DNA of 45,987 nucleotides from the NCBI GenBank assembly GCA_040218145.1, contig JAVJQK010000112.1, positions 1-45,987 of the forward strand, given 5' to 3'. The notes below the pieces were generated by a model that saw nothing but the letters and a program-made list of their open reading frames with translations, did no database searches and was not told the origin of the DNA. Positions 1 to 45,987 of this stretch are shown here, piece by piece. How positions within the stretch are numbered: the first letter of the stretch is position 1; the number at the start of each line of letters is the position of its first letter. A program made the position numbers and the translations under genes. This stretch comes from Sandaracinaceae bacterium. GTDB lineage: Bacteria > Myxococcota_A > Polyangia > Polyangiales > Sandaracinaceae.

Positions 1-381
1 GTCCGAGTAGTGCAGGTAGCCGAGCTGCGACGCGGAGTTGACCAGCCGCATGTGATGGCTCCGCCCGTCCCCGAACACGCGCTCGGGCGGCTCGAAGCCG
101 TGCTCCTTCAGGAACGCCTTGACGAACTTCGACACCTCTCCGTGGAACAGGCGCTTGAAGTCGGGGAGGTTGGCCTTCGTCGCCGTCACCGTGTCGTGCA
201 TGTGGTTCGGCTCGATGGTGATCTGGTGCAGCAGCGCGTTCGTCTTCCGCTGCGCCGCCCCGAGCGCGTAGAGGATCCCCTCGTGCAGCTCCGGCGCGAA
301 CGGCGTCAGGAACAGCTTCCGAAACGCGCAGCGCACGGTCAGCCCGTAGGTGCCCGCCGCGTGGATCGACGGCGGGCTCAC
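1..381 (-). CDS. HUH/Y1 (IS200/REP-type) transposase-like protein, C-terminus outside window
   Basis: I translated the minus strand by hand. The frame is open from a GTG at 381 to the window edge (127 codons), preceded by a purine-rich Shine-Dalgarno (GAGGGAG, about 4 nt away). The first in-frame stop upstream is at 466-468. The N-terminal stretch TYGLTVRCAFRKLFL and the later IEPNHMHDTV resemble the fold of TnpA_IS200/REP-associated tyrosine transposases, where a His-x-His (HUH) pair follows a hydrophobic strand; here it is H-M-H. The catalytic Tyr helix would lie in the missing part. The final visible segment (SASQLGYLHYSD) matches the region just before the usual NPV/AG motif. No IS ends are visible, and a short dyad (GATCAC/GTGATC, 439-457) lies upstream. 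Alternatively it is a domesticated RAYT-like protein. The fold assignment comes from motif recognition only. Confidence 0.55.
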   Translation of the reverse strand, partial: MSPPSIHAAGTYGLTVRCAFRKLFLTPFAPELHEGILYALGAAQRKTNALLHQITIEPNHMHDTVTATKANLPDFKRLFHGEVSKFVKAFLKEHGFEPPERVFGDGRSHHMRLVNSASQLGYLHYSD

Positions 382-536
382 GCGCTCCCTCTCTCTCTGC
401 GGCCGGACACGCCGGCGGACTCCGCAAACCCCGATCCGGATCACGCCGCATGTGATCTCGCGGACTTACGAGCCCGGATCGGCGGGGGTGGCGGGCGGAG
501 GGGTGGCGGACGCCGGCCACGAGGGGGGTCCAGCGA

Positions 537-1850
537 TCAGGCGTCCCGGATCTCCCCCGCCACCCGCTCCGCGCTCTCGAGCGCCCCCTCGATGAAGCCC
601 TGGTGTTCCCGCGCGGTCTCGGTTCCGGCCCAGTGGATGCGGCCGCTCGGTGCGCGCAACGCATCGCCGTGCTCCCGAAGCAGGCCGGCCTGGGCGAGGC
701 CGACGGGGCAGCCGCGGCTCCAGCGCTCTCGCGCCCACTCCCTCTCGACGTGATGCGTGAAGCCGGCCGCCTTCGAGCCGAACGCGTCGACGAGGCGCCT
801 CACGACGCGCCGCTCGCGCTCGCGCTCCGGCAAACACGAGAGCTCACGCGCAGGCTGCGCGACGCTGAAGGCGACGAGACACGGACGTGAGTCATCACAA
901 GAGGTGTTGTCCATCGTCGCGCTGACCGGCCCCTCGTCGAAGACCACCTCGCCGCTGAGCCCCTCCTCACGCCAGAACGGTCGCTCGTAGAGGAGCAGGT
1001 GCTTCGTCGTGGCGCCGGTGGGCATGCGGTCGATCAGCCGCCGTCGAGCCGGTGGGAGCGCGGGCTCGAAGACGACCCGGCGCGCCAGCGCGGGCGGCAG
1101 CGCCATCACGACGCGCCGCGCGCGAAGCTCTCCCCCGTCGTGCACCACCGTTACGCCCTCGTCGTCGACGTGAACCCGACGCACCGGGCAGCCCAGCCGC
1201 ACGGCGTGGCCGAGCCGCTCCGCCATGCCGAAGGCGAGCCGCTGCGCACCGTCCCGAAAGCGCGTCTGCTGGTTCCCCTCCTCCGACTCGATCAGCGGGA
1301 GCACGCCGCCCGCGCTCTGGGCGTAGGTGAGGAAGCTGGCCAGCGACAGCTCCCGCGCCTCGACCCCGAAGACGACCCGCATCGCCGCCTCGACCAGGTC
1401 GCGCGCGACGCCGCTCGGGACGTGCGCGCGCTGCCACGCGTCCAGGGTCGTCGCCTCCGGCTCGTCGGGACGCTCGAGGGAGATCCGCGCGCGCATCTTC
1501 TCCATGCGCCCCATCGCGTGGTGCAGAGCGAGCAGCGAGAGCGGGTCGAGCTTGGGGATCGTGCCCCGATAGCGGCGCGCGCGGCCGCGCACCCACATCA
1601 GCCGATCGCCCTCGGTGTGGGTGTCGAACGTGTCGAGCCCCAACGACCGGGTCAGCGCCCAGACGCGGCGCTGGCCCGGTCCGATCCACTGGCCGCCCAC
1701 GTCGAACCGCGCGCCGCCGATGTCCTGACTGAGCAGCCGGCCGCCTACGCGGTCCCGCGCTTCGAGCACCACCACATCGCGCCCGTCCGCCGCGAGGAGC
1801 TGCGCCGCGCGCAAGCCGGCGACCCCCGCGCCGACGATGGCCACGTCCAT
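537..1850 (-). CDS. FAD-dependent flavin monoamine oxidase family protein
   Basis: This 437-residue protein is the usual length for bacterial amine oxidases. The N-terminus has the Rossmann dinucleotide motif VAIVGAGVAGLRAA, followed by EARDRVGGR, which binds the FAD ribose, and GGQW near residue 52. The C-terminus has the signature GRIHWAGTETAREHQGFIEGA, which closes the FAD site. Such enzymes oxidise primary or secondary amines to imines with release of H2O2; the substrate here is unknown. A Cys at residue 381 (SRGCPVG) lies about where MAO-A/B carry their FAD-linking Cys, but the flanks differ, so covalent flavin is only a possibility. No signal peptide is seen, so it is probably cytoplasmic. 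It starts 14 nt after the TPR gene on the same strand and is likely co-transcribed with it. A weak hairpin (503-520) lies just past the stop. Confidence 0.9.
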   Translation of the reverse strand: MDVAIVGAGVAGLRAAQLLAADGRDVVVLEARDRVGGRLLSQDIGGARFDVGGQWIGPGQRRVWALTRSLGLDTFDTHTEGDRLMWVRGRARRYRGTIPKLDPLSLLALHHAMGRMEKMRARISLERPDEPEATTLDAWQRAHVPSGVARDLVEAAMRVVFGVEARELSLASFLTYAQSAGGVLPLIESEEGNQQTRFRDGAQRLAFGMAERLGHAVRLGCPVRRVHVDDEGVTVVHDGGELRARRVVMALPPALARRVVFEPALPPARRRLIDRMPTGATTKHLLLYERPFWREEGLSGEVVFDEGPVSATMDNTSCDDSRPCLVAFSVAQPARELSCLPERERERRVVRRLVDAFGSKAAGFTHHVEREWARERWSRGCPVGLAQAGLLREHGDALRAPSGRIHWAGTETAREHQGFIEGALESAERVAGEIRDA

Positions 1851-1864
1851 GGCGCGAGACTACC

Positions 1865-2548
1865 TCAGAGCCAGAGGCGATAGAGGAGCGCCCGGGCCAT
1901 CCAGCCGATCTGCTTGCGCTTGGTGTAACCCGGGATCGCGCTCCAGGTGCGGCTGGCTTCGCGCAAGGCATCTTTCGCTTCCTGCGCTTCCCCTGCCCGG
2001 TGGTGCGCGAGGGCGACCTTCACGTGACCTTCGATGGAGGAGCTGTTCTTCTCGAGGTAGCGGTCGTACGCGTCGATGGCCTCCTGGTGGCGGCCGAGCT
2101 GACTCAGCGCGTCGCCCGCGACCCTGAAGGCCTCGCCGAAGCCGACCCGCGCGTCCACCTGAACCGCCTCCACGAGCGGCCCGAGCGCCTCCTCGTGCTT
2201 GCCCGTCTCGTGCAGCGCGAGCCCGCGCAAGAAGAGCAGCTCCGCGCTGTCGCGGTCTCGCTCCCGCGCCTGGTCGACGAGCTTCAGGGCCGCGCCGGGT
2301 CGAAGCCGCTCGAGATAGATGCGGGCCAGATCACGGCGCGCGGTGACGTTCGCGGGGTTCGCGGCGATCTGCTCGCGCAGCGCGCGGATGCGACCGAAGG
2401 TTCGCAGCAGGACCCACGGATCGGGGATCCACCGTCGCAGCAGGATCATCACGCCCAGGCCGACCAGCACCGCGGGGTGATCGACCAGCCAGTACGCGCC
2501 GAAGATGCCGAGATAGTAGAGCCAGTAGTAGCCCATGGTCGCTCGCAC
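1865..2548 (-). CDS. TPR-repeat membrane-anchored protein
   Basis: This is a 227-residue protein. The N-terminus (about residues 5-36: YYWLYYLGIFGAYWL then AVLVGLGVMILL) is hydrophobic and probably spans the membrane once or twice. Residues 60-200 form tetratricopeptide-like helix pairs, for example the segments around AELLFLRGLALHETGKHEEAL and GDALSQLGRHQEAIDAYDRYL. TPRs mediate protein-protein contacts; no partner can be named. The ATG at 2548 gives MRATMGYYW; Met5 (2536) is an alternative start and would lengthen the very short divergent gap (39 bp) to the gene at 2588. The amine oxidase follows it on the same strand. Confidence 0.8.
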   Translation of the reverse strand: MRATMGYYWLYYLGIFGAYWLVDHPAVLVGLGVMILLRRWIPDPWVLLRTFGRIRALREQIAANPANVTARRDLARIYLERLRPGAALKLVDQARERDRDSAELLFLRGLALHETGKHEEALGPLVEAVQVDARVGFGEAFRVAGDALSQLGRHQEAIDAYDRYLEKNSSSIEGHVKVALAHHRAGEAQEAKDALREASRTWSAIPGYTKRKQIGWMARALLYRLWL

Positions 2549-2587
2549 GGGTTCGAGTACGCCTCATAGCATGCCATCCTTCCTGCC

Positions 2588-4057
2588 GTGGCTCGCAAAC
2601 CCGCCTCTCTCGACTGGATGATCCGGATCGCAGCGCCGCTCGCGGTCCTCGCGGTCGTCGTCGCGGTCTTCTTCGGCGAGCGCATGTCCATCGATCACCA
2701 GCTGCAGCTGCGCGCGCCCCTCGAAGCGGCGCCCGGCGACACGCTGCCGGTGCAGGTCATCCTCGTCGGCGATCTCGAGGCGCTGGACGGGCCGCATCTG
2801 ATGGCCGCGCGCACGCTCGTCCGTGTGGTCCAGGGGGACCGGACGCTCGCGGAAGAGACGCTCGAGCCGGCGGCGGGCGGCGGCGCGGTGGGCACGGTCC
2901 CCCTGCCCGACGAGGCGTTCGGCGACGCGTCGATCGTCGCGGTCGCCTGGCTCGGAGGCGATCCCGTCGCGAGCGCGACGCGTCGACTGCGCATCGTCGC
3001 CGAGCCCGAGGCGACGCCGACCCTCGGTCGGCTCGCTGGCGATCTGCAGCGCCTCGAGCCCGGGCCGATCACCCCCGCAGAGGACGCGGTCGAGGGCGGT
3101 CCGCCGCCGTGGCCCCTCGAGGTGCGGGTCGTCGGCGGGGCGTGCGTCCCCGAGGCGCGCTGCGAGATCCTCGTGCACGTGGGCGAGCCGGCGGCGCGGG
3201 TGCGGCTCGCGCTGAGCCAGTCGGCCACGGTCGAGCCCGCCCCGGAGGAGGAGACCAGCGGGCTCGTCGCCCTCGCCGCCACCGTGCACGGTCCGGAGGC
3301 GCGGGTGGTGCTCGAGGTCTTTCGGGACGACGTGCTCGTCGCGACCCGCTCGGTGCAGCTCCCCGTCGCGCTCGCCACGCCCTGGCTCGACGTCGAGCCG
3401 AGAACGACCGCGGCGCCGGTCCTCCGCGTCCACACGCTCGGCGATCGCCCGGGGCTCTTCGTCGACGCGTACCAGGACGGGCGATGGCGTCATGCCGCGG
3501 CCCGCGCGAGCGAAGACGGGCCCTTCGCGCTGCCGTACACGCTCGGACCGGGCCTCTGGCGCCTGCAGGTGCGCACCGACCCGTTCTCGTCGGATCGTGC
3601 GGCGATCCGCTACGTGGCGGTCGGGGCGCCCGACGACGGGCTCGCCGCCATCGACGAAGCGGGGGGAGAGGGCCGCGCGCCCCCCGGGCCCGACGCGCTT
3701 CGGCTCGCGTGGGCCGCCGCCTCCCTCGAGGTCGGCGTGCACCCGCTCCCCACGCCGACCAGCGGGATGGACGCGGACCGGGCCCGGCTCGAGAAGCGGC
3801 AGTCCCGTCTCCGGTGGGCGGCCCTGATCGCGATCGTCCTCGGGCTGATCGTGGCCGTCATCGTGTTCCTCCGGCAGGGGCTCGACGCGGCCCTCGAGGC
3901 GCAGCGTGTGATGGACGAGACGGGCGACCCGGAGCTCTCGAGCGCTCGACACGGCCGACGCACCCTCTTGTCGGCGCTGGCGATCGTGGCCACGCTGCTG
4001 CTGGCCTTCGTCGGCGCCGCGGCGCTCATCGTGGCGAGGGCGCATCTGCTCCAATGA
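2588..4057 (+). CDS. Hypothetical membrane protein with large extracytoplasmic beta-rich region
   Basis: This is a 489-residue protein with a GTG start (MARKPASLDW). One membrane helix is at residues 13-30 (AAPLAVLAVVVAVFF), and two more are near the C-terminus (about 415-435 and 462-485). The 380 residues between are predicted to sit outside the membrane. They are rich in Val/Leu/Glu and Asp with regular beta-strand spacing, and contain two closely spaced Cys (ACVPEARCEIL) that could form a disulfide. This is the look of Ig-like or carboxypeptidase-regulatory-like domains, but I recognise no specific family. The gene is divergent from the TPR gene, with only 39 bp between starts. Its stop lies 145 bp upstream of secA. 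The function is unknown. Confidence 0.75.
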   Translation: MARKPASLDWMIRIAAPLAVLAVVVAVFFGERMSIDHQLQLRAPLEAAPGDTLPVQVILVGDLEALDGPHLMAARTLVRVVQGDRTLAEETLEPAAGGGAVGTVPLPDEAFGDASIVAVAWLGGDPVASATRRLRIVAEPEATPTLGRLAGDLQRLEPGPITPAEDAVEGGPPPWPLEVRVVGGACVPEARCEILVHVGEPAARVRLALSQSATVEPAPEEETSGLVALAATVHGPEARVVLEVFRDDVLVATRSVQLPVALATPWLDVEPRTTAAPVLRVHTLGDRPGLFVDAYQDGRWRHAAARASEDGPFALPYTLGPGLWRLQVRTDPFSSDRAAIRYVAVGAPDDGLAAIDEAGGEGRAPPGPDALRLAWAAASLEVGVHPLPTPTSGMDADRARLEKRQSRLRWAALIAIVLGLIVAVIVFLRQGLDAALEAQRVMDETGDPELSSARHGRRTLLSALAIVATLLLAFVGAAALIVARAHLLQ

Positions 4058-4127
4058 GCCCCGAATGAGGTGCCTCCGCCGGACGTTCGCGCAAGACTGA
4101 GACCGCCGGCCCTTCCCGTGCGGCTGA

Positions 4128-4156
4128 TTGCGCCACCCGGGCACCCGCCTTACGCT
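4128..4156 (+). promoter_or_regulatory. Candidate sigma70-type promoter for secA
   Basis: TTGCGC (4128-4133) and TACGCT (4151-4156) are separated by 17 nt and lie 46 nt upstream of the secA start. Each hexamer keeps only three consensus positions, so this is a weak candidate in GC-rich DNA. A GGAGG (4183-4187) lies between it and the ATG, but is farther from the start than usual. Confidence 0.25.
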
Positions 4157-4202
4157 CGCCAGCCGGCCGCCCCGAGACCATCGGAGGCGGCCCCGAGACC
4201 CC

Positions 4203-7427
<3,225 letters not shown>

Positions 7428-8384
7428 TCAGAACACCCGCGGCCACGCCGCGAGGAGCACGACGACGCACCGTCCGCCCTCCGCTTCGCCGACGCCGACG
7501 TCCGTGAAGCGGCGGTCGGTCAGCGCGGCGCGATGCGAGGGGCTCGTCCGCAGCGCGGCCCAGGCCGCGTCCCGGTCCTCGGCCCGCGCGATCGCCTCGC
7601 CCACGTGCCGCGCGCGCACCCCGGCCCGCTCGAGGCGCCGCTCGGGATCGCCGTCTTCGCTCACGTGACGCGCGCGGCCCGCCCGACAGATCTGCGCCGC
7701 GTGTCGGCCGGCCTCCCGCTCGAGCAGGCGGTTGCCACGGAGCGGTCCCACCGACGCGTGCTCCCGGAGCATGGCGACGCGGGCGCGCACGGGCTCGTCC
7801 GAGCGGACGGTCGCGCTGGCGGGCCGCTCGCCGATCACGCGCTCCGCCACCGGCCTCGGCCCCTCCGCGTCTGCCGCGACGAGCTGGACCGTCAGGGGGC
7901 GCGCGAGGTCGGCGGGCAGCTCCACCCACTCGTCGGCGCGCGCCTCCCGCTGCCAGAGCTCACCGTCCGAGGCGAGGACATGAAGGCGCGGCGACGTGAG
8001 CCCGGGGCGCAGCGAGACCCGCACGCGCCCGTCGTCGGCGAGCGAGATCTGCCCCTCGCGGGGGCCGGCGACGATCCACACGCGGCCGTCGCGTCGCGCC
8101 TCGCCGCAGATCACCGTCTCTCCGAAGCGGCTCACCGCCCGGTCGACGAAGGCGTCGCGACGCGCCTCGGTGAGCACGGCCGCGTCGAGGACCGGCGCCT
8201 CCGCTCCCTCCGCCCTGGCGATCGCGAGCACGGAGCGTGCGTCGGGGAGCGCGCCGTGGAGCGACAGCTCGGCCGCCGCGAGGGTCAACGCGGCGTCGGG
8301 CGCGCAGCGCTGCGCCCGCCCCGTCGCCGGCGTGAGGAGGAGCAGCGTCAGGAGGAGGCGGGCCACGGAACGACAGCTTCGCAT
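7428..8384 (-). CDS. Secreted CAP-domain (SCP/PR1-like) protein
   Basis: This is a 318-residue protein with a Sec signal peptide (RSVARLLLTLLLLTPATGRA, cleavage near residue 24). The C-terminal 120 residues have CAP-family features: a helix around MLREHASVGPLRGNRLLEREA, an AAQICRAGRARHVS segment, an ERLERAG-like stretch, GEAIARA, and the end motif SPSHRAALTDRRFTDVGVG, typical of bacterial CAP proteins (YkwD-like). The middle of the protein is beta-rich and not recognised. CAP proteins are extracellular or periplasmic and of varied function; no enzymatic activity can be asserted. It is convergent with secA at zero spacing and divergent from the lipoprotein at 8413 with 28 bp between starts. 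Confidence 0.8.
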   Translation of the reverse strand: MRSCRSVARLLLTLLLLTPATGRAQRCAPDAALTLAAAELSLHGALPDARSVLAIARAEGAEAPVLDAAVLTEARRDAFVDRAVSRFGETVICGEARRDGRVWIVAGPREGQISLADDGRVRVSLRPGLTSPRLHVLASDGELWQREARADEWVELPADLARPLTVQLVAADAEGPRPVAERVIGERPASATVRSDEPVRARVAMLREHASVGPLRGNRLLEREAGRHAAQICRAGRARHVSEDGDPERRLERAGVRARHVGEAIARAEDRDAAWAALRTSPSHRAALTDRRFTDVGVGEAEGGRCVVVLLAAWPRVF

Positions 8385-8412
8385 CTCGCGCCGTAGAGGT
8401 CAGAATCCCGGC

Positions 8413-8928
8413 ATGCTTCGATTCTTCGCCTCCGCCTGCGCGGCCATGTGGCTGAGCGCCTGTGCGGCGAACACCCCGCCCCCCGACGCCCAGGTCCGCG
8501 ACGCGCCCGACGGTCCACGCCCCGCGCCCCAGGCCAGCCCCTCCTGCGCGGCCGCGTTCCCGGACCCGACGGTCGAGCCGACCGAGTGGATGTCGCCGAT
8601 CACGCACGCCGCGACCGGGGACGTGATGACGAACGGGGCGAGCGCCGAGATCATGCTCGGCGAGGGCGGACGCCGCGTCGTGCCGCTCCGGACGAGCGTC
8701 AACCGGGCCACCTTCTCGTGCTGGCTGATCACGGTCGAGGTGCTCACCGCGGACGGCGCTCGCTTCGAGACCCCGGCTCACCCCGCGCTCAGCGAGGGAG
8801 AGGCCGACCCGCTCGTGTTCCACGTGCGCGTCGGAGACCTGGTGGACGAGCGCGCCACGGTGACGGTGCGGATCCAGGGCAACTCGAGCGAGTACTTCGA
8901 GTGGAGCCGCGAGCTCCGGCTCAGATGA
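8413..8928 (+). CDS. Small lipoprotein, unknown function
   Basis: This is a 171-residue protein beginning MLRFFASACAAMWLSACAAN. The LSAC lipobox predicts signal peptidase II cleavage and a lipidated Cys at residue 17. After an Asp/Pro-rich linker comes a beta-rich domain of about 120 residues with two Cys (SPSCAAAF, FSCWLITV) that may pair. No family was recognised. The start codon follows CAGAATCCCGGC closely, with no Shine-Dalgarno, suggesting a very short leader. The last 8 bases overlap the end of the convergent CNB gene. Confidence 0.75.
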   Translation: MLRFFASACAAMWLSACAANTPPPDAQVRDAPDGPRPAPQASPSCAAAFPDPTVEPTEWMSPITHAATGDVMTNGASAEIMLGEGGRRVVPLRTSVNRATFSCWLITVEVLTADGARFETPAHPALSEGEADPLVFHVRVGDLVDERATVTVRIQGNSSEYFEWSRELRLR

Positions 8929-10246
8929 GGATCAGATCGTCCTCGGTCGTGTTCTCGTCCTCGTAGCCCGAGTCGAGCAGGAGCCGCGTGTCCATCATGC
9001 GCTCCTCGCCGAGGTTGCGGACGTAGTCACCGATCTCCGGCACCGCCTCCTCGAGGCGATGGAAGATCTCCTTCGCCAGGAAGAGCACGGTGCTCTGCTT
9101 CGCCGCCGTGACCGTCGCGCTGGCCGGCTCGTCGTGCACGAGCGAGATCTCGCCGAACACGTCCCCCGGGCCGAGGCTGGCCAGGAGCACCTTCGAGCCC
9201 TGGTCGCGCTTGGACACGTCGACCTCACCGCTCAGCAGCATGAACAGCCCGCGGCCCGTCGCGCCCTCCTCGATGACGTGGACCCCCGCCGCCACGTCGT
9301 GCGCCGTGAAGCGTCGGATGAGGTCGAAGCGCTGGCGCCGGTCGAGCGGCGCGAAGAGCGGCGCGGTGGCGAGCAGGTTGTTGAGCAGCCGCTCCCGGGT
9401 GAACTTGTCCAGCGCCACCGCGACCGTCCCGACGTCGTGGCTGACCGCCGCGAGGGCCTCGCGATCGAACTCCAGCAGATCGCAGTCGGTCGCCGCGGTG
9501 ACGGTCGCGGACCGCGGCGACGCGCTGACCATCGCCATCTCCCCGAAGATGGCGCCGTCGTGCAGGGTCGCGAGCCGGCGGTCGCCGCCCTGGGCGAGGT
9601 GCTTGGTCACCGCGACCTCGCCGCGCGCCAGCACGAAGAAGCTGTGACCCGGCTGACCCTCCGCGACGATCACCTCACCCGGCCGCGTGCGTCGAAGCTT
9701 CATCGCGGCGAGCACCCGCGCGAAGGCGCCCGACGGCAGCTCCGAGAACAGCGGGATGGGCGGGAGCTTCTCCGGGTAGACCTGGCCGGCCTTCGACAGG
9801 TCCGCGCCGAGCTTCTCGCAGTGCGCGACCAGCTGCGCCTGATCGGGGGTCGCGCCGAGCGTGAAGCCCTCCGGCAGCGCTCGCTCGGGATCCCCCGGCG
9901 CCAGCCGGATGCCGCGCCCGAGGCGCTCCGAGTCACGCGAGTAGAGCTCACCCAGGCTGGCGAGGAGCGACTCCAGCAGCGGCTCCAGGGTGGTGAGCAC
10001 CTTGAGCGCCACCAGCGCCCGCAGCGGGTGTCCCCCATGCGCGCAGTGCCGCGCGACCGCGGTGTAGACGACCGCCGCGCGCTGGATCTCGCCGAGGGCC
10101 AGCAACGCGTCCGCGATCCGCAGGCGCGCGTCCAGGTTGATCGGCTCGAGGGTGGTCAGCACCGCGTAGCCGTGCAGCGCCTCGAGGTGCCGCCCCGCGA
10201 GGAGCGCGGCGTCGGCGTGAGCCCGCAGATCCGCGAGGGTGTTCAT
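8921..10246 (-). CDS. TPR plus tandem cyclic-nucleotide-binding-domain protein
   Basis: This is a 441-residue protein. Residues 1-95 look like TPR helices (HLEALHGYAVLTTLEP appears twice in degenerate form). Two CNB domains follow at about 165-280 and 295-410. The first phosphate-binding cassette is FGEMAMVSASPRSATV (234-249) and keeps the Arg (R245) that contacts the cyclic phosphate. The second, FGEISLVHDEPASATV (364-379), has Ala375 instead. This suggests one ligand-binding and one structural or non-binding domain. No DNA-binding HTH or kinase domain is attached, so it may act as a scaffold or regulatory subunit. It is cytoplasmic (no signal peptide). The divergent neighbour starts 145 bp away, and the promoter region is shared. 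Confidence 0.88.
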   Translation of the reverse strand: MNTLADLRAHADAALLAGRHLEALHGYAVLTTLEPINLDARLRIADALLALGEIQRAAVVYTAVARHCAHGGHPLRALVALKVLTTLEPLLESLLASLGELYSRDSERLGRGIRLAPGDPERALPEGFTLGATPDQAQLVAHCEKLGADLSKAGQVYPEKLPPIPLFSELPSGAFARVLAAMKLRRTRPGEVIVAEGQPGHSFFVLARGEVAVTKHLAQGGDRRLATLHDGAIFGEMAMVSASPRSATVTAATDCDLLEFDREALAAVSHDVGTVAVALDKFTRERLLNNLLATAPLFAPLDRRQRFDLIRRFTAHDVAAGVHVIEEGATGRGLFMLLSGEVDVSKRDQGSKVLLASLGPGDVFGEISLVHDEPASATVTAAKQSTVLFLAKEIFHRLEEAVPEIGDYVRNLGEERMMDTRLLLDSGYEDENTTEDDLILI

Positions 10247-10391
10247 CCCGCGAATGGTACGCGCGAGCGGCGCGCTCGAACACCGCTTCGGAGCCTTGTC
10301 CTACCTCTGCATACACCACCGGCCATTCGGGAGGCGCTTCGGGGGCGACGGAGGTATGCTGGGCCGAACGCGCAGGACTGGAGCGGGTCGC

Positions 10392-11507
10392 ATGAGCGAC
10401 GGCAGCTTCCCACACAAGCAACCTCAGCCCGATGTCCCGGAGCCTCCTCCCAAGGAGGAGCGCGTCGGCGCACGTGTGCTCGACTTCCCGACCGAAGAGG
10501 TCACGGGGAACTCGATCGTGCCCGCGGGGACCTGGGCGGACGACGCCGCGGACGGGGCACCGGACGCGTCGACGGATCGGCTGCTGCGCCCCGCTGGCGG
10601 AGACGCGCCGGGCGGAGAGGTCGTCGAGTTCCCCCGCTCCGCGTCCACCGCCAAGCGTCGGCGCGTCCAGGCGCCGGACGTCTCCGGGACCCAGCCGACC
10701 CAGCTGCCCCGCAAGCGGGACGATGAAGAGACGGTGCAGCGCCCGCGCTTCCTCGCCTCGGAGCTGCTCCGGCAAGAATGGTGGCCCAGGACGCCGCTCG
10801 AGCGGACCAACCGCTGGGGCGCGGTGGCGGTCGGCGCGGGCGGGCTGGTCGGTGTCTTCGCCATGGGCGGCCTCGCCGGCAACGCGATCGGGCTCGCCGC
10901 CTTGTTCTTCCTCTGCGCCGCCGTCGGGCTCGCGCCGGTCGAAGCCCGGGTTCGCGGCGCCATCCTCGCCGTCGTCGGCGCGGCCGGCGCCGGCTGGGTG
11001 GCCTGGATGAGCGCGCAGGGAGACGGCGGGGCCACTCCGTTGCTCGTGGCGTGCACCGTGCTGGGCGCGTCCTCGCTGTTCTTCCGGGCGGCGCACCGAA
11101 AGAGCCGCCTGGCCCGCATACTCGTGGGCGTCGGCCTGGCCGCCGCCGCCGCGTGGCTCTTCTTCACCGGGGGGGTCGACGGCTTCGTGGTCGAGACGAT
11201 GGACTGGCAGTCGTGGGTGGGCCCGACGACCCGCCTGATGCTGGTGGTGGTGCTGGTCACCGCGGTCCTCTCGTTCCTCGACCCCACGGGACACGGCGGC
11301 GCCTGGATCGCGGGCTTCGCGTTCCTCGTGTGGCTCGCGCTCCACAGCGCGGGCGCCATGGTCGTCGCGGCCTTCCCGGGGCGGGCCTTCGCGGAGCTCG
11401 ACTGGACCGACGCCCGATGGGTCGCGACGCTGGCGCTGCCCTTCTTCTGCGCGGTCGCGGCGAGCGGGCTCTGCCAGGTCTGGGCGATGCTGCCGCGTCG
11501 AGGCTGA
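10392..11507 (+). CDS. Polytopic membrane protein with disordered cytoplasmic N-terminus
   Basis: This is a 371-residue protein. Residues 1-130 are hydrophilic, Pro/Asp/Arg-rich and probably disordered, with the short repeat VLDFPTEEV / VVEFPRSA. The rest holds roughly eight hydrophobic helices from residue 140 onward (WGAVAVGAGGLVGVFAMGG, AIGLAALFFLCAAVGL, and so on). No transporter motif was recognised. The start ATG has GGAG 8 nt upstream; the frame extends 51 codons further but that part lacks a good start context. The subtilase gene follows 130 bp downstream on the same strand. Confidence 0.75.
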   Translation: MSDGSFPHKQPQPDVPEPPPKEERVGARVLDFPTEEVTGNSIVPAGTWADDAADGAPDASTDRLLRPAGGDAPGGEVVEFPRSASTAKRRRVQAPDVSGTQPTQLPRKRDDEETVQRPRFLASELLRQEWWPRTPLERTNRWGAVAVGAGGLVGVFAMGGLAGNAIGLAALFFLCAAVGLAPVEARVRGAILAVVGAAGAGWVAWMSAQGDGGATPLLVACTVLGASSLFFRAAHRKSRLARILVGVGLAAAAAWLFFTGGVDGFVVETMDWQSWVGPTTRLMLVVVLVTAVLSFLDPTGHGGAWIAGFAFLVWLALHSAGAMVVAAFPGRAFAELDWTDARWVATLALPFFCAVAASGLCQVWAMLPRRG

Positions 11508-11527
11508 CCTCGCCGATCCGTCGCGGA

Positions 11528-11557
11528 TTGGTCGTCCGGGGAATCGCGCCCTACATT
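11528..11557 (+). promoter_or_regulatory. Candidate promoter upstream of subtilase gene
   Basis: TTGGTC (11528-11533) and TACATT (11552-11557) are separated by 18 nt; the -10 hexamer matches four of six consensus positions. It lies 81 nt before the TTG start at 11638. This is a sequence match only. Confidence 0.3.
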
Positions 11558-11637
11558 GGATCGTACACCCCAAGGTGGGGCGGCTCCCGTCCGTCCGACG
11601 ACCGTCCCACCGAAGACCATGAGCAGGGGAGCGACCT

Positions 11638-13488
11638 TTGAAGCGACATCTCTGGATTCTCGGCCTCTTCGCGGCGGCCTTCCTCGTCATGGTGATCTTC
11701 TCCGTGAACGCGCGGACGGACGCCGATCCGACGCCGGCCGGCCTCTCCGGGCAGGTCGATCCACCCACGGGCGCGGTGCTCGTGGACCTCGACGACGACG
11801 CGAGCGCCGAGGCGCACGCAGCGGTCGCCGAGCGGCTGGCCCGCGCGATCGCGCCCTTCGGCTGGCCCTCCGGTGACGCCGCCCTCGGCGCGGAGCTGAA
11901 CGACGAGGCGAACCTCTTCCGCCTCGAGCCGCCCCTGAGCGAGATCGACGACGTCATGCGCGCGCTCGCCGACGACCCGAACGTCGAGGTGGTCGAGGTC
12001 GAGCGGAGCTGGTCCCTCGAGGAGCCGGCCGCGTTCGTCCGGCCGCTCACCGCGCCGGCCCCGGCGCCGGTCGACGACCCGGATCGCTTCGTCCCGAACG
12101 ACCCCTACTACCAGCACCAGTGGCACCTCGATCAGATCGGGATGCCGCGCGCGTGGACGATGTCGCGCGGCGCCGGGGTGGTCGTCGCGGTGATCGACAC
12201 CGGGGTCGCGTACCGCGAGGAGGGCGGCTTCCACCAGGCGCCGGACCTCGGCCAGACCCGCTTCGTCGACGGCTACGACTTCGTGCGGAACGACGCCTTC
12301 CCCGACGACGAGCACGGCCACGGCACGCACGTCGCGGGCACGGTGGCGCAGAGCACGAACAACGGCGTCGGGGTCGCGGGCGTCGCGCCCGAGGCGACCA
12401 TCATGCCGCTCAAGGTGCTCGACCGGAACGGCACGGGCGGGTGGGGCGGCATCGCGGCCGCCATCCGCTACGCGGCCGACAACGGGGCGCACGTGATCAA
12501 CATGTCGCTCGGCGGCGGCAGCCCCTCCCGCGCGGTGCAGCGCGCCATCGACTACGCGCACGGCAAGGGTGTGCTCGTGGTGGCGGCGGCCGGCAACTCG
12601 AGCCGCAGCCGGGTCGAATACCCCGCGCGTCACAACCACGTCGTGGCCGTGGGCGCGGTGCGCTACGACCGCGAGCTGACCTTCTACTCCTGCTACGGCA
12701 CCGGCCTCGACGTCGTCGCGCCCGGCGGCGATCTGCGGGTCGATCAGAACGACGACGGCATGCCCGACGGCGTGCTGCAGAACACGATGGTCCGCGGCGA
12801 CACCGCGCGATTCGACTACCTCGCGTGGCAGGGCACCTCGATGGCCGCGCCCCACGTCGCGGGCGTCGCGGCCCTCGTCTACGCCAACGGGGTCAGCGAC
12901 CCCGACTCGGTCGAGCGCATCCTGAAGCAGAGCGCGACGAACCTCGGCGACGCGCACCGCTACGGCTCGGGCCTGGTGCAGGCGCCGGACGCGCTCGCGA
13001 AGGCGACGCAGCACGGCGGCGCCGCGCGTGGCGCGGTGGCCCTCGGCCTCTCCCTGCTCCTCTTGCTCGGCCTCCGGCGCAAGGACGCGCTCGGTGTGGC
13101 GCCGGTCTCCACGACCGGCTGGGCCGTGGTCAGCGCGGGTGGCCTCGGCGTCCTGCCGTGGGCGCTGGCGGGGCTCGGCGGCTTCGGCGCCATGCTCTCG
13201 CTGGGCGCGCTCGGCTCGGGCGCGTGGTCGCTGGGCGCCTGGGGCACGCTCGCGCTCGCGAGCGCGCTGCCGATCTTCGGCGCAGTGGCGCTGGGCTACC
13301 ACGTGAAGCGGCTGCGCCCGCTCCTGGTCGGGCTCGGGCTCGGCAGCGCGGCGTTCCTGGCCGTCGAGGCCCTCTGGCCGACGCTCCGGTTCGCGCTCTT
13401 GCCCGAGGCGCTCGTGGGGCCCTGGCTGCTCCTGAACGCCCTCGGGGCCCTCGGGCTCGCCGCGGTGGTCGCTCGAAAGGCGCGATAA
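11638..13488 (+). CDS. Membrane-anchored subtilisin-like (S8) serine protease with polytopic C-terminus
   Basis: This is a 616-residue protein starting at TTG, chosen because GGGGAG lies 7 nt upstream and an N-terminal helix follows at once (LWILGLFAAAFLVMVIF). Residues about 45-125 look like an I9-type propeptide. The catalytic triad is visible: Asp187 in VVAVIDTG, His228 in HGHGTHVAG and Ser401 in GTSMAAPHVAG, with oxyanion Asn320 (AAAGNSS). It should cleave proteins on the periplasmic face. Unusually, residues about 460-616 contain around five hydrophobic helices rather than a PPC or sorting domain. A Gly-Gly-Ala then LLLLLGLRRKDA stretch resembles a GlyGly-type anchor at the first of these. 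The downstream hairpin at 13517 may terminate it. Confidence 0.92.
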   Translation: MKRHLWILGLFAAAFLVMVIFSVNARTDADPTPAGLSGQVDPPTGAVLVDLDDDASAEAHAAVAERLARAIAPFGWPSGDAALGAELNDEANLFRLEPPLSEIDDVMRALADDPNVEVVEVERSWSLEEPAAFVRPLTAPAPAPVDDPDRFVPNDPYYQHQWHLDQIGMPRAWTMSRGAGVVVAVIDTGVAYREEGGFHQAPDLGQTRFVDGYDFVRNDAFPDDEHGHGTHVAGTVAQSTNNGVGVAGVAPEATIMPLKVLDRNGTGGWGGIAAAIRYAADNGAHVINMSLGGGSPSRAVQRAIDYAHGKGVLVVAAAGNSSRSRVEYPARHNHVVAVGAVRYDRELTFYSCYGTGLDVVAPGGDLRVDQNDDGMPDGVLQNTMVRGDTARFDYLAWQGTSMAAPHVAGVAALVYANGVSDPDSVERILKQSATNLGDAHRYGSGLVQAPDALAKATQHGGAARGAVALGLSLLLLLGLRRKDALGVAPVSTTGWAVVSAGGLGVLPWALAGLGGFGAMLSLGALGSGAWSLGAWGTLALASALPIFGAVALGYHVKRLRPLLVGLGLGSAAFLAVEALWPTLRFALLPEALVGPWLLLNALGALGLAAVVARKAR

Positions 13489-13516
13489 CCGACCGGAAAA
13501 CCCGGGGTTCCCGTCT

Positions 13517-13546
13517 CGAGGCTCGGCGATCCGTCGCCGGGCCTCG
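13517..13546 (+). terminator. Hairpin after the subtilase gene, terminator-like
   Basis: CGAGGC-T-CGGCGA and TCGCCG-G-GCCTCG pair as a 13-bp stem (one U.G) around a TCCG loop, 28 nt after the stop codon. There is no U-tract, so it may only protect the 3' end or assist Rho. Confidence 0.45.
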
Positions 13547-13562
13547 ACTGCGTTCGGACCCC

Positions 13563-13580
13563 CATGACAGCGATGTCATG
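13563..13580. repeat. Short perfect inverted repeat CATGACA-GCGA-TGTCATG
   Basis: Seven-base arms flank GCGA. It could be an operator or a small hairpin. It lies in the gap between the subtilase and the structured region, with no nearby start codon to explain it as an operator. Confidence 0.4.
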
Positions 13581-13689
13581 GTGCGAAGCCGTCGCCGCGG
13601 CGGTATTCGTGAGGTCCCGCAGACCCGCCCATGGAATCATTGGGCTTTTCGGAAACGAGCGCGATGGCACCGCGATTGCTTCATATCAA

Positions 13690-14030
13690 AACGAAGATAG
13701 CGGCTGAGGCGAACCCCAACCGCTACCATCGCGCTTCACTTGCCAATCAGAGCTTCTTCGCTTAACAGCTTCGTGCTTTCTAGCAGGAGCTTTCGGAGAC
13801 CGGCCGTTTCAACCCCGTCGGGCTCCCCTCCAGCTTCGCTTTCTTTCTTGGGCTGTCCGGTCTCGTCGAGCGCTGCTTCGTGGCGCTCGACCCGACTGGA
13901 ACCGCTTCTTTCTTTCGAGCCTGCTTGCTTCTTCGACTTACTTACTCTTCGACAGCCTGACTTCGTAGAATCTTCCCGGGTTTCCCCGGGTCTTCCGCCC
14001 GGCGAGTGACAGCTCGCCGGGCGTTCCTTT
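13690..14030 (-). ncRNA. Candidate structured noncoding RNA, unknown class
   Basis: This is the heart of the only long gap (13489-14181). Its composition differs from the surroundings: lower GC, and strongly purine-rich on the minus strand. Read on the minus strand it has a 10-bp stem GCCCGGCGAG/CTCGCCGGGC (13997-14022), a CCCGGG stem closed by a GAAA tetraloop (13975-13990), a 9-bp stem GTCGAGCGC/GCGCTCGAC (13865-13891), an adjoining 8-bp long-range helix (13857-13864 with 13796-13803), and a terminator-like stem at 13696-13727. The tetraloops and the G.U pairs in the last stem favour the minus strand. The first stem is followed on the plus strand by GTTCCTTTT and could be a plus-strand terminator instead. 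It lacks RNase P, tmRNA, SRP and 5S signatures. A 101-codon K/E/S-rich frame spans it, but has no ribosome site and is explained by few T residues. The ends are approximate. Confidence 0.5.
13696..13727 (-). terminator. Intrinsic-terminator-like stem with UUCG loop
   Basis: On the minus strand GGTAGCGGTTGGGG-TTCG-CCTCAGCCGCTATC forms a 14-bp stem with three G.U pairs, followed by TTCGTTTTGAT. On the plus strand the same three positions are A.C mismatches, so the orientation is fairly clear. It would end a minus-strand transcript through the structured region. Confidence 0.55.
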
Positions 14031-14181
14031 TCCGTCTTCATCGGTCAACGGCGCCCGCTCCGAAGAGTGAAGCCGCGACTTCCCGATCAGGGTAACGCCG
14101 AGCCTCTCGGGTTGCCATGGGGGAGACGCCCCACCTCCGCCTTACATTCCTCCCACGCGAGCGCTCTGCTACCCTCGCGCC

Positions 14182-14640
14182 ATGCTTCGTATCCTCTCGG
14201 GGTTGATGCTCGCCGTGATGGCCTCCGGCTGCGCCGCGATCAGCGACGACATGCAGCGGGCCGAGGCCACCTACGAGCAGGCGCGCTACGAGGACACGCT
14301 GATCTGGCTGCGTGACCTCGAGGACGACGCGCCGACGATGGATCTCGAGATGCGCGCCCGGTACTACTACCTGCGCGGCATGACCGAGTACCGGCTCGGG
14401 CATCGTCTCGACGCGCTGCACTACCTGGCCGTCGCGCGCGAGGTCGCGGGCGACCAGGGCGCCGGGCTCCGGCCCGAGTGGCGTCAGATCATGGACCGCA
14501 CCCTCACGGAGCTCACGCCGCGCGGCATGAGCCATCGGCCGCCGGAGGCGACGTCGACGGAGGAGGAGACCGCGGGGGGCGAGGCGCCCGTCGAAGAGTC
14601 GGCGGGCCCGGACGAGGCGTCGCCGGTCGAAGAGAGCTGA
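14182..14640 (+). CDS. TPR-containing lipoprotein
   Basis: This is a 152-residue protein. The N-terminus MLRILSGLMLAVMASGCAA has a lipobox (ASGC, Cys17), so it is lipidated. Residues 20-115 form TPR-like helices (AEATYEQARYEDTLIWLRDL, RARYYYLRGMTEYRLGHRLDALHYL). The C-terminal 35 residues are Glu/Pro/Ser-rich and probably disordered. TPR lipoproteins often serve in envelope assembly complexes; none can be named here. TACCCT sits 7 nt before the start, suggesting a leader that is very short if used as a -10 element. Confidence 0.8.
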   Translation: MLRILSGLMLAVMASGCAAISDDMQRAEATYEQARYEDTLIWLRDLEDDAPTMDLEMRARYYYLRGMTEYRLGHRLDALHYLAVAREVAGDQGAGLRPEWRQIMDRTLTELTPRGMSHRPPEATSTEEETAGGEAPVEESAGPDEASPVEES

Positions 14641-14697
14641 CCGAAGGGGCTGAACGAAGAACGGCAGAAGCCCACCCTGGGGCCCCTGCCGCTTCGG
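14641..14697. terminator. Hairpin between convergent genes
   Basis: CCGAAG (14641-14646) can pair with CTTCGG (14692-14697). Inside it GGCAG-AA-GCCC and GGGC-CC-CTGCC (14663-14690) form a stem with a 2x2 internal loop. It lies between the stops of the TPR lipoprotein and the DUF465 gene and could serve both strands. There is no U-tract. Confidence 0.4.
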
Positions 14698-14721
14698 CGA
14701 TCGCGCTGCGTTCGGTACCCG

Positions 14722-14922
14722 TCAGGGTACGGACGAGATTCGACTCAGCTCGTCCTTGGTCGCTAGCTTCTCTTTCTTCAGTTTTTGCAATCTGACTTGT
14801 TCGTCAGGATTTAGCCCCAGCCTCGATTCATACTCCGCGACCTGCGCCTTCAGCTGCTTGTGGCGCTTCTCCAGTCGCGTGATGTTCTTGTTGCTATCGA
14901 TTCGGCGCTGAGACCTGCTCAT
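14722..14922 (-). CDS. DUF465/YdcH-like small coiled-coil protein
   Basis: This 66-residue, charged, all-helical protein contains ITRLEKRHKQLKAQV and a C-terminal LKKEKLATKDEL that matches the DUF465 (YdcH) signature of a short helix pair ending in LKKxKLxxKDE. The biochemical role of the family is not established. The start is well supported by GGAGG 4 nt upstream of the ATG. Its codon use is less GC-extreme than its neighbours. The 224 bp upstream (14923-15146) hold a CCCCTCG/CGAGGGG hairpin (14947-14966) and a perfect TTGACA on the minus strand (14992-14987), but no convincing -10. Confidence 0.75.
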   Translation of the reverse strand: MSRSQRRIDSNKNITRLEKRHKQLKAQVAEYESRLGLNPDEQVRLQKLKKEKLATKDELSRISSVP

Positions 14923-15146
14923 GAAACCTCCGTCCAGAAACCGCCGCCCCTCGCTCTCTCGAGGGGCTCGGTGAACAGAAACTGACTGTCAAGGAAAGCC
15001 TAAGCCGTAGCGCGGGTCGGGTGACCCAAGACGGCCTCAATGGTAGCCGGGACGTGACGGGCGATCAACATCGCCTCGCAGGGACACGGCCCCGGAACAG
15101 GGAGCCTCTGCCCGGCGTTGCGCCCCGACTTGCGGGAGCCCGCTGA

Positions 15147-15899
15147 ATGAAGGACAAGGCCCGGCAGTCGATGCGGAGAACGATGATGAAGCCCTCCCGA
15201 AAGCTGTGGACGATGCTCGCGGTCGCTTGCTCAGGCGCGGCCGTCCTGGTGGCCAGCGCGGCGGTCGAGCGCGCGGAGGCGCAGGCCCGCCCGAGCGCGG
15301 CCGAGGTCGCCTCGTGGGTGCAGACCTTCTACGACCAGACCCAGACGATGACCGCGCGCTTCGTGCAGCGGTACCGCAACCGGGTCTACGACCGGACCGA
15401 CGTCAGCCGGGGCCGCGTCCGCTTCCGCAAGCCGGGCATGATGCGCTTCGACTACGACGACCCCAACGGCAAGATCGTCGTGAGCGACGGATCGAACCTC
15501 ACGGTCTTCGAGCCGCCCGACCCCGGCCAGCAGCGCGGGCAGTACTACCAGCAGCCGATCAGCGACGCGCAGCTCCCCGCCGCGCTCAGCTTCCTGACCG
15601 GGACGGGCCGGCTCGACGAGAACTTCCGCTTCCGATTGCTGGACGCCTCGCGCCTCGGCTACGCGGACGGGCAGGTGCTCGAGCTGCGCAGCCGCCGTCC
15701 CACCCCGCACTACTCGCGCATCCTCCTCTTCGTCGACGACGACGAGTCGCGTCGCGGCGTCGTGCACCGGATCATGATCGTGGACTCGTCGAACAACGTG
15801 AACCGCTTCGACTTCCTCGAGCAGCGGCTCAACCGCGACGTGCCCGAGAGCGTGTTCCGGTGGCGTCCCCCGGCCGGCACCCGCCGCATCCAGCCCTGA
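15147..15899 (+). CDS. lolA: LolA-family outer-membrane lipoprotein carrier
   Basis: LolA shuttles lipoproteins across the periplasm from LolCDE to LolB or the outer membrane. The 250-residue frame has a signal peptide with an unusually long positive n-region; the hydrophobic core is WTMLAVACSGAAVLVASA. LolA-like features are the Gln-rich TMTARFVQRY helix, GRVRFRKPGMMRFDYDDPNGKIVVSDG and the PAALSFLTG segment. The ATG at 15147 has GGGAG 9 nt upstream. Met14 (15186) also has CGGAG upstream and would give a more standard signal peptide. The stop is 4 nt from the convergent gene at 15904. E. coli LolA is about 200 residues, and the extra length is mainly N-terminal. Confidence 0.88.
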   Translation: MKDKARQSMRRTMMKPSRKLWTMLAVACSGAAVLVASAAVERAEAQARPSAAEVASWVQTFYDQTQTMTARFVQRYRNRVYDRTDVSRGRVRFRKPGMMRFDYDDPNGKIVVSDGSNLTVFEPPDPGQQRGQYYQQPISDAQLPAALSFLTGTGRLDENFRFRLLDASRLGYADGQVLELRSRRPTPHYSRILLFVDDDESRRGVVHRIMIVDSSNNVNRFDFLEQRLNRDVPESVFRWRPPAGTRRIQP

Positions 15900-15903
15900 C
15901 CGC

Positions 15904-16617
15904 TCAGCCGCGGTAGAGCTCGAGCATCTCGAGCGCGAAGGCGAGCTCCGCCGTGAGCGCCGCGTCGTCGCTCTCGGACAGGGCGCGCTCCATCGCGGCC
16001 TGCGTCTCCGGCGCGCGGAAGAGCGCGAGCAGCGCGGCCCCCGACGCGGGGGTGCCCCGCCAGCCGGCCGGGACCTCGAGGCTCCAGAACTCGCCCTGGC
16101 CGAACCACCGCTGACTCATCGCCTCGGCGATGTCGCGCGGCGCGCCGGGACGCGCGGCCCAGCGCCGCACGAACGCCGCGGGATCGGCGAGCATGGGGGA
16201 CGCCTCCTCCAGCCAGAAGATCGCGTCACCGGGCCGCGACAGGACATCGTCGGCCCACGCGTCGAAGAGCGCGCGCACCGCGCTCCGCTCGCGCTCGGGC
16301 CACGCCTCGAAGCCCGCGTCGTGCATCTTGCGGATCACCACTTCGAGCGCGAGGCCGGGGAGGCCCGCGTCCTCGCCCCGCACGACCAGCTCGAGGATGC
16401 GCGGGAGGAAGTGCGCGTAGTCGCCTTCGCTCCCCCACGTGCTCATCGCCTTGAACGGATAGCGGCCGAGGTCATCGGCGCAGAGCTCCGACACCGGCTT
16501 CGAGAGCAGCCGCGCCACCTCGTCGTCGCGCACGCAGCAAGGGCAGGCGTGCATGCGCTTGGGCGCCGGGCGACGCGCGAACGCGGCGTAGAGGTCGTCG
16601 ACGGCGGCGTCGATCAC
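15904..16617 (-). CDS. Hypothetical protein with CPCC motif
   Basis: This is a 237-residue protein. The GTG start at 16617 overlaps the stop of the upstream glycosyltransferase (GTGA), which indicates translational coupling; no other start fits as well. A HACPCCVRDDEVARLL segment near residue 22 has adjacent Cys-x-Cys-Cys that could bind metal or be redox-active. It is followed by DDLGRYPFKAMSTWGSEGDYAHFLPRILELV. The remainder is helical. Similar CPCC-plus-LxxYxFKAxxTWG proteins of unknown function are known to me from other bacteria, but I cannot name a family. It is the last gene of the glmS/glycosyltransferase operon. Confidence 0.75.
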   Translation of the reverse strand: MIDAAVDDLYAAFARRPAPKRMHACPCCVRDDEVARLLSKPVSELCADDLGRYPFKAMSTWGSEGDYAHFLPRILELVVRGEDAGLPGLALEVVIRKMHDAGFEAWPERERSAVRALFDAWADDVLSRPGDAIFWLEEASPMLADPAAFVRRWAARPGAPRDIAEAMSQRWFGQGEFWSLEVPAGWRGTPASGAALLALFRAPETQAAMERALSESDDAALTAELAFALEMLELYRG

Positions 16618-17795
16618 GGCAGGTTCCGTTCGAGGAGATCTTCGATGCGCGGCGCGAGGACCTCCCACGTGAAAGCCTCGCCGATCTCGCGCGCCGCCGC
16701 CGCCTTCGATCGGCGCGCCCCCGGCTCGAGCGCGCAGGCGCGGAGCGCGCGGCGGAGGGCGTCGACGTCCGCGGGAGGGACCAGCCAGGCGCTCTCCTCG
16801 TCGAAGAGCTCGGCCACGCCGCCGCTGGCGCTCGCGACCACGGGCAGGCCGGCCCGCGCCGCCTCGAGCACCACGGTCGGGGTCCCTTCGGTGCGGCCGC
16901 TCGACAGCTCGATGGAAGGCAGCACCAGGGCGTCCGCCGCGGCGAAGAGATCGGCCTTGTCGCGCCCCGTTCGGACCCCCAGGAACCGAACGCGGGCGCG
17001 TCGCTGCGCCGCGCGGCGGGCGAGCTCGAGCTGCGACGGTCCCTCGCCCGCGATCACGAGCTGGACTCCGGCGTCGCCGCCGATCGCGTCGATCGCGTGG
17101 CGCAGCCCCTTGATGGGCACGAGCCGACCCACCGACAGCAGGGTGAAGCGGTCGAAGCGCAGCCGCTGTCGGAGCGCGCGCCGTGAGGCCGACGGCGGCT
17201 CGAGCTCCACCCCCATCGCGCTCGCGTGCGCGCGGCTGGCCAGCCGAGCCCGCGGCACCGGAGCCAACAGGTGGAGGAAGCGCTTGCGGAGCGCGTTGGA
17301 CGCGAACCACAGCTCGTCCGCGCTCGCGCCCACGCGCGCGGCGATCCGGCCCGACAGCGGGAGCCTCGCCATGAGGTGCACGTCCGCCGAGTGGAGGACC
17401 GCGAGGTGCGGCCGCTCGCCTCGCACCCTGCCCGCGACGAGCGCCGACGGCAGCGCCCAGTGGCTCACGAGCGCGTCCCAGCTCTGCGCCCGGGCGCGGG
17501 TCTCCTCGAGCAAGGCGCGGGGGAAGCTCAGCAGGCCAGGCCAGGCGCGCGGGTCGCGGCGCACGTTGTCGGGGACGCCCGCGCCGTAGAAGGTGCGCAG
17601 GCCCGCCCCGTAGTCGATCCACCGAAGCGTCACGCCCGGGTCGGTGAGCGGCGCCTCGCCCGCCGCGGGCTTCGGCGCGAGGACCTCCAGGGTGTGCCCC
17701 CGCGCGGCGAGCGCGCGCGCCATGCCCCGCACGAAGACGCCCGCCACGTCGCCCTCGAAGCGCGGGTAGCTCGTCGTCAGCACTCCGATCCGCAT
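16614..17795 (-). CDS. Family 4 glycosyltransferase (GT-B)
   Basis: This is a 393-residue protein. The N-terminal GT-B lobe begins MRIGVLTTSYPRFEGDVAGVFV, typical of GT4 enzymes, with the acceptor-side loop at FEGD. The C-terminal lobe has LLSVGRLVPIKG and VIAGEGP. It also has the EX7E element EGTPTVVLE, which positions the nucleotide-sugar donor. It transfers a sugar from an NDP-sugar with retention; the sugar and acceptor are not predictable. It is cytoplasmic or membrane-peripheral. It lies between the GT2 gene (21 nt upstream) and the coupled CPCC gene, consistent with surface glycan synthesis fed by GlmS-derived hexosamine. Confidence 0.9.
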   Translation of the reverse strand: MRIGVLTTSYPRFEGDVAGVFVRGMARALAARGHTLEVLAPKPAAGEAPLTDPGVTLRWIDYGAGLRTFYGAGVPDNVRRDPRAWPGLLSFPRALLEETRARAQSWDALVSHWALPSALVAGRVRGERPHLAVLHSADVHLMARLPLSGRIAARVGASADELWFASNALRKRFLHLLAPVPRARLASRAHASAMGVELEPPSASRRALRQRLRFDRFTLLSVGRLVPIKGLRHAIDAIGGDAGVQLVIAGEGPSQLELARRAAQRRARVRFLGVRTGRDKADLFAAADALVLPSIELSSGRTEGTPTVVLEAARAGLPVVASASGGVAELFDEESAWLVPPADVDALRRALRACALEPGARRSKAAAAREIGEAFTWEVLAPRIEDLLERNLP

Positions 17796-17816
17796 GGCCC
17801 GGAGAGTGTGCGCGGC

Positions 17817-18539
17817 TCAGCGCCGGTCGGCCACGAAGACCCGACGCGCGAGCCCGAGGCCGAGCACGAGGGGGAAGCTCAGCAGCAGGTCCTGCGTGCG
17901 GATGCCGCTCTCCTCGTCCGCGTAGACGGGGCGCACGGGGACGTCGCGCACGCGGAGCCGCGCCACCGCGAGCCGGGACAGGAGATCGTTCGGGTAGCCG
18001 TAACGGGGCCAAAGGCGCTGCAGCTGGACGCGGTCGGCCACGCGGCGGTGCATGGCGGTGTAGCCGCACTGCGAGTCGTAGACATCGAGCCCGGTGACGA
18101 GGCGGGTCAGGGCGCTCAGCGCGTGGTTGCCGACCAGCCGATGCAGCGGCATCGCGCTCAGCGCCTCGGGGTGCGAGAGGCGGTTGCCCTTGACGTAGTC
18201 GGCCTCACCGCGGGCCACGGGCTCCACCACCGCGCGGAGATCGGCCGGGTCCATCTGCGCGTCGCCCGCCATCACGGCGGCGACGTCGGCGCCGTCCTCG
18301 AAGGCGCGCCGATAGCCGGTCACGATGGCCGCGCCGACGCCGCGGTTCACCGCGTGGCGGACCACCGAGACGCGCGGGTCCCCGAAGCCCTCGGCGCGCG
18401 CCGCCGTGTCGTCACGCGAGGCGTCGTCCACCACGACCACGCGATCGATCCACGTGGGGATCGACGCGAGGGTTCGCGCGATGAGTCGAGCCTCGTCGTG
18501 GGCGGGCACCACGACGGCGATGGTGGCGCCGTGCAGCAT
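17817..18539 (-). CDS. Family 2 glycosyltransferase (DPM1/UgtP-like)
   Basis: This is a 240-residue protein. The ATG at 18539 (MLHGATIAVVVPAHDE) is chosen because the GT2 fold begins at IAVVVPAHDEARLIARTL; the longer open frame upstream is antisense-like overlap with glmS. VVVVDDASRDDTA binds the nucleotide and MAGDAQMDPADL carries the DxD-like metal-binding motif. It resembles polyprenyl-phosphate glycosyltransferases, with a short C-terminal hydrophobic stretch (LLLSFPLVLGLGLARRVFV) that could be one membrane helix. It starts 14 nt after the glmS stop. Confidence 0.88.
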   Translation of the reverse strand: MLHGATIAVVVPAHDEARLIARTLASIPTWIDRVVVVDDASRDDTAARAEGFGDPRVSVVRHAVNRGVGAAIVTGYRRAFEDGADVAAVMAGDAQMDPADLRAVVEPVARGEADYVKGNRLSHPEALSAMPLHRLVGNHALSALTRLVTGLDVYDSQCGYTAMHRRVADRVQLQRLWPRYGYPNDLLSRLAVARLRVRDVPVRPVYADEESGIRTQDLLLSFPLVLGLGLARRVFVADRR

Positions 18540-18553
18540 GGCGGCGGGCGAGC

Positions 18554-20386
<1,833 letters not shown>

Positions 20387-20497
20387 GTTCTTCGCTGCTC
20401 CTGGCGCTTTCAGCCCAAGCCCTTAGTCGCGGGCGGGGCCGCCGCACCATACGATGTGTGGCGCGGACGCGCCCGACGTTCGAAGGCGAACGCAGAC

Positions 20498-20530
20498 GGC
20501 CCGGACCCTCCCGACGGAAGGACCCGGGCC
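20498..20530 (-). terminator. Strong hairpin after the M16 peptidase operon
   Basis: On the minus strand GGCCCGG-GT-CCTTCC and GGGAGG-GT-CCGGGCC pair (13 bp, one U.G) around GTC, starting about 22 nt past the stop at 20552. There is no U-tract. Confidence 0.5.
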
Positions 20531-20551
20531 GCTCATTCCCTGGAACCGACT

Positions 20552-22051
20552 CTATTCGGCGTCGGCCGCGGGGAACGTCTCGATCTCGTTGCCGTCCGTG
20601 TCGATGACCCGCACCCGCCCGTAGCGGCGGAGCGGCTGCACGATGTCGGCGGCCTTGCCCACCGCGACGATGATCGCCCGGTCGGGGCGGATGTACTGCT
20701 CCGCCGCCGCGTGCGCTTGCGCCGCCGTCACCTCGCGGATGGCCGAGCGGTAGCCGTCCCAGTAGTCGTCGGGGAGGTCGTAGACCCGCAGCTCCTCCAC
20801 CATCGCGGCGACGCGGCCCGCCGTCTCGATCTGCAAGGGGAAGGAGTCGCTGAGATAGCTCTGCGCGTCCCGCACCTCGTCCGCGGGCGGCTCCTCGGCC
20901 ACGATGCGATCGAGGTGCTCGACGAAGCCGGCCATGGCCTCCTCGGTGACCTCGTTGCGCACCGCGGCGAAGGCGACGAACGGGGCGACCTGCGCCCGCT
21001 CCGCCACCTGGCTGTAGGCGCCGTAGGTGAGGCTCCGCTGCTCTCGCAGATCCATGAACAGGCGCGACGCGGCCGAGCCGCCCAGCACCTGGTTGGCGAC
21101 CTGGAGCCGGACGAAGTCGGGGTTGCTCCGCGCGAGCGCGAGGTTGCCCACGTAGATCACCGACTGCACCGACTGCGGCCGGTCGACCACGAGCACCTCA
21201 CGCTGCGCGCGCTGCGGCGGCTCGGGGTAGGTCGTCTCGGCCACGTCCCGGCGGCGCCAGCCGCGGAAGGCGCGCTCGGCGGCCTGTTGCACGGCCGCCG
21301 GCTGGACGTCTCCGACCGCGACCAGGAAGGCGTTGTTCGGGACGAAGTTCGCGCGGTGCCAGCTCTGGAGGTCGCGGCGCGAGATGTCGCCGATGGCCTC
21401 CATCGTCGTGTCCACGTGCGCGTAGGGGTGGTTGCCGTAGAGCTCGCGGTAGAGCTCTCTGCGCGCGAGGTAGCGCGGCTGCTGGGACGACAGCGCCAGC
21501 CGGTCGCGCTCGCGCTGCTTGAGGCGCCGCAGCTCCGTCTCGCTGAAGCGCGGGTTGCGGGCCACCTCGGCGAGCAGGTCCATCGCCTCGTCCAGGTGCT
21601 CCGACAGCGCCCGGACCATGATGTAGACGTTCGCCTCGTCCGAGCCGACGTAGAGGTTGGCGCCGAGGAACTCGATCGCCTCGGCGAGCTCCGCGCTCGA
21701 GCGCTGGCGGGTGCCCTCCTTCAGCATCTGCGCGACGAAGTGCGCGAGGCCGGGGAGGTCCGCGGGGTCCTGCGCGCTGCCGCTCCGGATCACGAGCCGC
21801 AGGTACACGAGCGGCAGATCGCCGAAGCGAACGGTGTTGACGTCGAGCCCGGCCGCGTCGGCGCGCGCGATGTCCGGGAACTGAACGTCCCGCGGCGGGC
21901 CGCTCTCCGGCGGGGGCTGGCGCGGGGGCGCCTCGCGGACCACCTCGACGACCGTCTCGTCGCCGGTCGTCTCGTCGCCCTCGTCCGGCGTGGCGCCGGG
22001 ACCGCAGGCGAGCATGCTCAGGGCCGTCAGGCCGATCAGGGCGCGCTTCAC
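20552..22051 (-). CDS. M16-family peptidase-like lipoprotein, catalytically inactive subunit
   Basis: This is a 499-residue protein. MKRALIGLTALSMLACGPG has a lipobox (LACG-like, Cys16), followed by a Pro/Glu-rich linker to about residue 55. The rest is a two-domain M16 fold. The zinc motif HxxEH is degraded to H104-F-V-A-Q108, losing the catalytic Glu and the second His, while the C-terminal substrate-clamp features (SRLFMDLREQRSLTYGAYS) are kept. This is the pattern of the non-catalytic partner in heterodimeric M16 proteases such as alpha-MPP. Its ATG overlaps the stop of the active partner upstream (ATGA), which supports a stoichiometric complex. Confidence 0.92.
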   Translation of the reverse strand: MKRALIGLTALSMLACGPGATPDEGDETTGDETVVEVVREAPPRQPPPESGPPRDVQFPDIARADAAGLDVNTVRFGDLPLVYLRLVIRSGSAQDPADLPGLAHFVAQMLKEGTRQRSSAELAEAIEFLGANLYVGSDEANVYIMVRALSEHLDEAMDLLAEVARNPRFSETELRRLKQRERDRLALSSQQPRYLARRELYRELYGNHPYAHVDTTMEAIGDISRRDLQSWHRANFVPNNAFLVAVGDVQPAAVQQAAERAFRGWRRRDVAETTYPEPPQRAQREVLVVDRPQSVQSVIYVGNLALARSNPDFVRLQVANQVLGGSAASRLFMDLREQRSLTYGAYSQVAERAQVAPFVAFAAVRNEVTEEAMAGFVEHLDRIVAEEPPADEVRDAQSYLSDSFPLQIETAGRVAAMVEELRVYDLPDDYWDGYRSAIREVTAAQAHAAAEQYIRPDRAIIVAVGKAADIVQPLRRYGRVRVIDTDGNEIETFPAADAE

Positions 22052-23514
22052 TGCTCGCCTCCTTCTTCTTGCTGGGCTTCCTGCGGGGAAGCCTCTTGCT
22101 GCTGCGGCGGCTGGGGGACCACGTCGAGCACGGTGCGGTTGGTCTCGGTGAAGTACTGGCCGGCGACGCGCTGGATGTCCTCGCGGGTGACCGCCATGTA
22201 GCGCGCCATCTCCTCACGGATGAGCGCGGCGTCGTCGTAGTAGAGCTCGTACTCCGCCAGGCGCTGGCTGCGCTGGAGGTTGGACTGGAGGCCGAAGATG
22301 AAGCTCGAGCGGATGCGGTTCTGGGCCTTCTGCAGCTCGCGCTCGGTCACGCCGCGGCGGGCCACGTTCTCGATCTCGCGGAAGATCACCGCCCGCGCCT
22401 CTTCGCCGGTGTGGCCCTCGCTGAGGATCACCCAGGCGCTGAAGAGGTCGGGCCCGCGACGGTCGTCGGTGCCGATGAAGATCTCCTGCGCGAGCTCCTG
22501 CTCCTTGACCAGCTCCTGGTAGAGCCGGGACGACTCACCGTCGCCGAGCACCAGGCCCATCATCTCGAGCGCGTAGTGGTCGGGCTCGCGGTTCTGCGGG
22601 ATGTGCCACGCGACGTGGAACGCAGGGCGCTGGGCGAGGGGGTCGTGAATGGTGTCCACGCGCTCCGAGGTCTGCGGCGCGAGGTCGCCCGGCGCGTACG
22701 TGGGCACCTCGCCCGAGGGGATCTCACCGAAGTAGCGGCGCACCAGCGCCATGGCCTCCTCGGGGTCGAAGTCGCCCGCGATGCTGAGCACCGCGTTGTT
22801 CGGCTTGTAGTAGGTGTCGAAGAACTGCTGCACGGCCGACAGCGGCGCGTTCTCGAGGTCCGCGATGTCACCGATCGTCGAGTGCGAGTAGGGCCAGTAG
22901 TCGCCGTACGCGAGCTCGTTGATGCGCAGGAAGCTCATCGAGTAGGGCTGGTTGCGGTAGCTCTGGCGCCACTCCTCCATCACGACCTGCCGCTGGTTCT
23001 CGAAGTTCTCCTCGGTCACCGCGAGCGAGCGCATCCGGTCGGCCTCGAGCCAGAGCCCGAGCGCGAGCTCGTTGCTCGGGAGGGTCTCGAAGTAGTTGGT
23101 GCGATCGTGACTGGTGGTGCCGTTGAGGGAGCCGCCGCGGTTCATGATCAGCGAGAAGTGCTCGCCCTTGGCCACGTTCTCCGAGCCCTGGAACATCATG
23201 TGCTCGAAGAGATGAGCGAACCCGGAGCGGCCGCGCTCCTCGTTCCGCGAGCCGACGTCGTAGTAGACGCTGACGGCGACGGTCGGGACGGTCCGGTCGG
23301 GGCTCATGACCACGCGCAGTCCGTTGTCGAGGCGCTCGCGCTGGATGGGGAGGCTCGCGAGCGGCGTCTGCGCCTCGGCCTCGTCGGCTTGCTGTGCCGC
23401 GGCGAGACCTCCCAGCAGCATCTGGCCGCCGAGGCAGAGCGCTCCGAGGCCGAGGGCGCCGAGGCAGAGGCCTCTCACGCCGAGGCTCCCCGCCATCGAT
23501 TGGATCTTCTTCAT
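22048..23514 (-). CDS. M16-family zinc metallopeptidase, catalytic subunit
   Basis: This is a 488-residue protein starting at 23514 (MKKIQSMAGSLG), chosen because AAAGGA lies 6 nt upstream; a longer form from 23538 lacks this. The hydrophobic N-terminus (residues 10-40, LCLGALGLGALCLGG) is a signal peptide or anchor. The inverted zinc motif is intact: H101-L-F-E104-H105, with Glu181 exactly 76 residues after the second His as in pitrilysin-family enzymes. The R/Y pair of the C-terminal domain appears in ESSRLYQELVKEQELA. The extreme C-terminus is Gln/Glu/Pro-rich. It presumably degrades or processes periplasmic peptides together with the coupled inactive subunit. Confidence 0.95.
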   Translation of the reverse strand: MKKIQSMAGSLGVRGLCLGALGLGALCLGGQMLLGGLAAAQQADEAEAQTPLASLPIQRERLDNGLRVVMSPDRTVPTVAVSVYYDVGSRNEERGRSGFAHLFEHMMFQGSENVAKGEHFSLIMNRGGSLNGTTSHDRTNYFETLPSNELALGLWLEADRMRSLAVTEENFENQRQVVMEEWRQSYRNQPYSMSFLRINELAYGDYWPYSHSTIGDIADLENAPLSAVQQFFDTYYKPNNAVLSIAGDFDPEEAMALVRRYFGEIPSGEVPTYAPGDLAPQTSERVDTIHDPLAQRPAFHVAWHIPQNREPDHYALEMMGLVLGDGESSRLYQELVKEQELAQEIFIGTDDRRGPDLFSAWVILSEGHTGEEARAVIFREIENVARRGVTERELQKAQNRIRSSFIFGLQSNLQRSQRLAEYELYYDDAALIREEMARYMAVTREDIQRVAGQYFTETNRTVLDVVPQPPQQQEASPQEAQQEEGGEQ

Positions 23515-23625
23515 GCCGGTCCTTTCGCGAAAGGGCACATGGGGTCGCCGCGCGCCCCCGCAACCCCGAGCGGTCCTACCATGGGGTGACGTACGAGAGT
23601 AGGGGGCGATCTGCGCGCGTCGTGC

Positions 23626-23655
23626 TTGACGCTGCGGCGACCCAGGCCCTAGCCT
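23626..23655 (+). promoter_or_regulatory. Candidate promoter for cinA
   Basis: TTGACG (23626-23631; five of six -35 positions) and TAGCCT (23650-23655) are separated by 18 nt, ending 26 nt before the ATG. This is the best -35 match in the window. The M16 operon diverges from the same 167-bp gap. Confidence 0.45.
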
Positions 23656-23681
23656 GGTCAGCCCTTTTCTCCGAGGTCCAG

Positions 23682-24920
23682 ATGACCGCCGCCGTTCTCT
23701 CCATCGGTACCGAGCTCACGCGCGGCGAGCTCACGAACACGAACGCGAGCTGGCTGTCCGAGGAGCTGACCGCGCTCGGATGCACGGTGGTCGAGCAGGT
23801 CGCGGTCGGCGACGACATCGAGACCATCGGCGCGGCGCTGAAGCGCCTCAGCGCCACGCACACCCTCATCGTCGCCACCGGCGGGCTCGGCCCCACCACC
23901 GACGACCTGACGGCCGAGGCGGTCGCGCGCGTGGCCGGGGTCCCTCGGTCGCGGCACGAGCCGTCGCTGCGCATGATCGAGCGCCGGTTCGCCGCGGTGG
24001 GCCGCGTGATGAGCCCCTCGAACGCCAAGCAGGCCGACCTCCCCGACGGAGCGGACGCGCTCGAGAACCCGGTGGGCACGGCGCCGGGCTTCGCGATGAC
24101 GCTGGGCGCGTGCCGCGCCTGGTTCCTCCCCGGCGTGCCGCACGAGATGAAGCGGCTCTTCGCCGACCACGTGCAGCCGGCCGTGTCCCGCTCGGTCGAG
24201 CGCACCACGCATCAGGTACATCTGCGCACCTTCGGGCTCGCGGAGTCGAAGGTCGGCGAGCTGCTCGAGGGCGTCGAGGCCGCGTACGAAGGCTTGACCC
24301 TCGGCTACCGCGCGAGCTTCCCCGAGATCGAGGTCAAGCTCCTGGCGCGGGCCGAGACCGAGGCGCGCGCCGAGGAGATCGCGCGGGCGGCCGAGTCCGA
24401 GGTCCGCACGCGCCTCGGGGACGCCGTGTTCGGCACGGGCGAAGAGCGCTACCCGGTCTACGTGGGGCACGTCCTCCGCGAGCGCGGCATGACCATCGCG
24501 CTGGCCGAGAGCTGCACCGGCGGCATGGTGGGCTCGCTCATCACCGACGTGCCGGGCAGCTCCGAGTACATGCTGCTCAGCGCGGTCACCTACGCGAACG
24601 CGGCCAAGACCAAGGTGCTGGGCGTCGGCGCGGAGATCCTGCGCGGCCACGGCGCCGTGAGCAGCGAGTGCGCAGCGGCGATGGCCGACGGAGCGCGTCG
24701 CCTCGCCGACTCGGACCTCGCGGTCGCCATCACGGGCATCGCCGGCCCCGGGGGCGGCACGGAAGACAAGCCGGTGGGCACGGTCTTCATCGCGGTCGCG
24801 CGTCGTGAGGGCGAGACGGTCACCCAGGCGCACGCGCTCGGCGGCGATCGGTGGCGCATCCGGCGCCTCTCGGCCTACCTCGCCCTGCGTGAGCTCGTCC
24901 GGGCCGCGAAGGGCGCCTGA
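23682..24920 (+). CDS. cinA: CinA-family protein / nicotinamide-nucleotide amidase
   Basis: This is a 412-residue, two-domain protein. Residues 1-170 are the MoCF-like domain (MTAAVLSIGTELTRGELTNTN, TGGLGPTTDDLT, FLPGVPHEM), linked to ADP-ribose pyrophosphatase activity in some homologues. Residues about 250-412 are the C-terminal PncC domain with LAESCTGGMVGSLITDVPGSS and AITGIAGPGGGTEDKPVGTV. This domain deamidates NMN to NaMN in pyridine-nucleotide recycling. Fused CinA is the normal form in many bacteria. The start is the first ATG (23682), after the candidate promoter. It is cytoplasmic. Confidence 0.96.
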   Translation: MTAAVLSIGTELTRGELTNTNASWLSEELTALGCTVVEQVAVGDDIETIGAALKRLSATHTLIVATGGLGPTTDDLTAEAVARVAGVPRSRHEPSLRMIERRFAAVGRVMSPSNAKQADLPDGADALENPVGTAPGFAMTLGACRAWFLPGVPHEMKRLFADHVQPAVSRSVERTTHQVHLRTFGLAESKVGELLEGVEAAYEGLTLGYRASFPEIEVKLLARAETEARAEEIARAAESEVRTRLGDAVFGTGEERYPVYVGHVLRERGMTIALAESCTGGMVGSLITDVPGSSEYMLLSAVTYANAAKTKVLGVGAEILRGHGAVSSECAAAMADGARRLADSDLAVAITGIAGPGGGTEDKPVGTVFIAVARREGETVTQAHALGGDRWRIRRLSAYLALRELVRAAKGA

Positions 24921-24960
24921 CCGGGGCGCCTTCGGAGCGTCGGCGTGATATCCCTGAGTC

Positions 24961-25980
24961 GTGGGTGACGAAGAGGGGGTGTCGGTCGCGATCGCGCACG
25001 CGATCCTCGACGCGCTGCGGGATCAGGGCGTGGACGTCGACGCGACCCTGGCCTCGGCGGGGATCGCGCCGGCCGACCTCGAGGACATGGACGGCCTGAT
25101 CTCGGTCGCCCGCGAGGAGGCGCTCTGGCACGAGGCCATCCGGCGGGGCGGCGAGGACATCGGCCTCCACGCCGCGCGCAGCCTCCAGCGCGGGCGGTTT
25201 CGGGGGCTGGAGTTCGCGGTCCGCTCCGCTCCGTCCTTGCGGGACGGCTTCGCGGTCCTCGTGCGCTTCGACACCCTGCTGCACGGCCGAGAGATCTTCA
25301 GCGTCGAGGGGGACGACGACGGGGGGCTCCGGCTCGTCTACCAGTCGCCTCACGAGGAGGACCCGCATCGGCGCGTGATGTCGCAGTTCGCGATGCTCGG
25401 GACGCTCGAGCTGGCGCGGAGCGCGACCGGCGTGCCCCTCGTGCCGCGCGGGGTGGAGCTGCGTCAGCCCACGGCGCGGAACGCACCCGAGCTGGGCCGC
25501 GCGTTCGGGGTCGAGGTCACGCTGGGCGCGGAGCGCGACGCCATCGAGTTCGGCCCAGAGCAACTCGCGTTGCCCATGCTCGACGCCGACCGCGAGCTCG
25601 CGAGCACGCTCGAGCGCTACCTGGAGCGCGAGGTCGAGGGGCGTCAGCGCGACGACCGCCTCGAGGGGCGGGTGCGGCGGGAGATCGGGCGGCAGCTCAC
25701 CGCGGGCGGCGTGTCGCTCGAGGCGGTGTCCGAGCACCTCGAGATCTCGCCGAGGGCGCTCCAGCGGCGGCTGGCCGACCAGGACACGTCCTACCAGGAG
25801 CTCCTCGACGAGACCCGCCGCGAGGTCGCCGAGCAGCTCCTCCGCCAGGAGGGCGTCAGCATCGCGGGCGCGGCGTACCTGCTCGGCTACTCCGAGGTCT
25901 CGGCGTTTCATCGGGCCTTCAAGCGCTGGACGGGCCTCACGCCGGGCCGGTTTCGCCGCGTCTCGTCGCGATCTGCATGA
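24961..25980 (+). CDS. AraC-family transcriptional regulator with arabinose-binding-like N-domain
   Basis: This is a 339-residue protein starting at GTG (24961). Residues 15-200 match the Arabinose_bd (OruR/ArgR-type) sensor layout, with GLHAARSLQRGRFRGLEF and a ligand pocket region. Residues about 230-335 carry the paired HTH motifs: SLEAVSEHLEISPRALQRRL (first helix-turn-helix) and VSIAGAAYLLGYSEVSAFHRAFKRWTG (second), ending TPGRFRR as in AraC proteins. The target genes are unknown; the flanking genes cinA and the 26038 gene are candidates only by position. TATCCC lies about 9 nt before the start with no Shine-Dalgarno, consistent with a short or absent leader. Confidence 0.93.
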   Translation: MGDEEGVSVAIAHAILDALRDQGVDVDATLASAGIAPADLEDMDGLISVAREEALWHEAIRRGGEDIGLHAARSLQRGRFRGLEFAVRSAPSLRDGFAVLVRFDTLLHGREIFSVEGDDDGGLRLVYQSPHEEDPHRRVMSQFAMLGTLELARSATGVPLVPRGVELRQPTARNAPELGRAFGVEVTLGAERDAIEFGPEQLALPMLDADRELASTLERYLEREVEGRQRDDRLEGRVRREIGRQLTAGGVSLEAVSEHLEISPRALQRRLADQDTSYQELLDETRREVAEQLLRQEGVSIAGAAYLLGYSEVSAFHRAFKRWTGLTPGRFRRVSSRSA

Positions 25981-26037
25981 GCTGGGTCGCCTCCGGTCAA
26001 TGAAGCCCGGTCGCCGGCCCCTCATGTTGTTCGTGCC

Positions 26038-26499
26038 GTGCGCTGCCACCTCGCGACCCTGGGCGAAGCCTTCGACGACGTCGGTCTCGGGCTCCTGCTC
26101 TCCTGTGACGACGGGCGCACGCACGTGAACTCCACGGCCGCCTTTCTCCTCCACGCGCGCGGAGACGACGCGGTCGCGCTCCTCGCGCGAGCGAGCGGCC
26201 GTAGCCGCGCCGCGGTGGAGCGCTGGCTCCGGGCGGCGCGATCCGGCGTCGCGCGGTCGCTGACCTGGAGCGAGCCGCTGCCCTGGGGGGGACACGTGGT
26301 CGTCTCGGCGCGGGTCCGCCACCCCTTCGGCGGCATCGAGGGCTGCTCCGGCGTGGTGCTCGAGGACGTGGCGGCGGTGCTGGGCCAGCAGAAGGAGCTG
26401 GACGCGCTGCGCGCCGAGAACGAGCGCCTGCGAGCGAAGCTGGAGGGGGACGCCTCGGGCGTCCTGCGACGGCTCGACCCCGAGCAGATCGCCGAGTAG
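26038..26499 (+). CDS. Small PAS-like/coiled-coil hypothetical protein, C-terminus possibly truncated
   Basis: This is a 153-residue protein from a GTG at 26038. Residues 10-100 read like a PAS-type sensor fold (DDVGLGLLLSCDDGRTHVN, a helix with repeated Arg/Ala, then VVVSARVRHPFGGIEG), though no heme or flavin ligand residue can be named. Residues 118-135 are a short coiled coil (KELDALRAENERLRAKL). The stop TAG (26497-26499) uses the first two bases of the inverted-repeat element at 26498, so the original C-terminus may have been cut by its insertion. It is on the same strand as the AraC gene, 57 bp downstream. Confidence 0.6.
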   Translation: MRCHLATLGEAFDDVGLGLLLSCDDGRTHVNSTAAFLLHARGDDAVALLARASGRSRAAVERWLRAARSGVARSLTWSEPLPWGGHVVVSARVRHPFGGIEGCSGVVLEDVAAVLGQQKELDALRAENERLRAKLEGDASGVLRRLDPEQIAE

Positions 26500-26656
26500 G
26501 ACTACTTGGTCACATGTCGGCGGATGATCGCGACGGACAGTGGTTTCGGGCGCGCCGCGACGATGAAGGAGGGGCTTTCAGCCCCTTCGAAGAGGAGCGA
26601 CGCGCCCGGAGCCGCTGAACGAGCGAGGGCCGTCGTAAATGTGACCAAGTAGTCCT
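26498..26656. mobile_element. 159-bp MITE-like hairpin element with 18-bp terminal inverted repeats
   Basis: AGGACTACTTGGTCACAT (26498-26515) is exactly inverted at 26639-26656. Inside, and on the same centre (about 26577.5), 26538-26554 pairs with 26601-26617 over all 17 positions, including three U.G pairs if the plus strand is transcribed, and GGGGCT/AGCCCC (26571-26576/26580-26585) closes a TTC loop. There is no ORF. Long nested palindromes with perfect ends are typical of miniature inverted-repeat elements moved in trans. No clear target duplication was found. It could alternatively act as a bidirectional terminator or RNA-stability element. Confidence 0.6.
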
Positions 26657-26762
26657 GGCGCACTGGCGCGCCGTCCCGCCGGCGAGGCGCGCGCAGTCAT
26701 CTTCGCCGGACACTGCAGAAGCGACGCGAAAGCCGACCGCCCCTTCGCTACAGTCGCGTGCG

Positions 26763-28478
26763 ATGAGCTCCCCTCTGGACCGGTTGGTGGACGACATCGT
26801 CCGATGGCTTCGCGACGACGCGCAGGAGACGCTGGGGAGGCTTCGCGGCGACCCGGACGCGAGCCCTCCCCTCGTCGTGCTCGAGCGTCACGCGGCGCTG
26901 CGCGGCCCGCGCGCGCAGGAGCGCTTCATCGAGAGCGTGGAGCGGGGCCTCCTGGAGGGCGAAGAGCGGACGAGGGTGGCGGGCTGGCTCCGCGAGGCCC
27001 ACGCCGCGGTCGGTCGAGCCCGCGCCGCCGATCGCGTCGACGCGGCCTGGGCCGCCCCGCTGCCGCACGACTCGGATCATCTCCCTCCCGCGGAGGTCCT
27101 CGAGCGGGGGCTCCGCGCCTCCGACCGCAAGACCCGCGCGCTCGCCGCGCGCTCGCTCGAGCCCTTCTTCGAGCGCCTCCACGCGGCCCAGCGACGCGGC
27201 CTCGCGGATGTGGAGGAGTCCCTCGACGAAGCGCGCTGGTTGACGGAGGAGCTGTCGGAGGCGACCAGCATCGACGGCAACGGAAGCGGAAGCGGAGACG
27301 GAAGCGGGAGCGGGAGCGGAGGCGGGAGCGGGAGCGGAAGCGGAAACGGAGGCGGGAGCGGAGGCGGAAGCGGAAGCGGAAGCGGAAGCGGAAGCGGAAG
27401 CGGAAGCGGAAGCGGGAGCGGAAGCGGACTCGGAGACGGACTCGGAGGCGGCGGCGGAAGCGGCGGCGGAAGCGGAAACGGAGGCGGCGGCGGAAGCGGA
27501 AGCGGCGGCGGAAGCGGAAGCGGCGGCGGAAGCGGAGGCGGAAGCGGAAGCGGGACCCCGACCGGTCCAGCGCTCCTCGCCGAGACCACCGACGCCTGGG
27601 ACGAGCTGCGGGAGCGGGTGGCGCACTCGGTCGGCGGGATCGAGGACTGGATGGATCTCGGCCACGCGCTGCGGGCGCCGGAGCTCGACGACCAGTTCGA
27701 TCGCGCGCGGCGCTTCCGGCGGCTCGCGCTTCGCTTCGACGCCATCGGGGGCAAGGAGGCGCTCTCCGCGCGCGCCCGGGTGGTGGAGCCCGCGCAGCCG
27801 GGGCTCCGCGGGACGCGCGTGGTGGCGCTGGACGTGCCGCGGCAGGTGCGGCTCGTGCCCGGGCGCGAGCTGGGGCTGAGCTCCGAGCGCGACGCCGCCA
27901 TCGCCATGGGCCGCGCGCTGGCGCTGTCGTGGACCCATCCTGCCCTCCCCCCGCTCCGGGCGCAGCCTCGAGGCGAGACGGTCGGGCGCGCGCTCGGCGG
28001 CCTCTTCGCGCACCTCTCGAGCGAGCCGGCGCGGCTCGCGAAGGAGGGCGTCGGGAGCCAGCGCGATCAGCGCGTGATCGCGGAGCGGTGGCTGGCGCTC
28101 GAGCTCTTCGCGCTGCGCACCGGCGAGGCCGCCGAGCTGCTGCGCCCCCACGTCGGCGCGCGCAGCCTGCGCGAGCGGGCCGAGGACGCGCTCCGGGGCG
28201 CGTGGGGCGTGGAGCTGCCGCCGGCGCTCGCCTCGTGCTTCGCCGTGCATCTGGGGCCCCACCCGGGCGCGTCGGCCCGCGCGCAGCGCTGGGTCGCGCC
28301 TCTCTACGTGGCCATGCGTGAGCGCTACGACGAGGACTGGTGGCGGAACCCGCGGAGCGCCGAGCCCATCCGGGCCGCGTGCGAGCGGGGCGCGGAGCTC
28401 GACGTCGAGGGCTGGGCGGCGGAGCTCGACGCGACGGGCGACGCGGGCTGGGCCCAGCGCCTCGCCGAGCGGCTCTGA
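26763..28478 (+). CDS. Hypothetical protein with 93-residue Gly/Ser linker
   Basis: This is a 571-residue protein with two helical, Arg/Ala/Leu-rich halves (residues 1-171 and about 265-571). They are joined by an almost pure Gly/Ser/Asn tract (172-264) encoded by a GGAAGC-type microsatellite. No signal peptide or membrane helix is seen, so it is probably cytoplasmic. The C-terminal half ends with YVAMRERYDEDWWRNPRS and AELDATGD. That DEDWWRNP style is familiar from helical M3-peptidase-like proteins, but there is no HExxH, so no enzyme call is made. The start ATG at 26763 follows CTACAGT closely. The next gene, pepP, is 49 nt downstream. Confidence 0.7.
   Translation: MSSPLDRLVDDIVRWLRDDAQETLGRLRGDPDASPPLVVLERHAALRGPRAQERFIESVERGLLEGEERTRVAGWLREAHAAVGRARAADRVDAAWAAPLPHDSDHLPPAEVLERGLRASDRKTRALAARSLEPFFERLHAAQRRGLADVEESLDEARWLTEELSEATSIDGNGSGSGDGSGSGSGGGSGSGSGNGGGSGGGSGSGSGSGSGSGSGSGSGSGLGDGLGGGGGSGGGSGNGGGGGSGSGGGSGSGGGSGGGSGSGTPTGPALLAETTDAWDELRERVAHSVGGIEDWMDLGHALRAPELDDQFDRARRFRRLALRFDAIGGKEALSARARVVEPAQPGLRGTRVVALDVPRQVRLVPGRELGLSSERDAAIAMGRALALSWTHPALPPLRAQPRGETVGRALGGLFAHLSSEPARLAKEGVGSQRDQRVIAERWLALELFALRTGEAAELLRPHVGARSLRERAEDALRGAWGVELPPALASCFAVHLGPHPGASARAQRWVAPLYVAMRERYDEDWWRNPRSAEPIRAACERGAELDVEGWAAELDATGDAGWAQRLAERL
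27276..27554 (+). repeat. GGAAGC-type hexanucleotide microsatellite inside a gene
   Basis: This is a tract of about 279 bp built from GGAAGC, GGCGGA and related hexamers/trinucleotides, coding for Gly-Ser with occasional Asn, Asp and Leu. All units are multiples of three, so copy-number change alters linker length without frameshift. In other frames it yields Arg/Lys or Pro/Leu repeats, which are not real proteins. Confidence 0.9.
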
Positions 28479-28527
28479 CCGCCTTCCACGGGCTGCCGGC
28501 GGGGATCCGAGCTAGCCTCCCCGGCTC

Positions 28528-29835
28528 ATGGACGTGTCGATTCACGCAGAGCGAAGGCAGAGGTTTCTCGAGGCGATGGGTGAGCGGTCCGTCGCGGTGC
28601 TGGCTTCGGCGCCGGTGGCGATCCGCAACAACGACGTCGAGCACGAGTACCGGCAGGACAGCGATCTCTACTGGCTCACCGGGCTGGACGAGCCGGACTC
28701 CGTGCTCGTGCTCAGCACCGCCCACGACGAGCACGACGCGGTGCTCTTCGTTCGCCCGCGCGATCCGTCGCGGGAGGTCTGGGACGGTCCGCGGACCGGC
28801 GTGGACGGCGCGGTCGAGGCGCTCGGCGCGACCGCGGCGTTCGAGATCTCGGAGCTGGGCGAGAAGCTCGCCGGGTACCTCGAGAACGCGGAGACCCTGC
28901 ACTACCGGCTCGGCCTCGACGCCGACATGGACGCCCGCATGCTGAAGGCGCTCGAGCAGGCGCGCCGCCGGCACCGCTACGGCAAGGACTTCCCGACCCA
29001 CATCGTCGACCCCGGCGCGTGGCTGCACGAGCGACGGCTCCGCAAGGACGCAAGCGAGCTGGACCACATGCGCGCCGCGGCGGAGGTCACGCGCGACGCC
29101 CACCTCGCGGCCATGCAAGTCGCCCTGCCCGGCCGCCACGAGTACGAGGTCGAGGCCGAGATCCTCCGGGTGTTCCGCGCGGGAGGCAGCGAGCGCCCCG
29201 CCTATGGCCCCATCGTCGGCAGCGGCCCGAACGCCACCATCCTGCACCACCGGAAGAACGACCGGCTGATGCAGGAGGGCGAGCTGCTCCTGATCGACGC
29301 GGGCTGCGAGCTCGACTACTACGCGTGCGACGTCACGCGCACGTTCCCCATCTCCGGCACCTTCAGCGCCCCCCAGCGCGCGCTCTACGAGGTGGTCCTG
29401 GACGCGCAGGAGCGCTGCATCGCGGCGGTGAAGCCGGGCGCGACGGTCGAGGCGCTGCACGCCGTCGCGGTCCGCGCGCTGACCGAGGGGCTCGTCCGGC
29501 TCGGCCTCGTCGAGGGCCCGGTCGACGCGGCCATCGAGGAGGAGCGCTACAAGCCCTTCTACATGCACCGGACGTCACACTGGCTGGGCATGGACGTGCA
29601 CGACGTCGGCCTCTACTACCACCACGGCGAGCCGCGCCCGCTCGAGCCCGGCTTCGTGCTGACGGTCGAGCCGGGGCTCTACGTGGGCGTCGACGCCGAG
29701 GTCGACGCGCAGTGGCGAGGCATCGGCGTGCGCATCGAAGACGACGTGCTGGTCACCGAAGACGGGCACGAGAACCTGACCGCCGCGATCCCCAAGGATC
29801 CGGACGAGATCGAGCGCGTGCTCGCCGCGCGCTGA
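28528..29835 (+). CDS. pepP: Xaa-Pro aminopeptidase (M24B)
   Basis: This enzyme removes an N-terminal residue preceding proline. The 435-residue length and two-domain plan match E. coli aminopeptidase P. The N-terminal creatinase-like domain has RNNDVEHEYRQDSDLYWLTG. The pita-bread domain has all five metal ligands: Asp257 (LLIDAGCELDYYACD), Asp268 (DVTRTFP), His351 (TSHWLGMDVHD), Glu381 (TVEPGLY) and Glu404 (RIEDDVL). The cofactor is usually two Mn2+. It is cytoplasmic. The stop is followed by a strong bidirectional terminator before the convergent YggS gene. Confidence 0.96.
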   Translation: MDVSIHAERRQRFLEAMGERSVAVLASAPVAIRNNDVEHEYRQDSDLYWLTGLDEPDSVLVLSTAHDEHDAVLFVRPRDPSREVWDGPRTGVDGAVEALGATAAFEISELGEKLAGYLENAETLHYRLGLDADMDARMLKALEQARRRHRYGKDFPTHIVDPGAWLHERRLRKDASELDHMRAAAEVTRDAHLAAMQVALPGRHEYEVEAEILRVFRAGGSERPAYGPIVGSGPNATILHHRKNDRLMQEGELLLIDAGCELDYYACDVTRTFPISGTFSAPQRALYEVVLDAQERCIAAVKPGATVEALHAVAVRALTEGLVRLGLVEGPVDAAIEEERYKPFYMHRTSHWLGMDVHDVGLYYHHGEPRPLEPGFVLTVEPGLYVGVDAEVDAQWRGIGVRIEDDVLVTEDGHENLTAAIPKDPDEIERVLAAR

Positions 29836-29852
29836 CAGAAAAGAAAGCCAGG

Positions 29853-29893
29853 ACTCGCGTGCCCGAAAGACGGAACGGATTCGGGCCGCGAGT
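29853..29893. terminator. Bidirectional terminator hairpin
   Basis: ACTCGCG-T-GCCCGAA (29853-29867) pairs with TTCGGGC-CGCGAGT (29880-29893), 14 bp with one bulged base, around a 12-nt loop. It lies between the pepP stop and the convergent YggS stop, with an A-rich run (AGAAAAGAAAG) before it that gives a U-rich tail on the minus strand. Confidence 0.7.
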
Positions 29894-29902
29894 ACCGGTC
29901 GC

Positions 29903-30577
29903 TCAGGGGCGCGGGCCGAAGATGGCCGTGCCGACCCGCACGCTCGTGGCGCCCTCGGCGATGGCCGCCTCGAGGTCCGCGCTCATGCCCATCGAGAGCT
30001 CCGCCAGCCCGCGCGCCTCGGCGAGCGCCCGGAGCGCCGCGAAGTGCGGGCGCGCCGCCTCGGGGTCGTCCACCGCCGGCGGGATGGTCATCAGCCCACG
30101 CGCCTCGAGGTGCGCGGCGCTCGCGACCGCGTCGAGGATCGCGTCCAGCGCCTCGGGGGCGCAGCCGGACTTCTGGGCTTCGCCGGCCACGTTGACCTGC
30201 ACGAGCACGGGCAGCACGAGCCCCGCGCTCGCCGCTCGCTTGTCGAGCTCCGCCGCCAGCCGCTCCGAGTCCACGGTCTCGACCACCATCCCCGGCCTCG
30301 CGAGGAGCTTCGCCTTGTTGCGCTGCAGGTGCCCGATGAAGTGCCAGCGCGCGCCGTCGAGGTCGGCGAGCGCGTCCGCCTTCTCGACCAGCTCCTGCAC
30401 GTAGTTCTCGCCGAAGACGCGCTGACCCGCGGCGTACGCCTCCCGCACCCGCTCGGCGGGGTGGCGCTTGGACACGGCCACCAGGGTCACCCCCGCCGGA
30501 TCCCGCCCGACGCGCGCGCAGGCGTCGGCGATGCGATCGCGCACCCGCGACAGTCCGTCTCTCACGCTCACGGCCAC
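29903..30577 (-). CDS. yggS: YggS/PROSC-family PLP homeostasis protein
   Basis: This is a 224-residue single-domain PLP-binding protein. Lys37 in LVAVSKRHP is the Schiff-base lysine, followed by FGENYVQELVEKADAL and WHFIGHLQRNK, which are family signatures. C-terminal GLMTIPPAVDDPE, LSMGMSADLEAAI and GTAIFGPRP line the phosphate site. It buffers pyridoxal phosphate and has no known catalytic reaction. It is cytoplasmic. The GTG start lies inside the end of maf (10-bp overlap), so the two are translationally coupled. It is the last gene of the kinase-HNH-MinD operon. Confidence 0.95.
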   Translation of the reverse strand: MAVSVRDGLSRVRDRIADACARVGRDPAGVTLVAVSKRHPAERVREAYAAGQRVFGENYVQELVEKADALADLDGARWHFIGHLQRNKAKLLARPGMVVETVDSERLAAELDKRAASAGLVLPVLVQVNVAGEAQKSGCAPEALDAILDAVASAAHLEARGLMTIPPAVDDPEAARPHFAALRALAEARGLAELSMGMSADLEAAIAEGATSVRVGTAIFGPRP

Positions 30578-31143
30578 TCCCCGAGCGCGCCGTGGCGCTC
30601 CAGCAACGCGAGGGTCTCGTGCGCGGGCAGCCCCACGACGTTCGAGTAGGACCCCTCGATGCGCTCCACCAGCCCCGCGCCGATGCCCTGCACCGCGTAG
30701 GCGCCCGCCTTGTCGAGCCCCTCGCCCGTCGCCGCGTAGCGCGCGATCCGCGCCTCGCTCAGCGTCGCGAAGCGCACGCGTGTGCTCACCGCGATCGACT
30801 CCAGCAGCGCGCCGTCTCGCGCGAGCGCGACGCCGGTCGTGACCTCGTGCCAGCCCCCGGAGAGCCGACTGATCATCGCCCGCGCCTCGGACTCGTCGGC
30901 GGGCTTGCCGAGCGCCTCGGCGCCGAGCACGACGACGGTGTCCGCCCCGAGCACCGCGGCGCCGGGGCGTGAGAGAGACACCTCGCGCGCCTTGTCGCCG
31001 GCGAGCCGCGTCGCGAGCGCGACCGCGCCTTCCCCCTCCCGGGGGTCCTCGGGCGCCTGGCTCGGCTGCACCTCGAACGCGAGCCCGAGCGTCTCGAGGA
31101 TCTCCCGCCGCCGCGGGGAGGCCGAGGCGAGCACGAGCGTCAC
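30568..31143 (-). CDS. maf: Maf-like nucleoside triphosphate pyrophosphatase
   Basis: This is a 191-residue protein. The GTG start at 31143 shares GTGA with the stop of the upstream gene. LVLASASPRRREILETLGL is the Maf nucleotide-binding loop. GADTVVVLGAEALGKP contains the catalytic Asp, and GWHEVTTGVAL and AYAVQGIGAGLVERIEGSYSN complete the signature (the latter as in dTTP/UTP-specific members). Maf enzymes hydrolyse dTTP, UTP or modified nucleotides to monophosphates, and over-expression blocks septation in some bacteria. This fits, loosely, with a MinD-like neighbour. Confidence 0.95.
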   Translation of the reverse strand: MTLVLASASPRRREILETLGLAFEVQPSQAPEDPREGEGAVALATRLAGDKAREVSLSRPGAAVLGADTVVVLGAEALGKPADESEARAMISRLSGGWHEVTTGVALARDGALLESIAVSTRVRFATLSEARIARYAATGEGLDKAGAYAVQGIGAGLVERIEGSYSNVVGLPAHETLALLERHGALGEWP

Positions 31144-32798
31144 GCCTCGCCCCGCTCCTCGAGGTAGCGCCGGTAGCGTTTGACGTAGGTGCGGCTGACC
31201 TGCGCCGAGTCGAGCCGGAGGAACTTGGCCAGCTCGGTCACGAAGCCGCGCACGTAGACCGGCGCGGGCAGGAGCGCGAAGGAGTCGCCTTCGATGGCCT
31301 CGAGGTAGCTCAGGCCGACCTTGGTGCGCGCGCTGATGTCGCGCAGCTCGACGCCCTGCGACTCGCGGACCTGCCGGATGAGCGGGCCCGAGAACTCCGT
31401 GTCGGGGGTGATGGGCGGCGGCGGCGGCAGATCGGCGGCGCGTCGGGCCGCGGAGGGGCGGTCGATCTCCTCCTCCTCCTCCATCGGGAACACGCTCAGC
31501 TCGTAGGGGCGGCGGCGGGCCGGGTCGAGCAGCACGTCGAAGGCCTCCTCGAGGCGGGTGCGCACCTTGTCGAGCTCGTCCGCGGTGAAGAGGCCGTAAC
31601 AGGCGAGCGCCTCGATCGAGTAGATCTCGCGCATGCGCTTGAAGGCGCGGCGCACCTCCTCGTCCGTGGCGCCGCGCTCGACCTCGAGCAGGTCGTGGTG
31701 ACTCTCGGGCGGCACGGTGCGCTCGCGACGGCGACGCGCCTTGCCCGACTCCAGGCTGAGCAGGCGCCGCGCGATCTTCTCCACGCTCTTGGCGCTCTTG
31801 CTGCCCGGGCTCTCGATCAGCAGCAGCCGCCGGTTCCGAACGCAGCTCCAGACGGTGTCGTCGTAGTCGATGTGGCCGAGGTAATCGATCCCGAAGCCGA
31901 GCCGGCGACGCCCCGCCGAGCGCATCGCTTCGCCCAGCTCGAGGTCCGCGCGGAGCCGGGTCTGGTTGAGCACGACCGCGGGCGAGAAGGACTCCATCCA
32001 GTCCCGGACCGACTCCGCCAGCGGGTCGCCGTCGTCCTCGAGCCGGCGCCAGAGATCCAGCGGCGACGGCGCGCCGCCCAGCTCGCGCACCTTGGCGAGC
32101 AGCGCGCGGCGGGTCTTCTCGTCCTGGACCTTCGTCCGCAGGAAGCGCACGAACGCGTGCCGCATGAAGCGATATGTATTGTCGATCGCCGTCGGCTCGG
32201 GCAGCGTCACGAAGACCGCGAGGTCCGACTCGAGGTGGAAGTCGATCAGCGTGCTCGCGGTGCCGGAGCCCACGTCGGCCACGACGTAGTCCGCGTCGAG
32301 CCCGCGCAGCATCGCGGTGAGGTGGGCGCGCCGCGTGCGCCGGGCCTCCCCCCGCCGCGGCACGTCGAGCCCCGCGTGCAGGAGCGACAGCCCCGGCACG
32401 GGCGTCTCGAGGAGCGCGAGCCCGGTGTCTTCGCGGTCGGACTCCTCGAGGCTGGGAGGCGCCGGCATCCACGGACGCGGGCGCTCGACGCCGAGCATGG
32501 TGTGGAGGTTGGCGCCGCCCATGTCGGCGTCGGCGAGGACGACGCTCCGGCCGATGGACGCGAGGTACACGGCGAGGTTCGAGGCGAGCATGCTCTTGCC
32601 CACCCCGCCCTTCGCGCCCGAGACCGAGAGGAGCTTCGGCACGCGCCGCGGCGCCGCCTCCTCGGGCTCGTCCGCCGGCTCACGGAAGAGGTCGATCTCC
32701 GTATCCTGGGAGGGAAGGTCATCGGAAGACAGGTCTTCCGAGGACAGCTCCTCGAACGGCAGCTCCTCGATCAGCGTCTCGTCAGGCTTGTCCGGCAT
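31140..32798 (-). CDS. MinD/FlhG-like ATPase fused to J-like and RodZ-like HTH domains
   Basis: This is a 552-residue, three-part protein. Residues 1-50 are acidic with SSEDLSSDDLPSQD. Residues 55-345 are a MinD/ParA-family ATPase: the deviant Walker A GAKGGVGKS (61-69), ADADMGGANLHT for Walker A', and VVADVGSGT. Residues 367-432 are J-domain-like (HHDLLEVERGATDEEVRRAFKR) but lack HPD. Residues 473-535 are a RodZ-type HTH (IRQVRESQGVELRDISART, YLEAIEGDSF, VYVRGFVTELAKFL). There is no C-terminal MinD membrane helix. RodZ HTH binds MreB and MinD/FlhG ATPases set polar or mid-cell position, so a morphogenesis or positioning role is inferred. It lies in the kinase-HNH-MinD-maf-yggS operon. Confidence 0.9.
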   Translation of the reverse strand: MPDKPDETLIEELPFEELSSEDLSSDDLPSQDTEIDLFREPADEPEEAAPRRVPKLLSVSGAKGGVGKSMLASNLAVYLASIGRSVVLADADMGGANLHTMLGVERPRPWMPAPPSLEESDREDTGLALLETPVPGLSLLHAGLDVPRRGEARRTRRAHLTAMLRGLDADYVVADVGSGTASTLIDFHLESDLAVFVTLPEPTAIDNTYRFMRHAFVRFLRTKVQDEKTRRALLAKVRELGGAPSPLDLWRRLEDDGDPLAESVRDWMESFSPAVVLNQTRLRADLELGEAMRSAGRRRLGFGIDYLGHIDYDDTVWSCVRNRRLLLIESPGSKSAKSVEKIARRLLSLESGKARRRRERTVPPESHHDLLEVERGATDEEVRRAFKRMREIYSIEALACYGLFTADELDKVRTRLEEAFDVLLDPARRRPYELSVFPMEEEEEIDRPSAARRAADLPPPPPITPDTEFSGPLIRQVRESQGVELRDISARTKVGLSYLEAIEGDSFALLPAPVYVRGFVTELAKFLRLDSAQVSRTYVKRYRRYLEERGEA

Positions 32799-32871
32799 GC
32801 GGCGACGCGCGGTCTACCGGGCGCTCCGCCCCACGGCAAGCGCAGAGCCTCCCGTCGGGGGCCCCCTACGA

Positions 32872-33492
32872 CTACTCGGCCGCCTCCGGCGTGTCGACCA
32901 CGCCGATGAAGGGCTCCCACTCGACGTAGCGGCGACGCTGCGCCGCCAGCGAGAGCGCCATGCTCCAGCTCGGTCGCACCGGTCGCTTGTGCAGACGCAT
33001 GCCCGCCTCCTCCGGCGTCGCCCAGCCCTTGCGGAGGTTGCACGTCCGGCACGAGGTCACGAGGTTCTCCCAGGTGGACCGCCCGCCGCGCGAGCGCGGC
33101 ACCACGTGGTCGAGGTTCAGCTCCTTGAGCCCGGGCTGGCCGCCGCAGTACTGGCAGCTGTAGTCGTCGCGCATGTAGACGTGCCGACGCGAGAGCCGGA
33201 GCGGCGCCCGCGGCACGCGGTTGTAGCCCTCGAGCAGGAGCACCCGCGGGATCGGGATCGCGCCGCGCGGCGTCCCGATCGCCTCGTCGTGCGCCGCCAG
33301 CTCGCGCGCCGCCCACGCCGCGAAGTCGTGCGGCTCGTAGGCCCGGTCCAGCGCCCGCGCCCGCCCGTGGAAGAGCATCGCGAAGCCGGTCTTGGCGTCG
33401 GTGATGCGCACCGGCTGGTAGCTCTTGTTGAGCACCAGCACCGGCGACCTCAATCCCGTCCGCGGCCCTCCACCCAGTCTTGCGCCCTCCAT
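32872..33492 (-). CDS. HNH endonuclease domain protein
   Basis: This is a 206-residue protein. The N-terminal 100 residues (SPVLVLNKSYQPVRITDAKTGFAMLF) match the conserved lead of free-standing bacterial HNH_5 proteins. The HNH core is C113-x2-C116, LNLDHVVPRSRGG (Asp128-His129), TWENLVTSC (Asn143) and C148-x2-C151, so zinc-structured and with intact catalytic residues. This class is widespread and chromosomal, often near DNA or envelope genes; its substrate is not established. It is not flanked by intron or intein features. It sits 41 nt after the kinase gene and 74 nt before the MinD fusion. Confidence 0.93.
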   Translation of the reverse strand: MEGARLGGGPRTGLRSPVLVLNKSYQPVRITDAKTGFAMLFHGRARALDRAYEPHDFAAWAARELAAHDEAIGTPRGAIPIPRVLLLEGYNRVPRAPLRLSRRHVYMRDDYSCQYCGGQPGLKELNLDHVVPRSRGGRSTWENLVTSCRTCNLRKGWATPEEAGMRLHKRPVRPSWSMALSLAAQRRRYVEWEPFIGVVDTPEAAE

Positions 33493-33533
33493 AGTCGTCG
33501 TTCCTTCACCCAGTCACGTTCGGAAGCCCGTCG

Positions 33534-35141
33534 TCAGGAGGACCACGTGGCTTCGAAGACATCCATGGCGTCACCGAGCGCCGCCGCCGAGGCCAGACGC
33601 ACGTCGACGTCCGCCGCGCCGGCCATGCGGAGCGCCTGGTCGAGGTAGCCGGCGATCGCCACCGAGCGGGCGAGGAACGCGTCCGGCACGTTCGTGATCT
33701 CGAGCCGCCCGTAGCCGCGCCCGACCTTGACGACGCGCGGCTCTCCCACCGCGAAGTAGCGCGTCCAGAGCTCGGGCAGCAGCGAGAACAAGAGCTCCGG
33801 CGTGAGCGTCTTGAGCAGCATGTCGCGGTCGCGCTGCAGGAAGGCGCGCTGCGCGAGGTAGCGCCCCGCCTCGGCCACGAGCCGCCGATCGCCCGCGAAC
33901 CGCTCGCGGTCGACCCGCTCCACCAGCATGAGCGCGCCTCCGGGGTACCAGGCGTTGGGCACCAGGCCCGCCTTCAGGATCGCCTCGATCTCGGGCTCGG
34001 TGGCGATGAGCGCGCGGAAGGCGACCTCGCCGAGCTCGTCCTGGACGAACGCGAGCAGCGCCCCGAGCGCCTCGCCCCGCACCACCGACGTGCGCCCCGG
34101 GGGCAGCTCGGGCGCCTGCTCTCCGCCGAGGAGCGCCTCGCGCGCCCGCAGCTCCCGGAGCTCCATCGTCAGCGTGTCGGTGGTCTCGGGCGCGTCCTCG
34201 GGCGGCGCGGCGCCGAACGGCACCAGCGCCTCGGCCATCTCGCGCGCGCTCTGGAACCGGTCGTTCGGGTCCTTCGCGAGCGCCTTCCCAACCACTTCCT
34301 CGAGCCCCGCCGGCACCTCGACCCCGACGTCGACGAAGCGCGGCGGGTCCAGCTCGGTGATCGCGCGGCAGAGCTCCGGGAAGCTCTCCTGGTCGAAGGG
34401 GAGCCGCCCCGCGAGCATGCGGAACAGCAGCACCCCCACCGAGTAGAGATCCACCCGCGCGTCGCGGACGCGCTTGCCGAGCATCTGCTCCGGGCTCGCG
34501 TACGTCGGCGTCCCCATGGCGCGCCCGGTGGGCGTCAGGTCGTGCGCCCCGCTCTGGTCCTGGGCCGCGTCGACGAAGGCCGCGACGCCGAAGTCGAAGA
34601 GCTTCACGAAGTCGGTCCGCCCCTGGCTCTTCATGAGCAGGACGTTCTCGGGCTTCAGGTCCCGGTGGATGATGCCCTCGTCATGCGCGGCCTCGAGGGC
34701 CGAGAGGATCTGCCCGACGATCGGGACGGCGCGCTCGATCGCGAAGGGGCTCTGGTCGCGGAGCGCCTGGGCGAGGCTCTTGCCGCGCACGTACTCCATG
34801 ACGATGAAGGGCGCCCCGTTCGGCTCGATGCCCATGTCGAGCACCTCGATGATGTGCTCGTGCCCGACGCTGGCCGCCGCCCGCGCCTCCCGCTGGAAGC
34901 GCGTGACGCTGACCCCGTCGTCCGCGAGGTAGCCGTGGAGCACCTTGACCGCGACCGTGCGGCCGATCGAGACGTTCTCGGCCTTGTAGACGGTGCCCAT
35001 CCCGCCGCGCCCGATGACCCTGCGAAGGCGGTACTTCCCGGCCACCAGCGCGCCGACGAGGCTCCGCGGTGGGACCTCGACTCGAAGCGCGCCGGTGGGG
35101 TCGGGGGTCAGCACACTCGGCTCCCCGTCCCTCCGGCGCAC
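33534..35141 (-). CDS. Hanks-type Ser/Thr protein kinase with C-terminal myxobacterial-type domain
   Basis: This is a 535-residue protein. The kinase domain (about 36-300) is complete: glycine loop IGRGGMGTVYKAE, Lys66 in VAVKVL, HRDLKPEN with Asp161, DFG 183-185, and MGTPTYASPEQM in the activation segment. There is no transmembrane helix, so it is cytoplasmic. Residues about 350-535 form an alpha/beta domain (EVAFRALIATEPEIEAIL, ELLFSLLPELWTRYFAVGE, VGRGYGRLEI). It resembles the DUF2378-type domain common in Myxococcota, which is a resemblance only. The GTG at 35141 is the first start; GTG at 35114 has a better GGGGAG site and would drop nine residues. It leads the HNH-MinD-maf-yggS operon. 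Confidence 0.92.
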   Translation of the reverse strand: MRRRDGEPSVLTPDPTGALRVEVPPRSLVGALVAGKYRLRRVIGRGGMGTVYKAENVSIGRTVAVKVLHGYLADDGVSVTRFQREARAAASVGHEHIIEVLDMGIEPNGAPFIVMEYVRGKSLAQALRDQSPFAIERAVPIVGQILSALEAAHDEGIIHRDLKPENVLLMKSQGRTDFVKLFDFGVAAFVDAAQDQSGAHDLTPTGRAMGTPTYASPEQMLGKRVRDARVDLYSVGVLLFRMLAGRLPFDQESFPELCRAITELDPPRFVDVGVEVPAGLEEVVGKALAKDPNDRFQSAREMAEALVPFGAAPPEDAPETTDTLTMELRELRAREALLGGEQAPELPPGRTSVVRGEALGALLAFVQDELGEVAFRALIATEPEIEAILKAGLVPNAWYPGGALMLVERVDRERFAGDRRLVAEAGRYLAQRAFLQRDRDMLLKTLTPELLFSLLPELWTRYFAVGEPRVVKVGRGYGRLEITNVPDAFLARSVAIAGYLDQALRMAGAADVDVRLASAAALGDAMDVFEATWSS

Positions 35142-35168
35142 ACTGGTTGAGGCTCGGCCACGAGGGGG

Positions 35169-35197
35169 AGGATAGCTTCATCTGTGGAGGCGCCCAA
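35169..35197 (-). promoter_or_regulatory. Candidate promoter for the kinase operon
   Basis: On the minus strand TTGGGC (35197-35192) and TATCCT (35174-35169) are separated by 17 nt, 28 nt before the GTG at 35141. The -10 matches four of six positions. Confidence 0.4.
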
Positions 35198-35276
35198 GCG
35201 TCGACCTCGCGACAGCCCCACCGGAATCTCGGCCGACCACGAAACCGACGGCGGGTCCACGCGATGACGCGCCATC

Positions 35277-36887
35277 ATGGCACACCGTCTCCTCCCCGCC
35301 CTCGCCTGCGTCTGCCTCCTGGGTTGCCTCCGGGTGCCCCCCGCCCCGCCCGACGCCGCTCCCCCGGTCGCGGACGAAGGCGTCGAGCCGCTGCCCCCCT
35401 TCACCCTCGCCGAGCTGAGCGTGGAGGACGCCCGGGGGGAGGCCTGGGACCCCGACGACGCGTGCAGCTGGCCCACGATCCGACTGCGCTTCGGCCAGCC
35501 GCTCTTCGAGGCGGACGCGGTGTGGCTGCTCGAGGGCGAGCCCGACCCGGACACGGCTGACGACCTCTCCGCTCGGCCGCTCCGGGTCGCGACCGAGCGG
35601 CGGGTGGTGGAGAGCGAGATCACCCTGGAGGGCGACGCGCTGACGCTCCGCCCCACGCGGCGGCTCGAGGCGGGGGCGACGTACACGGTGGCCGTGGCGG
35701 CGTGGGCGCGCAGCGCGGCGAGCGGCGAGACCCTCGAAGCGCCGCAGCTGGCGCCGCTGACGGTCAGCCGGAGCCCGGAGGCCGGCGGGGCGGTGCGCGG
35801 GGCGTGGCCCCCCGACGGGGCCGACGCGGTCGACGCGGAGATGAGCGCGCTGTTCGTGGCGTTCGACGGCGCGATCGAGGATCCGAGCCGCGCGGTGCGC
35901 CTGCGTCGCGAGGGCGGAGAGGTCGTCGCGACCGACGCGCACGCCCTCCCCTGCGCCGACGCGGAGACCTGGCCCGACGGCCTCTGCGCCGTGCTCCGGC
36001 CGCGCGCGCCGCTCGCGCCGGGCAGCGCCCACGTGATCGAGGTCGAGACGGACCTGCTCGACGCGACGGGCGCCCCCGTCGGCCCCTGGGCGGCGCGCTT
36101 CACGACCCGCCTCGACGCGGGCGAGCCTCCCGCGCCCCTCGCGCTGACGTGTCACCCGGACGAGCACGACCTCGAGGTGGGCTGCGCCCTCGTCGACGAC
36201 CGGAGCGTCACCTTCCGCCTCGCCGCGACCGAGGCGGTGCGCGTGCGCGTCGAGGCCGCGGGGCGGCGCCTGCTCGCCGTGGCCCCCCGGGGCGACGCGA
36301 CGCTGCGCCTCGACGGCCTCTCTCCCGAGGCGACGGTGCGCCCCCGCTTCGTGCTCACCGACTACGCGGGCGCCACCTGGGAGACTCAGAGCGTGCTCTC
36401 GACCACCCCTCCGCTGGCCACGATCTCCATCGAGGAGGTGCGCGCCGATCCGCTCGGCCCCGAGCCGCGCCAGGAGTACGTCGAGGTGCTGAACTGGGGG
36501 GACGAGACGGTGGATCTCCTGGGCTTCTCGATCACCGATCGCGCCTCGTCCGAGGGCGACTTCATCCCGCGCACGGCGCGCCTCGCCCCCGGCCAGCGCG
36601 CGCTGATCGTGGGCGCCGCGTTCGATCCCGAGGAGGGCTCCGACCCGGAGGTGCCGCCTGGCACGCCCCTCATCCGGCTCGAGGGCGCGCTCGGCACGGG
36701 CGGGCTCGCGAACCGGGGCGAGCCGGTCTTCCTCCGCGACCCCGAGATGCGGCGCATCTCGGCCGCCCCCGGGCTCGAGCCCCCCGCGCCGGGCGTCTGC
36801 GTGGTACGTCGTTCGGAGGACCCGCGGGTCGGCGCCGAGGACGCGTTCGGCTCCGCGCCGTGCACGCCTGGCCGAGACTCCCCGTGA
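35277..36887 (+). CDS. Lipoprotein with Ig-like (SbsA-type) and lamin-tail domains
   Basis: This is a 536-residue protein. MAHRLLPALACVCLLGCLR has a lipobox (LLGC, Cys17). After a Pro/Ala linker there are one or two SbsA/Big_5-like domains. Each has the ITLEGDALTLRPTRRLEAGATYTVAV or APLAPGSAHVIEV pattern, in which an extracellular Ig strand pair follows a post-translocation hinge. Residues about 395-520 are a lamin-tail domain (IEEVRADPLGPEPRQEYVEVLNWGDETVDLLGFSI, RLAPGQRALIVGA). Such proteins sit on the cell surface or in the periplasm of Myxococcota. The last bases overlap the recD2 start (GTGA), so the two are co-translated despite unrelated roles. Confidence 0.85.
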   Translation: MAHRLLPALACVCLLGCLRVPPAPPDAAPPVADEGVEPLPPFTLAELSVEDARGEAWDPDDACSWPTIRLRFGQPLFEADAVWLLEGEPDPDTADDLSARPLRVATERRVVESEITLEGDALTLRPTRRLEAGATYTVAVAAWARSAASGETLEAPQLAPLTVSRSPEAGGAVRGAWPPDGADAVDAEMSALFVAFDGAIEDPSRAVRLRREGGEVVATDAHALPCADAETWPDGLCAVLRPRAPLAPGSAHVIEVETDLLDATGAPVGPWAARFTTRLDAGEPPAPLALTCHPDEHDLEVGCALVDDRSVTFRLAATEAVRVRVEAAGRRLLAVAPRGDATLRLDGLSPEATVRPRFVLTDYAGATWETQSVLSTTPPLATISIEEVRADPLGPEPRQEYVEVLNWGDETVDLLGFSITDRASSEGDFIPRTARLAPGQRALIVGAAFDPEEGSDPEVPPGTPLIRLEGALGTGGLANRGEPVFLRDPEMRRISAAPGLEPPAPGVCVVRRSEDPRVGAEDAFGSAPCTPGRDSP

Positions 36888-39031
36888 CCGCCCGACTCCC
36901 ATTCGACCGCAAGAAGCCCCGCGACGACGAGGTGCTCCAGGGCACCGTGAGCGAGCAGCGCTTCGCCAGCGCGGACGGGCGCTTCGCGGTGCTCCTCGTG
37001 CGGCGGGAGGCGGTCGACGAGGAGGTCTCGGTGGTGGGGGACGTCGCGGGGCTGAGCGCGGGCGAGGACGCGCGCTTCCGCGGCCGGTGGGAGGAGCACC
37101 AGAAGTTCGGCAAGCGCTTCCGCGCCGTCGGTTGGACGCCCGTGCTGCCGACCACGCACGCCGGCATGCAGCGCTTCCTCGGCTCGGGGCTGATCCAGGG
37201 CATCGGGCCCCGGCTCGCGCAGCGGCTCGTCGAGCGCTTCGGCGAGCGCACGCTGGACGTGATCAGCACCCAGAGCGCGAAGCTGCGCGAGATCCCCGGC
37301 ATCGGGAAGAAGCGGGCCGAGGCGATCTCCGAGGCGGTGCGGACGCGGCGCGCGGACGCGGAGAACCTCTCGTTCCTCGCGAGCCTCGGCGTCGGCCCCT
37401 CGCTCTCGCGTCGGCTCCTCGAGAAGTACAAGGAGCGCACCGTGACCGTCCTGCGGGAGGACCCCTACCTCGCCGCGGAGGAGGTGCGCGGGGTCGGCTT
37501 CCGCACCGCGGACGGCATCGGCCGCGCCGCGGGCATCGGCGTCGACGACCCGCGGCGCGCGGCGGGCGCGGTGCTGCACCTCGTCGGCAAGGGCGCCGAC
37601 GACGGGCACGTCTACTTGCCGCTCGACGTCCTCCGCGGGAAGGCCACGCAGCTCGAGGTCCCCGAGCCGCTCGTCGGCCCCGCGGTCGAGGCGCTCACGG
37701 GTCGCGACATGCTGGTGATGGAGGAGGACCGCGTCTACGCGCCGCCGCTGCATCGCGCGGAGGTCGCGGCGGCGGAGCTGCTCTCGGCGTTGGCGAGGCC
37801 GCGGGCCGGGCGCGCGGAGGCGGCCCGCGAGCTGAAGGTCTCGGACCTGCTCAGCGACCAGCAGAAGGAGGCGGTGCGGCTCTCCCTGCAGAGCGGCTTG
37901 ATGGTCCTCACCGGCGGGCCGGGCACCGGGAAGACCACCACCCTCCAGGCCATCGTCGAAGCCCACGAGAAGCTCGACCTCCGGGTGACCCTCTGCGCGC
38001 CGACCGGACGCGCGGCGAAGCGCATGAGCGAGGCGAGCGGCAAGGAGGCCAAGACCATTCACCGGCTCCTCGAGTGGAACCCCGTCACCGCCGGCTTCAG
38101 CCGGGGCGCCGAGGAGCCCCTCGCGACCGATCTCGTCGTCGTCGACGAGGCGTCGATGCTCGATCTGTCGCTCGGCCGCTCGCTGCTCGACGCCATCCCG
38201 AAGAGCGCGAGCCTCGTCCTGGTCGGCGACGTCGATCAGCTCCCGCCCGTGGGCGCGGGCCAGCTCCTGCGGGAGGTCATCCGCGCGGACGTCGCCCCGG
38301 TGATCCGCCTCCAGACCGTCTTCCGCCAGGCGCAGGAGAGCGCCATCGTGCGGGGCGCGCACGCGCTGCTCGAGGGCCAGGTGCCGACCCCGACGAGCCG
38401 CGGCGAGAAGGGCTCGGGCGACCTGTTCCTGATCCGGAGCCGCGACCCCGAGACGATCATCGACAAGGTCCGTTCCACCCTCCAGCGCATCCCCACCGCC
38501 TACGGGCTCGACGCCAAGCGCGACGTGCAGGTGCTCGTGCCCATGCGGCGAGGCCCCCTCGGCACCGAGAACCTCAACACGGAGCTGCAGGCCGCGCTCA
38601 ACCCGGGGCGCGGCGCGCAGGGCGCGTTCCGTGCGGGCGACAAGGTGATGCAGCTGCGCAACGACTACGAGCGCGAGGTCTTCAACGGTGACATCGGCTG
38701 GGTGCAGTCGGTGATGGACGGCGTCACCTACGTCGACTTCGAGAGCGGCCGGCGGAGCTACAAGACGGAGGAGCTCGACGCGCTGACCCTCGCGTACGCG
38801 ACCACCATCCACAAGTCGCAGGGCTCGGAGTTCCCGGCCGTGGTGCTGGTGCTCCACGGCGCGCACCACGTCTTGCTGTCGCGCGCGCTCGTGTACACCG
38901 CGGTCACCCGCGCCAAGCGCCTGGTGGTCATCGTCGGCGACCCGCGCGCCGTCGCCCGGGCCGCGCGCACCACGGACACCTACGAGTCGTACTGCCGCCT
39001 CGCCGAGCGCCTCCAGGCGAAGCGCGCCTGA
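36884..39031 (+). CDS. recD2: RecD2-type ATP-dependent DNA helicase
   Basis: This is a 715-residue protein with a GTG start at 36884, inside the stop of the lipoprotein. The N-terminal region has an OB-like strand (EQRFASADGRFAVLLV) and helix-hairpin-helix segments (GIGPRLAQRLVERFG, IPGIGKKRAEAI). The SF1 motor has Walker A GGPGTGKTTT (about 344-353), DEASMLDLS for Walker B, GDVDQLPPVGAGQ, and a C-terminal UvrD_C_2 domain with TIHKSQGSEF and VYTAVTRAKR. Fused HhH plus RecD motor without RecB/RecC marks RecD2, a 5'-3' helicase in replication-fork stress and repair. It is cytoplasmic. Confidence 0.96.
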   Translation: MTARLPFDRKKPRDDEVLQGTVSEQRFASADGRFAVLLVRREAVDEEVSVVGDVAGLSAGEDARFRGRWEEHQKFGKRFRAVGWTPVLPTTHAGMQRFLGSGLIQGIGPRLAQRLVERFGERTLDVISTQSAKLREIPGIGKKRAEAISEAVRTRRADAENLSFLASLGVGPSLSRRLLEKYKERTVTVLREDPYLAAEEVRGVGFRTADGIGRAAGIGVDDPRRAAGAVLHLVGKGADDGHVYLPLDVLRGKATQLEVPEPLVGPAVEALTGRDMLVMEEDRVYAPPLHRAEVAAAELLSALARPRAGRAEAARELKVSDLLSDQQKEAVRLSLQSGLMVLTGGPGTGKTTTLQAIVEAHEKLDLRVTLCAPTGRAAKRMSEASGKEAKTIHRLLEWNPVTAGFSRGAEEPLATDLVVVDEASMLDLSLGRSLLDAIPKSASLVLVGDVDQLPPVGAGQLLREVIRADVAPVIRLQTVFRQAQESAIVRGAHALLEGQVPTPTSRGEKGSGDLFLIRSRDPETIIDKVRSTLQRIPTAYGLDAKRDVQVLVPMRRGPLGTENLNTELQAALNPGRGAQGAFRAGDKVMQLRNDYEREVFNGDIGWVQSVMDGVTYVDFESGRRSYKTEELDALTLAYATTIHKSQGSEFPAVVLVLHGAHHVLLSRALVYTAVTRAKRLVVIVGDPRAVARAARTTDTYESYCRLAERLQAKRA

Positions 39032-39035
39032 GCTC

Positions 39036-40157
39036 TCAGGAGAGCGCCGCGAGCACGCCGTCGTGGAAGGCGGGCCGGAAGCCGTCGATCTTCTCGTTCG
39101 CGCGGCTGGGGCAGATGCGGTTGGTGAGCAGCACCACGACCACGTCCAGCTCCGGGTCGCACCAGATCGACGTGCCGGTGAAGCCGAGCTGCCCGAAGCT
39201 CTGGGCGCTCATGCGGCGGCCGCACGCGGGGCGCGCGCCGTCCTTGACCCGCCAGCCGAGCCGCAGCGCGCCCTGCCCGTCGGCGAGGGACGCCTCGAGG
39301 AGCGCCCGCGGGAGGAAGTCGCTCCGCCCGCGCAGCACGTCCACCACCGCGCGCCCGAAGAGCGCGACCGCGTGCGCCGTCCCGAACAGGCCCGCGTGGC
39401 CCGCCACTCCGCCGAGCGCCACCGCGTTCTCGTCGTGCACCTGCCCTCGCACGAGCCGGCCTCGCCACTCGCAGCGCTCGGTCGGGGCCGCCTCACGGGC
39501 GTGCGCGGCCCGCTTCTCGGTGGGGAGCGCGCCGGGGAAGCCCAGCTGCGCCTCCAGCCCGAGAGGAGAGAGCACCTGCGACGCGACGACGACGTCGAGC
39601 GGCTCGCCCGCGCTGCGCGCGATCGCCTCCCCCGCGATGAGGTAGCCGAGATCGCTCGGCAGCTCCGGCTCGCCGGGCTCGAGGGGCCGACGCGCCGCCT
39701 CGCTCACGAGCCAACGACGGGCGGCCGGGCTCCCCACGTCGTGCGGCACATCGAGGAACAAGCCACCCCAGCGCGCGAGGCCGCCGCGGTGCGAGAGGAG
39801 CTGGCGCAAGGTCACGCCGTCGAGCACGCCGCCGCGCACATCGCTGACGAGCTTCTCCACCGGCGCGTCCAGGTCCAGGCGACCCGCCGCGACCAGGCGC
39901 AGAGCGGCGACCGCGACCACCGACTGGGTCAACGTGCCAAGATCGTAGCGCGTGGCCTCGCGGACCTTCTCGCCGCCGTTGCGGGCCCGCGGATCGAGCC
40001 CGAGCACCCCTCCGCAGGCCTCGACGAGCTCCTCCGCCCCGCTCGGGGCCCGCCAGGAGACGCAGGCCACCCCGCCCGGGAAGACGTGGCCGCTCACCCC
40101 CGCCGCGAGGAGCCGACGGGCCTCGGCCCGGACACGGTCTCGGGGCTCTCCACCCAC
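39036..40157 (-). CDS. Serine beta-lactamase-fold protein with altered catalytic motifs
   Basis: This is a 373-residue protein from a GTG at 40157. The class-C/D-Ala-D-Ala-carboxypeptidase fold is recognisable from GLDPRARNGGEKVREATRYDLGTLTQ, TLRQLLSHRGGL and GQLGFTGTSIWCDPE. The expected SxxK is T75-L-T-Q78. The YxN position reads PSD (LPSDLGYLIAGE). The usual H/K-T-G before FTGTS is Q-L-G. All three motifs have therefore changed and a serine hydrolase activity is unlikely. The family's other members cleave peptidoglycan or beta-lactams. There is no signal peptide, so it is probably cytoplasmic. It is convergent with recD2, 4 nt away. Confidence 0.88.
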   Translation of the reverse strand: MGGEPRDRVRAEARRLLAAGVSGHVFPGGVACVSWRAPSGAEELVEACGGVLGLDPRARNGGEKVREATRYDLGTLTQSVVAVAALRLVAAGRLDLDAPVEKLVSDVRGGVLDGVTLRQLLSHRGGLARWGGLFLDVPHDVGSPAARRWLVSEAARRPLEPGEPELPSDLGYLIAGEAIARSAGEPLDVVVASQVLSPLGLEAQLGFPGALPTEKRAAHAREAAPTERCEWRGRLVRGQVHDENAVALGGVAGHAGLFGTAHAVALFGRAVVDVLRGRSDFLPRALLEASLADGQGALRLGWRVKDGARPACGRRMSAQSFGQLGFTGTSIWCDPELDVVVVLLTNRICPSRANEKIDGFRPAFHDGVLAALS

Positions 40158-40265
40158 CCTGCTTGTCTATCGAAAAAGGGACGTCCAGGTCCACGACAAA
40201 CGCGCGGCGCGAAGAAACACCGTTCGACGCGCCCATCGTCCCCCGCGCTGCTATGAGTGCTGCGC

Positions 40266-41312
40266 ATGGACCTGCAGGCCGCCGCCGACGTGACGCTCCT
40301 CCCTCGCCTGACCGAAGGCGGCCCCGCGCTCGAGGGGCGGATCCGGGAGCAGCCCGAGGACTTCCGGGTGGTGGAGATCCCCGCCTATCTGCCCGCGGGC
40401 GAGGGGGATCACCTGTTCGTCCGGTTCCGGAAGACCGGCCTCGACACGCCCGAGGCGGTCAAGCGCATCGCGGCCCTCCTCGAGGTCGACGCGCGCGAGG
40501 CCGGCTGGGCGGGGCTCAAGGACCGACACGCGATCACCGAGCAGTGGGCCAGCTTCCTCTTCGGCGACGCGGCCAAGCTCGAGGGCGCCGCGCTCGAGGG
40601 GGTGGAGATCCTGGAGGCCGCGCGCCACGGCAACAAGCTCCGCACCGGGCACCTGGCCGGCAACCGCTTCGCGCTGCGCGTGGCCGGCGTGCCCGAGGAC
40701 GCCCTCCCCGTGGTGCGCGAGCGGCTGGAGCGCGTCTCCCAGACGGGCGTGCCCCACTACTTCGGCGCCCAGCGCTTCGGGCGCGGCGGCCAGAACCTCG
40801 CCCTGGCCGCGCGGTGGCTGCTCGACGGCGCCCGCCCGCCGCGCAAGCCGTTCCACCGGAAGCTCCAGGTCTCCACGCTCCAGTCCGCGATGTTCAACGC
40901 GCTCCTGGCCGATCGGCTGCGGGACGGGCTCTTCGACGCCGCCCTGGACGGCGACCTCATGCAGAAGGAGGAGAGCGGCGGCATGTTCGTCAGCCACGAC
41001 CCGGCCGACGACGCGCGCGTGAAGGCGTTCGAGATCAGCCCGACCGGGCCGATGTTCGGGGCCAAGATGCGCTGGCCCGAGGGCGAGGCGCTCGCCCGTG
41101 AGGAGGCGACGCTCGAGGCGTGGGGCCTCTCGCGCGAGGCGCTCGGCAAGTTCAAGAAGGTGGGGGCCGGGACGCGGCGTCCCTATCGCGTCCGGGTCGA
41201 CGAGCCGAGCCTCGCGGCGGACGCGGACGGGCTCCACCTGTCCTTCGGGCTCCCGAGCGGCGCCTACGCCACGGTGGTGCTGCGCGAGCTCCTCCACGCG
41301 GACCCGACCTGA
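40266..41312 (+). CDS. truD: tRNA pseudouridine synthase D
   Basis: TruD makes pseudouridine at U13 of tRNA(Glu). The ATG at 40266 is used; the frame allows a GTG 9 nt earlier (MLRMDL). The 348-residue length equals that of the E. coli enzyme. Catalytic Asp86 is in AGLKDRHAITEQW, the typical TruD GLKDRxAxT motif. FRVVEIPAY (N-terminal), GNRFALRV, PHYFGAQRFGRGGQN and the Met/Glu-rich insertion (DLMQKEESGGMF) are all family features. The insertion forms the TRUD domain. It is cytoplasmic. There is no Shine-Dalgarno; the start lies about 12 nt after a GCTATGAGT, suggesting a short leader. Confidence 0.96.
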   Translation: MDLQAAADVTLLPRLTEGGPALEGRIREQPEDFRVVEIPAYLPAGEGDHLFVRFRKTGLDTPEAVKRIAALLEVDAREAGWAGLKDRHAITEQWASFLFGDAAKLEGAALEGVEILEAARHGNKLRTGHLAGNRFALRVAGVPEDALPVVRERLERVSQTGVPHYFGAQRFGRGGQNLALAARWLLDGARPPRKPFHRKLQVSTLQSAMFNALLADRLRDGLFDAALDGDLMQKEESGGMFVSHDPADDARVKAFEISPTGPMFGAKMRWPEGEALAREEATLEAWGLSREALGKFKKVGAGTRRPYRVRVDEPSLAADADGLHLSFGLPSGAYATVVLRELLHADPT

Positions 41313-41349
41313 GGCGGACACGGCTCGGCCGTCCCCGGCTGGAGCGCTC

Positions 41350-41372
41350 ATTCGCTTGCACTTGCAACGAAT
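41350..41372. promoter_or_regulatory. Operator-like dyad upstream of tolQ
   Basis: ATTCG-C-TTGCA and TGCAA-CGAAT face each other around CT (centre 41361.5), with one extra C on the left arm. The core TTGCA-CT-TGCAA is a perfect 12-bp dyad. It is the AT-richest patch in the 219-bp gap before the tolQ gene, 160 nt from its start. It could bind a dimeric regulator of the tol/ton operon, or be a read-through site at the truD 3' end. Confidence 0.4.
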
Positions 41373-41531
41373 ATGCGCCAAGCCGACGGGCGCGTTGCCC
41401 CACCTCGCACCTACCCCTAGCTTCGAGCGCGCGTGGCGGGAATCGGTCCCGCTCATCGGCCGTTGAGCCGCCTCGCTGGGGGCACGCATCTGTAACGAAC
41501 GGCGCCGGACGCCGTCAGAGTCGGAGAAATC

Positions 41532-42251
41532 GTGGACATTCAGGAACGGCTGACAGCGTTTGCGATGCTCGGCGCCGAGTGGGTCATGTGGCTCCTCGTG
41601 GTGCTGTCGGTGATCGTGCTCGCCATCGTGCTCGAGCGCGCGTACTACCTCATCGCCACGCGCGACGACGTCGACGCCCTCAAGAAGTCCCTGCTGGACC
41701 GCCTGCGCGGCGACGACGTCGAGGGCGCGAAGAAGCGCCTCAAGGCGAGCCGCTCGTTCGAGGCCCGCATCGCCCTCGCCGGCCTCGAGGGGGCCGATGA
41801 CGGCGCCGCGAGCGCCGAGGAGAAGATGTCCGGCGAGTCCGGGCTCGCGAAGCTCGCGATGGAGCGCAACCTCGCCTTCGTCGGCACCGTCGGCAACAAC
41901 GCCCCGTTCGTGGGGCTGCTCGGCACCGTCATCGGGATCATCCGCGCCTTCCACGAGCTGGAGACGAGCGGCGGGCAGGTCTCGAGCGGCCTGATGAGCG
42001 AGATCGGCGAGGCGCTCGTCGCCACCGCGATCGGCCTCCTGGTGGCCCTCCCGGCCGTCGCCTTCTTCAACCTCTTCCAGCGCTCCATCCGAGCCCGGCT
42101 GGCCCGCGGCAACGCGCTGGGCAGCGAGGTGCTCGCCTACCTCAAGAGCGAGCCGGTGCCGGCGGGGGGCCCGTTCCGCACCAAGGGCAAGGTCAAGAAG
42201 TCGAGCGCCAAGACCGACGACACGTCGTCCGACGCGGAAGACGAGGGCTGA
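41532..42251 (+). CDS. MotA/TolQ/ExbB-family proton channel protein
   Basis: This is a 239-residue protein with a GTG start and GGAG 6 nt upstream. There are three membrane helices: residues 12-37 (GAEWVMWLLVVLSVIVLAIVL), and a pair at about 120-140 and 155-180. NNAPFVGLLGTVIGIIRAF and GEALVATAIGLLVALPAVAFFN are the pore-forming helices typical of TolQ/ExbB. The C-terminal tail is longer than usual and Lys/Ser/Asp-rich. It uses the proton gradient with the ExbD/TolR partner to energise the TonB/TolA-type arm. It starts a tight operon with the next gene 3 nt away. Confidence 0.94.
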   Translation: MDIQERLTAFAMLGAEWVMWLLVVLSVIVLAIVLERAYYLIATRDDVDALKKSLLDRLRGDDVEGAKKRLKASRSFEARIALAGLEGADDGAASAEEKMSGESGLAKLAMERNLAFVGTVGNNAPFVGLLGTVIGIIRAFHELETSGGQVSSGLMSEIGEALVATAIGLLVALPAVAFFNLFQRSIRARLARGNALGSEVLAYLKSEPVPAGGPFRTKGKVKKSSAKTDDTSSDAEDEG

Positions 42252-42254
42252 GCC

Positions 42255-42680
42255 ATGGCAGGCGGCGCCAACTTCGACGGTGACGACGACATCATCACCG
42301 ACATCAACGTCACCCCGTTGGTGGACATCGTCCTGGTGCTGCTGATCATTCTCATGGTCACCGCCAGCTACATCGTCTCCAAGAGCATCCCGATGGACCT
42401 GCCCAACGCGGACACCGGGGACGAGTCCCCTCCGCGCACGCTGACCGTTTCGGTCGACGAGGGGGGGCAGCTCTACCTCGACGCCGAGGAGATCGAGTGG
42501 GCGGACCTGCGGAGCCGCGCGCGCGCCTTCGCGAGCTCGGAGTCCGAGCCCCGGGCCGTCATCGCGGCCGACCGACGGGTCAGCCACGGCGAGTTCATCC
42601 GGATCGTCGACACGCTCCGCGCGGCCGGCATCACCCGCTACGCGATCAACGTGAACCCCGCGGAGCTGGACGCGGAGTGA
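42255..42680 (+). CDS. ExbD/TolR-family protein
   Basis: This is a 141-residue protein with one N-terminal helix (NVTPLVDIVLVLLIILMVTASYIV) that carries the conserved Asp (LVDIVLV) used in proton flow. A periplasmic alpha/beta domain follows (RTLTVSVDEGGQLYLDAEE, AVIAADRRVSHGEFIRIVDTLRAAG). It forms the stator with the upstream ExbB-like protein. A GGCCCG-AGAA-CGGGCC hairpin (42683-42698) directly after the stop may attenuate transcription into the TonB-like gene 94 nt downstream. Confidence 0.94.
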   Translation: MAGGANFDGDDDIITDINVTPLVDIVLVLLIILMVTASYIVSKSIPMDLPNADTGDESPPRTLTVSVDEGGQLYLDAEEIEWADLRSRARAFASSESEPRAVIAADRRVSHGEFIRIVDTLRAAGITRYAINVNPAELDAE

Positions 42681-42682
42681 TC

Positions 42683-42698
42683 GGCCCGAGAACGGGCC
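42683..42698 (+). terminator. Short hairpin after exbD/tolR
   Basis: GGCCCG-AGAA-CGGGCC is a perfect 6-bp stem with a tetraloop, three bases after the stop, followed by TATCCT (42699-42704), which could itself be a -10 element for the next gene. It may be an attenuator. Confidence 0.35.
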
Positions 42699-42774
42699 TA
42701 TCCTGAGAGCGATGCGACGCGCGAACCGAACCCACACCTCGACCCGTGGCCCGACCGGTCCCATGGTGTGAGCG

Positions 42775-43587
42775 GTGCGGTTCTATCTCACGCTCGCGAT
42801 CAGCCTCGCGCTCCACGCCGCCATGGCCTTCGGCATGGTGGTCGTGCTGCCGATGCTCGACGTCTTCGAGCCCCCGGCGCCGCTGATGGTGGAGATGGTG
42901 ACCCTCGAGCCGGAGCCCGAGCCGGAGCTCGCGCCGCCCGCCGAGCCGGAGCCGGCCGAGCCAGAGGTCGTCGAGCCGGAGCCCGTGGTCGAGCCCGAGC
43001 GCGTCGTGCAGCGCGACCCCACCCCCGTCCCGCCGCAGGCGCCCGACGAGCCGCCGCCCCCGGACGCGCCGCCGCCGGCCGAGGAGGCGATCGCCGACTT
43101 CACCGGCGAGACGCTGACCAACGATCAGGGCGCGTCCTGGAACAGCGCGACGGGCAACGGCGCCGTGATGGAGGGCCCCATCGGGCAGCCCAACGCGACC
43201 GTGACGGGGCGCCGCCGTGAAGGGGCGCGGGGCGGCGCGATCGGCGGAACGGGGGATGGTGAGCCCGGCCCGCGCACCGTCGCGGTGGGCAATCTCTCTC
43301 GCTCTCCGGGCGCGCCCCTGGGCCGCCTGCGGCAGCTGCTCCGCCAGAACGTGCCTCGACGCGCCGAGGAGCTCGGCCTCGAGGGCGACGCCCGCGTGCG
43401 CATCCGCGTCCGCGCCGACGGCCGGGTGGTGACCCTCGCCGTGCTCAGCGAAGATCACGACGGGTTCGGCGAGGCCTGCCGCAGGACGATCCGCGCGGCC
43501 GGCCGCTGGGAGCCGCCGCTGGATCGCAACGGAGAGGCGGTGGACACGGTGACCACGTTCCGCTGCACCTTCGAGAGCGACTTCTGA
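42775..43587 (+). CDS. TonB/TolA-like energy-transducing protein
   Basis: This is a 270-residue protein from a GTG at 42775. One N-terminal helix (LTLAISLALHAAMAFGMVVVLPML, with the SxxxH of TonB) anchors it to the inner membrane. It is followed by a Pro/Glu-rich periplasm-spanning rod (EPEPEPELAPPAEPEPAEP). The C-terminal 80 residues (LRQLLRQNVPRRAEELGLEGDARVRIRVRADGRVV then AACRRTIRAAGRWEP-like) match the TonB/AgmX-type C-domain that contacts outer-membrane partners. It completes a TolQR-TonB trio. The outer-membrane barrel encoded next is a possible partner by position only. Confidence 0.85.
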   Translation: MRFYLTLAISLALHAAMAFGMVVVLPMLDVFEPPAPLMVEMVTLEPEPEPELAPPAEPEPAEPEVVEPEPVVEPERVVQRDPTPVPPQAPDEPPPPDAPPPAEEAIADFTGETLTNDQGASWNSATGNGAVMEGPIGQPNATVTGRRREGARGGAIGGTGDGEPGPRTVAVGNLSRSPGAPLGRLRQLLRQNVPRRAEELGLEGDARVRIRVRADGRVVTLAVLSEDHDGFGEACRRTIRAAGRWEPPLDRNGEAVDTVTTFRCTFESDF

Positions 43588-43656
43588 CTGCGGGTGGGCA
43601 GAACCCCGACGTAACAATCCGTTGCCACGAAACGCGCGATCGACGATGATGGACGC

Positions 43657-45171
<1,515 letters not shown>

Positions 45172-45228
45172 CGCGGCTGGGCCTGCCCCTTTCTTGACCC
45201 CGCGCGTGGCTCCGCCGCAGATGGGGCC

Positions 45229-45816
45229 ATGCGCCGTCTCTTCCCCTTCCTCGCCGCGCTCCTGCTCCTGCCGGCGTGTCGCCCCACCAAGCTGGCCGGC
45301 GAATCGGTCGGTCAGTTCCGGGTGGACGGCGAGCTGCTGGAGACGACCTGCGGGGACGGTCACCCCGTCTTGCCCACCCTCCTCTTCCACGTGGAGCTGC
45401 GGGACGAGCGCGGCACGATCGGCTACTGGAAGCTCTCGGACGGGCCCATCGCGAGCGGCAGCTACGAGGCGGGCGCGTTCCGGTTCGAAGACGCGACGCA
45501 GCACGTCGGCGTCGACGCGACCGACGGTCACCCCGGCTGCGTCGTGGAGCGACGGGAGGTCATCGAGGGCGCGCTCGTGCAGGGCGTGACTCACGACGGT
45601 GCCGTCGGCGGCGCGGACGCGGGAGTGCCTCACGACGGCGGGGGCGACGGCGAGCCGCGAGACGGCTTCGACGGAACCACGACCGTGCGCATCACGCCGA
45701 CCGCGGGCAGCGAGTGCTCGCTCTTGCTGCAGCCCCAGGGCGGCGCCTTCCCCGCGCTGCCCTGCGGCTTCTCGTATCGGCTCCGTGGGACCCGGCTCGA
45801 AGAGCCGCTCTGGTAG
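45229..45816 (+). CDS. Lipoprotein with Cys-rich beta domain, unknown function
   Basis: This is a 195-residue protein. MRRLFPFLAALLLLPACRP has a lipobox (LPAC, Cys17). The rest is beta-rich with several Cys (ETTCGDGH, HPGCVVERR, GSECSLLL, ALPCGFSY), suggesting at least two disulfides in the periplasm or on the surface. A Gly/Asp-rich loop lies near residue 130. No family was recognised. TTGACC (45194-45199) is 30 nt upstream but lacks a matched -10. A large palindrome begins 7 nt after its stop. Confidence 0.75.
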   Translation: MRRLFPFLAALLLLPACRPTKLAGESVGQFRVDGELLETTCGDGHPVLPTLLFHVELRDERGTIGYWKLSDGPIASGSYEAGAFRFEDATQHVGVDATDGHPGCVVERREVIEGALVQGVTHDGAVGGADAGVPHDGGGDGEPRDGFDGTTTVRITPTAGSECSLLLQPQGGAFPALPCGFSYRLRGTRLEEPLW

Positions 45817-45822
45817 CGCGCT

Positions 45823-45987
45823 AGCAGCGCGCGGCGAAAATGACTGCGCGCGCCTCGCCGGTGGGACGCCGCGCCCAGCGCGCCAGTCGCTCCTCCGAAA
45901 TGCTGAAGCATTTCGTCGTCGGCCCGCCGCGCTGGACGCGACGTCGCGCTCGCCGATCCATCACGCGCATCTTCGCCGCGCGCTGCT
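45823..45987. repeat. Large concentric palindrome, possibly MITE-like, reaching window end
   Basis: Three nested inverted repeats share one centre near 45905: AGCAGCGCGCGGCGAA (45823-45838) with its complement at 45972-45987; CCAGCGC/GCGCTGG (45875-45881/45929-45935); and CGAAATGCT-GA-AGCATTTCG (45896-45915). Intervening bases pair partly. The outer arm may continue beyond the window. There is no ORF. It could be a mobile palindromic element, a strong terminator for the operon, or a protein-binding site. Confidence 0.55.

Follow-up and report, generated by a model that had tools for sequence, protein, structure and literature searches.

A low-GC, pyrimidine-rich gap upstream of a small lipoprotein gene

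The window, a 45,987-nucleotide stretch of DNA on contig C112 of an 11.06-Mb genome, contains an intergenic gap (13489-14181) between a subtilase gene that ends at 13488 and a small lipoprotein gene that is itself followed by DUF465 and LolA genes. The TPR match of this lipoprotein is weak and falls below the cut-off. We find that the GC content of the gap is 0.55-0.62, as compared to about 0.70-0.75 in the neighboring sequence, with a strong skew that appears as a pronounced pyrimidine bias on the plus strand; this bears out the description, in the initial annotation, of a composition unlike that of its neighbors. A genome search finds a single copy of the gap sequence in its own genome, and a multi-copy or mobile element was rejected on this basis and with neither a phage nor a plasmid match. 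Of the structure proposed for this gap, the CCCGGG/GAAA hairpin, a GC hairpin (13996-14023) and a long 5′ helix are present, but the coherence of these helices on the minus strand is not upheld. The features discussed below are collected in Table 1.

Table 1. Predicted features of the gap, its syntenic anchor and the candidate activator gene (window coordinates unless a contig or locus is named)
Feature	Position	Strand	Basis or remark
Enhancer (UAS) palindrome CCATGACA-GCGA-TGTCATGG	13562..13581	+	~100 bp upstream of the -24 element
Sigma-54 -24/-12 promoter TGGCACCGCGATTGC	13665..13679	+	matches TGGCAC-N5-TTGC
Predicted sRNA transcript, 343 nt	13691..14033	+	inferred from promoter and terminator
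5′ hairpin UAGCGG...CCGCUA	13698..13725	+	near predicted start
CCCGGG-UUUC-CCCGGG hairpin	13975..13990	+	GAAA loop when read on minus
Intrinsic terminator, 12-bp stem and tail UUCCUUUUCC	13996..14033	+	GC hairpin with U-tail
Small lipoprotein gene (TPR-like)	14182..14640	+	syntenic anchor, outside RNA; lipobox read from sequence
FHA-GAF-AAA+ sigma-54 activator gene	C105:123717-125537 (L123:10718-12538)	minus (as given for L123)	Pfam domains

A conserved sigma-54 promoter and a terminator define a predicted plus-strand transcript

A minus-strand GCAA-N5-GTGCCA element that seemed conserved is, on the plus strand, TGGCAC-N5-TTGC, a sigma-54 -24/-12 promoter that is near-invariant among orthologous gaps and lies directly upstream of the predicted transcript. 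The enhancer palindrome farther upstream has the core TGACA-N4-TGTCA (window 13565-13578) and is kept as [T/C]GACA-N4-TGTC[A/G] upstream of orthologous promoters, at a distance of about 70-160 bp. The order of the two elements ahead of the orthologous RNAs is fixed, and their combination is rare: surveys of 183, 377 and 317 genomes that recover the combined pattern return zero matches to a reversed control pattern. In genomes G007 and G008 (loci L019 and L020), the UAS palindromes are in tandem, ~50 bp apart, and the RNA behind them is about 500-550 nt long, with many CUUCG repeats.

The predicted start lies ~12 nt past the GC of the -12 element and the predicted end is the U-tail of an intrinsic terminator, which together delimit a putative noncoding transcript with a terminator of its own. 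Since the conserved promoter, the upstream palindrome and the terminator all define the plus strand, we place the transcript there; the earlier proposal of a new regulatory RNA of ~300-350 nt thus stands as to size (~340 nt) and nearly identical coordinates, and is revised as to strand. The exact predicted transcript folds with a z-score of -4.9 against dinucleotide shuffles, none of which equals it. The stretch that forms the 5′ hairpin differs by a single base in the same-species genome G006, and an analogous 5′ hairpin of different sequence is found in G001, G005, G010 and G007/G008; the CCCGGG stem is extended in G001 and G005.

Whole-RNA MAFFT alignment across genera is unreliable; compensatory changes were read by eye. 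Three of the first 10 pairs of the terminator stem change in a compensatory manner between G000, G001 and G005, with A-U to G-C, G-C to C-G and G-C to A-U replacements in this family (f1). A helix of family f4 occurs as CUCCGG/CCGGAG, CUCCGA/UCGGAG and CUCUGG/CCAGAG, likewise read by eye. A strict terminator is present at the chosen end in ~17 of the 28 RNAs defined below, the end position being partly picked by eye. In the 5′ domain of the family f4 RNAs (L021, L022, L023, L024 and L057), we observe a hairpin whose loop, UGC(UU)GCCCGGCAU, is nearly invariant and whose closing helix covaries, a possible sub-family signature.

Orthologous RNAs diverge in sequence and share a repeated motif

A DNA similarity search from the gap reaches only one other genus, and orthologous gaps were located by synteny, with the lipoprotein homolog as the anchor (127 of the 183 genomes of the order). 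Such gaps occur in many genera, with very different sequences and a similar skew, and share one architecture across genera and families: a UAS palindrome, a sigma-54 promoter, a pyrimidine-rich structured RNA and a GC hairpin with a U-tail. We defined 28 orthologous transcripts, ranging from 137 to 605 nt. Of these, 27 come from genomes of seven families within the order, and a different order supplies the last. Terminator-ended RNAs also follow this UAS and promoter elsewhere in the class, in other orders, where their length falls to about 90 nt.

The RNA body is fast-evolving, poorly alignable and dense in GCUU(G/A/C) motifs. GCUUG and CGCUU are each found in 23 of the 23 members counted, with 74 occurrences of GCUUG observed against 18 expected, and CUUCG is observed 107 times against 35 expected. 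We also counted motifs in nine RNAs of other orders that follow the same UAS and promoter, including one that already belongs to the first set: GCUU[AG] occurs 17 times (5.9 expected) and CUUAG 16 times (3.6 expected), these motif forms having been partly chosen after viewing the sequences. Three loci in other orders of the class (L162, L163 and L157) have a shared GAGGUGUUGG/CAGGUGUUGG stretch immediately 5′ of the terminator, behind the same UAS and promoter.

An FHA-GAF protein is the predicted activator

Within its own genome, the palindrome accompanies only one other exact sigma-54 site, where it matches at 9 of 10 positions. This second site (C105:123577-123591) is the promoter of a lipoprotein gene whose product has no Pfam match, and directly upstream of it is encoded a 607-residue protein with FHA, GAF, sigma-54 AAA+ and HTH_8 domains (Pfam). 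As the palindrome adjoins this activator gene, we take it to be the predicted site of the FHA-GAF activator, of which the sRNA would be a second target. Of 183 genomes, 165 have a match to the activator at E≤1e-180, almost without exception a single one, and identity across the order is about 60-86%; in 25 of the 27 loci checked the palindrome falls just past the activator stop codon, from which it follows that the sRNA is very probably a target of this activator. At the level of genome comparison, the predicted transcription unit recurs with its strand, promoter and terminator, as do the repetition of the motif and the adjacency of UAS and activator gene.

Elsewhere in the class, a UAS/promoter match is followed either by a terminator-ended RNA or by a gene for a lipoprotein or secreted protein. 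At L096, L100, L101, L103, L161 and L164-L170, hits that come from other families and from further lineages within the phylum, the pair lies upstream of lipoprotein or secreted-protein genes, with the exception of L168, where an RNA follows. A lipoprotein regulon under the same UAS/sigma-54 pair may exist; this link is weakened by the finding that sigma-54 promoters of the window's own genome commonly precede genes for lipoproteins or secreted proteins, in keeping with the idea that sigma-54 governs the cell exterior (PMC3162934). Given this high base rate, we set the regulon aside as proof of function.

Relation to known RNA families

The gap RNA has no Rfam match at the gathering threshold (4227 families; the window and 20 relatives), and the window contains no tRNA, tmRNA or rRNA. 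The earlier observation that RNase P, tmRNA, SRP and 5S signatures are lacking therefore holds for Rfam at the gathering threshold and for the tRNA/tmRNA search of the window, and neither family models nor tRNA/rRNA context assign the RNA to RNase P, tmRNA, 6S, SRP or an rRNA spacer. A remnant of an rRNA spacer, as had been suggested, is not supported, given the single copy, the lack of rRNA and tRNA in the window and a promoter conserved at the orthologous position in many families. The best sub-threshold Rfam match, ctRNA_pGA1 (28.9 bits against a gathering threshold of 45), was rejected as reflecting only two GC hairpins and a T-tail.

CsrB and RsmZ are of similar size range and carry many repeated short motifs, with GGA presented in loops; here, in contrast, the repeat is GCUU(G/A/C) and is not loop-enriched. 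For the pyrimidine-rich plus strand, the enriched k-mers listed include no word with GGA. The CrcZ, CrcY and CrcX RNAs of Pseudomonas, which sequester Crc/Hfq and are activated directly by the NtrC-type CbrB at a sigma-54 promoter (PMC8871633), resemble the gap RNA in pairing an sRNA at a sigma-54 promoter with an NtrC-type activator, as predicted here, but the gap RNA has no sequence or Rfam match to them, carries GCUU-type pyrimidine motifs and is assigned an FHA-GAF activator rather than a CbrB response regulator. Pxr of Myxococcus xanthus, a 108-nt RNA with three stem-loops between nla19 and an NADH dehydrogenase gene (PMC5568312), is likewise a myxobacterial sRNA with a predicted sigma-54 promoter, whereas the 343-nt gap RNA lies between a subtilase gene and a lipoprotein/DUF465/LolA cluster and differs from Pxr, as the literature defines it, in locus, size and body. 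A Qrr RNA of Vibrio is shown to be driven by sigma-54 and an activator (PMC10162802), and GlmY of enterobacteria acts as a decoy for RapZ, a protein (PMC7073468); Qrr and GlmY/GlmZ are, like the predicted RNA, regulatory sRNAs, and are unrelated to it in sequence, host phylum and activators. Judged by its predicted promoter, the gap RNA falls with CrcZ, Qrr, GlmY and Pxr among the sigma-54-dependent sRNAs, and matches no described family at the thresholds used. Few myxobacterial sRNAs are understood, Pxr being the main example in the literature searched; to these the present analysis contributes an sRNA family, represented in many families, for which promoter, enhancer and terminator are predicted and a candidate activator is named.

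Possible modes of action

Comparison of genomes is the basis for the predicted existence of the sRNA, for its strand and for the regulator proposed above. Our overall reading, to which we assign a probability of roughly three in four, is that the gap holds an independent gene for a regulatory sRNA, read from the plus strand and driven by sigma-54 and its activator. In the proposed sequence of events, the FHA-GAF-AAA+-HTH activator would bind the palindrome and contact sigma-54 RNA polymerase at the -24/-12 element, in response to a phospho-threonine partner recognized via FHA and/or a ligand bound via GAF, giving rise to a transcript of ~343 nt that ends at the terminator. The GCUU(G/A/C) repeats would then offer multiple docking sites by which the RNA titrates an RNA-binding protein or purine-rich RNAs. 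By analogy with CrcZ and CsrB, such a sponge mechanism is put forward tentatively, at somewhat less than even odds; it is weakened by thermodynamic folds in which the GCUU motifs are not preferentially unpaired (0.49 versus 0.56 for other pyrimidines), a result on which a loop-exposed motif was rejected.

The same sRNA gene could instead act by multi-site base pairing, with CUU, CUUCG and CUCC stretches contacting purine-rich translation starts of mRNAs, plausibly those of co-regulated envelope lipoproteins. The pyrimidine-rich sequence with its CUCC-type stretches is consistent with such pairing, as are a lipoprotein gene as the other target of the activator and LolA among the neighbors; the motif, however, is short, and the link to lipoproteins is a weak one in a genome whose sigma-54 promoters generally precede lipoprotein and secreted-protein genes. 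We regard pairing as a realistic possibility that falls short of being probable, and prefer titration only slightly.

Should the repeated motif bind a protein, a global RNA-binding regulator would be implied for this phylum, whose genomes are large and whose sigma-54 activators are numerous. A bolder form of the titration reading, rather unlikely when taken whole, would have a fast-evolving sponge RNA of about 90-600 nt throughout the class, with the repeated GCUU(G/A/C) as its sole conserved content. As the effector of an FHA-GAF activator with control over envelope lipoproteins as well, this RNA would titrate an undescribed myxobacterial RNA-binding regulator.

Alternative readings of the gap

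That the RNA keeps its syntenic place and its orientation ahead of the lipoprotein gene in most relatives would also suit a sigma-54-driven 5′ leader with an attenuator that controls the gene at 14182. This is improbable: ~150 nt of unconserved spacer follow the terminator in the window's own genome, members in other orders carry their own terminators (a statement about terminators, not about the genes downstream), and in G030 the RNA and the lipoprotein gene are ~1.3 kb apart and on opposite strands, which favors a stand-alone gene. As the RNA is mostly on the same strand as the lipoprotein gene and upstream of it, a cis role is possible in some relatives.

A minus-strand noncoding RNA of about 340 nt, the orientation originally proposed from helices thought to be coherent on that strand, is far less probable still. 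Purine-rich linkers and GNRA-like loops are found on the minus strand, and a T-rich tail follows its 3′ hairpin in the window's own genome, but this tail is not conserved and is missing in G005 and in family f4. The two strands fold equally well, with z-scores of -3.8 (minus) and -4.1 (plus) relative to dinucleotide shuffles, none as good, whereas promoter, terminator and cross-genome conservation favor the plus strand; every conserved promoter signal is found there, and a simple terminator finder gives mean scores of 41.9 on plus, 24.4 for shuffles and only 11.4 on minus. With neither a conserved promoter nor a conserved terminator on that strand, we rejected a minus-strand RNA.

A small protein gene has a vanishingly small chance of being correct: open frames of 101 codons (minus) and 89 codons (plus) exist, but an insertion of one base in G006, a genome of the same species, disrupts both, and no convincing homolog is seen in the fetched loci (best E value 0.04), with no Pfam match; neither frame is retained as a gene.

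Elsewhere in the window, the minus strand at 8924-10246 encodes a protein with two cyclic-nucleotide-binding domain matches, and in G062 and G009 visual inspection places a similar gene on the far side of the RNA.
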